This document shows positions 1 to 55,039 of a stretch of DNA of 55,039 nucleotides, one piece after another; within the stretch, counting starts at the first letter, position 1, and every line of letters begins with the position of its first letter. Location of the stretch: positions 1 through 55,039 of the forward strand of contig NZ_CAMTIK010000013.1 of NCBI RefSeq assembly GCF_947072685.1, given 5' to 3'. The notes beneath the pieces are model-generated. The model was given only the letters and a program-made list of their open reading frames with translations, made no database searches and was not told the DNA's origin. This DNA comes from an uncultured Cetobacterium sp. (GTDB taxonomy: Bacteria > Fusobacteriota > Fusobacteriia > Fusobacteriales > Fusobacteriaceae). The position numbers and the translations under genes were made by a program.

Positions 1-1
1 C

Positions 2-85
2 ATTACCAAAAAATGGACAAGCCGTCAAAGAGAGTGGGGACAAATGATTTCACAACTCCAAATATATTTTGAAGGAAGAATTTAA
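2..85 (+). CDS. IS256-family transposase, C-terminal fragment (cut by window edge)
   Basis: The open frame entering from the left edge encodes 27 residues ending ...KKWTSRQREWGQMISQLQ followed by IYFEGRI and TAA. The W(T)xxxxxWGxxxSQLxIYFEgR pattern is the characteristic extreme C-terminus of IS256/Mutator-type DDE transposases, which cut and paste the element. Only the last helix is visible, so the DDE catalytic residues cannot be judged, nor whether the gene upstream is intact. The terminal repeat about 105 bp downstream fits the usual layout of this family. Confidence 0.8.
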   Translation: MTKKWTSRQREWGQMISQLQIYFEGRI

Positions 86-132
86 AATTAATAAAATTAA
101 TTTTACACCAAAATATTTAAAAATTGATATTT

Positions 133-162
133 AAAAAGGGATGACTTAAAAAAATCATCCCT
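133..162 (-). terminator. rho-independent terminator inside the IS end, for leftward transcripts
   Basis: Read on the minus strand this is AGGGATGA, a 10-nt T-rich loop, TCATCCCT (8 bp perfect stem) and then TTTTTAA. It lies about 90 bp downstream of the phosphodiesterase stop codon and would end that transcript before it reads antisense into the transposase. Confidence 0.65.
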
Positions 163-253
163 AAAAATATAAAAATCACTCTAATTTTTTAGAGTTTACA
201 CAAAATTTGAAGAAGACTCTCATTTTTTGCGTAGGACTTTTTAGTCAGCCTCT

Positions 254-1234
254 TTATTTTAATAACAACAAATCTCCTTGTGTTGGAAATATATAATTAA
301 CTTTATATATATTACTTTCATTCAATTCTTTTTTTATACGTTCTCTCATATCATCATTCTTTTTTAAACTTGGTTTTATATGTGTTATAATAATATTTAA
401 ACCTTCTAAATTTTCAATTCCAGAATATTTCGCTAAAATATCTAACTCCTTGTTTATCCACATCGGTGTTAAATGCCCAAATAAAGCCTCATCTTTTTTT
501 GAATTGTCAAATGATACCTCTATCATTATTCCTTTGATTTTTTTATTTTTCAAAAGTGGGCCCAAAGCTCTATATGTCTTCTCTAACTTATCTGTTCTTT
601 CTATCTTATCAGGTCCAACATCTCCAAAATAAGCCAAGTAATCTCCTTCATTTTCGATTAAAAACATTGATGATTCATAATTACTATGACTTAACGGAAA
701 TGTTTTAACCTTTAACTTTGTATTTTCTAAAACATATTCCTTGTTTAAGTCTAATACCTTATAAGTATACTGATTTAATTTAAATCCTTCTCCTTCATTC
801 GCAAAATTTGGCCAAATTTGCCAATTAAAAATATTATTTTTCATTGTTTCAACGGTACTGTTTAGTCCATATATATTTTTCTTGGTATCCTCTGTTGAAG
901 ATATCACCAATCCTGAAATATGATCAAGATGAGCATGAGATATTAAATATCCTTTAACTTTTTCTCTAAATATATAACCAATATCATTCCACTCTGTTTC
1001 TTTTGGAATAATCGTATTTTTAAAACTTCCCTTCTCTAAACCCACTTTTATTCCCGGAAGAATCGTCCCTGCATCTAAGGCTATAAAATTTTCATCCCCT
1101 TCACCTTTCAAAAGATATCCTGACACATTCCCATCCATAACCCCACCATCACTTCCTAAAGTTACCAATTCAAACCCTTGTCCATAAATTGATAAACTCA
1201 GTATTAGTTGCGATATCAATAATATTTTTTTCAC
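254..1234 (-). CDS. secreted class II cyclic-nucleotide phosphodiesterase (metallo-beta-lactamase fold)
   Basis: 326 aa from a GTG start preceded by GGAGG; the frame is open 12 codons further upstream, but only the GTG has a ribosome binding site. Residues 1-20 form a signal peptide (KKILLISQLILSLSIYGQG), predicting periplasmic export. The zinc-binding motif H100-x-H102-L-D104-H105, then H181, D203 (YFGDVGPD), H252 and H283 match the PF02112 family (CpdP/PDE1), which hydrolyses 3',5'-cAMP or cGMP. Length is typical. An exported enzyme would act on extracellular or periplasmic cyclic nucleotides rather than on signalling pools. It is monocistronic, next to an IS end. Confidence 0.85.
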   Translation of the reverse strand: MKKILLISQLILSLSIYGQGFELVTLGSDGGVMDGNVSGYLLKGEGDENFIALDAGTILPGIKVGLEKGSFKNTIIPKETEWNDIGYIFREKVKGYLISHAHLDHISGLVISSTEDTKKNIYGLNSTVETMKNNIFNWQIWPNFANEGEGFKLNQYTYKVLDLNKEYVLENTKLKVKTFPLSHSNYESSMFLIENEGDYLAYFGDVGPDKIERTDKLEKTYRALGPLLKNKKIKGIMIEVSFDNSKKDEALFGHLTPMWINKELDILAKYSGIENLEGLNIIITHIKPSLKKNDDMRERIKKELNESNIYKVNYIFPTQGDLLLLK

Positions 1235-1375
1235 AAATTCCCTCCATTTTTTTATCTTTTTATTTTTCACACAATTCTGTAGACAAAATATTTTAACATT
1301 ATTAAAGGAAATTTCAAACCTTTTAAGAAGAATAACTCTAGAAAGATTATTAAACTAAAAGTGAGGTGTTTTATT

Positions 1376-1489
1376 ATGGAAAAAAAAATCCCTGAAACTA
1401 AGATTCCAGATATATTAGAACCAAATGTTGAGGCTGAAGCTAGTGAAGTTCGTGATGAAGAAGATAGAGAAAACGAAGAAAAAGAATAG
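1376..1489 (+). CDS. small acidic protein, unknown function (37 aa)
   Basis: ATG preceded by GAGGTG at 7-8 nt spacing. The 37-aa product starts MEKKIPETKIPDILEPNVEA and ends in an E/D/R-rich tail (EDRENEEKE), with no membrane segment or cysteine. It stands alone between two minus-strand genes and is followed within 10 nt by a strong terminator, which is the layout of a real small gene rather than chance. The opposite strand carries only a low-complexity open frame without a ribosome binding site. I do not recognise the family. The acidic tail and proline-rich head suggest an unstructured protein. Confidence 0.6.
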   Translation: MEKKIPETKIPDILEPNVEAEASEVRDEEDRENEEKE

Positions 1490-1529
1490 AAAAAAAAGAG
1501 TGGCATAAATTTTGCCGCTCTCTTTTTTT
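1490..1529. terminator. bidirectional terminator between the small ORF and the metallophosphoesterase gene
   Basis: An A-run, GAGTGGCA, a short loop, TGCCGCTC (8 bp with one G-U pair) and a run of seven T. The flanking A and T tracts let it work on both strands for the two converging genes. Confidence 0.8.
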
Positions 1530-2502
1530 AATAATATATATCTATAATATTTATTTCACTTGTACTGTTCACTCTATACGGTATTAACCATGAACTAAAT
1601 CCTGAACTTACAACTGTATGAGTTCCACCAAAGTTTTTATATCCATGATAATTTTTATACATTCTTTTTACAATTAAATTATACGGAAAAAACTGTCCTC
1701 TATGTGTATGCCCACAAAGTTGTAAATCTATTTTGTTGTCTATTGCCTCATCTATAGATATCGGATTATGATCCAATACAACTGTTGGAAAATCCATATC
1801 TATTTTTTTTGTCAAATATGCCAATTTTTTTCTTTTTTTATTTGTAATATCATCTCTACCTATAATATTTAGACCTTCTACATTAAAAACATCATCTTTC
1901 ATGACTTTAATTCCTAAAGATTTTATGTACTTTATATTCTCATGAATTCCACCATGGTACTCATGATTTCCTACAACTGCGTAGATACCCAATCTTGGAG
2001 TAATAGCCCTAAAGCTATTTGTAAAATCTGATTTAATGTCCCTACAACTAAAATCTATTAAATCTCCTCCTATCAGTAATATATCTACTTCCTGCTCCTT
2101 TATTTGTTCTAAAGAGCTCTCTATTTTTTTTTTATTTGTCAGTGCCGAAAGATGTATATCTGAAATAAAAGCTATCCTCATTTTTTTGTTTTCTGATTTT
2201 TTTTCTAAATGTATTTCTTCTTTTATAATTCTAGGTTTAGAAAAATTATTATATGCATATATAAAAAATATAGGTAAAATAATTAAACTTAAAATCAATA
2301 TATTTAACTCAGACAACTCATAAAAAAAATAATTTACTATCCCCAATACTATCAATAAAAAAAACATATAATGTGCTAAAAATATATAATTTCCTAAGAA
2401 TCTTCCTAAAAATATATTTCTTCTAAAAAACGATCGTCTAATATACAGTATTGGAAGTATAGCTAATAAAAAAGCTAAGTTTATCAAAAACAATTGTTCC
2501 AT
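1528..2502 (-). CDS. membrane-anchored metallophosphoesterase (YkuE/YaeI type)
   Basis: 324 aa. Three hydrophobic segments lie at about 3-20, 38-60 and 66-85, followed by a calcineurin-like phosphoesterase domain from about 108. Metal ligands are visible in order: D115-x-H117, D147 (GGDLID), N179-H180 (GNHEYHGG), H245 (DHNP) and the GHTHRGQ motif at 264-270. Relatives include B. subtilis YkuE and E. coli YaeI, metal-dependent phosphodiesterases acting at the membrane; the substrate here cannot be told. It sits 13 bp downstream of mntP and is probably co-transcribed with it, so Mn supply to a metal-dependent phosphatase is a possible, unproven link. Confidence 0.85.
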   Translation of the reverse strand: MEQLFLINLAFLLAILPILYIRRSFFRRNIFLGRFLGNYIFLAHYMFFLLIVLGIVNYFFYELSELNILILSLIILPIFFIYAYNNFSKPRIIKEEIHLEKKSENKKMRIAFISDIHLSALTNKKKIESSLEQIKEQEVDILLIGGDLIDFSCRDIKSDFTNSFRAITPRLGIYAVVGNHEYHGGIHENIKYIKSLGIKVMKDDVFNVEGLNIIGRDDITNKKRKKLAYLTKKIDMDFPTVVLDHNPISIDEAIDNKIDLQLCGHTHRGQFFPYNLIVKRMYKNYHGYKNFGGTHTVVSSGFSSWLIPYRVNSTSEINIIDIYY

Positions 2503-2515
2503 ATTTATCTACTCC

Positions 2516-3076
2516 TTATATAAAATGACCAACTAAAGATTTTAGACCCATAAGAACTAAAATCCCACCTCCTAAATACTCTGTTTTATAACTTATTAAA
2601 TGCCCCACTCTATGCCCTAAATATACTCCTATGGAAGCTATTAAAAATGTAACAGCACCAATAACCTGTATTGAATAGTATATATCTAAGTTTGAAACCA
2701 ATGAAAATGAAAACCCTATAGCCAATGCATCAATACTCGTTGCAAAACCTAAAATTAATAGATTTGAATTTGAACTGCACTTCCCTTTAACTTCACACTC
2801 TTCATCTTTCCATCCGTCATAAATCATTTTTCCACCTATAAGTAGAAGCAATATCGTTGTTATTATATAATCATATTGTGATATTTTATCTGCAAAAACT
2901 CCTCCTACTCTCCAACCTATGTACGGCATTATTGCTTGAAATCCTCCAAATATCAAAGCTATTTTCAAAATACTTCTCTTCCGTAATTTTTTTATTGCTA
3001 ACCCTTCAGTTAAAGAAACAGCAAATGCATCCATTGCTAGTCCAATTGAAATTAATATTAATGATATATTATCCAT
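2516..3076 (-). CDS. mntP: manganese efflux pump MntP
   Basis: 186 aa with six predicted membrane helices in two homologous halves, the hallmark of the MntP (former DUF204/YebN) family of Mn(II) exporters. The two conserved acidic repeats are present: D16 in LAMDAFAVSL and D116 in ATSIDALAIGF. A perfect GGAGGAGAG ribosome binding site precedes the ATG. MntP is often preceded by a yybP-ykoY Mn riboswitch; the 50-70 nt leader here is too short for one and shows none of its motifs, so Mn control, if any, must work otherwise. Confidence 0.92.
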   Translation of the reverse strand: MDNISLILISIGLAMDAFAVSLTEGLAIKKLRKRSILKIALIFGGFQAIMPYIGWRVGGVFADKISQYDYIITTILLLLIGGKMIYDGWKDEECEVKGKCSSNSNLLILGFATSIDALAIGFSFSLVSNLDIYYSIQVIGAVTFLIASIGVYLGHRVGHLISYKTEYLGGGILVLMGLKSLVGHFI

Positions 3077-3102
3077 CTCTCCTCCAAAATTTATTTGTGT
3101 AT

Positions 3103-3130
3103 ATTATACTCTCATTTTTTATTTTCTCAA
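3103..3130 (-). promoter_or_regulatory. sigma-70 promoter of mntP - metallophosphoesterase
   Basis: On the minus strand TTGAGA, 16 bp, TATAAT, ending about 27 nt upstream of the mntP start codon. Confidence 0.6.
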
Positions 3131-3143
3131 ATCAATTTTTTAC

Positions 3144-3187
3144 CAAACAAAAAAACTTCCCTTGGAATTAATTGAGAGAAGTTTTTT
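3144..3187 (-). terminator. terminator after the AzgA-type permease gene
   Basis: On the minus strand AAAAAAACTTC, a loop of about 18 nt, GAAGTTTTTTT. The stem ends the riboswitch-amidohydrolase-permease transcript just upstream of the mntP promoter. A/T-rich flanks make it potentially bidirectional. Confidence 0.7.
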
Positions 3188-3203
3188 TGTTATTACTCTA
3201 ATT

Positions 3204-4529
3204 TCACAAAACTAAATTTATTACAGATAGCATCCCTATTACCCATAGAGTAGTATTTATTTGTTTAATTTCACCCGCTGCTATGTGAGTTACTATATAT
3301 CCAACAAATCCAAAACTTAATCCTATACTTATACTATAAGTCAATGGCATCATAACTATCGTTAAAAAAGCTGGGGCCGCAACCTTTATATCATAAAAAT
3401 CTATCTTCGCTATAGACTTAAACATAAATACTCCCACAAGAACAAGTGCTGGAGCTGAAGCATAACCTGGAACAATTCCAACTATTGGTGTAAATAGCAG
3501 TGCTAATAAAAACAACATACTTGTAACTACCGATGCCAATCCTGTTCTTGCTCCCGCTGCAATTCCTGCTGCTGATTCTGCAAATGAAGTCACTGTACTT
3601 GTTCCTAGAACTGCTCCTATCAAGGTGGAGGATACATCTACTTGCAACATTCTTTTTAGCCCTTTTGAACCTTCATCTCCCTGTACAAGCCCCATATTTT
3701 TATAGCAAGCCATCATGAATCCCAACGAATCAAACAAATCTATAAACATAAATGAAAATATCGAACCTATCAAAGATATCTTTAAAGCTCCTAAGATATT
3801 AATTTTCATAAATATCGGATTTATAGATGGTGGCATTGATATTATTGATGCTGGGGTATCGACTATTCCAAAAAACATTCCCAGAACAGTTGTCACAGCT
3901 ATGCTTATAAGTATACCCCCATTTATTTTTCTAACCTCACATATCACCATAATACACAGACCTAAAAGACCCAAAACTGTAGGTAAAGAAAAGGCTCCCA
4001 ATCCAACAAATGTAGCTGAGTTACTAACTATAACGCCCATGTTTTTCAAACCAATAAACGCTATAAAAAGTCCTATTCCAGATGTCGCTGCAGTAGATAC
4101 TACTGTTGGAATTGCATTCGCAATTTTTTCTCGTATTCCACCAAGAGTCATTATTAAAAAAAACAATCCTGATAAAAAAACAACACCTAACGCGTCTTCC
4201 CAAGGTACACCTTGACCTAGTACTAAAGTATATGTGAAAAATGCATTTAATCCCATTCCTGGCGCCAAAGCAAATGGCGCGTTTGCCCAAAATGCTGCAA
4301 TACCTGTTCCTATTGCAGTTGCCAAGCAAGTTACAGTTATCAATGCCCCTTTGTCCATCCCTGTTGCTGAGAGTACTTCTGGATTTACAAATACAATGTA
4401 CGCCATTGTTAAAAACGTTGTAATTCCACCCATTATTTCGGTTTTTATGGTACTTCCTCTCTCCTCTATTTTAAAAAATTTATCAAAAATATCTAACACT
4501 GTATTTTTCTTAATTCCCACTTTATCCAT
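3204..4529 (-). CDS. AzgA-type purine permease (NCS2; adenine/guanine/hypoxanthine)
   Basis: 441 aa, about 12-13 membrane helices. The N-terminal motif GGITTFLTMAYIVFVNPEVL and APGMGLNAFFTY are hallmarks of the AzgA branch (B. subtilis PbuG/PbuO, E. coli AdeP/GhxP), which import purine bases by cation symport. It lies 18 bp downstream of the amidohydrolase gene in the same transcript behind a C74 purine riboswitch, so its expression should fall when guanine or hypoxanthine is abundant. Exact substrate (guanine/hypoxanthine versus adenine) cannot be read from sequence; the riboswitch class favours guanine or hypoxanthine. Confidence 0.88.
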   Translation of the reverse strand: MDKVGIKKNTVLDIFDKFFKIEERGSTIKTEIMGGITTFLTMAYIVFVNPEVLSATGMDKGALITVTCLATAIGTGIAAFWANAPFALAPGMGLNAFFTYTLVLGQGVPWEDALGVVFLSGLFFLIMTLGGIREKIANAIPTVVSTAATSGIGLFIAFIGLKNMGVIVSNSATFVGLGAFSLPTVLGLLGLCIMVICEVRKINGGILISIAVTTVLGMFFGIVDTPASIISMPPSINPIFMKINILGALKISLIGSIFSFMFIDLFDSLGFMMACYKNMGLVQGDEGSKGLKRMLQVDVSSTLIGAVLGTSTVTSFAESAAGIAAGARTGLASVVTSMLFLLALLFTPIVGIVPGYASAPALVLVGVFMFKSIAKIDFYDIKVAAPAFLTIVMMPLTYSISIGLSFGFVGYIVTHIAAGEIKQINTTLWVIGMLSVINLVL

Positions 4530-4547
4530 CTTATATTTCTCCTATCC

Positions 4548-5918
4548 TTATAATATCTCTACAATTGGAAATCTATTCGGTAAATTTATATTTGCTCTCT
4601 CTTTAATTTCAATCGATTTTTCTTTTACTTTTTCTAATAGATCTTGTTCATCTATAACTAAAAGTGTTCTCTCCTTCATAAGCCATTTCCCATCACAAAT
4701 TGTTGACTCAACATTTTCACTAGACATTGTATAAACTATATTTGCCACTGGATCATGCAAAGGTAAAGAATGCAATGAATTTGGATTTAAAATTACTAAA
4801 TCTGCCTTTTTTCCAATCTCTAAACTCCCAATCTCCTTATCTAAAAGTGCACATTTAGCTCCATTGATTGTTGCCATTTCTAAAACTTCTTCAGCTGGAA
4901 GAACTTTTGGATTTAATGTTCTTCCTTTATGTATAAGCGATGTTAAATACATCTCTCTCATCATATCCATTCTGTTATTAGATGGCGCTCCATCTGTTCC
5001 TATGGAAACTTTTAACCCTTTTTCTAACATTTCCGGAATTCTTGCAAACCCTAAAACAACCTTCATCGCTGCCGCTGGATTATGAGAAACTTTTACATCA
5101 TAAAGTCTAAATAAATCAATTTCTCTATCAGTTAACCAAACCGTATGTACTGCAAGTAAATTTTTACCCAAAGCTCCTAATTTATGTAGATGTTCAACTG
5201 TTGAATTCCCTCTAGTCTCTTCTATAAAACTATTTTCGGCTGCAATTTCTGCTATATGCATATGTATACCTGTTTCTAACTCATCCGCCATTTTTTTAGT
5301 TTTAATTATCAAATCATCTGAATTATTAAATATTGTCCTCAGTCCAAACCATATTTTTATTCTTCCATCTGCTGTATTATGATATTTATCAAACAACTCT
5401 TTTTGAACATTTAATTCTTCATCAGCTGTCTTTACCCAATTTGAAGGTAACCCCTCTCCTTGATCCATTACAGACTTAGAAAGTCCAGCTCTAAGCCCCA
5501 TAGTTCTCACAGCTTCTGCCATCGCTTCTACATATTGACCCCCAGCTTCTAAAAAAGTTGTAACTCCCGATTTAATCATTTCTGCACAACATGCAGTTGA
5601 AGATATTAAAGATGCTTCATAATCAAAATTACTTTCATATGGCCATACCCTCTCTCTCAACCAAGTAAGTAAATCTACATCGTCTGCGATTCCTCTTCCA
5701 AGTTGCTGAGATAGGTGAACATGTGTATTTACAAAACCAGGTAGTATAATTTTCCCTTTTGCATCGTAAATTTCCGCATCTCTTTCAATTAAATTTTGCT
5801 CAACTTTCCCAATTGCTTTTATTATATTTCCTTCAATTAATATTGAACCATTATTAAATATTTCTCTTCTCTTGTTCATAGAAATTATGTATGCATTTTT
5901 TATCAATATTTGTTTCAC
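4548..5918 (-). CDS. ATZ/TRZ-family amidohydrolase, probable purine-related deaminase
   Basis: 456 aa from a GTG start 5 nt after GGAGGGG. It is a TIM-barrel metal-dependent hydrolase of the COG0402 group (MtaD/SsnA/guanine deaminase-like). Metal and catalytic ligands are visible: H66-x-H68 (GFVNTHVHL), H221 (HMHIAE, E224), H258 (AVHTVW) and D309 (GTDGAPSNN). The region LGRGIADDVDLLTWLRERVW resembles the 5-methylthioadenosine/S-adenosylhomocysteine deaminase subgroup. Its position behind a purine riboswitch and before a purine permease argues for deamination of a purine base or nucleoside, for example guanine, adenine or a modified purine. The substrate remains open. Confidence 0.8.
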   Translation of the reverse strand: MKQILIKNAYIISMNKRREIFNNGSILIEGNIIKAIGKVEQNLIERDAEIYDAKGKIILPGFVNTHVHLSQQLGRGIADDVDLLTWLRERVWPYESNFDYEASLISSTACCAEMIKSGVTTFLEAGGQYVEAMAEAVRTMGLRAGLSKSVMDQGEGLPSNWVKTADEELNVQKELFDKYHNTADGRIKIWFGLRTIFNNSDDLIIKTKKMADELETGIHMHIAEIAAENSFIEETRGNSTVEHLHKLGALGKNLLAVHTVWLTDREIDLFRLYDVKVSHNPAAAMKVVLGFARIPEMLEKGLKVSIGTDGAPSNNRMDMMREMYLTSLIHKGRTLNPKVLPAEEVLEMATINGAKCALLDKEIGSLEIGKKADLVILNPNSLHSLPLHDPVANIVYTMSSENVESTICDGKWLMKERTLLVIDEQDLLEKVKEKSIEIKERANINLPNRFPIVEIL

Positions 5919-5947
5919 AAAACCCCTCCAAATATACTTAGTGTAAT

Positions 5948-5988
5948 AAAAAAAGTGTAAACTCTAATCTAGGATAGAATTTACACTT
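5948..5988 (-). terminator. riboswitch-controlled intrinsic terminator (expression platform)
   Basis: Minus strand: AAGTGTAAATTCT, a 10-nt loop, AGAGTTTACACTT (13 bp with one wobble) followed by a run of seven or more T. Its 5' arm and upstream flank (GTGTAAATTCTATCC) can instead pair with the 3' end of the aptamer (GGGTAGAACTTATAC; 14 of 15 positions including wobbles), forming an antiterminator. Ligand binding should lock the aptamer P1 helix and free this terminator, giving OFF regulation. Confidence 0.85.
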
Positions 5989-6045
5989 AAATTAATTCAC
6001 ATAAAAATAGATACCACTTCTCTGTGACATTTATAGTATAAGTTC

Positions 6046-6115
6046 TACCCATAGCGTCTTTATTTAAGGCAAAGACGTAGAAACTATTGGACCATATCTC
6101 CAAAATATATGAGTA
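6046..6115 (-). promoter_or_regulatory. purine riboswitch aptamer, guanine/hypoxanthine class (C74)
   Basis: Minus strand order: P1 TACTCATA, J1/2, P2 with L2 ATATGG, J2/3 AGTTTCTAC, P3 GTCTTTG, L3 CCTTAAA, P3' TAAAGAC, J3/1 and P1' TATGGGTA. P1 pairs over 8 bp. The L2 GG and L3 CC needed for the kissing loop are present. The ligand-discriminating base just before UAUGGG (plus-strand g at 6054) is C on the transcript, the guanine/hypoxanthine/xanthine specificity rather than the U of adenine riboswitches. It controls the amidohydrolase and permease genes. Confidence 0.95.
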
Positions 6116-6137
6116 AACTTTTTTATTCTTTTAATTA

Positions 6138-6166
6138 ATTTTATCACAACCTCATTAAAATTTCAA
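6138..6166 (-). promoter_or_regulatory. promoter of the riboswitch-amidohydrolase-permease transcript
   Basis: Minus strand TTGAAA, 17 bp, TAAAAT with a TGn extension directly upstream of the -10. It lies about 20 nt upstream of the aptamer, as expected. Confidence 0.65.
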
Positions 6167-6203
6167 TTTTTTTCATGTTTTGATAAGATTTTTTCTTTAA
6201 AAA

Positions 6204-6212
6204 TGGTATAAT
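6204..6212 (+). promoter_or_regulatory. extended -10 promoter of the lipoprotein gene
   Basis: TGGTATAAT, an extended -10 element, lies 28 nt before the ATG. No good -35 is seen at the right distance. It is divergent from the riboswitch promoter. Confidence 0.5.
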
Positions 6213-6240
6213 CTACTTAGAATTTTACAGGAGGTTTTGT

Positions 6241-7257
6241 ATGAAAAAAAAATCACTTCTTTTTATATTTTTTATTTCAACCTTTATTTTAAGTAGTTGT
6301 AGTGCACTTATGACCTCTATTGGAGATAATAAAATACACAACGCTATTGAAGTATATAAATATAAAGGGCTCACTACCGATGGTATGCTAGATCTTATCT
6401 CTGGTTTAGATTATTCTCCTAATTCAATTATTGGAATAAATGAATTTAAAAAGCAATACCAAGAGATTACTTCTATTAAAAATAAAATTTTAATTAAAAC
6501 AAATTATACTGAAGCTGATATTAATGCCTTAAAATTATATTTACTTACAGTTGAAGAGTTTAAAAAAATTAATCCTAAAATTCCAACTATACATATTGAT
6601 TATATATCTTTTAGCAACTCCAAATCTAATATTGTCAAAGTCTTTGAAAAGTATGTCGAAAAAGATGAACGTTTTGGACTTGATCGATATGCAAAAATCC
6701 AAAAAATTAATTTCTATAAATCTTTATTAAAGTATAATAATAGTTATACCATTTCCAGTATAGTTAAAGACTTCGAAAATCAAGTTAGTATAAATTTATA
6801 CATACGGAGTTCTTTTAGAGGATTTTCACAACTTGATACACTTGTTAATAATTCGCTTATTTCTGCTGCTGATCGAAATCTCAATAGAGATCTTGGAAAC
6901 TATACTTTCTTTAAAGGATATACCTATATTTCTCCTGTGAATTCTCATAATTATTTTATTGATATTGTCTTTAACGATATTGATATTGTAACTCTTGAAA
7001 CATCTACAGATGAAATTAATGGAACAAAAATATTTTCTAAAAGAAAAAAAATATTCATAAGTGGTGTTTATAAAGTATTTAACAGTTCTCCATTCCCTAG
7101 TATAAAACCATTTGCTTTTAAAGAAACTTATACTATCAAAACAAAGCAAAATGATAACTCTACTTACTATGAAGACGAAAGAGATATTTTAAGAAAGATC
7201 TTAGAAAATAAATTTTCTGATATAATAAGATATGATATAAAAAATCTGAGGCTATAA
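6241..7257 (+). CDS. lipoprotein of unknown function
   Basis: 338 aa with ATG 6 nt after GGAGG. A lipoprotein signal sequence ends in the lipobox LSSC (C20), predicting lipid anchoring to the inner or outer membrane. The mature part is lysine-, isoleucine- and asparagine-rich without recognisable motifs or further membrane segments. It is a single-gene unit with its own extended -10 promoter and a terminator overlapping its stop codon. I do not recognise the family and assign no function. Confidence 0.75.
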   Translation: MKKKSLLFIFFISTFILSSCSALMTSIGDNKIHNAIEVYKYKGLTTDGMLDLISGLDYSPNSIIGINEFKKQYQEITSIKNKILIKTNYTEADINALKLYLLTVEEFKKINPKIPTIHIDYISFSNSKSNIVKVFEKYVEKDERFGLDRYAKIQKINFYKSLLKYNNSYTISSIVKDFENQVSINLYIRSSFRGFSQLDTLVNNSLISAADRNLNRDLGNYTFFKGYTYISPVNSHNYFIDIVFNDIDIVTLETSTDEINGTKIFSKRKKIFISGVYKVFNSSPFPSIKPFAFKETYTIKTKQNDNSTYYEDERDILRKILENKFSDIIRYDIKNLRL

Positions 7258-7273
7258 ACCTCAGATTTTTTTA
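7239..7273. terminator. bidirectional terminator between lipoprotein and M20 hydrolase genes
   Basis: AAATCTGAGG, a 7-nt loop, CCTCAGATTT with an A-run before and a T-run after. The loop contains the TAA stop of the lipoprotein gene, and the converging M20 gene ends at its other edge. Confidence 0.85.
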
Positions 7274-8446
7274 AATTTTATTACTTTTCATTTTATTTTC
7301 TTCAAATTCTCTTTTAATCTCTTCAAAATATTCTTTATTTGTTATTATATCATATGCTGATCCTGCAAGAATTTTAGCTCCTAATAAAATAGCTGCATGT
7401 GCTTCCTCTGTCTTTCCAGCAGCTAAAAATTCATCTGAATGAGACGAAGTTCCTTGCGGTACAAAAGCAACTCTGATACAAGAACCTGGTACATGGTACA
7501 TTACATTTCCAAAATCTGTAGACCCTGTCTTTTCTCTTGGTGGAGATATTCTAGGTGCCTTCATAATTTTAGCATTATCCATTAGTATCTGGTTAAGTTT
7601 TAATACAGGAATTTTATTATTTAATGATTTTGTTTCTATAACTTCAAATTCTGTTTCTGTCATTAAAGAAGCTCCTTGAACCACCTTTTTAAACCTTTCT
7701 ATAACATGATTTAAATAAGCTCTATCATATGATCTCAAACTAAACTTTGCTTCTGCATATTTAGGAACAACATTGGCAGGTCCACCCGCATTTGTTATTG
7801 TATAATGCATCTTAACCTCTTCCCTAACATGTTCTCTTAAAAATTCTATCCCTTGAAATAGTATCAGAAGTCCATCTAATGCGCTTCTTCCTTTTTCAGG
7901 TGCCAGCGCAGCATGGGATCTTACCCCGTGGAATTTAACTGTAAAATTAGATAATGCCAACGATTTTATATCTGTTGTCGTATCTGGAGCCCCATGCATC
8001 ATGAGAGCTACATCTATGTCATTGAAACAACCATTCTCTAACATCTTTACTTTTGCGCCTATTGTTTCTTCAGCGGGAGTTCCATAGACTACAATCTTAT
8101 AATTTTCAACTTTTAAATTTTCCTTTAAACTCAAGGCTGCTCCCAGGACACTCGGGCCTTGAAGATGGTGTGCACAAGCATGACCCATTCCTTCCAAAGC
8201 ATCATATTCACATAAAAGTCCTATTGATGCTCCATCTATCCCATTTTCATAAGTTGCTCGAAAAGCTGTTTCAAAGCCCCCGATTCCCATCTCTATCTTA
8301 AATCCATTTTTTTCCAAAATGTCAATTATTTTTTTTGAACTTTGAAACTCCTCTAAACCAATCTCAGGATTGTCAAAAATAAAATCACCTAAAGATGTCA
8401 ATATTTTTCTTTCTCTATCAATATACTGTAAAATTTGTTGTTTCAT
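7271..8446 (-). CDS. M20-family amidohydrolase/peptidase (aminobenzoyl-glutamate hydrolase-like)
   Basis: 391 aa, full length for the M20D group. Metal-site motifs are seen at GHACAHH (88-94, C91), TPAEE (E126-E127) and MMHGAPD (H151), with a dimerisation domain between about 165 and 290 and a C-terminal SHSDEF segment. Relatives cleave N-acyl amino acids, small peptides or p-aminobenzoyl-glutamate. It lies 15 bp downstream of a YfcC-type carrier gene and opposite an RpiR regulator, so uptake and cytoplasmic hydrolysis of one substrate, probably a peptide or acyl-amino acid, is inferred. Confidence 0.82.
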   Translation of the reverse strand: MKQQILQYIDRERKILTSLGDFIFDNPEIGLEEFQSSKKIIDILEKNGFKIEMGIGGFETAFRATYENGIDGASIGLLCEYDALEGMGHACAHHLQGPSVLGAALSLKENLKVENYKIVVYGTPAEETIGAKVKMLENGCFNDIDVALMMHGAPDTTTDIKSLALSNFTVKFHGVRSHAALAPEKGRSALDGLLILFQGIEFLREHVREEVKMHYTITNAGGPANVVPKYAEAKFSLRSYDRAYLNHVIERFKKVVQGASLMTETEFEVIETKSLNNKIPVLKLNQILMDNAKIMKAPRISPPREKTGSTDFGNVMYHVPGSCIRVAFVPQGTSSHSDEFLAAGKTEEAHAAILLGAKILAGSAYDIITNKEYFEEIKREFEENKMKSNKI

Positions 8447-8461
8447 TAATTTTCTCCTTCT

Positions 8462-9871
8462 TTAGAATGGACCATATCCAATCCAATTTGCTATAATTAT
8501 TAGTACCGACCCAGTAGCTATCCAAATTAGAAATAACTTCCCCATATACTTCATCCAGTCTTCATAAGATACATTAGCTATTGCTAAAAACCCCATAAGT
8601 GCGGAAGATGTCGGTAATACATAGTTACTAAACCCATCTCCAAAATTAAATGCTAAAACTGCAGTTTGTCTAGTCATTCCAATCATGTCTGCTACTGGAA
8701 GCATTATAGGCATTGTTACTGCTGCTTGTCCACTACCAGATGTAACTAACCCATTTATAAATAGCTGCATCAATAACATTCCAATGGATTGAAGTATCTG
8801 TGGTAATGATGCCAACATATTTCCCAAGTAATAAACTGCTGTATCTAAAATTTTCCCATCGTCTAAAATTATTGATATCGTTCTTGCTATACCTATTATT
8901 AACGCTCCAAATACAAGTGCTTTCGCTCCATTTACAAATTCCTTTGCTATTGTGCTTGGTGAGAATCCATAAGCTAAACCTCCAAGTATTGCCATCCAAA
9001 TAAATAATCCTGCACTTTGATTGAGTCCCCAATGCCAAGCTGCTCCACCATATATTAACACTCCAAACAACCCAACAACAATTCCTAGAACTAGATAATG
9101 TCTACTCTCTATTTCTGGCATAGGACCATTTGCATTCTCTATGCTGTTTTCTAATTTTTCTAAATCTCTAACTACACTAAGTTCAGGATTTTTTTTAATT
9201 TTTTTAGCATAGTTAATTATATAGATATTTGTCACCACTAAAAATACTAATAAACAAAATATTCTGTAGCCTAACCCAGAAAACATCGGTAGTCCTGCTA
9301 ACGCTTGAGCTACACCTGTTGTAAATGGATTGAATGTTCCTGTACTAAATCCTATTGCTCCACCTAAAGCTACCATTGATATTCCAACAATTGCATCATA
9401 TCCCATAGATCTTGAAAGAATAATCGCCACAGGGGCAAAACCAATAAATGTATTTACTCCCATGCTCATACAAGCTACTGCAAACACTGTTGTAAATGCA
9501 GGTATTATCATCTCTTCTTTGTCAGAAAAAACTTTTGTAACCTTAGAAGTTAATGCTTGAAACATCCCTGTTTTTATAATTACATGGAAAGCTCCTCCAA
9601 CAATTAAAACTAAAAATATTATGCTACTAGATTTATTTAAAGCATCCACTATTTTGAATGGAATATCCAAAAAATTTACTGGTGTATTTTTTACAAAACT
9701 AAATTGATCCGCCACGATAACTGTTTTCCCCGTAACAGCATCTTTTATTCTCGGAAAGTGTCCCGCTGGAACTATCCATGTTAATAAAACTGCAAAAATT
9801 ATCAAAGAAAAAATAATTACATATGTGTGTGGAAAACTCATCTTTTTTCCACTGTTTGATTTTTTAATCAT
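8462..9871 (-). CDS. YfcC-family carrier (DcuC/AbgT-like, basic amino acid or peptide uptake)
   Basis: 469 aa from the ATG that follows GGAGGG by 6 nt; an in-frame ATG 8 codons upstream lacks a ribosome binding site. About 11-12 membrane helices are predicted. The segments SFPHTYVIIF, WIVPAGHF and GFSTGTFNPFTTGVAQ are typical of YfcC (PF03606). The family is annotated as C4-dicarboxylate-like or arginine/ornithine-type antiporters, so the true substrate is uncertain. It heads a two-gene unit with the M20 hydrolase, expressed from a promoter containing candidate RpiR operator repeats. Confidence 0.8.
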   Translation of the reverse strand: MIKKSNSGKKMSFPHTYVIIFSLIIFAVLLTWIVPAGHFPRIKDAVTGKTVIVADQFSFVKNTPVNFLDIPFKIVDALNKSSSIIFLVLIVGGAFHVIIKTGMFQALTSKVTKVFSDKEEMIIPAFTTVFAVACMSMGVNTFIGFAPVAIILSRSMGYDAIVGISMVALGGAIGFSTGTFNPFTTGVAQALAGLPMFSGLGYRIFCLLVFLVVTNIYIINYAKKIKKNPELSVVRDLEKLENSIENANGPMPEIESRHYLVLGIVVGLFGVLIYGGAAWHWGLNQSAGLFIWMAILGGLAYGFSPSTIAKEFVNGAKALVFGALIIGIARTISIILDDGKILDTAVYYLGNMLASLPQILQSIGMLLMQLFINGLVTSGSGQAAVTMPIMLPVADMIGMTRQTAVLAFNFGDGFSNYVLPTSSALMGFLAIANVSYEDWMKYMGKLFLIWIATGSVLIIIANWIGYGPF

Positions 9872-9893
9872 TATACCCTCCAAAATGTTTTTC

Positions 9894-9949
9894 AATAAAC
9901 AGTATTTTTAAAAAATGTTTATTTATATTTTAAATATACTTGTTTATTT
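9894..9949. promoter_or_regulatory. candidate operator half-sites (TGTTTATT repeats)
   Basis: Three copies of one 8-mer lie in the yfcC-rpiR intergenic region: AATAAACA at 9894-9901, TGTTTATT at 9916-9923 (inverted to the first, 14 bp apart) and TGTTTATTT at 9941-9949 (direct to the second, 25 bp start to start). The last one falls exactly between the -35 and -10 of the yfcC promoter. A possible rpiR promoter (TTTAGA, 16 bp, TATAAA at 10025-10052) is further right. The RpiR protein encoded next door is the obvious candidate ligand-dependent binder, by inference. Confidence 0.5.
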
Positions 9950-9961
9950 TGAAATAGTCAA
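9933..9961 (-). promoter_or_regulatory. promoter of yfcC - M20 hydrolase
   Basis: Minus strand TTGACT, 17 bp, TATATT. The TSS would be about 55 nt upstream of the start codon. A TGTTTATTT repeat lies in the spacer. Confidence 0.6.
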
Positions 9962-10076
9962 GTTTTTTTTGAACTTTATGTTCTATTTTTCGTTATTTTT
10001 AACTGAATTTTTTATATTTATATATTTAGAAAAATATGTTAAGCTATATAAAAAGAACATTTTAAGGAGATAACCT

Positions 10077-10913
10077 ATGATAGATTCTTTAGAAAAAAGA
10101 ATAACCAATAAAAATTTTACTAAAACAGAAATAGTTATCGCTGACTTTTTCTTCCACAATGAAAATCGTCTATATTTTTTAACATCTACAGATATTGCTC
10201 AAGAACTTAAAGTGAGTGACACTTCTGTAATCCGATTTGTAAAATCATTGGGTTTTAATAACTTCAAAGAGTTTAAAGATAGTTTAAAACAGCAAGTTAG
10301 TAATAAAATTTTAACCCCTTCTGAAAAACTCACCCTCAATGAAGAACTTTTAAAAAATAATAATTTAATGGAAAATTTTTTAGAATGTATTAATCGAAAT
10401 ATTCAAGAAACTTTGAATATAAATAATTCAAAAAAAATACAAAAAGCTATTGATATAATTTTAAATTCCAATAAAAAATTTATAGTTGGATTTAAAAGTA
10501 CTTCTGGACCTACAGCTTTCTTTGGTCTAAGACTTGGATTTATTTTAAAAGATGTTGTCACACATAATGAAAATAATTCTGAGCTCATAAAAAATATAAT
10601 CGATATCAAAGAGGAAGATTGTTTGCTTTTAATAGCTCATCCTAAATACTCTAAAACCTACACTCTTTTAATTGATTTAGCAAAAAAAACAAATGCTAAA
10701 ATCATTGTAATTACTGACAAAACAACATCTCCAGTTGCAAACTTGGGAGACCTTACTTTATTTACTGATATAAGAGGTATTAGCTATTTTAACTCTATTA
10801 TTTCTACACAGACACTTTTAGAATTTTTACTCACTTCAATTAGTAAAAATATTGATGAGAATGGAAAATCTCGATTAGCTTCTATCAACGAACTTTTAAA
10901 TGAAAACAAATAA
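10077..10913 (+). CDS. RpiR-family transcriptional regulator (HTH-SIS)
   Basis: 278 aa. The N-terminal HTH_6 domain (about 1-78, TSTDIAQELKVSDTSVIRFVK) is followed by a SIS sugar-isomerase-like domain (about 120-250). RpiR proteins usually bind a phosphosugar or amino-sugar phosphate through the SIS domain. Here the divergent partner genes encode a carrier and an M20 hydrolase, so the effector may be an unusual one, for example an N-acylated amino sugar or amino acid. AAGGAG precedes the ATG. Confidence 0.88.
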   Translation: MIDSLEKRITNKNFTKTEIVIADFFFHNENRLYFLTSTDIAQELKVSDTSVIRFVKSLGFNNFKEFKDSLKQQVSNKILTPSEKLTLNEELLKNNNLMENFLECINRNIQETLNINNSKKIQKAIDIILNSNKKFIVGFKSTSGPTAFFGLRLGFILKDVVTHNENNSELIKNIIDIKEEDCLLLIAHPKYSKTYTLLIDLAKKTNAKIIVITDKTTSPVANLGDLTLFTDIRGISYFNSIISTQTLLEFLLTSISKNIDENGKSRLASINELLNENK

Positions 10914-10939
10914 CTATTATAATATAAACGGAGGATTAA

Positions 10940-11461
10940 ATGAAAAAACTATTACTACTTGGACTTTTAATTGGAAACTTAACTTATGCTAATCACATCG
11001 GTATTTCTCAAAATTTTCTAAAAACCCAGTTGACTGATTCTTTAAAAAATAGTACTACATTTGAAAAATTCAAACCTATTCTTGCCAGAGAGGGAGTAAT
11101 AGGAGAAGTTATCAAAACGTATACTAAAGATGGACTTGAAACCACAAATACTGTGACTGAGGCCAGTTATATTGTTAAAAATACAACTGAAGCAAAGGAA
11201 GAATATATTATTCCTAAATCTAAATTTGAAAAAAGATATAAATTTATTAAAAATAAAAATAAAAAATGGGACATATTTCAACCTATTGGGGAGATTAAAG
11301 CTGTTAAAGTTAAAAACAAAGATACTTTCTTCATTATTGCTCCTTGGGGTGAGGAAATGATTGTAAAAAATGGAGATTTCCTTGTTTCTCCTTTAGATTA
11401 TTCCGAAATTTATAGAATTGCAAACAAAGAATTTTTTGAAACTTATCAGGAAAAAAAATAA
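10940..11461 (+). CDS. exported protein of unknown function
   Basis: 173 aa with a signal peptide (MKKLLLLGLLIGNLTYA, likely cleavage before N18). The mature region is beta-rich and lysine-rich. Its C-terminal 70 residues (DTFFIIAPWGEEMIVKNGDF ... SEIYRIANKEFFETY) look like a compact beta module of the kind seen in small uncharacterised proteins with a GDyL-x-YrIxxxeFxxTY ending, but I cannot name the family. CGGAGG precedes the ATG, 26 nt after rpiR, so co-transcription with rpiR is possible. Confidence 0.7.
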   Translation: MKKLLLLGLLIGNLTYANHIGISQNFLKTQLTDSLKNSTTFEKFKPILAREGVIGEVIKTYTKDGLETTNTVTEASYIVKNTTEAKEEYIIPKSKFEKRYKFIKNKNKKWDIFQPIGEIKAVKVKNKDTFFIIAPWGEEMIVKNGDFLVSPLDYSEIYRIANKEFFETYQEKK

Positions 11462-11549
11462 ATTTGATAGTTTTTGATCAATAAAGGAATTTAAAAAATT
11501 TAAAGTAGATATATCATAATCAACTATAAACTTTAAAGAGGTGGTCTTT

Positions 11550-12107
11550 ATGTGGAAAAATTTAGGTCCTGTTGTAGCTCTGTATCCAACTCCTACTGTT
11601 GTTGTAGGAATGATGGATGAATATGAAAAGGTTAATTGGATCAATATAGCACATATTGGAATTGTTGGCTCAGATTCAATAATGCTAAGTATTCATAAGC
11701 TCCATTATAGCAATGAAATTATCAAAGATAAACTTATGGTCTCTGTTAATATTGTTACTGAAGAGATGCTAACAGCTACTGATTTTGTTGGTATGGTTAG
11801 TGGCAGAACTGTTGATAAGTCAAACGTCTTTGATTACACTGTTGGAATTAAAAACGTCCCCATGATCAACTTATCTCCTGTTGTTATGGAGTGTGAAGTT
11901 ATTGATAATTATGAAACCCAAAACCACAACCAATATATTCTAAAAATAAAGCATACCCATGCAAAATCCGAAGTTTTAGATGCTAATGAAAATATTGATT
12001 ACGATATACTAAAACCCATTCTTTTTGAAATGCCTACAAAATCATATTTTAAAACCGGGAATAAAGTTGGCCACTGTTGGGAAATTGGTGAATGTTTTTC
12101 AAAATAA
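11550..12107 (+). CDS. flavin reductase-like FMN-binding protein (flavoredoxin type)
   Basis: 185 aa from the ATG 5 nt after GAGGTGG; a GTG three codons upstream lies inside the ribosome binding site and is not used. The split-barrel fold of the flavin reductase family is indicated by PTPTVVVGMMDE, NWINIAHIGIVGSDSIMLSI, VNIVTEEM and the SPVVMECEV segment. Members bind FMN and act as flavoredoxins or flavin reductases in anaerobes; partner and substrate are unknown. It stands in a plus-strand string of small unrelated genes. Confidence 0.8.
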   Translation: MWKNLGPVVALYPTPTVVVGMMDEYEKVNWINIAHIGIVGSDSIMLSIHKLHYSNEIIKDKLMVSVNIVTEEMLTATDFVGMVSGRTVDKSNVFDYTVGIKNVPMINLSPVVMECEVIDNYETQNHNQYILKIKHTHAKSEVLDANENIDYDILKPILFEMPTKSYFKTGNKVGHCWEIGECFSK

Positions 12108-12128
12108 TTTTTTTAAAAGGAGATATAT

Positions 12129-12368
12129 ATGCCTGTAATTGCTACGTTTAATGAAATTACTATTAAAATGTTTTTTAACGACAAGCTTCCACCACATTTT
12201 CATGCTCTTTATGGTAATTCTAATGCTCTTTTTGACTTAAACTCTCTAGAGCTCATTGAAGGGGATTTACCTGACGAAATTGTTGATTTTATTATTGAAT
12301 GGTCAAAAACTTGCCGAGTAAAACTAATGGACATGTGGATAAATAAAGTATTCATTGAATTACCCTAA
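12129..12368 (+). CDS. DUF4160 domain protein
   Basis: 79 aa, AAAAGGAG ribosome binding site. The sequence MPVIATFNEITIKMFFND, LPPHFHALYG and EGDLPDEIVDFIIEWSK fits DUF4160 (PF13711) across its whole length, including the conserved PPHFHA motif. DUF4160 genes often pair with a DUF2442 gene, sometimes proposed as toxin-antitoxin-like; no DUF2442 partner is present here, as the next gene is yaaA. Function is unknown. Confidence 0.8.
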   Translation: MPVIATFNEITIKMFFNDKLPPHFHALYGNSNALFDLNSLELIEGDLPDEIVDFIIEWSKTCRVKLMDMWINKVFIELP

Positions 12369-12398
12369 ACTATAAATTTAATTACGAAACGAGGATTT

Positions 12399-13124
12399 AT
12401 GAAAATAATTTTTTCTCCCAGCAAGGGAATGAAATATAGAAAATTTACAAATTTAAATACAGAGAAACAGATGCTTTTCCCTGAAAAAACAGAAAGACTA
12501 GTCGATTCTCTGCAAAAGCTATCAAAATCTGAATTAGGAATAGCTCTAAAAATTAAGGGTTCTCTTTTAGATGAAACCTTTATTCGCTATAATAATTTTT
12601 ATACGCTCCCAAAATATAAAGCAATTGAGCTCTATAATGGTGTGAGTTTTAGCCATTTGCAACCAGAGGAATACTCATTAGAAAATATAGAGTACTTAAA
12701 AAATCATCTCACAATATTTTCTGCTCTTTACGGTATTCTCTCTCCTGAAACTTTAATACATCCATATCGACTAGATATGACTGCAAAAATTGAAGATTTC
12801 CATCTTTATAGTTATTGGAAATCTTCAATTGAATTTTTTTTTGAAAAAGATGAATGTATTATCAATCTAGCTTCTTCTGAATTTAGTAAGCTACTGGATA
12901 GAAAAAGATACCATATTATAGATATCGAATTCCGACAAAGTTATGATGGCCTTCTTAAAAATATAAGTACTGAGGCTAAGAAAATGAGGGGTAAACTACT
13001 AAATCATCTTGTAAAAAACCAAATTGTTAATTTAGAACTTTTAAAAAGCTTTTCTCTAGATGGATATTTATTCTGTAAAACACTTTCAAAAGATAATAAA
13101 CTTTTTTTTGTTAAATTAAAGTAA
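12399..13124 (+). CDS. yaaA: YaaA-family peroxide-stress protein
   Basis: 241 aa, usual length for the family (PF03883). Diagnostic motifs are SPSKGM at 7-12, LYNGVSF, LTIFSALYGILSPETLIHPY and the C-terminal region after IDIEFRQSYDG. E. coli YaaA lowers free intracellular iron during hydrogen peroxide stress and can bind DNA; mechanism is not settled. ACGAGG precedes the ATG. The coding region contains a terminator-like hairpin plus T-run at 12788-12842, described separately. Confidence 0.85.
   Translation: MKIIFSPSKGMKYRKFTNLNTEKQMLFPEKTERLVDSLQKLSKSELGIALKIKGSLLDETFIRYNNFYTLPKYKAIELYNGVSFSHLQPEEYSLENIEYLKNHLTIFSALYGILSPETLIHPYRLDMTAKIEDFHLYSYWKSSIEFFFEKDECIINLASSEFSKLLDRKRYHIIDIEFRQSYDGLLKNISTEAKKMRGKLLNHLVKNQIVNLELLKSFSLDGYLFCKTLSKDNKLFFVKLK
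12788..12842 (+). other. terminator-like hairpin inside yaaA
   Basis: AATTGAAGATTTCCA (12788-12802), a 13-nt loop, and TGGAAATCTTCAATT (12816-12830) form a perfect 15-bp stem, followed after GAA by a run of nine T (12834-12842). It lies about 290 nt before the yaaA stop codon. It could cause partial premature termination or act as an RNA processing site. Confidence 0.55.
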
Positions 13125-13163
13125 AAAAACACTCTTATATTTTGCTAAAAACTTAAATTATTC

Positions 13164-13192
13164 TTGAATTGTGATAAAATTTATGATATTAT
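13164..13192 (+). promoter_or_regulatory. possible promoter of the xanthine/XDH operon
   Basis: TTGAAT, 17 bp, TATTAT. It lies about 120 nt upstream of the riboswitch aptamer, farther than usual; the stretch 13193-13315 is AT-rich and shows nothing else I can name. A closer promoter could have been missed. Confidence 0.4.
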
Positions 13193-13315
13193 TTTTAAAA
13201 TGAAAAGTTCTTAATTTCACTAGACAACATAGTTAAATTTTTTCAAGTGTATTTTAAGAGCAAATATTAAAAAAGTTTCAAACAAAACTTATTTTTATAA
13301 GCTTTGTTAAATAGC

Positions 13316-13382
13316 TACTCATATATATCCGCAATACGGGCGGAAGTTTCTACGACTAACCTTAAATTAGTCACTATGGGTG
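13316..13382 (+). promoter_or_regulatory. purine riboswitch aptamer, guanine/hypoxanthine/xanthine class (C74)
   Basis: Order: P1 TACTCATA, P2 TCCGC, L2 AATACGG, P2' GCGGA, J2/3 AGTTTCTAC, P3 GACTAA, L3 CCTTAAA, P3' TTAGTC, then A, C74 (13374) and P1' TATGGGTG. The GG of L2 and CC of L3 that form the kissing loop are kept. L2 differs slightly from the usual GATATGG. The C at the specificity position means guanine-type rather than adenine-type. It controls the downstream permease-XDH-xpt operon. Confidence 0.95.
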
Positions 13383-13411
13383 AAATAAATAGATTTTTAT
13401 CTAGATTTTTT

Positions 13412-13462
13412 AGATTATCTATTTTTCACTTGTAGAGAGTGAAAAACAGATAATCTTTTTTT
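13412..13462 (+). terminator. riboswitch-controlled intrinsic terminator (expression platform)
   Basis: AGATTATCTATTTTTCACT, a 7-nt loop, AGTGAAAAACAGATAATCT (19 positions, one A-C mismatch) and a T-run. The 5' arm segment ATCTATTTTTCAC is complementary, with a 2-nt bulge, to GTGAAATAAATAGAT at 13380-13394, which overlaps the aptamer P1' strand; that alternative helix is the antiterminator. Ligand-bound aptamer should therefore switch the operon off. Confidence 0.9.
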
Positions 13463-13528
13463 ATTCTCTACAATTTTTAATCCCATATATTTGAGTAAAA
13501 TTTGATAAAAATTTTAGGAGGATTATAA

Positions 13529-14848
13529 ATGAAAAAAAATAGGTCACCTTATCACTTGGATGGAGTTCCAGAACTTAAAACCGCATTACCTTTAGGGCTT
13601 CAACATATTCTAGCAATGTTTGTTAGTAATATCACCCCTATTATTATTGTTGCTGGTGTTTTAGGAATCTCATCTGAACAAAAAACACTCCTTATTCAAG
13701 CATCTATGCTTGTTGCTGGACTAAATACTCTTATTCAAGCTTATACAATTGGCCCAATCGGAGCTAAACTCCCAATCGTTGTTGGTACAAGTTTTGCTTT
13801 TGTTCCTGTTGCTATCTCAATTGGAATGAAATATGGTTTTGAAGGAGTTTTAGGCGCAGCACTTATCGGTGGCATTTTTGAAGGTCTTCTGGGTCTAGTT
13901 ATTAAAAAAGTTAGAAAATTTTTTCCTCCAATTGTTACCGGAGTTGTTGTTCTTTCAATAGGACTTTCACTTTTACCAGTTGGTATTAACAGTTTTGCTG
14001 GTGGAGTTGGAGCTGTTGATTTTGGATCTTTAGAAAATCTATTTATTGGAACCATTGTTCTTGGGACTGTTGTTTTTTTTAAGCAGTTTACAAAGGGAAT
14101 TCTGAGTACTGGTTCTATATTTATTGGTACTATTGTTGGTTTTATCATTGCTCTTATATTGGGGAAAGTTGATCTTGCACCATTGATGCAAGCTGAGTAT
14201 TTAACTATTCCAAAACCTATGATGTTTGGTTTTAGTTTTCACTTCGATGCAATACTGGCTATGGTCTTAATGTTTATAGTTTCTGCAGTTGAAACTGTTG
14301 GTGATATGTCTGGAGTTACTATGGGTGGGGCTGGAAGAGAAACCACTGATAGAGAACTTTCTGGAGGTATTCTTGCCGATGGACTTGGAAGTGCTTTTGC
14401 AGCATTCTTTTCAGTTTTACCAACAACATCTTTTAGTCAAAATACAGGTATTATTGCAATGACTGGTATTATGAGCAGATTTGTTGTTGCTACCGGGGCG
14501 ATGTTCTTAGTCATAGGAGCTTTTATTCCTAAAATTGGAGCTCTTTTCACAATTATTCCGGCCAGCGTTATTGGTGGAAGCTTAGTTATGGTATTTGCTA
14601 TGATATCTATAAGTGGAATTAATTTAATTACAAAAGATCCTCTTGTTGGAAGAAATGCAGTTATTTTGGCAGTGTCTTTAGGTTTGGGGTATGGATTAGG
14701 AAATGTTCCTGCTGCTTTAAACATCTTCCCAGAAAGTATAAAACTTATTTTTGGTGGTTCAGGTATTGTCGTTTCAGGTTCTATAGCTGTTTTTCTAAAT
14801 CTAATTCTTCCTCAAGAGGAGAAAAAAGTTGTAGAAAAAACTGCATAA
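13529..14848 (+). CDS. pbuX: xanthine/uracil-type permease (NCS2, NAT signature)
   Basis: 439 aa, 12-14 membrane helices. The NAT signature QNTGIIAMTG begins at about Q304, and the N-terminus (ALPLGLQHILAMFVSNITPI) is typical of bacterial xanthine/urate permeases of the UraA/PbuX/UacT branch. AGGAGG precedes the ATG. It is the first gene after the guanine-type riboswitch and is followed by XDH subunits and xpt, so import of xanthine (or urate/hypoxanthine) is inferred; the pbuX name rests on this context, as the sequence alone cannot fix the substrate. Confidence 0.85.
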   Translation: MKKNRSPYHLDGVPELKTALPLGLQHILAMFVSNITPIIIVAGVLGISSEQKTLLIQASMLVAGLNTLIQAYTIGPIGAKLPIVVGTSFAFVPVAISIGMKYGFEGVLGAALIGGIFEGLLGLVIKKVRKFFPPIVTGVVVLSIGLSLLPVGINSFAGGVGAVDFGSLENLFIGTIVLGTVVFFKQFTKGILSTGSIFIGTIVGFIIALILGKVDLAPLMQAEYLTIPKPMMFGFSFHFDAILAMVLMFIVSAVETVGDMSGVTMGGAGRETTDRELSGGILADGLGSAFAAFFSVLPTTSFSQNTGIIAMTGIMSRFVVATGAMFLVIGAFIPKIGALFTIIPASVIGGSLVMVFAMISISGINLITKDPLVGRNAVILAVSLGLGYGLGNVPAALNIFPESIKLIFGGSGIVVSGSIAVFLNLILPQEEKKVVEKTA

Positions 14849-14873
14849 ATTTTATTTAATTGGAGGTTTTAAT

Positions 14874-15668
14874 TTGTTTGCTTTTTCAAATTTTTTTTTA
14901 GCACCATCTCTTGATGTTGCCTATTCAGAATTATTAAAAAATAAAAAAAATATAATTCTTGGCGGAACTTCTTATTTAAGAATGGGAAATACTTCTTGGA
15001 ATACTGCTATTGATATTTCTAACTTAAATCTTAACTATATTGAAGAAAAAGATGACTTCATTACTATTGGTTCTATGACTAATTTTAGAGATCTTGAGAC
15101 AAATCATATTTTAAATACTTATTTTGGTAACATTTTTAATATAGCTCTTAAAGATATTATTGGCGTACAATTCAGAAAAAATGTTACTGCTGGAGCAACT
15201 GTTTTTAGTAAGTATGGTTTTTCTGATTTGATTCCTGTTTTACTTGCTCTTGGAACTAAAATAAAGCTTTTTGCTGGCGGTATTGTTACTTTAGAAGATT
15301 TTCTAAAAGAAACCACTGTAAGACAAGATATCTTAGTGGAGGTTTTAATTCCTAAAATTAAAACTGTATGTTCTTTTCAAACCGTTAGAAAAAGTAAAAC
15401 CGATTACTCTATTATAAATTTAGCCATTTGTAACAATAAAAACAACATATCTATAGCTGTTGGCTCTAGACCAGGAAGAGCTGTCCTAGCCAAAGAAACC
15501 ATGAGTATCTTGAATAATAGTGATAACCTAGAACTTTCTATCATTGATGCTTTAAAACATATTAGTGAGGAGATATCTCTAGATTCAAATATGAGAAGCT
15601 CTAAAGTTTATAGAGAACTTCTTTTAACCGCATTATTAAAAAAAGGCATTCAGGAGGTTTTAAAATAA
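14874..15668 (+). CDS. xdhB: xanthine dehydrogenase, FAD-binding subunit
   Basis: 264 aa from a TTG start 7 nt after GGAGG; there is no nearer ATG. FAD-binding domain of molybdopterin dehydrogenases (PF00941) followed by the CO-dehydrogenase flavoprotein C-terminal domain. The FAD pyrophosphate loop is visible as ILGGTSYLRMG and NVTAGATVFSKYGFSDLIPVL. The subunit passes electrons from the 2Fe-2S subunit to NAD or another acceptor. The order FAD - FeS - Mo differs from E. coli xdhABC but is common in anaerobes. Stop codon and next start are tightly spaced. Confidence 0.87.
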   Translation: MFAFSNFFLAPSLDVAYSELLKNKKNIILGGTSYLRMGNTSWNTAIDISNLNLNYIEEKDDFITIGSMTNFRDLETNHILNTYFGNIFNIALKDIIGVQFRKNVTAGATVFSKYGFSDLIPVLLALGTKIKLFAGGIVTLEDFLKETTVRQDILVEVLIPKIKTVCSFQTVRKSKTDYSIINLAICNNKNNISIAVGSRPGRAVLAKETMSILNNSDNLELSIIDALKHISEEISLDSNMRSSKVYRELLLTALLKKGIQEVLK

Positions 15669-16133
15669 ATGTTATTAACTACTACTATAAATAATAGAAA
15701 AAAAGAACTACTTATAAAAGATGATGAATATTTAGTTGATACTCTTAGAAGTGCAGGATATTTAAGTGTTAAAAAAGGGTGCGATACTGGCGCTTGTGGT
15801 CTTTGTACTGTTCTCTTAAACGACTCTCCTATTCTATCTTGCAGTACACTTTCTGCTAGAGTTGAAGGTAAAAAAATCTCTACTATTGAACATTTCCCAA
15901 AAGAAGCTAAACTTTTTGCTTCTTTTATGACTCAAGAAGGGGCTGAACAATGTGGCTTTTGTTCACCAGGTTTCACCCTTACTGTTATTGCTATGATAAG
16001 AGAGTTAAAAAATCCAAGTGATGATGATATTATGCACTATTTAAATGGTAACTTATGTAGATGTAGCGGATATGTTTCACAACTTAGAGCTATAAAAAAA
16101 TTTATGGAGGCGATTAAAAATGAAAATTGTTAA
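15669..16133 (+). CDS. xdhC: xanthine dehydrogenase, 2Fe-2S subunit
   Basis: 154 aa. All eight cluster cysteines are present: C38, C43, C46 and C58 for the plant-ferredoxin-type cluster and C95, C98, C130 and C132 (CGFCSPGF ... CRCSGY) for the second 2Fe-2S cluster near the molybdopterin. It shuttles electrons between the Mo and FAD subunits. The next gene starts inside this one (14-bp overlap), implying translational coupling. The symbol follows E. coli usage; in other systems xdhC denotes a chaperone. Confidence 0.92.
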   Translation: MLLTTTINNRKKELLIKDDEYLVDTLRSAGYLSVKKGCDTGACGLCTVLLNDSPILSCSTLSARVEGKKISTIEHFPKEAKLFASFMTQEGAEQCGFCSPGFTLTVIAMIRELKNPSDDDIMHYLNGNLCRCSGYVSQLRAIKKFMEAIKNENC

Positions 16134-18372
16134 TACCTCTGTTCCAAAAATTGATGGTATGGGACTTGTTAGTGGTTCGCCCTCTTATACTGACGATTTA
16201 GTTTTGAATAACAATGTTCTTATTATAAAGCTTTTAAGATCTCCACACGCTTTTGCTAAAATTAACTCTATCGATACTTCTATCGCTCTTAAAGTTCCAG
16301 GAGTAGAAGCGATCTATACCCACGAAGACACTCCTAAAACACGATTTACTCTTGCTGGACAGGGCTTTCCTGAACCATCACCCTATGACAGAAGAATACT
16401 TGACGAGTATGTTCGATATGTTGGTGACCCTGTGGCTATTATTGCTGCTGAAGATGAAAAATCTGCTGAAAAAGCTATGAAACTTATAAAGATTAACTAT
16501 GACGTTTTAACTCCTATTTTAGATTTTGAAAAAGCTATCGATTCAGATACAATTATTCATCCAGAGGATGTGCATACAAACTTTGAGATAGGTTATGAAA
16601 AAGAAAGAAATATAGTTTCAAAAGCCTATGATGAAAAACCTGGTGTGGATGAAGGGTTTGCAAATAGTGATATTATTTTAGAAAGAACCTACTACACACA
16701 ACCTCAAATTCATGCCATGATGGAAACATATAGATCATACAGCTATTTTGATTCTAATGAAAGATTAACTACTATTACCTCTACACAAATACCTTTTCAT
16801 GTTAGAAGACACCTTGCAAGGGCTTTAGATGTTCCTAGTAGTAAACTTAGAGTTATCAAACCTAAAGTTGGAGGTGGCTTTGGTGGTAAACAAACTGCTG
16901 TATGTGAAATATATAGTGCTTTTGTTACGCTAAAGACAGGAAAACCTTCTAAAATTATATATAATAGAAAGGAAACCCATACTTGTACAACGACAAGACA
17001 CGCTATGAGACTTGATGTTAAAATTGGTGCCGATTTAGAAGGAAACATCAAAGCTATTGATATAAACACTCTATCAAACACAGGGGCCTATGGCGAACAC
17101 GCTCCCACAGTTACATCTCTGGTTTCATATAAAACTTTTCCTCTTTATGAAAAAGTTCCAATGAGATTTAATGCTCACATAGTCTATACAAATACTATGA
17201 ATGCTGGAGCTTTTAGAGGTTATGGAGCTACACAAGGAACTTTTGCCGTAGAGTCCATAATCAATGAATTAGCACATAAGCTAAACCTTGACCCATCTGA
17301 AGTCAGAATGAAAAATTTAGTTGAACCTGGAGAAGGGAAGTACATAAGTAGTGGCGATATTAAAAAGTGTGTAGAAATTGGAAAAGAAAAATTTAACTGG
17401 AATGAAAAATTCATTCCTAAAGAAGTTGCTTCTAACAAGATTAGAGCTGTCGGAATGGCTGTTACTATGCAAGGTTCTGGAATAGCAGGCATTGATACTG
17501 CTGCAGCTACAATTAAATTAGGTGATCGTGGAGATTTTACTCTTATGATTGGTGTTACTGAAATGGGACAAGGATGCGATACAATCTTAACACAAATCGC
17601 TGCTGAAGTTCTAGAAATTCCTATGAGTAAAATTGTTATTCATACTGCTGACACCGATATTTCTCCATATGACCCTGGGGCTTATGCTTCAAGTGGAACA
17701 TATGTCACTGGAAATGCAGTGATCATCGCTGCTAATAAGATGAAAGAAGAGATTTTAAAAGGCGCTTCTAAAATGTTTAATGTTGATATAGATTCTATTG
17801 AATACCTAGGAGACACTATTAAATTTGAAGATAAAATTATCTCTTTAGAAGAGTTTGCTCAACGTTCAATATCTTTTGAAGGTATGAATCAAATCACTAC
17901 TACTGGAACTTGGGGCGGTGATACTTCACCTCCACCTTTTATTGCAGGATTTGCCGAAGTTGAAGTGGATACCTTAACCGGAGAAGTTGTGGTTACTGAC
18001 TATCTTTCTGTTGTTGATTGTGGAACTCCTATAAATCCTAACCTTGTTAAAGTTCAAGTTGAAGGTGGAACTTCTCAAGGAATAGGTCTTGCACTTTTTG
18101 AAGATATAAAGTATGATAAGAAAGGAAGAGTTATCTCCGATTCATTTATGCAATATAAGATACCTTCTAGAATAGAATGTAAAAAAATTAGAGTTGAATT
18201 CTCAAATTCATATGAAAAAACAGGTCCTTTTGGAGCTAAATCAGTTGGTGAAGTAGTTATTAATACTCCTGCTCCAGCTATTATAGATGCCATTTATAGA
18301 GCCACAAAAGTAAGGGTTAGAGACCTACCCGCAACTTCTGAAAAAATTCTTATGGGAATTCTAAATATATAG
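16120..18372 (+). CDS. xdhA: xanthine dehydrogenase, molybdopterin-binding catalytic subunit
   Basis: 750 aa, same size as E. coli XdhA. Aldehyde oxidase/xanthine dehydrogenase a/b hammerhead at the N-terminus, then the Mo-pterin domains: GGGFGGK at about 251, GAFRGYG with R366, the MGQGCDT loop, ASSGTYVTG and the catalytic glutamate E711 in GAKSVGE. It hydroxylates purines such as hypoxanthine to xanthine at the Mo centre. The adjacent YqeC-like gene hints that the Mo ligand may be a labile selenium instead of sulfur. Whether the end product is xanthine or urate cannot be told from sequence. Confidence 0.9.
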   Translation: MKIVNTSVPKIDGMGLVSGSPSYTDDLVLNNNVLIIKLLRSPHAFAKINSIDTSIALKVPGVEAIYTHEDTPKTRFTLAGQGFPEPSPYDRRILDEYVRYVGDPVAIIAAEDEKSAEKAMKLIKINYDVLTPILDFEKAIDSDTIIHPEDVHTNFEIGYEKERNIVSKAYDEKPGVDEGFANSDIILERTYYTQPQIHAMMETYRSYSYFDSNERLTTITSTQIPFHVRRHLARALDVPSSKLRVIKPKVGGGFGGKQTAVCEIYSAFVTLKTGKPSKIIYNRKETHTCTTTRHAMRLDVKIGADLEGNIKAIDINTLSNTGAYGEHAPTVTSLVSYKTFPLYEKVPMRFNAHIVYTNTMNAGAFRGYGATQGTFAVESIINELAHKLNLDPSEVRMKNLVEPGEGKYISSGDIKKCVEIGKEKFNWNEKFIPKEVASNKIRAVGMAVTMQGSGIAGIDTAAATIKLGDRGDFTLMIGVTEMGQGCDTILTQIAAEVLEIPMSKIVIHTADTDISPYDPGAYASSGTYVTGNAVIIAANKMKEEILKGASKMFNVDIDSIEYLGDTIKFEDKIISLEEFAQRSISFEGMNQITTTGTWGGDTSPPPFIAGFAEVEVDTLTGEVVVTDYLSVVDCGTPINPNLVKVQVEGGTSQGIGLALFEDIKYDKKGRVISDSFMQYKIPSRIECKKIRVEFSNSYEKTGPFGAKSVGEVVINTPAPAIIDAIYRATKVRVRDLPATSEKILMGILNI

Positions 18373-18380
18373 GAGTGATT

Positions 18381-19655
18381 ATGGTTGAACTTTTTAATAT
18401 TGATAAAGGGGATATCGTTTCTATTACGGGAGCTGGCGGAAAGACATCTTTAATGTTTTTTTTAGCAAATTCTCTTTCTGAAAAAGGAACTGTTCTTATC
18501 ACAACAACTACAAAAATTTTCAAACCAAAAGATACAAAGAAAATTAAATTAATTTTTATAGGTCCTGAGGAGATTCACTCTATATCTCCTCAGGATAATT
18601 ATATATATCTCTATTGTCCAAATATTATAGATAATAAAATACAAAGTGCTTCCTTTGAAGACGTTAATAAATTAAAGAGTAAATTTGATTATATTCTTAT
18701 TGAAGCTGATGGGAGCTCTGGTAAATCTTTGAAAGGATGGAAAGAAAATGAGCCACAAATACTTAGTATATCAACTAAAACTATTGCTGTTATTGATATA
18801 ACTACTTTAGGGGAGGTCAAATCTGAATCAACTATTCACAGATTTAATTTATATACAGAGCAATTTCTGCAAAACTCTACTTCAATCACCAAAGAGGATA
18901 TTATTAACTATATTGATAGGGAGGTCTTTTTTAAAAATTCTAAAGGTCAAAATATTATTTTCTTCAATAAAATTGAGTCTCTTAAATTTTTTGAATATTT
19001 TTTTGAGATTGCAAATTCTATAAAAAGTAACAATATCTATTTTGGTTCTGTCTTTAACAGCTCTATCTCCAAATTTAAAAATATTACCGCTATTATTTTA
19101 GCGTCTGGATTTTCAAAGCGTTTTGGAACAAATAAACTGGATATAAAATTAAAAAACAAAATGACTCTTTTAGAGCATGTTCTCTTTAATGTTACACAAC
19201 TACAATTTAAAGAGAAAATGCTTATTGGAAAAGATTATCTATACCTAAATCTTGCTCATACTTATGGTTTTAAATATCTAGAGAATATTTTTTCTCACTT
19301 AGGACAAAGTCAAGCCGTAGTTTTAGGTACTAAATTTGCTACTCTCGATGGTTTTATTTTTATTCCTGGAGATATGCCTTTTTTAACTAAATTTTCTCTT
19401 CTTAAAATCATTTGGAAATTTCAAATACACAATAAAATTATTGTTCCATTTGTAAATAACCAAAAATATGCACCTGTTTTATTTCCTAAAAAATACTCTA
19501 AAAATTTATTGGAGCTCAAAGGTGATTCAGGGGGAAGAGAGATTCTAAACAAAACTTGTTTTATTAAATGTACGTTTGAAAACTCAATTGAGTTTTTTGA
19601 TATAGACACAAAAGAAGATTTAAAATTATTAGAAATATCGGAGGAAATTTTATGA
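18381..19655 (+). CDS. YqeC - MocA fusion: selenium-dependent hydroxylase accessory / molybdopterin nucleotidyltransferase
   Basis: 424 aa from ATG 7 nt after GGAG. Residues 1 to about 225 match YqeC, the putative selenium-dependent molybdenum hydroxylase accessory protein (P-loop-like GAGGKTS at 17-23, EADGSSGKSLKGW). Residues from about 236 match the MobA/MocA NTP-transferase domain (LASGFSKRFGTNK and FIPGDMPFL), which adds CMP to molybdopterin. In many bacteria these are separate genes. The fusion lies directly after the catalytic XDH subunit and overlaps xpt by 4 bp, which fits dedicated XDH cofactor maturation. The labile selenium role comes from family knowledge, not from this sequence. 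Confidence 0.82.
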   Translation: MVELFNIDKGDIVSITGAGGKTSLMFFLANSLSEKGTVLITTTTKIFKPKDTKKIKLIFIGPEEIHSISPQDNYIYLYCPNIIDNKIQSASFEDVNKLKSKFDYILIEADGSSGKSLKGWKENEPQILSISTKTIAVIDITTLGEVKSESTIHRFNLYTEQFLQNSTSITKEDIINYIDREVFFKNSKGQNIIFFNKIESLKFFEYFFEIANSIKSNNIYFGSVFNSSISKFKNITAIILASGFSKRFGTNKLDIKLKNKMTLLEHVLFNVTQLQFKEKMLIGKDYLYLNLAHTYGFKYLENIFSHLGQSQAVVLGTKFATLDGFIFIPGDMPFLTKFSLLKIIWKFQIHNKIIVPFVNNQKYAPVLFPKKYSKNLLELKGDSGGREILNKTCFIKCTFENSIEFFDIDTKEDLKLLEISEEIL

Positions 19656-20218
19656 AATTATTAAAAGAATATATTGAAAAATATGGAGCTGTTACTGATA
19701 GTTCTATTCTTAAAGTGGATAGTTTTATCAACCACCAGATTGATCCTATTCTTATGATGGAAATCGGTGAAGAGTTCAAAAATCGTTTTAGCGATAAAAA
19801 AATTAATAAAGTTTTAACTATTGAAGCTTCTGGTATTGCTATTGCTATTGCTGTTGCTTATGCTTTAAAAGTTCCCATGGTTTTTGCTAAAAAGAAAAAA
19901 CCTTCAACTATGGGAGAGGCTTACAACGCAACTGTTCACTCTTTTACAAAAAAAACTGACTATAATATAACTGTTTCAAAAGAGTTTTTAACTTCTCAAG
20001 ATAATGTCTTAATTGTCGATGATTTTTTAGCTATGGGAAATGCCATTATAGGGCTTAAAAATATTGTTGATGAAGCCGGCGCTACTGTTGCTGGTATTGG
20101 TATTGCTATTGAAAAAGGATTCCAACCTGGAGGAGAGATATTAAAAAAGCAAGGGCTACATCTTGAGTCCCTTGCTATAATAGATTCTTTAGAAAATAAT
20201 CAAATCACTCTTAGATAA
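19652..20218 (+). CDS. xpt: xanthine phosphoribosyltransferase
   Basis: 188 aa, the usual Xpt length. PRPP-binding motif VLIVDDFLAMGNA at about 115-127 and the Firmicute-type N-terminus (KEYIEKYGAVTDSSILKVDSFINHQIDP) identify Xpt, which converts xanthine plus PRPP to XMP, a direct precursor of GMP. GGAGG lies 7 nt before the ATG, and the start overlaps the upstream stop by 4 bp. As the last gene of the riboswitch operon it gives a sink for xanthine produced by XDH or imported by the permease. Confidence 0.93.
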   Translation: MKLLKEYIEKYGAVTDSSILKVDSFINHQIDPILMMEIGEEFKNRFSDKKINKVLTIEASGIAIAIAVAYALKVPMVFAKKKKPSTMGEAYNATVHSFTKKTDYNITVSKEFLTSQDNVLIVDDFLAMGNAIIGLKNIVDEAGATVAGIGIAIEKGFQPGGEILKKQGLHLESLAIIDSLENNQITLR

Positions 20219-20220
20219 AT

Positions 20221-20796
20221 TTATTTAACTAAGGCTGGTAAAAGACCTAATATTGTAAATACAATTACAATCATTAGGTTTTTTTTTATCTCTTTTCTAT
20301 AAATTTTAGATTCATTTAAAATGTTTTTATTTTTATAATCTCTGCTCCAATTTATATACCCAATCGTTGAAGCTAATAAAAATCCTATTGTGAAACATAA
20401 TAGATCTGCAAAATCATAAGTGCCTATAAAAGTCCCATGTCCACCATAGCTATTTTGAAAAAACTCTAGGCCTATCATGAAAAAAAATATTATATTAAAT
20501 ACCTTCTGAGCAGTTTTGTAAAAAATTCTATTATGAAGCATCGCTACACCAAATGAAAAAATCCACAATCCATCTGGCAAAGAATAAATTATCCAATTTG
20601 GAATATATTTTCTATAGACCCACACACTTTTCCTTATATCCTCCACTAGATAGTTCAAATGTGCAACTTCTATAAATTTATAATAAAACAGTTTTCTACT
20701 TCTAAACAAAAGGTATATTATAACCCCAAGTGAAAAGGAGAATAATACTAAAACAATTTTATTTAGTAGCCTCTTTTCCATAAATACCTTTTTCAT
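20221..20796 (-). CDS. membrane protein of unknown function
   Basis: 191 aa (or 186 aa from the second ATG at 20781, which has AAAGG 7 nt upstream and is the better start). About four to five hydrophobic segments. A loop with LPDGLWIFSFG and a following FADLLCFTIGF resemble the layout of VanZ-like membrane proteins, but the match is too weak for a family call. It overlaps the 3' end of mnmH and is therefore translated with it. Possible function unknown. Confidence 0.65.
   Translation of the reverse strand: MKKVFMEKRLLNKIVLVLFSFSLGVIIYLLFRSRKLFYYKFIEVAHLNYLVEDIRKSVWVYRKYIPNWIIYSLPDGLWIFSFGVAMLHNRIFYKTAQKVFNIIFFFMIGLEFFQNSYGGHGTFIGTYDFADLLCFTIGFLLASTIGYINWSRDYKNKNILNESKIYRKEIKKNLMIVIVFTILGLLPALVK
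20245..20288 (+). terminator. terminator of the xanthine/XDH operon
   Basis: ACCTAAT, an internal region that can itself form a small stem, ATTAGGT, then ten T. It lies 27 bp after the xpt stop and inside the 3' coding end of the converging minus-strand gene. Confidence 0.7.
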
Positions 20797-21799
20797 TTAG
20801 ATATCTCACCACTTTCTCCACTCCCACTTCAAGAGTTTCATAAAATATTTCTGTATCATATTCATATTTTTCAATACTTTTTTGATAAAGAGGATCGTAA
20901 TAATCAGTCATCAATACTTTTGATAGTTCATCTATTTTAGACTCATTTAATAGTTTTGTAAACTCATCATACATGCTATTATCTATATACCTTTTAACTC
21001 TATCTAAACAGCTTTGTAACTCCTCTATTTTAGCTCCTGCATAATCCTCTCTGATTATATCCACTCTTTGCTCTATTGTTGTATCTAGAGATAAATGTGT
21101 CGCATTTGCAAGCGATGTGAAGACTGATTCAGGAACATATACATTTCCTATTCTTTTACTTTCACTTTCTGCTAAAACATAGTCAGGTCTATTCTTATAT
21201 AAATAATCAAAAATCAAAGATTCAAATCTTTTTTGGCTCTGTGCTCTTTTCTCACAAACTCCTCCAAAAAAAGACCCTTTATGATCTGCCATTTTCTCTA
21301 AATCTAAAACAGAATATCCCATTTCATCCAATCTTTGTAAAACTTTTGTTTTTCCTATTCCTGTTTTCCCATGTAAAACATAATATTCTATCCCTTCATT
21401 CAATTTTGGAATCTCTTCAAGTATATACTGTCTGTATCCTTTATATCCTCCTTCTAATTTCCAAGTTGTATATCCCAAAGCAGAAAAAAGTGCAGACATA
21501 GATCCACTTCTCATCCCGCCACGAGCACAATAGAATGCCAATCTTCCTTTTGCATGTTTCTGAACCTCTCTAAATATATCTGGCAGTCTTTTAGCAATAG
21601 CTTCAACTCCTAGTTCCTTGGCTTTTTCAGGAGAAACTTGTTTATATGCTGTTCCCACATCTACTCTCTCATCATCCAACAGTAAAGGAATGTTTATAGC
21701 ACCTGGAATTGGTTCTTCTTCAAACTCTTTTGGAGTCCTAACATCTATCAATGTGTAATTTCTTTCTTTCAAAAGTTGTTCATATGTTACTAAAATCAT
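20759..21799 (-). CDS. mnmH: tRNA 2-selenouridine synthase
   Basis: 346 aa from the ATG 5 nt after GGAGG; nine further in-frame codons upstream lack a ribosome binding site. The N-terminal rhodanese domain carries catalytic C91 in YCARGGMRSGS, and the C-terminal P-loop domain has GKTGIGKT at 144-151. MnmH (SelU/YbbB) replaces sulfur of 2-thiouridine-34 in tRNA Lys, Glu and Gln with selenium from selenophosphate, via a geranylated intermediate. Its presence implies a SelD somewhere in the genome and matches the selenium signature of the YqeC domain 1 kb away. Confidence 0.93.
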   Translation of the reverse strand: MILVTYEQLLKERNYTLIDVRTPKEFEEEPIPGAINIPLLLDDERVDVGTAYKQVSPEKAKELGVEAIAKRLPDIFREVQKHAKGRLAFYCARGGMRSGSMSALFSALGYTTWKLEGGYKGYRQYILEEIPKLNEGIEYYVLHGKTGIGKTKVLQRLDEMGYSVLDLEKMADHKGSFFGGVCEKRAQSQKRFESLIFDYLYKNRPDYVLAESESKRIGNVYVPESVFTSLANATHLSLDTTIEQRVDIIREDYAGAKIEELQSCLDRVKRYIDNSMYDEFTKLLNESKIDELSKVLMTDYYDPLYQKSIEKYEYDTEIFYETLEVGVEKVVRYLNEKGIYGKEATK

Positions 21800-21824
21800 T
21801 TTTTCCTCCATTTTACATATATTC

Positions 21825-21830
21825 ATTATA
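21825..21830 (-). promoter_or_regulatory. likely -10 element of mnmH
   Basis: A perfect TATAAT on the minus strand 26 nt upstream of the mnmH start. The -35 region (ATTTAT at 17 bp) is poor, so the call is tentative. Confidence 0.35.
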
Positions 21831-21930
21831 TTTTACTATGAATTTTAATAAATTTGAATATTATTTATATAAAAATTATCTTTATTATGTTAAAATCTAG
21901 TAAAACTAAACTTTATTTAGAAAGGAAGTT

Positions 21931-23850
21931 ATGAAATTAAAAGCAAAGCAATTATTAAAAACAATATACGGTTATGATAATTTTAGAAAAGGACAGGGCG
22001 CTATAATTAATTCCGTTCTTTCTAAAAGAGATACTTTAGGTGTTATGTCTACAGGTGGTGGAAAATCTATATGTTACCAAATTCCAGCTCTTCTATACCC
22101 TCATCTAACACTTGTTATCTCTCCACTAATATCTCTTATGAAAGATCAAGTAGATTCTTTAAAGTATCTGGGTGTACATGCTGGATTTTTAAATTCTACT
22201 CTATCTAGAGATGAATACATTAAATTAATTCACGGTATAAAATCTAAAAAAATAAAACTTCTATATATTGCTCCTGAAAGACTTATGAATGAAAATTTCA
22301 TCTCTTTCATAAAAAATATTCCTTTATCTCTAATTGCTGTTGATGAAGCTCATTGTATCTCTCAATGGGGCCATGATTTTAGAAAAAGTTATCTTGAAAT
22401 CCCTAATTTTTTAAGAAAAATAGAGCAACATCCTCAAGTTTTAGCCCTTACAGCTACAGCCACTTTAAAAGTTAGAGAGGATATTATTGAAAAGTTAGAA
22501 CTTCGAGGTCCTAAAGTTCATGTTGATGGGTTTGATCGAGATAATATTACCTTTAAGGTTGAAAAAAATATAGTTCCTGAAGCTTTTATAGTGGAATATT
22601 TAAAACGCAATGAAAAAAAATCTGGAATAATCTATGCGTCCACTAGAAAAGAGGTTGACAATCTTTATAGTTATTTACAGCTCAAAGGATTTAATGTTGG
22701 AAAATATCATGCTGGATTAGAAGAAAAAGAACGCTCTATCTTCCAAGATGAATTTTTAAAAGACAACATTAACATTATGATTGCCACAAATGCTTTTGGA
22801 ATGGGAATTGATAAATCTAATGTCAGATATGTTATTCACAGAAATATTCCAAAAGATTTAGAAAGCTATTATCAGGAAGCTGGAAGAGCTGGAAGAGACG
22901 GTGCTCCTTCAGAAGCAATTCTTCTATTTTTAGAAGAGGATGTGTCTACGCAAGAGTTTTTAATAGAACAAAATGAAGACAGTACTAAAGATTTAAAAAT
23001 TAAAAAAAATAAAAAACTTGATCAAATGGTTGACTATGCTTACTTAGAAAGTTGTTATCGAGAATATATTCTAAAATATTTTGGAGATAAACGAATAAAA
23101 AATTATTGTGGTAATTGTGGTAATTGTAAAAATTTTAAAGATGTAAAATCTTTTACCTTGGAGGGACAAAAAATTTTTTCTTGTATAGGAAGAAGTAAAG
23201 AGTCTATTGGTATATCCACTCTTACTAATATTTTAATGGGAAAAGTTGATACTAAAATTGAGAGAAAAGAATATTTTAAACTCTCAACATTTGGTATTAT
23301 GTCTGACTATAATCGAACTTGGTTAGAGGAATTTATTTACTATCTAATCTCTGAGCAATATCTACAGCAAAGTGCTGGAAGCTTTCCTACTTTAAAATTA
23401 ACATCAAAAGCTTTTGATGTTTTAAAAAATATTAAAGCAATTTTTAGAAAAACAAATGAATCTGTCACATTTGATTATTTTGAGAATCCTCTCTTTGAAA
23501 CATTAAATATTTTGAGAAAAGATATATCTGAAAAAGAAAATGTTGCACCATATATAATTTTTTCTGACTTAACTCTTTTGGAAATGGCAGAAAAAAAACC
23601 AAAAAATCGTTGGGAAATGCTAAAAATAAGAGGTGTTGGTAACCAAAAGTTTAAAAACTATGGAAATATTTTTTTAAAAACAATAAATGAACTTACGCCA
23701 CAAGATTTAGAGATACTTCATGTTGAAAATATTATTGATGAAAAATATTTAGGCGAATTACAATTAGAAGATTTAAAAACATCTTTAAATCTAAATATTA
23801 CAACAGAGCAATTGAAAGAGATTTTAATAAAAACTCTTTTTACTAACTAA
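21931..23850 (+). CDS. recQ: RecQ-family ATP-dependent DNA helicase
   Basis: 639 aa. Superfamily 2 motifs in order: Walker A TGGGKS at 41-46, DEAHCISQWGHDF (138-150), TATAT, and AFGMGIDKSNVRYVIH with QEAGRAGRDG. The zinc-binding cysteine set (C-x-CGNCGNC around 373-400) and an RQC winged helix follow, then an HRDC-like C-terminus (MLKIRGVGNQKFKNYG). RecQ unwinds 3'-5' in recombination and fork repair. AAAGGAAG precedes the ATG; the next gene starts 14 bp later. Confidence 0.92.
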   Translation: MKLKAKQLLKTIYGYDNFRKGQGAIINSVLSKRDTLGVMSTGGGKSICYQIPALLYPHLTLVISPLISLMKDQVDSLKYLGVHAGFLNSTLSRDEYIKLIHGIKSKKIKLLYIAPERLMNENFISFIKNIPLSLIAVDEAHCISQWGHDFRKSYLEIPNFLRKIEQHPQVLALTATATLKVREDIIEKLELRGPKVHVDGFDRDNITFKVEKNIVPEAFIVEYLKRNEKKSGIIYASTRKEVDNLYSYLQLKGFNVGKYHAGLEEKERSIFQDEFLKDNINIMIATNAFGMGIDKSNVRYVIHRNIPKDLESYYQEAGRAGRDGAPSEAILLFLEEDVSTQEFLIEQNEDSTKDLKIKKNKKLDQMVDYAYLESCYREYILKYFGDKRIKNYCGNCGNCKNFKDVKSFTLEGQKIFSCIGRSKESIGISTLTNILMGKVDTKIERKEYFKLSTFGIMSDYNRTWLEEFIYYLISEQYLQQSAGSFPTLKLTSKAFDVLKNIKAIFRKTNESVTFDYFENPLFETLNILRKDISEKENVAPYIIFSDLTLLEMAEKKPKNRWEMLKIRGVGNQKFKNYGNIFLKTINELTPQDLEILHVENIIDEKYLGELQLEDLKTSLNLNITTEQLKEILIKTLFTN

Positions 23851-23864
23851 TACGAGGTGAATTA

Positions 23865-25031
23865 ATGTTATTTGAATTTTTTATAGCTAAAAAACATATT
23901 TTCGAACATAAAAAACAAAGTTTTATAGGTCTACTAGGTATCGCAATTGGAATTATCGTTCTTACAGTTTCAATTGGAATCTCGAATGGACTAAATAAAA
24001 ATATGATTGAAAGTATTCTTTCTCTTTCCAGTCATATCACTGTCATCGGTAATGAAAATATTAAAAATTTTACAGAATTAGAAAACATTTTTTTAAAATA
24101 CCCACAAGTGAAAGGTGTTATTCCGAAAGTTTCTACTCAGGGGATTATAAAATATAATGGTATTTTAGGAACTCATGTTTCTGGAGTTAAACTAGAAGGT
24201 ATGGATTTAAAACAAGCCATTCCGGCTCTTAACTTAGAAAACAAAATAAAACACGGTAGTGTAGACTTAGATAATAAAAAAGGCATCTTAATCGGTGAAG
24301 AGCTATTTAATCGACTGGGTGCACGCCTTGGTGACCCTATAAGTGTTATCTCCGCAAATAATAAGGAGTTAAAACTCGAAATCATGGGTACTTTTCAGAG
24401 TGGATATTATGATTATGATCTATCTATGGTTATTCTCCCTCTAAAAACAGCACAATACATAACTGAAAGAGACAACACTGTTAGCTCCTTGGATTTAATT
24501 TTAAAAAATCCTTATACTGCTGAAATTATTTCTAATAAAATTTATGAAGATACTGGTCTTTATAATAGAACTTGGGGAAGTTTAAATCAAAATCTTTTAA
24601 AAGCACTCAATCTTGAAAAAACAGTGATGGTTATAGGTTTTTCACTTATTGTTCTTATTGCAGGGTTTGTAGTTTGGGTTATTTTGAATACAATGGTTAG
24701 AGAGAAAATTCGTTACATTGGAATTATGAGGTCTATGGGGATATCTCACAGTAGTATTGTTAAAATTTTTTTAATACAGGGTATAATTCTAGGATTTATC
24801 GGAATTATTTTAGGAGTTTTTATATCTCTGTTTCTTCTTTGGTATATAAAAACTTACTCACTCCCTGAAATATCATCCATATATTATTTATCTAAAGTTC
24901 CTGTTGAACTTTCAGCTAAAGAACTTTTTATTATAATCGCCGCAAATATAGTTTTAATTTTTTTATCTAGCATTTTTCCAGCATATAAAGCTGGCAAACT
25001 TAAAATAGTGGAGGCTTTAAGACATGACTAA
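23865..25031 (+). CDS. ABC transporter permease, LolC/LolE (FtsX-like) family
   Basis: 388 aa. One N-terminal helix (about 22-45), a large periplasmic MacB-type domain, then three C-terminal helices with the FtsX signature (VREKIRYIGIMRSMGIS). This topology is that of LolC/E, which extract lipoproteins from the inner membrane toward LolA. The ATPase gene overlaps its 3' end by 8 bp. A single permease gene suggests a homodimer rather than the LolC-LolE heterodimer. A MacB-like efflux role is the alternative. Confidence 0.8.
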   Translation: MLFEFFIAKKHIFEHKKQSFIGLLGIAIGIIVLTVSIGISNGLNKNMIESILSLSSHITVIGNENIKNFTELENIFLKYPQVKGVIPKVSTQGIIKYNGILGTHVSGVKLEGMDLKQAIPALNLENKIKHGSVDLDNKKGILIGEELFNRLGARLGDPISVISANNKELKLEIMGTFQSGYYDYDLSMVILPLKTAQYITERDNTVSSLDLILKNPYTAEIISNKIYEDTGLYNRTWGSLNQNLLKALNLEKTVMVIGFSLIVLIAGFVVWVILNTMVREKIRYIGIMRSMGISHSSIVKIFLIQGIILGFIGIILGVFISLFLLWYIKTYSLPEISSIYYLSKVPVELSAKELFIIIAANIVLIFLSSIFPAYKAGKLKIVEALRHD

Positions 25032-25701
25032 AAAAATCATACTAGAATTAAAAAATATTTGTAAAAATTATTCTACCAAAACCGAGACTCTTGAGATTAT
25101 TAAAAATTTAAATCTTCAAGTTGAAGAAGGAGATTTTATATCTATTCTTGGCCAATCTGGTTCTGGAAAAACTACACTTTTAAATTTAATCGGCCTTTTA
25201 GATTCTGCCACTTCTGGAGAAATTTATATAAATGGAGATGAAATTTCTGTCAATAGTTCTTCGATAGATTTAATACGAAATAAAATGATTGGTTTTGTTT
25301 TCCAATTTCATTACCTACTTCCTGAATTTACCGCTCTTGAAAATGTCATGATCCCTGCATTAACTCAAGACTTTAATAAAAAAAAAGAAATAGAAAAAAA
25401 AGCTCTTGATCTTTTAAATGATGTGGGTCTTTCTCATAGAGCTGCTCATAAGCCTAACGAACTCTCTGGTGGAGAAAAACAAAGAGTCGCAATAGCACGT
25501 GCCTTGATCAATGATCCTAAAATTTTGCTTCTTGATGAGCCTACTGGGAATCTAGATAATGAAACAAGTGAGAAAATTTTTAATATTTTCAAACAAATTA
25601 ATGAAAATAAACGTCAAACAATTATAACAGTAACACATTCAAGAGAGCTTTCTGAAATTTCTCATAAAAAATTATTTCTAAAAAAAGGAATTATTGTTTA
25701 G
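25024..25701 (+). CDS. ABC transporter ATPase, LolD-like
   Basis: 225 aa. Walker A GQSGSGKT (about 39-46), Q-loop VFQFHYLLPEFTALENV, signature LSGGEKQR, Walker B LLLDEPTGNLD and H-loop THSRE are all intact. The GNLD ending of Walker B and the FHYLLPEFTALENV segment are typical of LolD/MacB-type ATPases. GGAGG lies inside the preceding permease gene, and the pair is translationally coupled. Confidence 0.88.
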   Translation: MTKKIILELKNICKNYSTKTETLEIIKNLNLQVEEGDFISILGQSGSGKTTLLNLIGLLDSATSGEIYINGDEISVNSSSIDLIRNKMIGFVFQFHYLLPEFTALENVMIPALTQDFNKKKEIEKKALDLLNDVGLSHRAAHKPNELSGGEKQRVAIARALINDPKILLLDEPTGNLDNETSEKIFNIFKQINENKRQTIITVTHSRELSEISHKKLFLKKGIIV

Positions 25702-25730
25702 TGAAAGTATAGAAGGTTAACAGGAATACC

Positions 25731-25736
25731 TATAAT
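25731..25736 (+). promoter_or_regulatory. possible -10 element of hpf
   Basis: TATAAT 23 nt before the hpf start codon; no convincing -35 (TATAGA at 17 bp). hpf may also be read through from the lol genes. Confidence 0.35.
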
Positions 25737-25758
25737 CCATAATAAAGGGGTGGTTTGT

Positions 25759-26319
25759 ATGAAAATAAACTATAACACTAACGGAGACCTTGTTATCACT
25801 GATGCTATAAAAGCTCACTGTGAAAAAAACTTTTCTAAATTAAAGAAATTTTTTGATAACATTTTAACTGTTAACGTAACTTTATCTGCTACTAAATCTA
25901 AAACTGGACCTCTACAAAGAGTTGATGCTAGAGTTCACCTTAATGGAAATGTTATAAAAGGTGTTTACACAGATGATGATCTTTATAATGCGATAGATCG
26001 TGTTACAGATATTCTGTCTAAACAAATTAAAAAACACAAAGAAAAGCTTAGAGATAACAATCATACTATCCCCACATTTGCTGATGGCAAAAAAATAACT
26101 TTTGAATCTTCAGATAACTCTATTACGGTTGAATCTACTAAAAGGATTGCAAGTGTAACAGTTAATCCCAGACCAATGGATATTGAAGAGGCCATCTTAC
26201 AGTTAGAAGCTTTGAATAAAGATTTTTATGTTTTTACAAATTCAGAGACTGGAGATATGAATATTGTTTATAAAAAAAGAAATGGAGATTATGGGCATGT
26301 AGAACCCGCTCATTTTTAA
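25759..26319 (+). CDS. hpf: ribosome hibernation promoting factor, long form
   Basis: 186 aa from the ATG after GGGGTGG; a GTG three codons upstream lies in the ribosome binding site. The N-terminal HPF/YfiA domain (about 1-100) and the C-terminal dimerisation domain (about 130-186, RIASVTVNPRPMDIEEAILQ ... FFVFTN-like) make this long HPF, which joins 70S ribosomes into 100S dimers in stationary phase. Followed by a strong terminator. Confidence 0.92.
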   Translation: MKINYNTNGDLVITDAIKAHCEKNFSKLKKFFDNILTVNVTLSATKSKTGPLQRVDARVHLNGNVIKGVYTDDDLYNAIDRVTDILSKQIKKHKEKLRDNNHTIPTFADGKKITFESSDNSITVESTKRIASVTVNPRPMDIEEAILQLEALNKDFYVFTNSETGDMNIVYKKRNGDYGHVEPAHF

Positions 26320-26325
26320 TCTCTT

Positions 26326-26357
26326 AGAACCCTAGTAGCTCTAGGGTTCTTTTTTTA
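26326..26357 (+). terminator. terminator after hpf
   Basis: AGAACCCTAG, a short loop, CTAGGGTTCT followed by a T-run. The 10-bp GC-containing stem is one of the strongest in the window. Confidence 0.9.
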
Positions 26358-26449
26358 TTTTGTAAAAATAAACAGGTTTATTTTATTTGTTAAATATGTT
26401 AAAATATTATTATTGTGAATAAATTTATTAGATATAATAGGAGGGAAAA

Positions 26450-27568
26450 TTGAAAAAAACAGATATTAAGATTGTCGACATTAAAAAAAGTTTTGATGGT
26501 GTTGATGTTCTAAAAAATATTAACTTAGAAATAAAGGACGGAGAGTTTTTTTCTATTTTAGGACCATCTGGTTGTGGTAAAACTACACTTTTAAGAATGA
26601 TAGCAGGATTTATTTCTCCTGATAGTGGTTCAATCTATCTAGGAGATAAAGATATAGTTAATCTGGCCCCAAATAAGAGAAACGTCAATACAATATTTCA
26701 AAAATATGCATTATTTCCACATTTGACAGTCTATGAAAATGTCGCTTTTCCACTTAGATTAAAAAAAATGGATGAAGCTACTATTGATTTAGAAGTTAAA
26801 AAATTTATAGACTTAGTTGATTTGAAAGATCATATCTATAAAAAACCTAACCAACTTTCTGGTGGACAGCAACAAAGAGTTTCAATTGCTAGAGCTCTTA
26901 TAAATAAACCCGGTGTTTTGCTTTTAGATGAACCTCTATCGGCTCTAGATGCTAAATTAAGACAGAATCTTCTTATTGAATTGGATAATATTCACGACGA
27001 AGTTGGTATAACATTTATATTTATTACCCATGACCAACAGGAAGCTTTATCCATTTCAGATAGAATTGCAGTTATGAATAATGGAGAAGTTTTACAGGTT
27101 GGAACTCCAGCCGAGGTTTATGAAGCTCCAGCCGATTCTTTTGTAGCTGACTTTATAGGTGAAAACAACTTCTTTAATGGTCAAATTTCAGAAATTTTTG
27201 ACAATACGTATGCTAAATTAAAAACTGAAAAATTAGGAGAGCTAGTCTTTGAATTAGATAAACCTGCAAAAGTAGGAGATAGAGTGCAAGTTTCTATTCG
27301 ACCAGAAAAGATACGAGTTTCTAAACATGTTCCGACTGGACTCACTGAAAAATATAATGTTTTAAAAGTTTACGTTGATGAATTAATCTACTCAGGATTC
27401 CAAAGTAAATATTTTGTTTGGATCAATGGTGATAAAAATCTATTATTTAAAGCTTTTAAACAGCATGCTGTTTATTTTGATGAAGATGACAACGATACAA
27501 TACACTGGGATGAGGATGCTTATATTTCTTGGCATGCCGATGATAGTTTTTTAGTTGAGGTGATATAG
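26450..27568 (+). CDS. potA: spermidine/putrescine ABC transporter ATPase PotA
   Basis: 372 aa from a TTG start 6 nt after AGGAGGG. Walker A GPSGCGKT (about 38-45), signature LSGGQQQR, Walker B LLLDEPLSALD, and a TOBE domain at the C-terminus after about 290. The sequence FQKYALFPHLTVYENVAFPL and the order A-B-C of the operon are standard for polyamine importers. It energises uptake through PotB and PotC. No potD follows. Confidence 0.9.
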   Translation: MKKTDIKIVDIKKSFDGVDVLKNINLEIKDGEFFSILGPSGCGKTTLLRMIAGFISPDSGSIYLGDKDIVNLAPNKRNVNTIFQKYALFPHLTVYENVAFPLRLKKMDEATIDLEVKKFIDLVDLKDHIYKKPNQLSGGQQQRVSIARALINKPGVLLLDEPLSALDAKLRQNLLIELDNIHDEVGITFIFITHDQQEALSISDRIAVMNNGEVLQVGTPAEVYEAPADSFVADFIGENNFFNGQISEIFDNTYAKLKTEKLGELVFELDKPAKVGDRVQVSIRPEKIRVSKHVPTGLTEKYNVLKVYVDELIYSGFQSKYFVWINGDKNLLFKAFKQHAVYFDEDDNDTIHWDEDAYISWHADDSFLVEVI

Positions 27569-28414
27569 TTGAAAAGAAAAGCTTCTGGGAATTTATATAG
27601 TATTCCACTTACCCTTTGGATGTCTATTTTCTTTGTTATTCCTATGTTAATTGTTCTATCTTATGCATTCTTAACTAAAGGAACTTATGGTGGAGTTAAA
27701 ATGATTTTCACCTTAAAAAATTTCAATGTATTTTTTGATCCTATATTCTTAAAAGTTTTATTTAGGACCGTATATATTTCAGTTATTGTTACAGTTTTTA
27801 CTGTTGCTCTAGCTATTCCTACAGCTTATTTTATAGCTCGATCAAAATATAAGCAAGAGATGTTAATTCTTGTTATTATTCCATTTTGGACTAATTTTTT
27901 AATAAGAATCTATGCTTGGATTTCAATTCTGGGTTCTAATGGTTTTCTAAATACAATTCTTATAAAATTAGGAATTATTGAAACGCCTTTAAAGCTTCTT
28001 TATAATACTGGCTCTGTTGTTCTTATAACAGTTTATACAAGCCTTCCTTTTGCAATCCTTCCACTTTATGCAATTATTGAGAAATTTGATTTTGCATTGG
28101 TCGAAGCTGCCAGAGACTTAGGTGCTACTAATAAACAAGCTTTTTTTAAAGTGTTTTTACCTAACATAAAATCAGGAATTGTTACCGCTATTTTATTTAC
28201 ATTTATTCCTGCTATGGGATCTTATGCTGTGCCAAGACTTGTTGGCGGAACACAAGCTACTATGTTAGGGAATATAATAGCTCAACATCTAACTGTAACT
28301 AGAAATTGGCCTTTAGCTTCTGCTATATCTGCTATGTTAATCTTGGTTACATCTGTTGCACTTCTTATATTTATGAGAAATGAAAAAAAATCTAAGGAGG
28401 CTAGTGATGAATAA
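27569..28414 (+). CDS. potB: spermidine/putrescine ABC transporter permease PotB
   Basis: 281 aa from a TTG directly after the potA stop, with GAGGTG upstream. Six membrane helices of the ABC importer type and the EAA loop VEAARDLGATNKQAFFKVFLP at about 175-195, which docks on PotA. Tightly coupled with potA and potC. Confidence 0.88.
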   Translation: MKRKASGNLYSIPLTLWMSIFFVIPMLIVLSYAFLTKGTYGGVKMIFTLKNFNVFFDPIFLKVLFRTVYISVIVTVFTVALAIPTAYFIARSKYKQEMLILVIIPFWTNFLIRIYAWISILGSNGFLNTILIKLGIIETPLKLLYNTGSVVLITVYTSLPFAILPLYAIIEKFDFALVEAARDLGATNKQAFFKVFLPNIKSGIVTAILFTFIPAMGSYAVPRLVGGTQATMLGNIIAQHLTVTRNWPLASAISAMLILVTSVALLIFMRNEKKSKEASDE

Positions 28415-29180
28415 AAGAAGGACTTCTTTATTTTTTTTCATTCTATCTATGGTATTCTTTTATCTACCTCTACTTATACTTGTAGCTTACTCTTTTAATG
28501 AAGGAAGGTCCAGCACTTGGCAAGGTTTCTCTTTAAAATGGTATAAAGAATTATTTCTATATTCTGATAACATATGGAAAGCTTTCAAATATAGCTTAAT
28601 TATAGGTATTATTTCCAGTACTGTCTCTACACTTATTGGTACTCTTGGAGCAATTGGTCTTCATTGGTATAATTTCAAGCATAAAAAATATTTAAAGGTT
28701 ATAACTTTTTTACCATTAGTTATCCCTGATATAATATTAGGAGTTTCTCTTTTGATTATGTTTGCTACCATTAAGCTTGAATTAGGACTTACAAGTATAT
28801 TTATAGCTCATACAACATTCAATATCCCTTTCGTATTGTTTATTGTTCTTTCAAGACTTGGAGAGTTTGATTACTCCATTGTAGAAGCTGCTTATGATTT
28901 AGGAGCTAATGAGATGCAGACACTAAAAAAAGTCATTCTTCCTATGCTTACTCCCGCTATAGTTTCTGGGTTTTTAATGTCTTTGACCCTCTCATTTGAC
29001 GACTTTGTAACAACTTTCTTTGTTGCTGGTCCTGGGTCTTCTACATTACCACTTAGAATCTATTCTATGATTAGACTCGGAGTTTCTCCTGTGGTGAATG
29101 CGCTGTCAGTTTTACTTATAGTTTTATCAATTGCACTTACACTTTCTACAAAAAGTTTACAAAAGTACTTTGTAAAATAG
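28407..29180 (+). CDS. potC: spermidine/putrescine ABC transporter permease PotC
   Basis: 257 aa from the ATG preceded by AAGGAGG, which overlaps the end of potB by 8 bp; an in-frame ATG nine codons earlier lacks a ribosome binding site. Six membrane helices, EAA loop VEAAYDLGANEMQTLKKVILP, and the PotC-typical LSFDDFVTTFFVAGPGSSTLP near the C-terminus. In many operons potD, the periplasmic binding protein, comes next; here a cyclophilin gene with its own promoter follows instead. Confidence 0.9.
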   Translation: MNKRRTSLFFFILSMVFFYLPLLILVAYSFNEGRSSTWQGFSLKWYKELFLYSDNIWKAFKYSLIIGIISSTVSTLIGTLGAIGLHWYNFKHKKYLKVITFLPLVIPDIILGVSLLIMFATIKLELGLTSIFIAHTTFNIPFVLFIVLSRLGEFDYSIVEAAYDLGANEMQTLKKVILPMLTPAIVSGFLMSLTLSFDDFVTTFFVAGPGSSTLPLRIYSMIRLGVSPVVNALSVLLIVLSIALTLSTKSLQKYFVK

Positions 29181-29198
29181 GTTTTTATATAGTATAAT
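29170..29198 (+). promoter_or_regulatory. promoter of the cyclophilin lipoprotein gene
   Basis: TTGTAA, 17 bp, TATAAT. The -35 overlaps the 3' end of potC, so the downstream gene can be expressed independently of potABC. Confidence 0.65.
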
Positions 29199-29226
29199 AC
29201 AATCAGCAAAAACAGGAGGGCTAAAT

Positions 29227-30012
29227 ATGAAAAAATTCATTAAATTACTATTCGTTTTAGTATTTTTAGTTGTTGTTGGAGGTTGCTCTTCATCAACTAC
29301 CAGTACACAAGCAGTAAAATATAACGATATTAGAGCTACCTTTGTAACATCTCAAGGAGATATTAGTTTCTACCTATATCCAGAAGCTGCTCCAATTACA
29401 GTAGCAAACTTTATAAACCTTGCTAAAAGAGGATTCTACGATAATACTAAAATTCATAGAGCTGTTGAGAATTTTGTAGTACAAGGTGGAGATCCTACAG
29501 GAAGAGGTGATGGTGGTCCAGGATACGCTATCCCAGATGAGTTCTCTAAGTGGCTAGACTTCTATCAGCCAGGAATACTTGCTATGGCTAATACAGGTCC
29601 TAAAACAGGTGGTTCGCAGTTTTTTTTCACACTGTACCCTGCTGATTGGTTAAATAACAAACATACAATTTTTGGAGAATTTATTGAAGACAAAGATTTT
29701 AATAACATTAAAAAATTAGAAGTTGGAGATGTTATTAAGGAAATTAAATTCACCGGGGATGTTGACTTATTCCTTTCTCTTCATAAAGATCAAGTTGAGG
29801 AATGGAATCAAACTTTAAATAAAAATTTTCCTGATTTAAAAAAATATCCTATAAAAAATAGAAGTGAATTTAGTGGAGAAGTTCAAGCTTATTATGATGA
29901 ACTGAAGGGAATCTATACTAAAAAAGATGATCGAAATTCTGAAGAAAAAGAATGGGCTATTCCTAGATTTATAAGAGCTACTGAAAAAAAGATTAAAGAC
30001 ATCAACAATTAA
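29227..30012 (+). CDS. cyclophilin-type peptidyl-prolyl isomerase, lipoprotein
   Basis: 261 aa. Lipoprotein signal with lipobox VGGC (C20) and a serine/threonine-rich linker, then a cyclophilin domain at about 35-180 with IHRAVENFVVQGGDPTGRG, MANTGPKTGGSQFFFT and WLNNKHTIFGEF. It should catalyse prolyl isomerisation of proteins in the periplasm. The 80-residue lysine-rich C-terminal extension after the domain is unusual in length. Cyclophilins of bacterial type lack the tryptophan needed for cyclosporin binding; that point was not checked. Confidence 0.87.
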   Translation: MKKFIKLLFVLVFLVVVGGCSSSTTSTQAVKYNDIRATFVTSQGDISFYLYPEAAPITVANFINLAKRGFYDNTKIHRAVENFVVQGGDPTGRGDGGPGYAIPDEFSKWLDFYQPGILAMANTGPKTGGSQFFFTLYPADWLNNKHTIFGEFIEDKDFNNIKKLEVGDVIKEIKFTGDVDLFLSLHKDQVEEWNQTLNKNFPDLKKYPIKNRSEFSGEVQAYYDELKGIYTKKDDRNSEEKEWAIPRFIRATEKKIKDINN

Positions 30013-30042
30013 CCATAACTGCTTAACTTGTTAAGTAATTAA

Positions 30043-30085
30043 AAAGATACTTTTTCATTATTCATGAAAAAAGTATCTTTTTTTT
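30043..30085 (+). terminator. terminator after the cyclophilin gene
   Basis: AAAGATACTTTTTCAT, a 5-nt loop, ATGAAAAAAGTATCTTT (one bulged A) and a run of T. Confidence 0.88.
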
Positions 30086-30097
30086 AAATAAAATATA

Positions 30098-30139
30098 AAT
30101 AGGAGATTCCTGCATCCAACGACACAGAATTCTCCTATT
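30098..30139 (-). terminator. hairpin downstream of the U32 gene, possible terminator
   Basis: On the minus strand AATAGGAGA plus ATTC pair with GAAT plus TCTCCTATT around a 12-16 nt loop. The T tract after it is interrupted (ATATTTTATTT), so termination may be partial. It lies 10 bp after the U32 stop codon. Confidence 0.5.
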
Positions 30140-30148
30140 ATTCAACTA

Positions 30149-31366
30149 CTATTTAACTCTTCTAATCATATCCATCTCTTCAAATCCACCTTCTATAACA
30201 ACTCTTACTATAGAATTAGGGTTTGCAGCTTCAACCTCTTCTTCTCCTAATTTTGAAATCAAGGTCATTTTAGGCATTATAATCTCTCTAGGTTTCCCAT
30301 TTGGAGTTATAATTTCTAAACTTTCTCCAGAAAGAACTCTGTTTCTGATTCCTAGAATATACTCATTCTCACCTAGTTTTTCCTCAATTTTAGCTACTAA
30401 TTGATGTGTTTGGCTATATGAATTTCTATCGTTGTAATTATTAGCCTCTTCTCCTGGTTGTCCATGATAGAATCCTTGAGTATATGATCTATTTGACGTA
30501 GATTGAATCTCTTCCATCCAAGTTGGATCATATTCATAATTTCCTGAATAATATTTATTTATAGCATCTTTATATACTTTTACAGCATTCGATACATAAT
30601 AAATTCCTTTCATTCTTCCTTCAATCTTTAATGAATCCACACCTAAATCCAATATTTTATCTATAATATCTATAGTACATAGATCTTTTGAGTTAAAAAT
30701 ATATGTTCCTCTCTCATCCTCATAAACTGGCATGTATTCATTAGGTCTTGTCTCTTCAACTAGATTATACTTCCATCTACAAGACTGTGCACAATCGCCT
30801 CTATTAGCATCTCTTCCAGTCATATAATTGCTCAATAAACATCTTCCTGATATTGACATACACATAGCTCCATGTACAAATACTTCTAACTCTATATCCG
30901 GTACTTTAGCTCTTATTTCTGCAATATTATCTAAAGAAATCTCTCTTGCTAAAACAACTCTTTTTGCTCCTAAGTCTTTCCACATTTTTACTGAACGCCA
31001 ATTTGTATTACTTGCTTGAGTACTTACACTTATATTTAGGTTTGTGTTTTCTTTTACAACCTGAAATACTCCTAAATCTGCAACAATAACTCCATCAACA
31101 CCAATCTCTTCTAGATAATTGACATAATCAGGTAATATCTCTAACTCATTATTGTGCGGGATTATATTTAACGCTACATAAACTCTTTTTTCCATTGAAT
31201 GTGCATATTCAACAGCCTCTTTTAACTCTTCATCATTAAAATTATGACTTCCAGCCCTTAGATTAAACATCTTTCCACCTAAAAATACTGCATCTGCTCC
31301 ATAGTGGAAAGCCATTTTCATTTTTTCCATATTTCCTGCTGGAGCTAATAATTCTGCTCTTTTCAT
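30149..31366 (-). CDS. U32 peptidase-family protein, probable tRNA hydroxylation protein TrhP
   Basis: 405 aa from the ATG 9 nt after AAAGGTG. PF01136 core with AELLAPAGNMEKMKMAFHYG at the N-terminus and the U32 signature EVFVHGAMCMSISGRC at about 165-180, followed by the cysteines of CAQSCRW and LCTIDII that may bind an Fe-S cluster. Relatives TrhP/YrrO and YegQ hydroxylate uridine-34 of tRNAs using prephenate; others (RlhA) act on 23S rRNA. The older peptidase name is probably wrong for this branch. It lies 17 bp after dnaB. Confidence 0.82.
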   Translation of the reverse strand: MKRAELLAPAGNMEKMKMAFHYGADAVFLGGKMFNLRAGSHNFNDEELKEAVEYAHSMEKRVYVALNIIPHNNELEILPDYVNYLEEIGVDGVIVADLGVFQVVKENTNLNISVSTQASNTNWRSVKMWKDLGAKRVVLAREISLDNIAEIRAKVPDIELEVFVHGAMCMSISGRCLLSNYMTGRDANRGDCAQSCRWKYNLVEETRPNEYMPVYEDERGTYIFNSKDLCTIDIIDKILDLGVDSLKIEGRMKGIYYVSNAVKVYKDAINKYYSGNYEYDPTWMEEIQSTSNRSYTQGFYHGQPGEEANNYNDRNSYSQTHQLVAKIEEKLGENEYILGIRNRVLSGESLEIITPNGKPREIIMPKMTLISKLGEEEVEAANPNSIVRVVIEGGFEEMDMIRRVK

Positions 31367-31382
31367 TTTTATTTTCACCTTT

Positions 31383-32723
31383 CTATTCTACCTTAGTCGT
31401 ATAATCTGCAAACTTTGTAATCTCATGGAAAAACTTCAAGCTTACAGCTCCGACTGGTCCATTTCTTTGTTTTCCAATAATAACTTCCGTTATACCTTTT
31501 TGTTCACTGTCATCGTTATAATAATCATCTCTATATAGAAATACAACCATATCAGCATCTTGTTCTATTGCTCCAGATTCTCTTAAGTCGGATAATATAG
31601 GTCTTCTATCCGCTCTTTGTTCAGGAGCACGCGATAACTGAGATAGGGCAATTATTGGTATATCTAACTCTCTTGCTATCCCTTTTAATGATCTAGATAT
31701 ATCTGAGATCTCTTGCTGTCTATTATCTGATTTTCCACTGCTTCCCTTTATCAATTGAAGGTAATCAATTACGATAATATCCAATTTACCTGCGGCTTTA
31801 AGCCTTCTCGCTATTGATCTTATCTCTAAAACATTTACGTTGGGAACATCTGCTATATTTATCTCGGCATTAGCCAATTTTCCACTAGCAATTCCTAGTT
31901 TTCCCCAGTCATCTTCACCCAAAAATCCATTTCTTATCTTTTGAAGTCCTATTCCTGCTTCAATAGCTAATAGTCTTTGAAGTAATTGAGAACTAGACAT
32001 CTCCAAACTAAAAACTAAAACTCCTTTTCCACTTTTCATTGCTGCATTTAAAGCTAGATTAAGGGCAAATGCAGTCTTTCCCATCGAAGGTCTAGCTGCA
32101 AGTATTACTAAGTCTGATGGGTGGAATCCACTGGTCATCTCATCAAAATGTTTAAATCCAGTTGAAATACCGGTAGTTACACCTTTATTTTGTAAAAGCT
32201 GTTCCAACCTTTCAAACTCATTTGTTACAACCTCTTTTAAACTAACTATATCTTTTGACTCTTTGCTTTCCGCGACTTTAAAAATCATTCCTTCAGCCTT
32301 ATCTAAAATAGTATCCACGTCCTCATATCCTTCATAAGTCATTTCAACTATTTTAGTACCTATATCTCCTAATTTTCTTAAGGTTGCTTTTTCTTTTATT
32401 ATCCTTGCATACGTTAAAATATTTGCTGCTGTAGGAACCTCTTCTATTATTTCATAAAAAATAGATTCTCCACCAATATCATCAAATTTATCTCTTCTTT
32501 TTAATCGATCCATAACAATAATTGGATCAATTGTTTCTCCTGAGCCATAAACTTCCTGCATAACTTCAAAAATTATTTTATGAGCCATCTTATAAAAATC
32601 ACCAGAGTGAACAATTTCTATCACTTCACTAAATATATCTGGCTTTAAAAATATACCTCCTAGAACTGATCTCTCAGCCTCTAGACTACTTGGAATTTTT
32701 CTCAGTTTTTCTATATCTTCCAT
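31383..32723 (-). CDS. dnaB: replicative DNA helicase DnaB
   Basis: 446 aa. N-terminal DnaG-interacting domain (PSSLEAERSVLGGIFL), then a RecA-like helicase with Walker A ARPSMGKTAFALN (about 210-222), Walker B IIVIDYLQLI, and SRAPEQRADRRP. AAAGGAT precedes the ATG. The order yybS-like - rplI - dnaB is conserved with Firmicutes. No intein was seen. Confidence 0.95.
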   Translation of the reverse strand: MEDIEKLRKIPSSLEAERSVLGGIFLKPDIFSEVIEIVHSGDFYKMAHKIIFEVMQEVYGSGETIDPIIVMDRLKRRDKFDDIGGESIFYEIIEEVPTAANILTYARIIKEKATLRKLGDIGTKIVEMTYEGYEDVDTILDKAEGMIFKVAESKESKDIVSLKEVVTNEFERLEQLLQNKGVTTGISTGFKHFDEMTSGFHPSDLVILAARPSMGKTAFALNLALNAAMKSGKGVLVFSLEMSSSQLLQRLLAIEAGIGLQKIRNGFLGEDDWGKLGIASGKLANAEINIADVPNVNVLEIRSIARRLKAAGKLDIIVIDYLQLIKGSSGKSDNRQQEISDISRSLKGIARELDIPIIALSQLSRAPEQRADRRPILSDLRESGAIEQDADMVVFLYRDDYYNDDSEQKGITEVIIGKQRNGPVGAVSLKFFHEITKFADYTTKVE

Positions 32724-32729
32724 ATTTCA

Positions 32730-33176
32730 CTATCCTTTTACTACTACTAAAACCTCAGCTTTTACTTCAGTGTGTAACTTTACGATTGCTTTATGCTCTC
32801 CTAAGCTTTTAATAGCGCACTCTATTTTTTTTCTATCTACATCTAACCCAAACTCTTTTTTTATTTCAGCAGAAATTTCTTTGTTTGTAATTGCTCCAAA
32901 CAATTTCCCATTATCTCCTATTTTACCATTTATAACCAGTTTTTTAGACTCTAATAATGCTTTAATTTCAATAGATTTATTCTTATTTTCTTCAGCTTTT
33001 TTAGCATCTTTTAATTTTTTATTTTCAATTTTTTTCAATTCTTCTGCCGTAGCTATAATTCCTTTGTTATTTTTTAATAGGAAGTTTCTTGCATATCCTT
33101 CTGAAACACTTACAATTTCTCCTTTTCTTCCTTGACCTGCCACATCAGCTGTTAATATTACTTGTAATTTTGACAT
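32730..33176 (-). CDS. rplI: 50S ribosomal protein L9
   Basis: 148 aa, usual length. The L9 signature GQGRKGEIVSVSEGYARNFLL at residues 15-35 is complete, followed by the long connecting helix rich in lysine (ENKKLKDAKKAEENKNK) and the C-terminal domain. AGGAGG ribosome binding site. Stop to dnaB start is 6 bp, so they share a transcript. Confidence 0.97.
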   Translation of the reverse strand: MSKLQVILTADVAGQGRKGEIVSVSEGYARNFLLKNNKGIIATAEELKKIENKKLKDAKKAEENKNKSIEIKALLESKKLVINGKIGDNGKLFGAITNKEISAEIKKEFGLDVDRKKIECAIKSLGEHKAIVKLHTEVKAEVLVVVKG

Positions 33177-33192
33177 AAAATCCTCCTAATAA

Positions 33193-33993
33193 CTATTTTT
33201 GTTTTTTTATTTGTATTTTTATTCCACTCCCTAAAGCTCCAAAAATAAATGCAAACTCTGGAGACATAAGTGTTAAAAATATACCTATGATAAAACTAAT
33301 TTGTTGTTTTTTTATCTTTTCATTTAATACTTTAGTAACAACTTTTATAAAATATAAAGAATACACTATTTTTAGAATACTCATTCCATTCACAATTAAT
33401 ATATTATCTAATCCTGAATATTTTTCTAGAAAAAATAATATCACATAGGGAATTAACCATAGATATGATACTTCCCAATTTATAAAACTCTCTTTATTTA
33501 AAAAATAATATGTAAAAAATACTGTCATATTCATATATACAAATACTAAGTATGAAAAATTTTCTTTTATATATGTAAAAGCCATATCAATTTCACTCTT
33601 AGAAAATTCTGTTTTTTGTGTATAGAGTGCTTTTAATTGCTCTAAACTAATATTTAAACTAACTCTGTTAAAATACATATAGATACAAACTAATCCACCT
33701 ACAATCAAACTTATTATAAATATTCTATCAAAATATTCTACTTTATCTCCATACTTTTTAAATAACAAGTATAAAATTTCTATCGATACAAATACTCCTA
33801 CATATGTTATTAAAAATTTATAGTCAACCCACCCTATAATGGCAATCGCAACAATATTAGCTATAATTTTTGTCTTCAAGTCAGCATTTTCAAGTTTTTT
33901 TATCTTATAGAAAGGTAAAAGCCAACTTAAAAGTGGCATTGATGTTGAAACTAAAAATAGTGCTGCTATAATAATTCCGGTTATAAAAAACAT
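33193..33993 (-). CDS. YybS-like (DUF2232) membrane protein
   Basis: 266 aa, seven to eight predicted membrane helices and a lysine-rich C-terminus. Sequence identity to a family is not obvious to me; the call rests on topology and on position upstream of rplI and dnaB, where Firmicutes have yybS (DUF2232) followed by yybT/gdpP. The phosphodiesterase gene gdpP is missing from this spot. Function unknown. Confidence 0.65.
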   Translation of the reverse strand: MFFITGIIIAALFLVSTSMPLLSWLLPFYKIKKLENADLKTKIIANIVAIAIIGWVDYKFLITYVGVFVSIEILYLLFKKYGDKVEYFDRIFIISLIVGGLVCIYMYFNRVSLNISLEQLKALYTQKTEFSKSEIDMAFTYIKENFSYLVFVYMNMTVFFTYYFLNKESFINWEVSYLWLIPYVILFFLEKYSGLDNILIVNGMSILKIVYSLYFIKVVTKVLNEKIKKQQISFIIGIFLTLMSPEFAFIFGALGSGIKIQIKKQK

Positions 33994-34018
33994 TTATCCT
34001 CCTAACTCGTCCAGGATA

Positions 34019-34047
34019 ATTATACCATAAAGGTAGAGATTTGTTAA
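34019..34047 (-). promoter_or_regulatory. promoter of yybS-like - rplI - dnaB - U32 operon
   Basis: Minus strand TTAACA, 17 bp, TATAAT with a TGG extension (extended -10). It lies in the 56 bp between dnaX and the yybS-like gene. Confidence 0.65.
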
Positions 34048-34049
34048 TA

Positions 34050-35513
34050 CTATATTATCTCTCCTCCAAAAAAATCAATTATCTTTTTTGAAAAATCATC
34101 TCCTGTTACTTTTTCCTTATTTTTTACTTCTTGTAACTCGTACTTTACCATCACTTTTGCACTTAAAACTTTTCTGACAACATCTAAGAACAAGCTCCTA
34201 TATGGCTCTGATTCCATCATACTTTTAGCAAAACTTTGGTCATTTTGAAAACCAACTATCACTACATTTTCTCTAAAATCTTTTGGATATGCCTTAACTA
34301 AAAATGCTCCAAAAGTTAATTTAACTTTTTTTGCTTCTGTTATTATCGTTTCCCAAGATTTTTTTATATCCTCAAAAGTTATAGTCGTAATTTCTTGTGT
34401 ATCTGTCACAAATATATCTTCAACATTTGTAAATTCTCTTTCCAATGGCTCTCGAACTTTTTCAATTACTTTTTCAATAATAATTTCTCTTTGATCCGTA
34501 ATCTCCGTTAATTTATTTAAAATAACGTATCCTACCAATTTTTTGTCCTCTTCATAACGAAACTTTGATAAAACTTCATATATCACATCAATTATTTTAA
34601 GGCCTTTTTCAACATTTAAATCACCTTTTAATATTCTATCTTTAGATCTTTTAGCCAAATCTTTAAAAAATAATTCAATATCTATTGAGTCTTTCCAAAT
34701 CTCTTCTAACAGCTCTATTCCTTCACTTTGATTTTTATTATTTACAATTTCAATAAAGTTATCTATAATTTTAACCGGTGTTATACCTAAAACACTCTCT
34801 GTTTTTTCTATTAAAATCTCTTTGTTTTCTGTATTTACAATCAATCTTTCTAAAATTGAAATAGAATCTCTCATACTTCCACCTGAGCTCTCATAAATAG
34901 CTACTAAGCTCTCTTCATCGATAGAATATCCTTCATTATCAATAATAAAGACCAAGTGCTCTCTCATATCCTTATAATTGACTGTTTTAAAATCATACCT
35001 CTGACATCTAGAAACTATTGTTGGAAGTATTTTATCTGGTTCTGTTGTTGCTAAAATAAATAACACATGCTCTGGCGGTTCTTCTAAAGTTTTTAAAAGA
35101 GCGTTAAAAGCCTCTTTCGTTAACATATGAACTTCATCTATTATATAAACTTTCTTCCTTCCTTTAGTTGGGCTGTAGTTTATTTTTTCTTTCAGTTGCC
35201 TTATTTCATCTATTCCTCTATTTGATGCCGCATCTATTTCAATCAAATCTAAAAAATTTCCTGCAGTAATTTCTAAACAATTCTCACACTCATTGCATGG
35301 GTTATCAGTTATTCCATTTTTTAAACAATTCAACCCTTTTGCCATAAGCCTAGCAATAGATGTTTTTCCAACTCCTCTAGGTCCTGTAAATAAATATGCA
35401 TGTGCTAATCTATTTGTTTTTAAAGAATTCTTTAGCGTTTTAACGATCTCCTGTTCACCAGCAATTTCATCAAATCCTTTTGGTCTATACTTTCTATATA
35501 ATGTTATATGCAT
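34050..35513 (-). CDS. dnaX: DNA polymerase III subunit gamma/tau
   Basis: 487 aa. Walker A GPRGVGKT (44-51), the zinc-binding cysteines C63, C73, C76 and C79, and Walker B/SRC motifs (VYIIDEVHMLT, ILATTEPDKILPTIVSRCQRYDF). The clamp loader ATPase places the DnaN clamp, encoded 8 kb away on the same strand, onto primed DNA. No obvious slippery A-run frameshift site for a short gamma form was found. It is the gene after the degenerate NtrC-type regulator, 23 bp away. Confidence 0.94.
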   Translation of the reverse strand: MHITLYRKYRPKGFDEIAGEQEIVKTLKNSLKTNRLAHAYLFTGPRGVGKTSIARLMAKGLNCLKNGITDNPCNECENCLEITAGNFLDLIEIDAASNRGIDEIRQLKEKINYSPTKGRKKVYIIDEVHMLTKEAFNALLKTLEEPPEHVLFILATTEPDKILPTIVSRCQRYDFKTVNYKDMREHLVFIIDNEGYSIDEESLVAIYESSGGSMRDSISILERLIVNTENKEILIEKTESVLGITPVKIIDNFIEIVNNKNQSEGIELLEEIWKDSIDIELFFKDLAKRSKDRILKGDLNVEKGLKIIDVIYEVLSKFRYEEDKKLVGYVILNKLTEITDQREIIIEKVIEKVREPLEREFTNVEDIFVTDTQEITTITFEDIKKSWETIITEAKKVKLTFGAFLVKAYPKDFRENVVIVGFQNDQSFAKSMMESEPYRSLFLDVVRKVLSAKVMVKYELQEVKNKEKVTGDDFSKKIIDFFGGEII

Positions 35514-35536
35514 TTTTCCTCCTAAGGCCTAAAGTC

Positions 35537-36928
35537 TTACTCCAAGCCATAGTTATTCATCTTCGTTCTCAGTGTATTTCTAGTAATTCCAAGTAGTTCC
35601 GCTGTTTCAACTTTTTTACCACTTGTTATTTCCAGTACTTGACGAATCAGTTCTTTTTCTACTTTAGATATTATAATCCCATAATAGTTATTTTGCTTAT
35701 TATTTTTTAAACCTAATAGTTCTCCTTCAATCCAATCACTTAATATCCAAGTTTGATTATCCCCTTTTCTTTTAGAGATTTTATTCCCTGTAACATTTCC
35801 GGGTAACTCTTCTACTAATATTGAACTTCCTCTACAAAGAGCAACAGCTGATTTAATGGCATTTTTTAATTCATTGACATTTCCTGGCCAATCATATCTC
35901 ATGATTTTTTTCATTGCTGGCTTACTTACACCTTTTATTGATTTATGTAATTCATCATTACAACCAACTAAGTAGTGATCTATTATAAACGGAATATCAT
36001 CTTTTCTATCTCTTAGTGGTGGGATAGTTATCTCTAAAATTTTCAGTTTATTATATAGTTCATCTATAAATAACTTTTTATTTATAAGTTCCTCTAAATT
36101 TTCACTTGTTGTCGCTACAATTCGAACATCAATCTTAACAGGTTCTGATCCCCCCATTCTAAAAAACTCTCCCTCTTGAAGAAGGTATAAAATTTTAGAT
36201 TGCATATCTAAACTTAGAGACTCTATATTCCCCAAATGTAACGTTCCACCATTAGCCTTTTCTAAATCTCCTATTTGAGAAAAAGCTGCTCCTTCGAAGG
36301 CTCCTTTTTCATATCCAAATAATTTTCTCTCTAATAAATCATTTTGAAATGATGTACAATTTAAACTTAAAAATGCTTTATTGCTCCAATCACTAAACTG
36401 ATGTATAGCCATTGCTACACTGCTTTTTCCAGTCCCTTTTTCTCCAACAACCAATACTGGAACTCTACTATTAGAAACTCTTCCTATCATCTTGTAAACT
36501 TCTACAATCTCTTTAGTTTGCCCTATTAATTTGTCTCCAGTATTTTTATTTTTATCTACTCTTTCAGCTAAAAGCTTATGATCTTTCACGGCTTTTTCCA
36601 AAATTTTATTAATCTCTTTTGGACTAATCGGCTTTAATATATAGTCATATGCTCCTGCTTTTATGGCTCCAGCAACTAATTTTAAATTTGAAGTTTCTCC
36701 CAATATAACAATAACCGACCTTTTGTGAGTTTCAATAATTTTTTTTACTAAATTTACCAATGCTTCTTGCTGTAAATTAGTTTCATCAATAACTATAGCT
36801 TCATATTTTCTTTCCTTTAACAAATCCATAAAAGATGTTATATTTTCAGCAAATCTTAACTCATTCTCAAAATTACTTTCTAATTCATCCCTTAATTCAT
36901 TCTCTAATCTAAATCCTAAAAGAGTCAA
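35537..36928 (-). CDS. degenerate NtrC-type regulator (pseudo-enhancer-binding protein)
   Basis: 463 aa from a TTG after GAGGGTGG. Receiver-like domain 1-115 (possible phosphosite D48, conserved K99, but no acidic pair at the N-terminus), AAA+ domain 135-370, and a Fis-type HTH at 425-463 (ETAELLGITRNTLRTKMNNY). Walker A GEKGTGKS (162-169) is intact. Walker B reads HLGN (G233, N234) instead of LDE; GAFTGA reads GAFEGA (209-214); the two arginine fingers are I288 and K294; the sensor II arginine of WPGNVRxL is N352. So ATP binding may persist, but hydrolysis and sigma-54 remodelling should be lost. It may act as a DNA-binding switch on sigma-70 promoters. Between tonB and dnaX in one transcript. 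Confidence 0.85.
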   Translation of the reverse strand: MTLLGFRLENELRDELESNFENELRFAENITSFMDLLKERKYEAIVIDETNLQQEALVNLVKKIIETHKRSVIVILGETSNLKLVAGAIKAGAYDYILKPISPKEINKILEKAVKDHKLLAERVDKNKNTGDKLIGQTKEIVEVYKMIGRVSNSRVPVLVVGEKGTGKSSVAMAIHQFSDWSNKAFLSLNCTSFQNDLLERKLFGYEKGAFEGAAFSQIGDLEKANGGTLHLGNIESLSLDMQSKILYLLQEGEFFRMGGSEPVKIDVRIVATTSENLEELINKKLFIDELYNKLKILEITIPPLRDRKDDIPFIIDHYLVGCNDELHKSIKGVSKPAMKKIMRYDWPGNVNELKNAIKSAVALCRGSSILVEELPGNVTGNKISKRKGDNQTWILSDWIEGELLGLKNNKQNNYYGIIISKVEKELIRQVLEITSGKKVETAELLGITRNTLRTKMNNYGLE

Positions 36929-36957
36929 ATCTTTTCACCACCCTCTAATTTTTACTT

Positions 36958-37866
36958 CTAATTAGAAGTACCCAGTAATTTAAAGCTATACTCTAATGTT
37001 ACATTCCCTTTGATATTTAATCCATTTTTACTCAGATATATTCTCCAAGTTCTTGCAATCTCTTCAATAGCCTCATTTATTTCTGGAACTCCACTTCCTT
37101 TTTCTATGAATACAGATGAAACTCTGCCCATTTCATCAATTTGTATTTTTAATAGTACCTTTCCTTGCATCCCTTTCAGCTGAGCTGATTCTGGATATTT
37201 GGGTTCTCTGTTCTCTTGATCCCATTTTGCAACTACGTCTCCATCTTCAACTCCCAGTTTATATCCACTTGGAAGCCCATCGGCACCTTTTTTCTCCACC
37301 ATAGATTTAAATCCTAGTTCTTCTTCTCCATCCCCTTCAAAAGCTATATTTTTATTGTTTTCCATTTCAAAATCCAAAGTTTTATCTAAAACACTTGTCT
37401 CTTTTTCAATAGAAATATCCTTTTGCGAATTAAGTATAGATGCTTTTTTTACTTCTTCCAAACTTTTTTTATCTAACAACTTTTTTTTCAAATCACTATT
37501 AGTTTCTCTAGTTGAAGTTTTATCTATTGCTAGTAACTCCGTTTCTCTCTTTGAAAAATCTTTTGCTAAATCTTCTAAAGTTATTTTTTTCGTTTCTTTT
37601 TCTACTGGACTTACATCTTTTTTTATTTCCTTTATTTCCGCTACTTTTTTACTCTCTTTTTTATCATCTTTTGGTTGAGGTGGTTTTTTCTTAGGTTCAG
37701 CTTTTGTAGTTGTTTTTTTATTATCTTTTTCAAGAGTAACCAATCCTATTTTTAATTTTTTATCAACAATCTTATCTATCCTAAATCCCGGAATGGAAAA
37801 AAGAATTATTATATTTATAATAATCGATGCAGCTAAAATTTTAAAATCATTATTTTCTCTTTTCAT
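36958..37866 (-). CDS. tonB: TonB family energy transducer
   Basis: 302 aa from the ATG 10 nt after AGGTG; a GTG four codons earlier is the alternative. One N-terminal helix (ILAASIIINIIILFSIPGF), a long lysine- and proline-containing periplasmic linker with PKKKPPQPK, and a C-terminal TonB domain (EPKYPESAQLKGMQGKVLLK ... VFIEKGSG). It transmits proton-motive energy from ExbB-ExbD to outer membrane receptors. Immediately downstream of exbD. Confidence 0.9.
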   Translation of the reverse strand: MKRENNDFKILAASIIINIIILFSIPGFRIDKIVDKKLKIGLVTLEKDNKKTTTKAEPKKKPPQPKDDKKESKKVAEIKEIKKDVSPVEKETKKITLEDLAKDFSKRETELLAIDKTSTRETNSDLKKKLLDKKSLEEVKKASILNSQKDISIEKETSVLDKTLDFEMENNKNIAFEGDGEEELGFKSMVEKKGADGLPSGYKLGVEDGDVVAKWDQENREPKYPESAQLKGMQGKVLLKIQIDEMGRVSSVFIEKGSGVPEINEAIEEIARTWRIYLSKNGLNIKGNVTLEYSFKLLGTSN

Positions 37867-37878
37867 AGACCCATACAC

Positions 37879-38319
37879 CTACTTTCCAGGAGAAGCTGTA
37901 TCTATATCTAAAGAACTAGCTCCTGCCTCTTTTGATGCAGTCATGACATCTACAATCACTCCATGACTAACACTTTTATCCGCACTTATGATTACATTTT
38001 TATCATCCGACTCCATAAGTTTTTGTGCTAGTGCATTTTTTAAGTCTTTAGCACTTGTTCTTTCTCTTTTATTCTTCCCTTGATCTTTGTAGCTTATAAA
38101 GTATTCTCTATCCTTTGTTACTATCACCTGTAATTCATTTACTGGCTTTGTACTTTTCACAGTTGAGGTTGGTAAATCTATTTTTATACTGCTGTCCACA
38201 TCCTCAAATGTTGTAGCAACTAAGAAGAAAATTAATAATAAAAAGACTACGTCAATTAAGGGAGTTAATTCAAGGATCAAAGAGTTTCCATTTCTTCTTT
38301 TAATTCTATTAAGCTTCAT
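37879..38319 (-). CDS. exbD: ExbD biopolymer transport protein
   Basis: 146 aa, one N-terminal membrane helix containing the essential aspartate (LTPLIDVVFLLLIFFLVATT) and a periplasmic domain. With ExbB it forms the proton-driven motor for TonB. GGAGGGGG precedes the ATG, 12 bp after exbB. Confidence 0.93.
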   Translation of the reverse strand: MKLNRIKRRNGNSLILELTPLIDVVFLLLIFFLVATTFEDVDSSIKIDLPTSTVKSTKPVNELQVIVTKDREYFISYKDQGKNKRERTSAKDLKNALAQKLMESDDKNVIISADKSVSHGVIVDVMTASKEAGASSLDIDTASPGK

Positions 38320-38331
38320 TCTCCCCCTCCT

Positions 38332-38943
38332 TTATTTTCTAAAGTAGTTTATTAACTCCGCACTACCTTTTTCCATATCATTTATTTGATCATCTATCTT
38401 CTTATTGAAATAATTATAGAAAATAATTGACGGGATAGCTACAAATAATCCTCCTGCTGTTGTTAATAAGGCTTGAGATATCCCACTTGCCAACACTGAT
38501 GGATCCCCTGTTCCATGAAGAGAAACAGCTTGAAACGCCTTTATCATTCCTGTTACAGTTCCTAAAAGTCCTATTAATGGAGTTGTATGTGCTACAACTG
38601 AAAGTAACCACATATTTCTTTCTAGTCTTGGTATTTGAGCCAACGCAACCTCTCTTGCTTTCTCTTCGAGTGTTTCAACATTAGAACTTCTAGTTTTATA
38701 CCAATAAATTAAAACTTCTTTCAATACTTTTGATGTTGAACTCTTTTGATTTCCCAAACTTGTTATTGCACCTTTAATATCATTTTTTTCAATTGCTTGA
38801 CGTAAAATAGGTCTTATTCTTGACATATCTACATTTTCGTTAGTTTTAAAGTAAATTGCTCTCTCTATTATTACATAAACTCCTAATATTGACATTAAAA
38901 CTATAAAATACATAAGTATTCCACCATTTACTAACCAGTACAT
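38332..38943 (-). CDS. exbB: ExbB/TolQ/MotA-type proton channel protein
   Basis: 203 aa with three membrane helices. The conserved MotA/TolQ/ExbB region ARTTPLIGLLGTVTGMI-like (here AHTTPLIGLLGTVTGMI) and GISQALLTTAGGLFVAIPS are present. Motor subunit of the TonB system. AGGAGG ribosome binding site; upstream lies the 110-aa exported protein. Confidence 0.92.
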   Translation of the reverse strand: MYWLVNGGILMYFIVLMSILGVYVIIERAIYFKTNENVDMSRIRPILRQAIEKNDIKGAITSLGNQKSSTSKVLKEVLIYWYKTRSSNVETLEEKAREVALAQIPRLERNMWLLSVVAHTTPLIGLLGTVTGMIKAFQAVSLHGTGDPSVLASGISQALLTTAGGLFVAIPSIIFYNYFNKKIDDQINDMEKGSAELINYFRK

Positions 38944-38975
38944 TATAGACCTCCTATATTATCTCTTTATTATTT

Positions 38976-39308
38976 TTATAACGCTATTCCAAGTGTCACC
39001 AAAGCTACTACACCAATAATATATTTCCATATAGGCGTTCCGCTATCTGTTTCTGTTAAACTTTTATTCATTGATTCATTTGATTCATTTAGTTGAATTA
39101 TTTGTTTTTGATCTTTATATTTATCAGCTGATATATTTTTATCATCTAATTTTATAACTTTTTTTTCAATGTTTACATTACTTTCTTTTGGATAAACTTC
39201 TAATTGTTCTTTGTTAACACCTGTTACTTGTTTGTCAATAATAACTTCCTCGTTAGCAAACACCCCTAAAGATAAAGTCATCAACCCTATAACTACTAAT
39301 TTTTTCAT
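38976..39308 (-). CDS. small exported protein with C-terminal membrane anchor
   Basis: 110 aa. A signal peptide (MKKLVVIGLMTLSLGVFA), about 65 charged residues with repeated lysine/valine/aspartate pattern, then a C-terminal hydrophobic helix (WKYIIGVVALVTLGIAL). Its start codon overlaps the stop of the TPR gene (ATGA), so it is translated together with it. No family recognised. Placed between the TPR protein and ExbB, it could link periplasmic TPR protein and motor complex; that is inference. Confidence 0.75.
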   Translation of the reverse strand: MKKLVVIGLMTLSLGVFANEEVIIDKQVTGVNKEQLEVYPKESNVNIEKKVIKLDDKNISADKYKDQKQIIQLNESNESMNKSLTETDSGTPIWKYIIGVVALVTLGIAL

Positions 39309-42160
39309 AAGTTTTCTCCTCCATTAAAAAAATCTTTATATTTTTCAGAAAGATTTTTATTCTCTTTCTTTAATTCCTCATAATATTTTTTAGCTATCTC
39401 ATTTTTATCAATTTTTAAATTTAAAAAAATTAATTTTTCTAAAAAATAAGGTTTATTTTTGCTTTCAGTTTTCAATAGCTCGTCATATTGAGTTATTGCT
39501 TCTTTATATTCACCTAAACTCTCATAGCCTTCTGCTGATCTTATTTTTGATTCCAGTGCATATTCGCTTGTCGGATACAGGACATATAGCTTCGTGTAGT
39601 TTCTAATTGCGTCTTTTGCTGCTCCATTTTCTTTTTGAATATTAGCAACTTGGTATAATGCTCTATCTTTATAACCACTATTTTCTAATCCTAAAACTAA
39701 GTTATAGTTCTCATTAGCCTTAATATAGTCTTTTTTATCGAAATAATAATCTCCCAATCCCAATGCTGCAAAATCTTTATAATCAGAAGTTGTCATTAGC
39801 TTTTCTAATTGTACCTTGTACTCTTCTGTTTTATTTTGTCTATTTAAATGTTTTGCTAGATAATATGTTTTTTTATCATCATTTGTTATTTTATTTATCC
39901 AATCCATCTCATTCTCAAAATTTTTGCTATTTTGAGCTATGTCGAGTATTTTTATAAGCGATTTTTCTTTTAAGGCTTCATCTTTTGTTTCGTTATAAAG
40001 TCTTTTATAACTACTCAAACTATTCCCAGTTTTCCCTTCAAGCCCATAAAGCTCTCCCTCCATCAAAATTATATTATCTTTTAATTTTGAATTTGGATAA
40101 TTTTTTACAAACTCTTTACTTTTCAACTCAAATTCATTTAAATTTTTCATTAAATAAAGAGATGATATTTCCCAATAAGAACCTTTTTCTCTGTACTCAG
40201 AATTTTTTGATTCCACCGCACTTATTCTATAAGCTTCTATCGCCTGAGGATATCTTTTTTCACTATAATATGTTTCTCCTATTTGAAACTGTGCATAGTC
40301 TCCCATATTTGAAACCAACTTTAATTTTTCAAAATATTCTCTAGCTTTTTCAGGATTATCTATTCTAAAATAACTTATTGCAACTTTATCTACAACATCT
40401 TCTAAAGCATATAAATTATCCCCAGCAATATATTCCTCTCCAGAATTTATCACATCTGAATATTTTTCCCATAAAAAATAATTCTTTAATGCATTATACT
40501 TTGCCTTTTCTTGAAGTGCTTTTGGGACTTGTGTATCTATAGACGAAACTTGGTTAAAATATACTTCCGCTTCATCGTATCTTCCCATTCCCATTGTTGC
40601 AATTCCTTTTAGATATGTATTTTCAGATGATGCATCTTGTATATTTAAGTATTGCATAACCTCATTATATTGCTTCTGTGCTATCATAACATCTATAAGA
40701 TTTGAAACTATATTTGAATCTCTATCTGTCAATAAATAGTTCTTGTAAATTGTGATAGCCTCTTCACCTCTAGCATCATTTATAAAATTATCCGCCATAA
40801 GTATTGTTATATTTTTTTTATATTCTTGATCTGTTGGGTATTTGCTGTTAAATTCATTTATTAATGTCATCAATCTATCTTTATTTTTAAGTTTACTCAG
40901 GGCCACAATCAGTTTATAAAGTGTCTCTTTATTTGGATTTAAATTATAATTTTTTTCATAAAATGATTCTGCAATCTTAAAATCTCCCTCTTCAAATGCT
41001 GAAGTTCCTATTAAATTATTAATAGCCAACTCCTCTTCTTTTGAAAGATTTAATCCTGCTGCTAAATTTCTATTTCCAAGCACCCATTTATAATTTTTAT
41101 TTAAATACTCTATCGACATTTGATAATAAATGCTCTCATTTTTATATTTTGTTGTATATAATCTTCTAAAATTTTCTAATGAAGTTTTATAATCTTTTAA
41201 TCTATATTGAGATAACGCTATCCCATATAAGACATCAACATTTTTATTTTGTATTCTATTATAATATTTTAGGGCCATGTCATTTAATCCTCGAACTAAA
41301 TAAAAATCTCCAAAACTTTTCAAGGCTACATCATTTAATTTTTGATCCGAAGACAAACTAGATAAAATAGCTTCTGCTTCTTTTGAATTTCCTTGCTTTA
41401 AATATATCTCTATCATCGTTAAAACTGATAAAGTTTTATATTCTGAATCTTCATTACTGCTTTTTACCTTCATAAAATAATTTAAGGCCTTGCTATTTTC
41501 ATTAGTCTTATAATATGAAGACCCATATAAATAGTTTACTAAATTTTTATTCACTCCTACTTTAGCACCTCTGTAATATTCATCTAAATATACGATAGTT
41601 TTTATATATTGTGAATTATTATATGCTGCTAAAGCTAGGTTTAATACCACATCTTCATAATTTTTTCCCTGTAGTGTTAGAGCTGTCGATAGTTCTTTTT
41701 GAGCCCTAATATAGTCTTTATTTTCCATATAGCCTTTTCCTATTGACAGAAGCGCCTCTTCATAATCATTTTTCCCCTCTGGAGATACTTTGTCTATCAG
41801 GTTTGCAGCCTTGCTTGCCGTTGTAAAGTCTTTCAATCCCACATATGACTTTGTCAAATAAAGATATATGTTATTACTTTCCTCTTTTTTTAATTTCAAC
41901 TCTTTTAAGCAAGCATTAAAAGTATTTATAGCCTCTTGATATCTTCCTTCCACATAATAGACCTGTCCCATTCTAATCTTTATATTTTTAAGATATTTTG
42001 AACGTGGATACTTATTTAAGAAAGTATTTGATTCTTGAAGAGCCATCGAATATTTTTTTTGAATAAAGAGTTCATCCAAAAATTTTATATCTTCTTTTTC
42101 TGAAGCAAATAATCCGGAACATATTAGGAATCCTGCTATCAATAATTTTATTTTCTTCAC
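39305..42160 (-). CDS. periplasmic TPR repeat protein (951 aa)
   Basis: 951 aa from a GTG that overlaps the preceding TGA stop (GTGA), with GGGGAG upstream. A signal peptide (MKKIKLLIAGFLICSGLFA) is followed by an almost continuous array of tetratricopeptide repeats of about 34 residues (for example YVEGRYQEAINTFNACLK and YSEKRYPQAIEAYRIS), perhaps more than 20 units. TPR proteins of the CpoB/BamD type scaffold envelope complexes. Followed by a small anchored protein and exbB-exbD-tonB, it probably organises the TonB system or the peptidoglycan around it. No catalytic domain seen. Confidence 0.85.
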   Translation of the reverse strand: MKKIKLLIAGFLICSGLFASEKEDIKFLDELFIQKKYSMALQESNTFLNKYPRSKYLKNIKIRMGQVYYVEGRYQEAINTFNACLKELKLKKEESNNIYLYLTKSYVGLKDFTTASKAANLIDKVSPEGKNDYEEALLSIGKGYMENKDYIRAQKELSTALTLQGKNYEDVVLNLALAAYNNSQYIKTIVYLDEYYRGAKVGVNKNLVNYLYGSSYYKTNENSKALNYFMKVKSSNEDSEYKTLSVLTMIEIYLKQGNSKEAEAILSSLSSDQKLNDVALKSFGDFYLVRGLNDMALKYYNRIQNKNVDVLYGIALSQYRLKDYKTSLENFRRLYTTKYKNESIYYQMSIEYLNKNYKWVLGNRNLAAGLNLSKEEELAINNLIGTSAFEEGDFKIAESFYEKNYNLNPNKETLYKLIVALSKLKNKDRLMTLINEFNSKYPTDQEYKKNITILMADNFINDARGEEAITIYKNYLLTDRDSNIVSNLIDVMIAQKQYNEVMQYLNIQDASSENTYLKGIATMGMGRYDEAEVYFNQVSSIDTQVPKALQEKAKYNALKNYFLWEKYSDVINSGEEYIAGDNLYALEDVVDKVAISYFRIDNPEKAREYFEKLKLVSNMGDYAQFQIGETYYSEKRYPQAIEAYRISAVESKNSEYREKGSYWEISSLYLMKNLNEFELKSKEFVKNYPNSKLKDNIILMEGELYGLEGKTGNSLSSYKRLYNETKDEALKEKSLIKILDIAQNSKNFENEMDWINKITNDDKKTYYLAKHLNRQNKTEEYKVQLEKLMTTSDYKDFAALGLGDYYFDKKDYIKANENYNLVLGLENSGYKDRALYQVANIQKENGAAKDAIRNYTKLYVLYPTSEYALESKIRSAEGYESLGEYKEAITQYDELLKTESKNKPYFLEKLIFLNLKIDKNEIAKKYYEELKKENKNLSEKYKDFFNGGENL

Positions 42161-42693
42161 TTTCTCCCCACCTCTCTTAAAACTTCTTTTAATTTATTTG
42201 CAGAGATTTTTGTATTTTTACAAGGAGTATCTACAATCTCATTAAAAACTCCATATACAGGAATAGGATAACAATCTCTAATCCCTGCTATTAAATCTCT
42301 TTTACAAGCTACCGCAATAACTAATTCCGGTTGATATTCTTTCAAATATAACCTAGCTAAAGTTCCACCTGTAGCTACTTTTATATCTATATTTCCAAAT
42401 TCTTGTTTTAGGTTTAAAATCTCAGAAATATCACAAAGACCACAGTTTTTACAATTATTAATATTGTTGGTAATCTTTAAATTACATTCATAATTTTGAA
42501 TACAATGTGGTAATAATATTGAAATTTTGCTTACTATTTTTTTTTGGATTTTTTTTAATACTTTTTTGTTATTAAAATCTACAAATTTTTTTGCACTATT
42601 ATTATCACTCAGATTTTTACTTACTCTATCTCCTAATAAATACTCCAAGTATTGAAGATGATAGATAATTTTCTCTATATAAAATTTGCTCAT
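42157..42693 (-). CDS. DUF116 domain protein
   Basis: 178 aa, AAGGAG ribosome binding site. A cysteine cluster C-x5-C ... CKNCGLC at about 60-85 and the following VATGGTLARLYLKEYQPELV and ACKRDLIAGI are the hallmarks of DUF116 (PF01976). The motif suggests an Fe-S or zinc site; members occur near lipid or cofactor genes in anaerobes but have no established activity. First gene of the TPR-TonB transcript, with its own promoter just upstream. Confidence 0.85.
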   Translation of the reverse strand: MSKFYIEKIIYHLQYLEYLLGDRVSKNLSDNNSAKKFVDFNNKKVLKKIQKKIVSKISILLPHCIQNYECNLKITNNINNCKNCGLCDISEILNLKQEFGNIDIKVATGGTLARLYLKEYQPELVIAVACKRDLIAGIRDCYPIPVYGVFNEIVDTPCKNTKISANKLKEVLREVGRK

Positions 42694-42725
42694 TATTTCT
42701 CCTTAAATGAAAAAATATTATCCAA

Positions 42726-42753
42726 ATTATACCACAAATAATTGTGTTTGCAA
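42726..42753 (-). promoter_or_regulatory. promoter of the DUF116-TPR-TonB operon
   Basis: Minus strand TTGCAA, 16 bp, TATAAT with a TGG extension (extended -10). It lies 33 nt upstream of the DUF116 start and directly after the dnaN terminator. Confidence 0.75.
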
Positions 42754-42786
42754 AATAAAAACTAGCTACACAGTGAGCTAGTTTTT
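42754..42786 (-). terminator. terminator of dnaN
   Basis: Minus strand AAAAACTAGCT, an 8-nt loop, AGCTAGTTTTT, then ATTTT. An 11-bp stem just after the dnaN stop codon. Confidence 0.85.
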
Positions 42787-42792
42787 AAGAAT

Positions 42793-43914
42793 CTAATCTT
42801 TCAAAGCTAAAGGCATCACAATATAAGTATAATTATCTTCATACATATTTCTTGTCCTTACAGCACTATTTGATGTTGTAAACTCTAAGCAAATTGTATC
42901 TTTAGCGCTTGATTGAATAAATTCCAATAAAAACTTTACATTTAAAGATATTTTTAAGTTTTCACCACTATAATTCACTTTAGATATTTCCTTTGCTTTT
43001 GCTATTTCTCCTACCCCTTCAATGTCTAAAATATCTTTATCTAATGCAAATACTGCACCAAATTTAGATTCTGAATTATTTTTTACAAATATCTGAATTC
43101 TTTTTAACATTTTTTCGAAGGCAACTCTATTAATTTCAAGTTTTTTATTATATCCACTTGCTTCTAGTATTGTTTTATAATTTGGGAAAGGTAAGTCAAT
43201 AACTCTACTTACTATAGATATCTTTCCTAATCTGAAATAAAGTTGTTTATTTTTTTGAGTGAATGCGATCTCCTCTTCATTCCCATTTCTTAATAACTTA
43301 GACATAGCATCTATTGTATTAATAGGTATACTAACTTTAAATACACCTTTATTTCCTATATATTCATTTTCTAAGTAAGTCAATCTATATGTATCCGTTG
43401 AGATAAACTTTATTTTTTCCTCTTCTATTTCAACCCTAATACAATTTATTGATAGATTATCACTTGACATCGATGCAGAAAATTTAACCTTATCAAAATT
43501 ATCTGCTAAATCTAGCTTTTTTAATTTAAATTCAAACTCTTCATCTTCTATCTCTTCGTCTTGAATTCTTGGGAATTCTTCGGCATTCATAAGAGTAAAC
43601 TCCGATGATGAATCTGGTGTCTCAATAGTTAAAATATCATCTTCAATATTTAAAACAATCATTTCATCTTTTATCTCTTTTAAATATTCCTCAACTAAAT
43701 TGTGTTGGAAAACTGCCTTTCCTTCATTTACAATTTCACATTCCATCTCTGTAGATATTGTTAGTTCTAAATTTGTTCCACAAAACCATAGCTTCCCATT
43801 TCTAGTTTCTATAAAAACATAAGAGATAATTGGTCTAATTTTATTTTCATTAATTGCTTTTTCTACAATTTTTATTTTTTTTAAAAACTCTAACCTATTA
43901 ACTTTTAAAATCAA
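42793..43914 (-). CDS. dnaN: DNA polymerase III sliding clamp (beta subunit)
   Basis: 373 aa from a TTG start preceded by GGAGG, the only plausible start. Three clamp domains of about 120 residues. Typical segments are RPIISYVFIETRNGKLWFCGTNLELTIS-like (residues 22-50) and, near the end, the VRTRNMYEDNYTYIVMPLAL motif that forms the peptide-binding pocket. It is not next to dnaA here; it follows a sigma factor gene by 15 bp. Confidence 0.93.
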   Translation of the reverse strand: MILKVNRLEFLKKIKIVEKAINENKIRPIISYVFIETRNGKLWFCGTNLELTISTEMECEIVNEGKAVFQHNLVEEYLKEIKDEMIVLNIEDDILTIETPDSSSEFTLMNAEEFPRIQDEEIEDEEFEFKLKKLDLADNFDKVKFSASMSSDNLSINCIRVEIEEEKIKFISTDTYRLTYLENEYIGNKGVFKVSIPINTIDAMSKLLRNGNEEEIAFTQKNKQLYFRLGKISIVSRVIDLPFPNYKTILEASGYNKKLEINRVAFEKMLKRIQIFVKNNSESKFGAVFALDKDILDIEGVGEIAKAKEISKVNYSGENLKISLNVKFLLEFIQSSAKDTICLEFTTSNSAVRTRNMYEDNYTYIVMPLALKD

Positions 43915-43929
43915 TTTTGCCTCCTTGTT

Positions 43930-44754
43930 TCAATAGTAATAGTTTCCTTTTAACAAGTCACTATAACGCATTCTTAATTTTTCTAAAGTTTTTTGTTCAA
44001 TCTGTCTTACTCTTTCTCTCGTTATACTAAAACTTTGTCCTATATCTTCAAGTGTATGTATCTGATTTCCATCAAAACCAAATCTCATCTTTAAAATTTG
44101 TTTCTCTCGTTCATTCAATTTATTCAAAATCTCATTTATTTGCTCTGTACTTATATCCCTTATCAATTTATTTTCTAAATCATTGTGTACTTCGCTCGCA
44201 ATTATATCTTCCAAACAAATGTCCTCTCCAATTGGAGAACTTAATGATATAGTTTCTTGAAATTCAAGCATTAATTCTTGAACTTTTTCAAGAGGATAAC
44301 CTATCCCTTCAGATATTTCAAAAATACTTGGATAATCTCCCCTTGCCATAACACAATCCATTATAAACTTATTAGTTTTATTCAACAGATCATGTTTATA
44401 TGATGGTATTCTAATCTCTCTACCTTTACTTATGATAGCCTTACTGATGGCCTGTTTTATCCACCAAACTGCATATGTAGAAAGTCTATATCCTTTTTCT
44501 ATATCAAATTTTTCTATTGCATATATAAGACCAAAATTTCCTTCACTTATTAAATCAATAAAACTCATTCCTTTATTTCCATACTTTTTGGCTACATTAA
44601 CTACCAATCTTAAATTACATACAATCAATCTTTCCCTTGCTTCAACGTCACCATTTTTAGCCCTTGTTAAAAGTTCAACTTCTTCATCTTTTCCTAACAC
44701 TTCATACTCTTTTATGTCTTCTAAATAAAATGAAACTAAATCTCTTTCTGTCAT
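43930..44754 (-). CDS. group 2 sigma-70 factor (RpoD/RpoS-like)
   Basis: 274 aa from the ATG after GGGGTG. Regions 1.2, 2, 3 and 4 are complete: core binding and -10 recognition at LISEGNFGLIYAIEKFDIEKGYRLSTYAVWWIKQAI (split across regions 2.2-2.4), and the region 4 HTH LEDIGQSFSITRERVRQIEQKTLEKLR. Region 1.1 and the large non-conserved insertion of primary RpoD are missing, so it looks like an alternative, stress- or growth-phase-type sigma rather than the housekeeping one; no primary sigma factor is present in this window to compare with. Coupled to dnaN. Confidence 0.8.
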   Translation of the reverse strand: MTERDLVSFYLEDIKEYEVLGKDEEVELLTRAKNGDVEARERLIVCNLRLVVNVAKKYGNKGMSFIDLISEGNFGLIYAIEKFDIEKGYRLSTYAVWWIKQAISKAIISKGREIRIPSYKHDLLNKTNKFIMDCVMARGDYPSIFEISEGIGYPLEKVQELMLEFQETISLSSPIGEDICLEDIIASEVHNDLENKLIRDISTEQINEILNKLNEREKQILKMRFGFDGNQIHTLEDIGQSFSITRERVRQIEQKTLEKLRMRYSDLLKGNYYY

Positions 44755-44903
44755 ATACACCCCATACCTTCATTAGTTGTCTTTTACTAAGTTGTGAATC
44801 TGTGTGTTGCTAATGTGTTGATTTTTTAATTTGATTTATGTTGTTAGATATAATATTCAATTGTCTTATAACCTTTTGTATAAATTTTATGTATAACTAA
44901 TCT

Positions 44904-45905
44904 TTAATAAAATTCTTCTTTTAATTCTCTTGTCATCAACTCTTTTACTTTTTCCTTTGTGTCTGCTCCCTCGTATATTATCTGATAAATAGCTTCGACT
45001 ATTGGCATACTTATCTTCAAGTCTAATTTCTTATTATATACAGCTTTTACTGTTGCTACACCTTCTGCAACCATAACCATACTATCTAAAATATCTTGAA
45101 TTTTATCACCTTTACCTAGTCTCTCTCCTACGTATCTATTTCTACTATGTCTACTAGCACAAGTTACAACTAGGTCCCCAATCCCAGTTAGTCCTGAAAA
45201 AGTTAACTCATCGGCTCCCATAACTTTTCCAAATCTTATCATCTCTGCTATTCCTCTGGTTATTAAAGCAGCTTTTGCATTATCTCCATAACCTAGCCCA
45301 TCAGCTATTCCTGCTCCTATTGCCAAACAATTCTTGACAGCTCCTCCAAGCTCAACTCCTGCCATGTCTTTACTTACATAAACTCTAAAGTTTTCCGTAT
45401 TAAATAACTCTTGAACTTTTTTTGCATTTTCAAACTCTCCAGCTGCAACTATTGTTGTTGGCAATTCTTGCGCTACCTCTTCCGCATGTGTTGGTCCAGA
45501 AAGTACAATTATATTTTTATGATATTTTCCTTTTATTTCATCTTTTATTACATTCGATAGTGTTTCTCCAGTTAAAACTTCTAATCCTTTTGCAGTATTT
45601 ATAAGAATCATTCTATCCTCTATTTGAGAGGATAGTCTAGTTATAACTCCTCTTAATACTTGAGATGGAACAGAAAATACTACGTATTTAACTCCCGCTA
45701 ATAGTCCATCCACTTCAGATGTCACTGTCAATCTCTCTGGAAACTTTATTCCCGGAAGTAATCTGCTATTTTCTCTTTCTGTATTAAGTTTTTCAGCAAT
45801 CTCCTTATTATGTTCCCACATAATAACTTCATGACCTTTTTTAGCTAAAACCATTCCTAAAGCCGTTCCCCAGCTACCTGCTCCTATTATAACTACTTTT
45901 TCCAT
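44904..45905 (-). CDS. gpsA: NAD(P)H-dependent glycerol-3-phosphate dehydrogenase
   Basis: 333 aa. The Rossmann motif GAGSWGTALG (7-16), the catalytic lysine region ELGGAVKNCLAIGAGIADGLG, and SGPTHAEEV are all present. It makes sn-glycerol-3-phosphate from dihydroxyacetone phosphate for phospholipid synthesis, the substrate of PlsY encoded 13 bp upstream. AAGGAG precedes the ATG. Confidence 0.95.
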   Translation of the reverse strand: MEKVVIIGAGSWGTALGMVLAKKGHEVIMWEHNKEIAEKLNTERENSRLLPGIKFPERLTVTSEVDGLLAGVKYVVFSVPSQVLRGVITRLSSQIEDRMILINTAKGLEVLTGETLSNVIKDEIKGKYHKNIIVLSGPTHAEEVAQELPTTIVAAGEFENAKKVQELFNTENFRVYVSKDMAGVELGGAVKNCLAIGAGIADGLGYGDNAKAALITRGIAEMIRFGKVMGADELTFSGLTGIGDLVVTCASRHSRNRYVGERLGKGDKIQDILDSMVMVAEGVATVKAVYNKKLDLKISMPIVEAIYQIIYEGADTKEKVKELMTRELKEEFY

Positions 45906-45918
45906 TTAATTTATCTCC

Positions 45919-46524
45919 TTACTTTAAATTAAATTTGTTTTCTTTTCCATCCATAAGTCTAGCTATATTAGCTTTATGTTTATATATCACAAATATTCCA
46001 ACAACTAGGGATATTACTACTAGTGGGATTCTTGTTGCGGAATCTCTCACTGGCATAAAAAACGCCAATATTGGTAATAATGCTGAGCAAATAACTGATC
46101 CTAAAGATATATATCTTGTTATTCCTACAGTAATTATAAAAACTAAAACTAATATTCCTATCACTTTTGGCATTAAAAAAAGAAAAACTCCTAAACTTGT
46201 TGCAACACCCTTTCCACCCTTAAATTGTAGAAAGAATGAGAATGTATGTCCTAAAATTGCGACTAAGCCTAGTAAAATTATTTCTACTCCACCAATTCCA
46301 AATATATTTGCTAAATATAGTGGAATATATCCTTTTAAAGCATCCATTATCAGAACCATTATACCATACTTTGGTCCTAAAATTCTATATGCATTTGTTG
46401 CTCCAGAATTTTTACTCCCATGTTCCCTGATATCTATATTTTTTGTTCCCTTCCCTAGCCAAACTCCGCAAGGTAATGCTCCAAATAAATATGCTATAAC
46501 AATAAAAAATAAAAATTTTATCAT
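45919..46524 (-). CDS. plsY: acyl-phosphate:glycerol-3-phosphate acyltransferase PlsY
   Basis: 201 aa, five membrane helices. PlsY motifs DIREHGSKNSGATNAYR (about 31-47), GHTFSFFLQFKGGKGVATSLG (about 93-113) and the C-terminal YKHKANIARL match the three conserved loops. It transfers acyl from acyl-phosphate to glycerol-3-phosphate, the first step of phospholipid synthesis after gpsA. AGGAGG ribosome binding site, 8 bp after the rlmD-like gene. Confidence 0.95.
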   Translation of the reverse strand: MIKFLFFIVIAYLFGALPCGVWLGKGTKNIDIREHGSKNSGATNAYRILGPKYGIMVLIMDALKGYIPLYLANIFGIGGVEIILLGLVAILGHTFSFFLQFKGGKGVATSLGVFLFLMPKVIGILVLVFIITVGITRYISLGSVICSALLPILAFFMPVRDSATRIPLVVISLVVGIFVIYKHKANIARLMDGKENKFNLK

Positions 46525-46532
46525 AAATCCTC

Positions 46533-47894
46533 CTATTTTTTAACCAATCTACCTACAACTTCAATATGGCTTGTTTGTGGGAACATATCCACAGGTTTAA
46601 CTCTTTTCAATTCATATCCTTCTTTTTCTAAAATTTCTATATCTCTTGCAAATGTTGATGGGTTACATGAGATATAAACAATCTCTTTTATTCCTATTTT
46701 CGATATATTCAAAAGACTCTCCTCATCTATTCCCTTTCTAGGTGGATCCAATATTATTGAGTCTATCTCTTCTTTTTTCATCAAATTCACTATCTCTTTA
46801 TTCACATCTCCACAAATAAATTCAACATTTGATATATTATTTTCTTTAGCAGTTTTAATACCATCTTTAACCGCAGACTCAATTATTTCTATAGAGTAAA
46901 CTTGCTTTGCCTTTTTACTTAAAATCATTCCGATAGTTCCTGTTCCTGCATAAGCATCAACTATATTTTTATTTTCGATATTTTCGAACATATTTATAGC
47001 CAGATCATATAATCTTCTTGTTTGAAGAAGATTTATTTGAAAAAATGATGTTGGTGAAATATTAAAGTGAATATTTGCAATACTCTCTTTTATAGTTTCT
47101 TCTCCAAAGAGAAGTATATTTTTATCACCAATGGCCACGTTTGTTCTTCGACTATTTAAAGATATATATACCGACGTTATCTCTTTAAATTTATTTTTTA
47201 ACTCCAACAAAATATTTTTCAATTCTGAATCAACTCTTGTATCGTTAACTATCAAAACAAGCATTGCTTCGCCAAAAGAGTTCGTTCTTACCATTACGTG
47301 TCTCAACAATCCTCTGTGCTTTTTCTCATCATATACACTTATCTTGTTTTTATTCAACAACTCTTTTAACTCACTTATAAGCTTATTTCCTAAAACAGAA
47401 TTTAACATGTTGTCTTCCACTTGAAATACATCATGACTTTTTCTTTTAAAAAATCCCGTGATAATTTCTTTTCCTTTTAACGAAAAAGGCTCTATTACCT
47501 TATTTCTATAATTTTTTTCAACAGGTGATTCAAAAGTATCCTCTATTAAAACATCTGAATTCTTTCCAATTCTTCTAACTACGTCTTCTACCATCTCTTT
47601 TTTATATTTCAATTGAGATTCATAGTTTAACATTCCAAAATCACAACCTTGAAAATCTTCAAATGTTATGTGAGATAGGTCTTTTATTCTTTCTGGCCCA
47701 GGAATTAAAATCTCTTTTATCAAAGCTCTACCATATGACTTTTTCAACGATATTATTTCTACTTTCAAAACATCTCCAGGTACAGACATTGGAACAAACA
47801 TTGCAAACTCATTATTATAATATCCTAATCCTTCTCCACCATAAACAATTTTTTCTATTTTTACTTCGATAACTTGTCCTTTTTCTAATTTCAT
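46533..47894 (-). CDS. 23S rRNA (uracil-5-)-methyltransferase RlmD/RlmCD type
   Basis: 453 aa. N-terminal TRAM domain (about 1-60), then a SAM-dependent methyltransferase with VDAYAGTGTIGMILS, the QINLLQTRRLYD segment and the catalytic cysteine in SCNPSTFARDI (about 405-415). It makes 5-methyluridine in 23S rRNA. The CxxxxxCGGC set that binds the 4Fe-4S cluster in E. coli RlmD is not found: the corresponding region reads QGCDFGMLNYESQL with one cysteine. So it may lack the cluster. rRNA rather than tRNA as target follows from the TRAM domain. Confidence 0.83.
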   Translation of the reverse strand: MKLEKGQVIEVKIEKIVYGGEGLGYYNNEFAMFVPMSVPGDVLKVEIISLKKSYGRALIKEILIPGPERIKDLSHITFEDFQGCDFGMLNYESQLKYKKEMVEDVVRRIGKNSDVLIEDTFESPVEKNYRNKVIEPFSLKGKEIITGFFKRKSHDVFQVEDNMLNSVLGNKLISELKELLNKNKISVYDEKKHRGLLRHVMVRTNSFGEAMLVLIVNDTRVDSELKNILLELKNKFKEITSVYISLNSRRTNVAIGDKNILLFGEETIKESIANIHFNISPTSFFQINLLQTRRLYDLAINMFENIENKNIVDAYAGTGTIGMILSKKAKQVYSIEIIESAVKDGIKTAKENNISNVEFICGDVNKEIVNLMKKEEIDSIILDPPRKGIDEESLLNISKIGIKEIVYISCNPSTFARDIEILEKEGYELKRVKPVDMFPQTSHIEVVGRLVKK

Positions 47895-47911
47895 ATTACT
47901 CTCCTATCTTT

Positions 47912-48184
47912 TTAAAAAGAGTTTTCATCAATTTTAAAGAAATTAATCTTTTCTGATATGATCATATTTTTATTTTTATTCATCTCTTTTTCTATTTTTC
48001 TCAGATCCATAAGTAAGTCATATTCATATATTCTCTTACTTTTTTCTTTTTCTAACTCTTTTACTTCTCTTTCTAGTTTTAGATTGTTCTTTTCTAAATA
48101 AGAGATTTCTCTTATAAGATATCCATAAAATGACCAGATTAAAATTATTCCAACTACTCCTAATAAAATATTTTTCCTGTTCAT
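47912..48184 (-). CDS. ftsL: FtsL-like small bitopic division protein
   Basis: 90 aa. One membrane helix (ILLGVVGIILIWSFYGYLI, about 5-23), then a long coiled coil with leucine/glutamate heptads (ISYLEKNNLKLEREVKELEK). This size and topology, and the position 10 bp downstream of rsmH, are those of FtsL in the dcw cluster. Sequence similarity alone is not decisive in this family; DivIC or an unrelated coiled-coil protein is the alternative. ftsI, which normally follows, is not here. Confidence 0.6.
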   Translation of the reverse strand: MNRKNILLGVVGIILIWSFYGYLIREISYLEKNNLKLEREVKELEKEKSKRIYEYDLLMDLRKIEKEMNKNKNMIISEKINFFKIDENSF

Positions 48185-48194
48185 ATATTTCTCC

Positions 48195-49133
48195 TTATAA
48201 CTTTTCTATAACTCTTAATTTTGCTGAATGAGCTCTGTTATTAAACTCTAACTCTTGTTTTGAAGATATTATAGGTTTTCTATTTACAAGTTTTCCTTTC
48301 GGAACTTCATTACAAACACATATAGGTAACTCTTTCGGACACTTACATCCAGTACATAAATCTCTAAACATATTCTTTACTATTCTATCCTCTAGAGAAT
48401 GGAATGTTATTATTGCTAAACGTCCACCTTTTTCTAATGAATTAAATGATTTTGTTATTGCATTTTTTAAAACATCTAATTCTCTATTTACCTCTATTCT
48501 TATAGCTTGAAAGACCTTTTTTGCTGGATGCTTTTCACTTCTAGGAGGGTATGCTTTTCTAATTACATCAACTAATTCTCCTGTAGTTTCAATAGGTTTT
48601 TCCTCTCTTCTTTGACAGATTAATCTAGCTATTTTTCTAGAGAATCTATCCTCTCCATATTCAAAAAATATTTTAACAAGTTCACCCTCTTCATAGTTAT
48701 TAACTACTTCATATGCCGACAGTTCAGAACTTCTATTCATTCTCATATCTAATTTAGTGTCATATCTATAAGAAAACCCTCTTTCTGGATCATCCAATTG
48801 TGTTGACGAAACCCCAATATCCATTAAAATACCAGTTACTTTATCAGCACCTGCCATATAAAGAACAGTATCAATATTTTCAAAATTGTTTTTAAATACA
48901 GACCACTTCGACCCATATTTTCCCAATCTATTTTTAGCAAACTCTATAGCTTGTTCATCTTGGTCTATAGAGATCAGTCTTCCATTGTCTCCAATCTCTC
49001 TTAAGATTCCTTCAGAATGTCCTCCACCTCCAAGTGTACAATCTACATAAACTCCATCTTTATCTGTTATTAAATTTTCCAAAGTTTCATAATATAAAAC
49101 CGGAATATGGTATTCACTCTCTAATTCGTGCAT
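48195..49133 (-). CDS. rsmH: 16S rRNA (cytosine(1402)-N4)-methyltransferase RsmH
   Basis: 312 aa, standard length. Motifs: HIPVLYYETLENL at the N-terminus, YVDCTLGGGGHSEGIL (SAM binding), MDIGVSSTQLDDPERGFSY, and HSLEDRIVKNMFRD near the C-terminus. The CTGCKCPKELPICVC cysteine group is a known variable part of the family. It methylates C1402 in the ribosomal P site. It starts right after a terminator hairpin, see 49147-49178. Confidence 0.95.
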   Translation of the reverse strand: MHELESEYHIPVLYYETLENLITDKDGVYVDCTLGGGGHSEGILREIGDNGRLISIDQDEQAIEFAKNRLGKYGSKWSVFKNNFENIDTVLYMAGADKVTGILMDIGVSSTQLDDPERGFSYRYDTKLDMRMNRSSELSAYEVVNNYEEGELVKIFFEYGEDRFSRKIARLICQRREEKPIETTGELVDVIRKAYPPRSEKHPAKKVFQAIRIEVNRELDVLKNAITKSFNSLEKGGRLAIITFHSLEDRIVKNMFRDLCTGCKCPKELPICVCNEVPKGKLVNRKPIISSKQELEFNNRAHSAKLRVIEKL

Positions 49134-49146
49134 TTTGTTCCTCCTA

Positions 49147-49178
49147 CAAAAAATAGAGAAGCCGGTGGCTTCTCTATT
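49147..49178 (-). terminator. terminator/attenuator between yggT and rsmH
   Basis: Minus strand AATAGAGAAGCC, 3-nt loop, GGCTTCTCTATT (perfect 12-bp stem) followed directly by TTTTTTG. The rsmH ribosome binding site begins only a few bases later, leaving no room for a promoter, so rsmH may depend on read-through or on a promoter inside yggT. Confidence 0.85.
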
Positions 49179-49182
49179 CTAT

Positions 49183-49437
49183 TTATAATAAATAAAAAAT
49201 AATATATCTTACAATTTTCAATGCAAAGTAAGCCAGTAGTGGTGATAAATCTATTCTACTATTTCCCAAAGGAATTAGTGTTCTAAATGGTTTTAAAATT
49301 GGTTCAGTTACACTATAAACGAAATTTGTAAAATCATTTCTCGAATATGGTGCTAACCAAGATATAACTATTCTTATTAAGATCAATATATTTATAATTT
49401 CAAATGTTAAATTTATAGCTCTATAAAATAAACCCAT
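49183..49437 (-). CDS. YggT family membrane protein
   Basis: 84 aa, two membrane helices. ILILIRIVISWLAPYSRNDF and VTEPILKPFRTLIPLGNSRIDLSPLLAYFAL match YggT (PF02325) over the full length. Members occur near division genes; the B. subtilis homologue YlmG is implicated in septum/nucleoid functions. AAGGAG precedes the ATG, 11 bp after pgsA. Function unproven. Confidence 0.88.
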   Translation of the reverse strand: MGLFYRAINLTFEIINILILIRIVISWLAPYSRNDFTNFVYSVTEPILKPFRTLIPLGNSRIDLSPLLAYFALKIVRYIIFYLL

Positions 49438-49447
49438 TGTCCACTCC

Positions 49448-50017
49448 TTAATCTTCCCCTAGGAAATAATGTTTTGCTTTCACTGAATATTCCCATCCTG
49501 ACCAAACTGTTAAAATCACAGGTATTAAAGTCATATAAAAATAAATCTGCTTATATAATACTGCTTGCTCTGGAGTTTTTCCTAATCCTAAAAACAGCAT
49601 TATCATAATTACTATCATTTGTGTCGTTGTTTTATATTTACCTAAAACACCTGCCGGAATAACCTCTCCTTTAGCTGCAGCTATCGTTCTAATACCACTT
49701 ATTAAGAACTCTCTTGCTATTACAACTATTGACATCCAAGAAGGAATATAATCTAATTTAACAAAAATCACCAATGCCGATATCACAAGTATCTTATCCG
49801 CTAAAGGATCCATTATTTTCCCTAAGTCAGTTATTAAATTATATTTTCTAGCTATGTATCCATCCAACCAATCTGTCAGTGATGCAAAAATAAATATTCC
49901 AAAAGCGACTAGTCTATATAGATTATGATCTGTTGCAGTGGCTGATTCCTGTAAAAAATATATAAAAGGTACTGCTAATATTAATCTAGTTGCTGTAAGT
50001 TTATTTGGCAAATTCAA
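49448..50017 (-). CDS. pgsA: CDP-diacylglycerol-glycerol-3-phosphate 3-phosphatidyltransferase
   Basis: 189 aa from a TTG start after AAGGAGGAG. The CDP-alcohol phosphotransferase motif D-G-x2-A-R-x8-G-x3-D-x3-D is present as DGYIARKYNLITDLGKIMDP followed by LAD. Multi-helix membrane protein making phosphatidylglycerol phosphate, the first step to PG and cardiolipin. Same transcript as rimO (24 bp upstream) and yggT. Confidence 0.93.
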   Translation of the reverse strand: MNLPNKLTATRLILAVPFIYFLQESATATDHNLYRLVAFGIFIFASLTDWLDGYIARKYNLITDLGKIMDPLADKILVISALVIFVKLDYIPSWMSIVVIAREFLISGIRTIAAAKGEVIPAGVLGKYKTTTQMIVIMIMLFLGLGKTPEQAVLYKQIYFYMTLIPVILTVWSGWEYSVKAKHYFLGED

Positions 50018-50041
50018 GATTGTCTCCTCCTTATTTTTACA

Positions 50042-51382
50042 CTATTTAGCTTCGTTTTCTACAATTGCTCCTATATAATCATATTCAAAATTTTGTTCTA
50101 TTTTTACTTTTACTATTTCACCTTGTTTAGCTGTCCCGTCATTAGTCAAAACTTTTCCGTCTATATCTAGAGCTTGTCCTCTCGTTCTTCCCTCTAACAT
50201 AAACTCACTCTCTGAAGAGATTCCATCTATCATAACTTCTACAACTTTTCCTATCATAGCTTTATTTTTAATCTCAGCTATGCTCGCTTGTAAATTTGTT
50301 AACTCTGCCCATCTTCTTTCTTTAATTTCTTCAGGAACTTGATTTTCTAAGTCATGAGCTACAGTTCCTTCCTCTCTTGAATACTTGAATACACCAACAT
50401 AATCAAATTTAAATTCTTCTACAAATTCTTTTAACTCTTCAAAGTTTTCTTCAGTTTCTCCTGGGAATCCAACAATCACTGTTGTTCTGATTGATGCTTC
50501 AGGAATTTCCGTTCTAATTTTATCTAAAATTGATTTTATGTGATCTCCTGATTTTGCTCTTGCCATATTTTGTAGAATATTTCCTGAAATATGTTGAATT
50601 GGTATATCAAAGTATTTACATACTTTTGGTTCATTTTTTATAACTTCAACTAATTCATCTGTCAGTGAATTAGGGAACATATAATATGCTCTTATCCACT
50701 CTATACCTTCTACTTTTGCTAGAGCTTTTAATAGATCAGGTAAAGCTTTTTTCTTATATAGATCTATTCCGTACTCTGTTGTTTCTTGAGCTAACAGATT
50801 TATCTCTCTAACTCCATTTGAAGCCAAAGCTTTAGCTTCTTCAACGATATCTTCTATAGTTCTACTTCTTAAATTTCCTCTTAGTTGTGGAATTATACAA
50901 TAAGTACATCTTCTATTACAACCTTCGGCTATTTTTAGATAAGCTGTATGAGGATTTGTTGTCAATATTCTTTCTGTTCCTGCATCAGCTAAAAATTCAA
51001 AAGTTTCACACCTTACTATTTTTTCATCTTCTAAGATAGTATCAACTACCTCTTCAATTTTATGTATCTCTCCTGTTCCTATAACTGCGTCTATTTCTGG
51101 AATTTCCGCAATCAGTTCATCTGCATATCTTTGAGCTAAACAACCCGCAACAATTATTTTTTTTACATTTCCTGTATTTTTTTTCTCAACTACTTCTAAT
51201 ATAGCTTGAATAGATTCTTCCTTTGCATCTCCAATAAATCCACAAGTATTTATAAGAACTACATCTGCTTCTTCTAAATTATTAGTTATTTCAAATCCTT
51301 TTCTTGCTACCATCAAACCTATTAAATGCTCGCTATCAACTAAATTTTTGCTGCATCCTAAACTTATTAAACCTAATTTCAT
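50042..51382 (-). CDS. rimO: ribosomal protein S12 methylthiotransferase RimO
   Basis: 446 aa from the ATG 5 nt after AGGATGG; an ATG three codons earlier lies within that ribosome binding site. UPF0004 cysteines C10, C47 and C81, radical SAM cysteines C155, C159 and C162 (CNRRCTYC), and a C-terminal TRAM domain. Starting with LGLISLGCSKNLVDSEHL it matches RimO, which methylthiolates Asp-88/89 of S12, rather than the tRNA enzyme MiaB. Confidence 0.94.
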   Translation of the reverse strand: MKLGLISLGCSKNLVDSEHLIGLMVARKGFEITNNLEEADVVLINTCGFIGDAKEESIQAILEVVEKKNTGNVKKIIVAGCLAQRYADELIAEIPEIDAVIGTGEIHKIEEVVDTILEDEKIVRCETFEFLADAGTERILTTNPHTAYLKIAEGCNRRCTYCIIPQLRGNLRSRTIEDIVEEAKALASNGVREINLLAQETTEYGIDLYKKKALPDLLKALAKVEGIEWIRAYYMFPNSLTDELVEVIKNEPKVCKYFDIPIQHISGNILQNMARAKSGDHIKSILDKIRTEIPEASIRTTVIVGFPGETEENFEELKEFVEEFKFDYVGVFKYSREEGTVAHDLENQVPEEIKERRWAELTNLQASIAEIKNKAMIGKVVEVMIDGISSESEFMLEGRTRGQALDIDGKVLTNDGTAKQGEIVKVKIEQNFEYDYIGAIVENEAK

Positions 51383-51418
51383 TTTTACCATCCTTTTTCT
51401 ATGTTACCAATGGAAAAT

Positions 51419-51445
51419 AACACAGAGGTTGAAGTCCTCTGTGTT
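51419..51445 (-). terminator. hairpin after pnp, probably a weak terminator
   Basis: Minus strand AACACAGAGG, a 7-nt loop, CCTCTGTGTT then ATTTTCC. The 10-bp stem is strong, but the T tract is short, so read-through into rimO is likely. Confidence 0.7.
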
Positions 51446-51462
51446 ATCCTCCTTAATTAAAA

Positions 51463-53574
51463 TTATTCAGCTGCCATTTCCTGTAATAATTTTTTTCTAC
51501 TTAAACTAATTTTTCCATTTTCAGTTGATATAACTTTCACTTCAAAAGTATCTCCAACCTTTAATACATCTTCTACATTAGCAACTCTTTCTAATGCAAT
51601 TTCTGAAACATGTAAAAGTCCTTCTTTTCCTGGTAAAATTTCCATGAATGCTCCAAATTTAGCTATATTAACTACTTTTCCAGTATAAACTTCTCCAATT
51701 TCAACATCTTTAACATATCCATTTACTAGTTGAATTGTTTTCTCAAGAATATCTAATCCTTGGCAGAAGATAGCTACTTTTCCATCATCTTCGATGTCTA
51801 TAGTTGCTCCTGTTGCTTCAATGATTCCTTTGATATTTTTTCCACCTGGTCCAATTAAAGCCGCAATCTTATCTTTTGGTATTGTCATTTGATGAATTCT
51901 TGGAACTGTTGGTCCTAATTCATTTGTTTGTGATATTGCTCCATTCATTACATCTAATATCTGAAGTCTAGCATCTAACGCTTGTCTAAGAGCTATTCTC
52001 ATAACATTCTCATCTATTCCAGCTATTTTCATATCCATTTGTAATGCTGTTATTCCAGTTTTTGTTCCTGCTACCTTAAAGTCCATATCTCCTAAATGAT
52101 CCTCAAGACCCATTATGTCTGTCAACACAACATAGTCGTCTCCCTCTTTTATAAGACCCATTGCAATTCCTGCAACATGCTCTTTTATAGGTACTCCTGC
52201 ATGCATCAATGCTAATGATCCACCACAAACTGATGCTTGAGAAGATGATCCATTAGATTCAGTTATCTCAGATACTAATCTTATTGTATATGGGAAATCA
52301 TCTGTTGAAGGCATTACATAACTAAGTGCTCTTTCAGCTAACGATCCATGCCCTAGCTCTCTTCTTCCAGGAGCTCCCATTCTTCCACACTCTCCTACTG
52401 AATATGGCGGGAAGTTGTAATGTAGATAGAACTTTTTATAGAACGATTCATCTAATCCATCTATTAATTGCTCATCCTCTTTAGTTCCTAATGTAGCAAC
52501 AACTATAGCCTGAGTTTCTCCTCTTGTAAACATTGCTGATCCGTGAACTATTGGTAACACTCCTACTTCAGCGTCTAGTTGTCTAATTTCTGTTGTCGCT
52601 CTTCCATCAACTCTATGCTTATTATATAAAATAGCATCTCTCACTAATTGTTTCATTAGGTCATGGTAATACTTTGCAAATTCAGCTACAACATTAGAAG
52701 GAACCTCTTCTTCACCGAAATTCTCATTTACAAATGTTTCAAATAAAGTTTCCTCCAAAGTATCTATTGCCTCTTGTCTTGCATGCTTTCCTATTGTTAG
52801 CACAGCTTCCTTCAAATTAGCTTTTCCATTTTCATCAATAAAGTTTTTAACTATAGGCATAACCTCTGGAGCTTCAAACTTTATTTTCTCTTTTCCTACT
52901 AACTCTTGAAATTCTTTTTGGAATTGACATAATTTTTTAATATTTTCGTGAGCAAACATAATTGCTTTTAACATTGTTTCTTCATCTAGTTCTCTAGATC
53001 CTGCCTCAACCATGTTTATAGCATCCACAGTTCCTGCCACTGTTAAATCTAAATCACTCTCTTCCAATTGTTCTGGAGTTGGATTTAATATAAATTCCCC
53101 TTTTATTAAACCTACAACTACTCCTGCTACTGGTCCCATAAATGGAATATCAGATATTGTCAACGCTACAGATGATCCTACAATCCCCATAAAATCAGGA
53201 GTACATACCCCATCATAAGAAAGTGTTGTATTTACAACTTGAACATCATATTTAAACCCTTCTGGAAACATTGGTCTTATTGGTCTATCTATCAATCTTG
53301 CTATTAGTGTAGCATTAGTTGATGGTCTAGACTCTCTTTTATTGAATCCTCCTGGGAATTTTCCTGCTGCATAATATTTCTCCACATAATCAACTGTTAA
53401 TGGGAAAAAATCTATCCCTGTTCTAGGGGCTTTACTTCTATTTACCGTACTTAGTAATATTGTATCTCCATACTGAATCATAACCGCACCATTTGATTGT
53501 CTAGCTACTTTTCCAGTCTTTAGAGTTAATTGTCTTCCGCCAATTTCTAAGCTTAAACTTACTTCATTGAACAT
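51463..53574 (-). CDS. pnp: polyribonucleotide nucleotidyltransferase (PNPase)
   Basis: 703 aa, usual length. Two RNase PH domains (the second with [20 protein letters not shown] and [15 protein letters not shown]), a KH domain ([20 protein letters not shown]) and a C-terminal S1 domain ([20 protein letters not shown]). It degrades RNA 3' to 5' by phosphorolysis. AGGAGG ribosome binding site; its 120-nt leader can fold into a long stem, possibly for autoregulation. Confidence 0.96.
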
Positions 53575-53601
53575 TTAACGTCCTCCTTTTAAATTCATAG
53601 A

Positions 53602-53682
53602 GGATAAATATCGCAAATAATAAGGAACTAAAACTAAAATTTATTTAGCCTTAATCTCTTACTACTTACCTTATATTTATCC
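53602..53682 (-). other. stem-loop in the pnp leader
   Basis: In the transcript GGATAAATAT pairs perfectly with ATATTTATCC (10 bp, plus-strand 53673-53682 with 53602-53611), extended by AAGG/CCTT across a one-sided 10-nt bulge, with a smaller AT-rich stem in the loop. In E. coli, the pnp leader forms a stem cut by RNase III and then used for PNPase autocontrol; the analogy here is inference. Confidence 0.5.
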
Positions 53683-53700
53683 CCTTTATTTTCATATTAA

Positions 53701-53729
53701 AGTATATCATTTTTAGTACTAAAAATCAA
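53701..53729 (-). promoter_or_regulatory. promoter of pnp
   Basis: Minus strand TTGATT, 17 bp, TATACT, about 120 nt before the start codon. Placed just after the ftsW stop. Confidence 0.65.
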
Positions 53730-53736
53730 AATATAT

Positions 53737-54960
53737 TTACTCTGTATTAATATTGTGAATTATTCCTAAAGCTATTCCCATAGTCACCATTGCACTTCCA
53801 CCATAACTAAAAAATGGCATTGGTAAACCAAAAACAGGTAACAACCCCACAGCCACAAAAATATTTATAATAACTTGTGTTATTATCTGTGCCCCCATAC
53901 CTATAGCTAAATATTTTCCAAAATAATTCTTACTTTCTCTACCAGTAATAACAATTAAATGATACAACATATAAAATAAAGCAATAACAAAAACCATTCC
54001 TAAAATTCCAAATTCTTCACCAAAAGTCGCCATAATGAAGTCTGTATGAATTTCTGGTAAATAACTATATTTTTGAACTCCATTAGCATAGCCTTTTCCA
54101 AAAAAACCACCACTTCCAAAAGCGTATACTGATTGTTTTACCTGATATCCGAATTCATCTGAATAATTTCCGAAAAACAAACCATCTATATAACTTTTTA
54201 TTCTCATTATTTTATATGAAGCTGTTTCGATAGAAGAGTATTTATAAATATATGCTATACCCACACTTCCCAGAAGAAGTGCCAAAGATCCTACTCTAAG
54301 AATCCATTTAGTTTCAAATTTTGTCATAAATATCATAAATATCCAAATAGCTAAATAATGGATTGCTGTTCCCATATCTTTTTGAGCAAGTATTAAAGCT
54401 CCATAAACAAGTAAATAAATAGATGCATTTATTAGAATTGTCCCCTCTTTAAAATCTCTATCTTCTGCTTTCGCTAAACAGTTTGCAAGGTTTATAACAA
54501 ACGCACATTTTAGTATCTCAGCTGGCTGTATAGATATACTCCCTAACGAAATCCATCCATAGGCTCCATTTATTTGTGGAATAAATGGTAATCCTATCTT
54601 CCCACCAATATACATTCCTAATAAAATAAAAATACTTATAAAAAATACTCCTATATTTACTTTCCTATTACTTAACACCTTATAATTCAAAGGAAATCTC
54701 TTAATTTTCCCTAAATTCCCTATCATAAGATATAAAAAAAAGAAGGCTAATATATATATAAAGTGTTTTTTTATATTTTCTGGCTTCATATAAAAAGCAG
54801 CACTGATCATATTTATGGTACTCAAGACCATTAAAATCACTGTTATAAACAATATTGACATTCTTCTTTTTTTAAATCTTATCGATTTTTGATTTGATTT
54901 TTCTTGTTGTTTTTCTAAGTTTTCTTGAAAAAATTTTCCTGTCGTATTTTTCACCTTCAT
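53737..54960 (-). CDS. ftsW: FtsW/RodA-type SEDS peptidoglycan polymerase
   Basis: 407 aa from the ATG 7 nt after GGGGAG; five more in-frame codons upstream include the ribosome binding site. Ten membrane helices. SEDS motifs: NGAYGWISLGSISIQPAEILK (about 134-154), AQKDMGTA, and PEIHTDFIMATFGEEFG with LPMPFFSYGGSAMV near the C-terminus. It polymerises glycan strands from lipid II in division (FtsW) or elongation (RodA); the two cannot be separated with certainty. The N-terminal charged cytoplasmic extension of about 30 residues is typical of FtsW. Close behind a tRNA gene, probably co-transcribed. Confidence 0.85.
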   Translation of the reverse strand: MKVKNTTGKFFQENLEKQQEKSNQKSIRFKKRRMSILFITVILMVLSTINMISAAFYMKPENIKKHFIYILAFFFLYLMIGNLGKIKRFPLNYKVLSNRKVNIGVFFISIFILLGMYIGGKIGLPFIPQINGAYGWISLGSISIQPAEILKCAFVINLANCLAKAEDRDFKEGTILINASIYLLVYGALILAQKDMGTAIHYLAIWIFMIFMTKFETKWILRVGSLALLLGSVGIAYIYKYSSIETASYKIMRIKSYIDGLFFGNYSDEFGYQVKQSVYAFGSGGFFGKGYANGVQKYSYLPEIHTDFIMATFGEEFGILGMVFVIALFYMLYHLIVITGRESKNYFGKYLAIGMGAQIITQVIINIFVAVGLLPVFGLPMPFFSYGGSAMVTMGIALGIIHNINTE

Positions 54961-55003
54961 AATCAATCTCCCCATTGAATAAACTTTACAAAAAATAAAA
55001 AAA

Positions 55004-55039
55004 TGGCGCTTCTTGCTGGGCTCGAACCAGCGACAACAC
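55004..55039 (-). tRNA. tRNA 3' part, truncated by the window edge (isotype not determined)
   Basis: Minus strand: T-arm GCTGG-TTCGAGC-CCAGC (plus 55015-55031), acceptor 3' strand AAGAAGC, discriminator G and an encoded CCA at plus 55004-55006. The 5' half with the anticodon is outside the window; the acceptor stem should start GCTTCTT. The gene ends 43 bp before ftsW. Confidence 0.88.

Follow-up and report, generated by a model that had tools for sequence, protein, structure and literature searches.

Why should the genes of a xanthine dehydrogenase (XDH)-family enzyme, filed as degradative, lie between a xanthine-type permease gene and xpt, behind a guanine-class riboswitch? The operon that raises this question lies in a 55,039-nucleotide stretch of DNA (the window) on contig C13 of a 2.15 Mb Cetobacterium-like genome that is 99.8% complete. 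Read along the + strand from 13299 to 20288, it comprises a purine aptamer, a leader with a terminator, pbuX, the FAD, 2Fe-2S and molybdopterin (Mo) subunits of the XDH-family enzyme, a YqeC-MocA fusion, xpt and a final terminator.

The pbuX gene (13529–14848, + strand, as are all features of the operon) encodes an NCS2 xanthine-type permease, which contains PF00860 and narrowly passes TIGR03173 (415.7 bits, cut-off 414.15). The FAD subunit (14874–15668, TTG start) matches PF00941 and PF03450 over cut-off, the 2Fe-2S subunit (15669–16133) matches PF01799 and PF00111 over cut-off, and the Mo subunit (16120–18372) carries PF01315, PF02738 and PF20256. All three subunits therefore have the Pfam domains expected of them, and the cysteine ligands of both 2Fe-2S clusters are present, as read by eye from the translation. 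The YqeC-MocA fusion (18375–19655, with a true start that may be the ATG at 18381) scores 132 bits with TIGR03172 (cut-off 73) and 121 bits with TIGR03310 (cut-off 186). The xpt gene for xanthine phosphoribosyltransferase (19652–20218; TIGR01744, 256.8 bits, cut-off 164.45) is the sole match in the genome over that cut-off, and it is followed by an intrinsic terminator (20245–20288) in which a hairpin at 20245–20279 (−11.4 kcal/mol, z −5.4) precedes U9. This set of genes and the terminator after xpt had been named in an initial annotation made from the letters of the DNA, and the Pfam and NCBIfam matches, the cysteines and the hairpin bear that description out. A YaaA-like gene lies upstream of the operon at 12399–13124, and the gene 3′ of it is convergent. 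A generic promoter scan gave three sites against 3.4 in shuffled sequence, which is no excess, and no promoter is named here. The corresponding generic terminator scan missed both the leader terminator and the one after xpt, each seen by direct folding; the site that it did flag lies within xpt.

The leader contains a guanine-class purine aptamer at 13299–13396 (+ strand), which scores 67.3 bits with the RF00167 covariance model (gathering score 37). The 5′ strand of P1 starts at 13316, J2-3 (AGUUUCUAC) lies at 13345 and C74 falls at 13374, in the usual aptamer numbering. As read from the leader, neither J2-3 nor J3-1 has an insertion, U51 is kept and C74 is present, which is the pattern of a guanine-I aptamer; the key residues are named in PMC9295807. 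Covariation is consistent with the three-stem fold: two-sided changes occur in 17 of 19 aptamer pairs, and 92.3% of cells are paired (46 distinct rows; slid controls, at most 48.2%) in an alignment that was fitted to the covariance model and is to that extent biased towards it.

Downstream of the aptamer, two mutually exclusive structures are predicted. The putative antiterminator (13374–13435, + strand) pairs the 3′ strand of P1, from 13374, with 13423–13435, and its best duplex of −12.9 kcal/mol compares with a shuffle mean of −7.5 kcal/mol (z −3.1, p 0.010). The intrinsic terminator, a hairpin followed by a U tract (13412–13463, + strand), emerged from folding of 13407–13470 at −20.4 kcal/mol (z −5.2), and none of 200 shuffled sequences was equally stable. 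When the growing transcript was folded, P1 was present up to about 13425, and at RNA ends from 13435 to 13445 the antiterminator took over the P1 3′ strand; at 13441 the antiterminator fold was preferred at −34.3 against −27.7 kcal/mol. Once the 3′ arm of the terminator had been made, P1 and the terminator returned (RNA ends 13455 to 13465). With the leader extended to the U tract, P1 plus terminator was calculated at −40.1 and the antiterminator fold at −38.1 kcal/mol, a gap within 2 kcal/mol, and by minimum energy alone an RNA ending at 13475 is again in the antiterminator form. Because the two folds exclude one another, a ligand that holds P1 would give termination, which would make the leader an OFF switch. 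The folding predictions thus support a guanine-class OFF design, as had been claimed from the C74 aptamer and its terminator/antiterminator pair, and from this we infer that guanine is the ligand and that the OFF polarity applies in the cell.

The initial annotation had also called for a comparison of this locus across Fusobacteriota, and that placement is borne out by sister loci from uncultured Cetobacterium. The search was carried out in 61 Fusobacteriaceae genomes, and in 42 of them the Mo subunit has a match at E ≤ 1e-60. In 37 of these (group A) the match has at least 61% identity, in four (group B: G029, G031, G032 and G035) 50–52%, and in G002 there is only a distant match of 30%. A riboswitch lies upstream of the XDH operon at every one of the 35 testable group A loci, the contigs of G023 and G060 being too short to include a leader. 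The distant XDH of group B has no riboswitch at the three testable loci (0/3; G029, G031 and G035), the G032 contig again being too short. The riboswitch–XDH wiring is thus a clade trait, and chance insertion of XDH into a permease–xpt operon is ruled out by this clade-wide linkage.

The position of xpt is more variable. It lies directly downstream of the XDH genes in 22 of the 37 group A genomes; where it is unlinked, it has its own riboswitch in six of 13 testable genomes and none in the other seven (this count leaves out G057, whose xpt lies on too short a contig, and G060, where no xpt passes the cut-off). In G040, G041 and G042, which are related, and in G052 the XDH genes come directly behind the aptamer, and they are neither preceded by pbuX nor followed by xpt. 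Several Fusobacterium-type leaders show no clear terminator. The automatic terminator search found a poor terminator or none in L077, L079, L083, L085, L086 and L087, and what it found in L078 is implausible; these leaders may act on translation.

A search of named genomes yielded 27 loci, seven from Fusobacteriaceae and 20 from elsewhere, and the aptamer model was run on 19 of the latter (the one omitted, L065, is a distant fragment). An aptamer was found just upstream of the FAD gene in six of these 19, namely five Bacillota loci (L046–L050) and the Calditrichales MAG L061. In L053 and L063 the aptamer is on a pbuX gene more than 3 kb from the XDH genes, and in the remaining 11 the aptamer model found none. 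In the five Bacillota loci the riboswitch is straight on XDH, with pbuX following. Together with G040, G041, G042 and G052, this arrangement indicates that XDH is a direct target of the switch. The antiterminator test was marginal for the Clostridia-type leaders (p 0.000 to 0.525 at six loci). When 55 Mo subunits were placed on a maximum-likelihood tree, a single branch (support 98/96) separated 40 proteins, 39 of them with an aptamer on the operon, from 15 that have none (0/15); the tree is midpoint-rooted and built from loci collected with the window protein, so that the sampling favours its relatives. The exception on the riboswitch side is L044.

What, then, is the enzyme? The XdhA models rank first for the Mo subunit, at 632 bits (XdhA_XDHase, the best NCBIfam match) and 600 bits, with the next model at 520. 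All three subunits nevertheless score below the equivalog cut-offs for XDH (632 against 780 and 600 against 916 for the Mo subunit, 128 against 217 for the 2Fe-2S subunit and 40 against 310 for the FAD subunit, which lies under all of them), and the nearest solved structure by sequence is that of 4-hydroxybenzoyl-CoA reductase, at 329 bits. Judged from these scores, the enzyme is best filed as a member of the XDH family and not as a proven XDH. Regarding direction, PMC12507026 states that gut bacteria use XdhA to reduce uric acid to xanthine, and that XdhABC of E. coli channels uric acid back into purine salvage. The ‘route through oxidation’ of the initial annotation is consequently one of two possibilities, the family being bidirectional in that source and conversion of urate to xanthine being equally feasible. 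Either direction, hypoxanthine oxidation or urate reduction, yields xanthine for Xpt.

Other purine riboswitches in the genome bear on the fate of that xanthine. There are eight RF00167 matches, two of them within the window. The second of these, at 6032–6132 on the − strand, is not part of the initial annotation of the operon; it is also of the guanine class (75.3 bits; antiterminator p 0.010, terminator −15.6 kcal/mol) and forms the leader of genes for an amidohydrolase (5918–4548) and an NCS2 permease (4529–3204). Those beyond the window lie in front of guaA, purE-purK, an amidohydrolase, a second pbuX-like permease and two NCS2 permeases, one of the latter behind a U74, adenine-type aptamer. 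Both guaA (820 bits) and purE-purK have riboswitches of the guanine type. Xpt and GuaA, the enzymes on either side of XMP, are thus both under guanine-type aptamers, and among the physiological arguments that the operon is directed to GMP this one is the strongest. The genome also encodes IMP dehydrogenase (guaB, 632 bits) and HGPRT (hpt, 226.6 bits), which already offer hypoxanthine a path to GMP by way of IMP; the XDH route would be redundant in this respect, an extra and not a necessity, and an obligatory bypass of IMP dehydrogenase is ruled out.

The genome carries a second set of purine genes, apart from the window operon. YgfK was over cut-off in none of the 61 genomes, which had given rise to a working idea that this genome has no urate breakdown; that idea was overturned by SsnA, found in 24 of the 61 genomes including this one, and by the genes around it. 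On contig C26, a complete-looking uricolytic cluster of the C. difficile type surrounds ssnA (620 bits), with the ygeX diaminopropionate ammonia-lyase gene (658 bits), YgeY (509 bits), a UacY-like amidohydrolase, a pbuX-type permease (445 bits) and a DHO_dh-like protein. Its XDH is of the selenium-dependent type (983 bits, cut-off 830) and is split by the contig end; on C15 the C-terminal piece adjoins a hyuA-like amidohydrolase gene. In G008 the entire cluster is intact, dihydropyrimidinase included. A gene for a sigma-54-type regulator adjoins the cluster, and the genome search with RF00167 found no purine aptamer on either C26 or C15. At the window operon, SsnA, YgeX, YgeY, HyuA and their partners are absent from beside XDH. 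SsnA is commoner in genomes with the operon XDH (23 of 37 in group A, against one of 24 others), and it is missing from 14 of the 37 group A genomes, 11 of which are at least 90% complete, indicating that the operon is independent of uricolysis. Our reading of these data is a division of labour, in which the C26 cluster would serve breakdown and the window operon xanthine supply.

The two XDH-family enzymes may meet at the level of cofactor maturation. YqeB, YqeC and SelD are markers of selenium-dependent molybdenum hydroxylases, SelD having other selenium uses too (PMC2276186). When groups A and B (41 XDH-positive genomes) were compared with the 20 XDH-negative ones, YqeB was over cut-off in 40/41 against 2/20 (Fisher p 2.6e-12), YqeC in 40/41 against 1/20 (p 1.3e-13) and SelD in 40/41 against 6/20 (p 2.3e-8), in genomes that are related, so that the p values overstate independence. 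G023 and G057, where markers were missed, are incomplete genomes, and the SelD gene of G000 has an in-frame TGA. All three markers co-occur with XDH, as in genomes with a selenium-dependent molybdenum hydroxylase, and for this reason the operon XDH is probably selenium-dependent. The window operon holds the only detectable YqeC of its genome. Ten Cetobacterium-group genomes carry the operon, and in nine of them, the present one among these, YqeC has a single match, located in the operon; in G005 there are two copies. Five of the six SsnA-positive genomes among the ten rely on that single copy. We tentatively suggest, as a conjecture that is rather unlikely to hold, that the guanine switch gates both the salvage XDH and, through shared YqeC, cofactor maturation of the uricolytic selenium-type XDH. 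Such gating would fail if expression were leaky or if the cofactor could mature by another route. If it is true, one RNA switch would set both purine salvage and purine breakdown through a shared selenium-cofactor step.

Overall, we favour, with moderate confidence, the view that the operon is a guanine-repressed xanthine-supply unit, in which hypoxanthine and/or urate is converted to xanthine and xanthine to XMP, from which GuaA makes GMP. The DNA itself shows which parts there are and how they are ordered, two RNA folds that exclude each other, the conservation of the wiring and its co-occurrence with selenium genes, and from these we infer the substrate and direction of XDH and the flux to GMP. 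When guanine is plentiful, it would bind the aptamer, hold P1 and block the antiterminator, so that the terminator stops transcription; when guanine is scarce, the antiterminator would form and the entire operon would be transcribed. PbuX would then import xanthine, and perhaps related purines too, to which XDH would add xanthine by hypoxanthine oxidation and/or, in these anaerobes, by urate reduction. YqeC-MocA would help to complete the molybdenum, and probably selenium, cofactor of XDH. Xpt would trap the xanthine as XMP, and GuaA, behind its own guanine riboswitch, would make GMP. The path from hypoxanthine through xanthine and XMP to GMP, shut by guanine, that had been proposed for this locus is therefore retained in part: the OFF design, the link to XDH, the 22 of 37 genomes with adjoining xpt and the guaA riboswitch speak for it, while guaB, hpt and the urate alternative speak against its being the whole account. 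The further claim that this wiring is the opposite of a catabolic operon agrees with a guanine OFF switch co-transcribed with xpt and has to be qualified by the complete-looking uricolytic cluster elsewhere in the genome.

The closest competitor is a sub-case of the favoured reading that contradicts oxidation as the route: XDH would run mainly in reverse, recovering urate as xanthine for salvage by Xpt. The host lineage is anaerobic, and pbuX-type NCS2 permeases occur both in the operon and inside the uricolytic cluster. The urate reduction by XdhA and the salvage of uric acid by E. coli XdhABC noted above (PMC12507026) also point this way; the direction of XDH is not fixed by sequence, however, and PbuX barely passes the xanthine permease model, and we regard mainly reverse operation as possible, with a lower probability than xanthine supply in general. 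The converse arrangement, in which XDH makes urate for the uricolytic cluster and the guanine switch merely shuts purine entry when guanine is plentiful, could draw on the uricolytic gene set and selenium-type XDH of C26, on the hyuA-like gene of C15 and on the enrichment of SsnA in group A. We think it unlikely, given that the operon XDH is kept in the 14 group A genomes that lack SsnA (11 of the 14 are at least 90% complete), that substrate-induced breakdown is at odds with an OFF switch for guanine and with a transcript shared with xpt, and that the uricolytic cluster includes an XDH-family enzyme and a permease of its own, adjoins a sigma-54-type activator and has no riboswitch.

More improbable still is that the enzyme hydroxylates some other N-heterocycle and is a passenger in a permease–xpt operon. 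Scores below every equivalog cut-off and the match to 4-hydroxybenzoyl-CoA reductase would allow it; the leading position of the XdhA models, and a riboswitch that in some genera controls just the XDH genes directly behind it and in Clostridia has XDH as the first in line, argue against it. The aptamer, finally, could be of the xanthine-II type and switch the operon on in response to xanthine, since xanthine-II aptamers, guanine-class variants that appear to be ON switches, precede XDH and other purine-breakdown genes (PMC9295807). With J2-3 reading AGUUUCUAC, J3-1 a plain AC before P1, the defining insertions in both junctions and the change at position 51 missing and the fold OFF-type, this was rejected, and we assign it a very small probability. 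The favoured reading of a guanine-repressed xanthine-supply unit suggests that a group of anaerobic gut and marine bacteria hold a supposed purine-breakdown enzyme under a guanine-off switch, directing purines to guanine nucleotides rather than to waste. It offers a clade-wide, testable case of an enzyme filed as degradative and wired by an RNA switch as salvage, and it would tie the maturation of a selenium cofactor to the sensing of guanine. Where annotation pipelines and gut-urate models treat XDH as urate-forming, they could misread the direction taken in these bacteria.

A part for XDH in purine salvage has been put forward before. Such a role for the E. coli enzyme was reportedly proposed by Xi et al. 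in 2000, a work cited in PMC11448449 and PMC13328217. The E. coli system shares with the present operon an XDH that is proposed to serve salvage rather than breakdown (PMC12507026). The XdhABC operon of E. coli is not known to have a guanine riboswitch or xpt. The xpt-pbuX operon of B. subtilis and the C. difficile xpt, guaA and two permeases have in common with it a guanine-class OFF riboswitch on a xanthine permease and Xpt, and four such riboswitches are described for C. difficile in the accessible part of PMC11477304. In contrast to these systems the window operon encloses XDH and a maturation gene, and the C. difficile table of PMC11477304, in the part available, lists no XDH gene under a purine riboswitch. 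In the open-licence literature searched we found no report of a guanine-I riboswitch on XDH. The xanthine-II riboswitch on allB/XDH in Paenibacillus likewise places a guanine-class scaffold before XDH genes, but it differs in its pocket, its xanthine ligand, its ON polarity and its degradative genes (PMC9295807, available portion). The selenium-dependent molybdenum hydroxylases of Haft and Self (2008) and of C. difficile (2024) share YqeB, YqeC, MocA/YgfJ and SelD with the present system (PMC2276186); those described are degradative, with no purine riboswitch mentioned in the available portions of PMC11448449 and PMC2276186. The reductive uricolytic cluster of the C. difficile type (PMC12507026, available text) is present in this same genome, apart from the window operon and free of a riboswitch. 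Relative to these systems, what is new here is the co-occurrence of YqeB, YqeC and SelD with XDH, the separate, riboswitch-free uricolytic cluster and the location of the sole YqeC in a guanine-switched operon.

The YqeC gene inside the guanine-switched operon (window positions 18375-19655) is the only copy found in the genome, and a sole YqeC within such an operon is likewise seen in eight further Cetobacterium-group genomes. A second guanine-class riboswitch, with C74 and an OFF-type fold, lies on the reverse strand of the window and occupies, together with the genes behind it, positions 6132-3204. These genes encode an amidohydrolase, for which a methylthioadenosine/adenosylhomocysteine deaminase is the nearest relative with a solved structure, and then an NCS2 permease.

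Other contigs of the same genome (G000) also carry purine aptamers. On contig C7, a U74, adenine-type aptamer (locus L101, 9294-9197, reverse strand) precedes an NCS2 permease gene, and its P1 3' strand extends into the AGGAGG ribosome-binding site of that gene. The aptamer is therefore a candidate for an OFF switch that responds to adenine at the level of translation. At locus L102 (contig C25, 3242-4788), the annotated start of an amidohydrolase ORF falls within a guanine-class aptamer. The true start is probably downstream, and the N-terminus read from there resembles, as judged by eye, a lipoprotein signal.

The operon of genome G048 contains two aptamers (locus L088), one ahead of pbuX (1447-1544) and the other between the Mo subunit gene and xpt (6769-6866). 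In the leaders of genus g4 (L077, L079, L083, L085 and L086) the aptamer is present without a clear terminator; in some of them the ribosome-binding site is complementary to a CTCCTA element, and therefore control may be translational. Outside the Fusobacteriaceae, the Bacillota loci (L046-L050) and a Calditrichales MAG locus (L061) have in common a conserved stretch, CTTTGCTCGAGT, about 65-83 bases 3' of the aptamer in the terminator loop region, which is followed by AGA in most of these loci and to which the P1 3' strand is complementary. Shared descent, transfer or misbinning may account for its presence in both groups.

Genome G000 additionally contains a uricolytic cluster of the C. difficile type, which includes a selenium-type XDH and is broken by the assembly over contigs C26 (locus L135, 5892-17604) and C15 (locus L139); in genome G008 (locus L137) the same C. 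difficile-type cluster is found in one unbroken piece.

What the first reader, a model, noticed from the sequence alone, without database searches (positions are those of the whole stretch)
35537..36928. NtrC-like protein with a dead AAA+ engine inside a replication/TonB operon
Aligning by eye to NtrC/PspF: Walker A kept; Walker B aspartate and glutamate replaced by G233 and N234; GAFTGA changed to GAFEGA; both arginine fingers (I288, K294) and sensor II arginine (N352) gone; receiver lacks its acidic pair. Yet the reading frame and Fis-type HTH are intact, so it is a maintained pseudo-enzyme, not a decaying gene. It cannot be expected to drive sigma-54. A nucleotide-sensing DNA-binding protein encoded between tonB and dnaX would be a new role.
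Basis: partly seen in the sequence, partly recalled or inferred. Interest (0 to 1): 0.68.

Follow-up and report, generated by a model that had tools for sequence, protein, structure and literature searches.

The report
Conserved NtrC-type regulator without working motor
Most of the bacterial phylum this genome belongs to (probably Fusobacteriota) keeps, at one fixed spot between tonB and dnaX, a gene-control protein built like a molecular motor whose fuel-burning parts are gone but whose fuel-binding loop and DNA-binding end are almost unchanged, so it most likely works as a DNA-binding switch and not as the sigma-54 motor its family is named for.

Summary
The gene (minus strand, 463 aa, TTG start) is REC–AAA+–Fis-HTH. 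Walker B is GN, L1 is GAFEGA, both Arg fingers (I288, K294) and the sensor II Arg (N352) are lost, and the receiver pocket is degenerate, although D48 and K99 remain. It is not decaying: dN/dS is 0.012 in the closest pair, lower than in dnaX, tonB or exbD. I found 57 orthologues in 98 genomes of the phylum, at exbB–exbD–tonB–X–dnaX wherever flanks allowed a check. One orthologue in another family keeps the complete engine, so the ancestor was probably an active enhancer-binding protein. Walker B was replaced in several different ways, while five P-loop residues are invariant in all 57. Fifteen genomes keep X but show no rpoN, including a single-contig one, so X cannot generally need sigma-54. 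The window's own genome does have rpoN and canonical activators. Best explanation: a sigma-54-independent DNA-binding regulator with a non-hydrolysing, probably nucleotide-binding AAA+ domain, working like TyrR, HupR or R. capsulatus NtrC. Targets and ligand are unknown. Francke 2011 had already flagged a GAF-E-GA, rpoN-less case in F. nucleatum. New variant of a known kind.

The parts
35537..36928 (-). X: REC-AAA+-Fis-HTH protein, 463 aa, TTG start; degenerate NtrC-family regulator
   Evidence: dN/dS; AlphaFold pLDDT 91
36554..36928 (-). degenerate receiver domain (aa 1-125): acidic pair D11/D12 is L/E, T82 is G; D48 and K99 present
36422..36445 (-). Walker A / P-loop GEKGTGKS (aa 162-169); G162, E163, G165, G167, K168 invariant in 57 of 57
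36287..36304 (-). L1 loop GAFEGA (aa 209-214) in place of GAFTGA
36227..36232 (-). Walker B acids replaced by G233 N234
36047..36067 (-). Arg-finger segment IDELYNK: I288 and K294 in place of R162 and R168 (PspF numbering)
35873..35875 (-). sensor II Arg replaced by N352
35540..35674 (-). Fis/NtrC-type helix-turn-helix (aa 419-463), the most conserved domain (mean 89% identity within family f1)
36958..37878 (-). tonB, conserved upstream neighbour
37879..38319 (-). exbD, conserved operon gene (named from order and homology; not itself scanned in Pfam)
38332..38943 (-). exbB, conserved operon gene
34050..35513 (-). dnaX, conserved downstream neighbour (named by homology; not itself scanned in Pfam)
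42726..42754 (-). predicted sigma-70 extended -10 promoter in front of the operon, conserved in near relatives; no conserved operator seen

Best explanation
X is a sigma-54-independent DNA-binding transcription regulator derived from an ordinary NtrC-type activator. Shown: the catalytic residues for ATP hydrolysis, inter-subunit sensing and sigma-54 contact are gone; the P-loop and the Fis-type HTH are held nearly fixed; the gene is under very strong purifying selection; it persists where rpoN is not detectable. Inferred: the AAA+ domain still binds ATP or ADP (or another nucleotide) without hydrolysing it and acts as an assembly and ligand-gated scaffold that sets how the Fis-type HTHs bind DNA; X then represses or activates sigma-70 promoters directly. 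The receiver probably no longer works as a classical phospho-switch. Targets are unknown.
For: Motif table of 57 orthologues: Walker A G, E, G, G, K each 57/57; switch Asn 54/57; Walker B intact DE 1/57; R162 retained 2/57; L1 Thr retained 5/57. P-loop enrichment among invariant AAA+ columns p = 2.5e-4. HTH 89% mean identity and 17 of 45 columns invariant. dN/dS 0.012 against dnaX 0.059, tonB 0.10, exbD 0.096. rpoN not found by two domain models in 15 genomes that keep X, including single-contig G015 and the 3-4 contig genomes G024, G064, G065. Syntenic orthologue with full engine, L022/G026. Monophyly 100/100. Model pLDDT 91; nearest full-length folds NtrC1 and Brucella NtrX.
Against: No ligand, DNA site or target promoter was found. 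Walker A could be kept only for folding. The operon promoter shows no conserved operator, so autoregulation is not supported. Four orthologues of genus g13 keep GAFTGA with Walker B GN, which is unexplained. The model was built from canonical bEBP sequences, so its canonical fold is partly expected.
Confidence: 0.72

Rival explanations
1. X is a sigma-54 activator in decay, on its way to being a pseudogene.
For: Catalytic motifs are lost and differ between lineages; one genus has lost the gene cleanly.
Against: 57 orthologues, all without internal stops, dN/dS 0.009-0.10, replacements fixed across many genera (GN in 48 of 57), HTH nearly invariant.
Confidence: 0.03
2. X still remodels sigma-54 holoenzyme in a non-canonical way where rpoN is present.
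For: The window's own genome has rpoN and canonical activators; four g13 orthologues keep GAFTGA, and those genomes have rpoN.
Against: Walker B acids and both Arg fingers are gone; X is kept in 15 genomes without detectable rpoN.
Confidence: 0.06
3. X is the non-catalytic subunit of a mixed AAA+ ring with the second phylum-conserved NtrC-like protein (G000:C8:92601-93890), which keeps DE and the Arg fingers.
For: Both are present in nearly all genomes of families f1-f3; mixed bEBP rings such as HrpR/HrpS are known (own knowledge).
Against: G012 (100% complete) and G097 have X but not the partner; G013 and G063 have the partner but not X; the partner is truncated in G053 while X is intact.
Confidence: 0.1
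4. X is a cyclic-di-GMP effector like FleQ or VpsR.
For: Same AAA+ scaffold; GGDEF proteins are present in the own genome; VpsR is among the structural matches.
Against: G012 and single-contig G015 keep X but have no GGDEF hit; by eye the post-Walker-A Arg used by FleQ-type effectors is absent in X (alignment; motif described in PMC10714721).
Confidence: 0.05
5. X is mainly an architectural or replication-linked DNA-binding protein (Fis-like) and not a promoter regulator.
For: HTH resembles E. coli Fis (local BLAST of the pair E 1e-10, 34% over 56 aa); fixed place beside dnaX; very strong constraint.
Against: The HTH also resembles NtrC's (18 of 43 identical); adjacency to dnaX may be only co-transcription, and dnaX lies next to tonB without X in G013 and G063.
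Confidence: 0.12

Closest known systems
NtrC-family sigma-54 enhancer-binding proteins (E. coli NtrC, PspF, Aquifex NtrC1)
   Same: REC-AAA+-Fis-HTH order, P-loop, lid, fold (NtrC1 best hit)
   Different: Walker B DE, GAFTGA, both Arg fingers, sensor II Arg and receiver pocket lost; kept in rpoN-less genomes
TyrR / PhhR (sigma-70 regulators of aromatic amino acid genes)
   Same: NtrC-related, GAFTGA lost, sigma-54-independent
   Different: E. coli TyrR keeps Walker B DE, Arg fingers and sensor II Arg, has no receiver (own knowledge) and a different HTH (3 of 43 identical)
R. capsulatus HupR and NtrC, Caulobacter NtrC
   Same: NtrC relatives reported to act on sigma-70 promoters; R. capsulatus NtrC needs ATP binding rather than hydrolysis (as reported in PMC10274813)
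   Different: the two NtrC proteins use aspartyl phosphorylation and have L1 deletions (PMC10274813); Caulobacter NtrC still needs Walker B; X has substitutions, not an L1 deletion, and a degenerate receiver
VpsR (Vibrio cholerae)
   Same: bEBP-like, no GAFTGA, sigma-70 promoters, reported not to need ATP (PMC10274813)
   Different: c-di-GMP ligand, excluded here as a family-wide ligand; lower similarity (phmmer E 1.4e-36 against 2.7e-70 for NtrC1)
Brucella NtrX (PDB 5m7n/o/p)
   Same: among the nearest full-length structures; solved with ATP and with ADP
   Different: its motif state was not compared here; only about 25% identical
GAF-E-GA protein of F. nucleatum flagged by Francke et al. 2011 (PMC3162934)
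   Same: Thr to Glu in GAFTGA, no rpoN in that genome; sigma-70 role suggested
   Different: only L1 discussed; Walker B, Arg fingers, synteny and constraint not described in the passages read; cannot be shown here whether it is X or the second conserved NtrC-like protein

Membership tests
sigma-54 enhancer-binding proteins (functional) | AAA+ domain of the Sigma54_activat family | tested here: met
   Pfam PF00158 E 3.6e-54
sigma-54 enhancer-binding proteins (functional) | GAFTGA L1 motif | tested here: not met
   GAFEGA; intact in 5 of 57 orthologues
sigma-54 enhancer-binding proteins (functional) | Walker B Asp and Glu | tested here: not met
   G233 N234; DE in 1 of 57
sigma-54 enhancer-binding proteins (functional) | two arginine fingers | tested here: not met
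   I288 and K294; R162 retained in 2 of 57, R168 in 12 of 57
sigma-54 enhancer-binding proteins (functional) | occurs with RpoN | tested here: not met
   rpoN present in own genome, but 15 genomes with X show none
sigma-54 enhancer-binding proteins (functional) | ATP hydrolysis drives open-complex formation | not testable with these tools
   biochemical assay needed
two-component response regulators | acidic pair, phospho-Asp, Thr/Ser and Lys | tested here: not met
   phospho-acceptor Asp and Lys present; acidic pair L/E and Thr replaced by Gly; acceptor is Glu in 28 of 57
sigma-54-independent NtrC relatives (TyrR/HupR/VpsR kind) | NtrC-family architecture without functional GAFTGA | tested here: met
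sigma-54-independent NtrC relatives (TyrR/HupR/VpsR kind) | acts at sigma-70 promoters | not testable with these tools
   inferred from persistence without rpoN; no targets known
c-di-GMP-binding bEBPs (FleQ/VpsR kind) | c-di-GMP synthesis in the host genome | tested here: not met
   no GGDEF hit in G012 and G015, which keep X, though the own genome has three; so not the family-wide ligand

The most novel reading that the evidence does not exclude
A phylum-wide regulator has turned the sigma-54 AAA+ motor into a non-hydrolysing nucleotide sensor: ATP/ADP or an alarmone bound at the invariant P-loop sets its assembly and DNA binding, linking cell energy or growth state to transcription, with loss of the engine having happened several times in parallel in the same syntenic gene.
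Probability: 0.3. Interest if true: 0.72.

Novelty: new variant of a known kind. Interest (0 to 1): 0.5.

Why it matters
It is a natural experiment on how an obligate sigma-54 motor becomes a sigma-54-independent regulator: one syntenic gene, an intact version in one family, partial and complete losses in others, with and without rpoN. It separates which parts of the AAA+ domain are needed for gene control without hydrolysis (P-loop, fold, HTH) from those that are not. It is also more constrained than its operon neighbours dnaX, tonB and exbD, with no known target, and automated annotation is likely to call it NtrC or a sigma-54 activator wrongly.

Tried and rejected
Palindrome CACAATTATTTGTG over the operon promoter as operator: not conserved in relatives. 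NtrC-type sites TGCAC-N6-GTGCA: three in the genome, one inside pgi and two in intergenic stretches that are not upstream of a listed gene; uninformative. Regulation tied to TonB-dependent uptake: G064 and G065 (three contigs each) keep X with no receptor barrel found at E 1e-8, while much of family f4 has receptors without X. FN0308 as the F. nucleatum orthologue: the paper calls it an iron transporter. Tn-seq or essentiality data for Fusobacterium: none found on this gene.

Full report
What is there. The gene at 35537-36928 is on the minus strand and encodes a 463-aa protein with a TTG start. Pfam gives a weak receiver (1.2e-9), a strong Sigma54_activat domain (3.6e-54), the AAA lid and a Fis-type HTH. 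NCBIfam's best model is ntrC, but at 337 bits against a cut-off of 559. One refinement: the receiver has lost the acidic pair (L and E) and the Thr (G), but keeps Asp48 at the phospho-acceptor position and Lys99.

Surroundings. X lies in a co-directional run: DUF116 protein, TPR protein, a 110-aa ORF, exbB, exbD, tonB, X, dnaX. The run begins at a predicted extended -10 sigma-70 promoter (42754-42726) that is conserved in near relatives. No conserved operator was seen there; the palindrome that overlaps it in the window is not conserved.

Relatives. In 98 genomes of the phylum, 57 hold a full or nearly full match at E below 1e-110. They cover nearly all genomes of three families (f1, f2, f3) and one genome of a further family (G097, same class). 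Family f4 has none. Where flanking sequence allowed a check, the order was exbD/tonB-X-dnaX, including the class-level relative G097 and the intact orthologue of G026; in two or three loci tonB or dnaX was not recognised or lay outside the contig. Genus g3 (G013, G063) has tonB joined directly to dnaX, a clean deletion of X.

The engine. Over 57 orthologues: P-loop G, E, G, G and K are each 57 of 57; the switch Asn 54; Walker B is GN in 48, AN in 3, and GS, DE, EE, KE, ED, KK once each; R162 is kept in 2, R168 in 12, sensor II Arg in 12; L1 Thr in 5. The acidic residue after the Walker A Lys that marks enhancer-binding proteins (PMC7175178) has become S, T, K or others in most. Five of the eight P-loop positions are among the 25 invariant columns of the 260 AAA+ and lid columns (p = 2.5e-4). 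Only L022 (G026) has the whole canonical set. It is at the same locus, and the tree puts it sister to all other members with support 97/93, the whole family being monophyletic at 100/100. So the simplest history is an active ancestor and several separate losses (GN group, EE in G025, ED in G097, K-containing in g6). The root is not proven and the long branches of G097 and g6 are uncertain.

Not decay. dN/dS in the closest informative pair (G000-G004) is 0.012, against 0.059 for dnaX, 0.10 for tonB and 0.096 for exbD; other pairs give 0.009-0.10, with synonymous sites near saturation in the wider ones. The HTH is the most conserved domain (mean 89% identity within f1), then lid and AAA+ (78%, 75%), receiver (61%) and linker (56%).

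Sigma-54. The decisive point is that 15 genomes keep X with no convincing rpoN by two domain models: G012, G015, G016, G019, G020, G022, G024, G044, G064, G065, G067, G068, G076, G077, G097. G016 and G020 have only short marginal hits (E about 1e-4) to one model and none to the other. Some of the 15 are incomplete, but G015 is one contig, G064 and G065 three, G024 four, and G012 100% complete.

Ligand and partner tests. c-di-GMP cannot be the family-wide ligand: G012 and G015 have no GGDEF hit. A mixed ring with the second conserved NtrC-like protein is not obligatory: G012 and G097 have X without it, G013 and G063 the reverse. AlphaFold with 32 canonical bEBPs as alignment gave pLDDT 91 and pTM 0.60; nearest full-length structures are NtrC1 and Brucella NtrX. 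Domain folds are reliable; the domain arrangement is not, and the alignment used biases toward a canonical fold.

How it most likely works. A DNA-binding regulator whose AAA+ domain binds nucleotide without hydrolysis and sets assembly or DNA binding, acting directly at sigma-70 promoters. Shown: loss of catalytic residues, retention of P-loop and HTH, constraint, persistence without rpoN. Inferred: nucleotide binding, oligomer gating, sigma-70 promoters, any target.

Known or new. Sigma-54-independent NtrC relatives are known: TyrR, DhaR, HupR (PMC3162934), R. capsulatus and Caulobacter NtrC and VpsR (PMC10274813). Francke and co-workers noted in 2011 that rpoN-less F. nucleatum has an EBP with Glu in place of the GAFTGA Thr and proposed sigma-70 dependence (PMC3162934). 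Whether that is X or the second conserved protein (one of its orthologues also reads GAFEGA) cannot be settled here. What seems new is the combined loss of Walker B, Arg fingers and receiver pocket with a frozen P-loop, the phylum-wide syntenic conservation, and the intact relative at the same locus. Hence a new variant of a known kind.

Noticed in passing
G000:C8:92601-93890 (+), locus L152: A second NtrC-like regulator, conserved in nearly all genomes of families f1-f3 including rpoN-less ones, keeps Walker B acids (DE, DQ in G013), Arg fingers in most and sensor II Arg, but has GAFLGA, GAYPGA or GAFEGA in place of GAFTGA in the f1 members read (GAFTGA in G026) and an altered receiver pocket.
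   Followed up: partly
window 43930-44760 (-) and 42793-43914 (-): A 276-aa sigma-70-family factor (regions 1.2, 2, 3, 4) next to a divergent beta-clamp (DnaN) gene; the pair is conserved upstream of the operon in most relatives read.
   Followed up: no
window 38976-39308 (-): 110-aa ORF with a signal-peptide-like start and a hydrophobic C-terminus, no Pfam match, conserved between the TPR gene and exbB in most relatives.
   Followed up: no
window 33193-33993 (-): 266-aa membrane-protein-like ORF between dnaX and rplI without a Pfam match, conserved in position in many family f1 genomes.
   Followed up: no
L136, L139, L141, L142 (genus g13): Four orthologues of X keep an exact GAFTGA although Walker B is GN and R162 is lost; all four genomes have rpoN. 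Unexplained.
   Followed up: no
L195, L196 (G013, G063): X is cleanly missing between tonB and dnaX in genus g3, which also lacks detectable rpoN.
   Followed up: partly
L157, L024 (genus g6): The most degenerate orthologues: L1 region unrecognisable, Walker B KK or KE, yet P-loop and HTH intact.
   Followed up: partly
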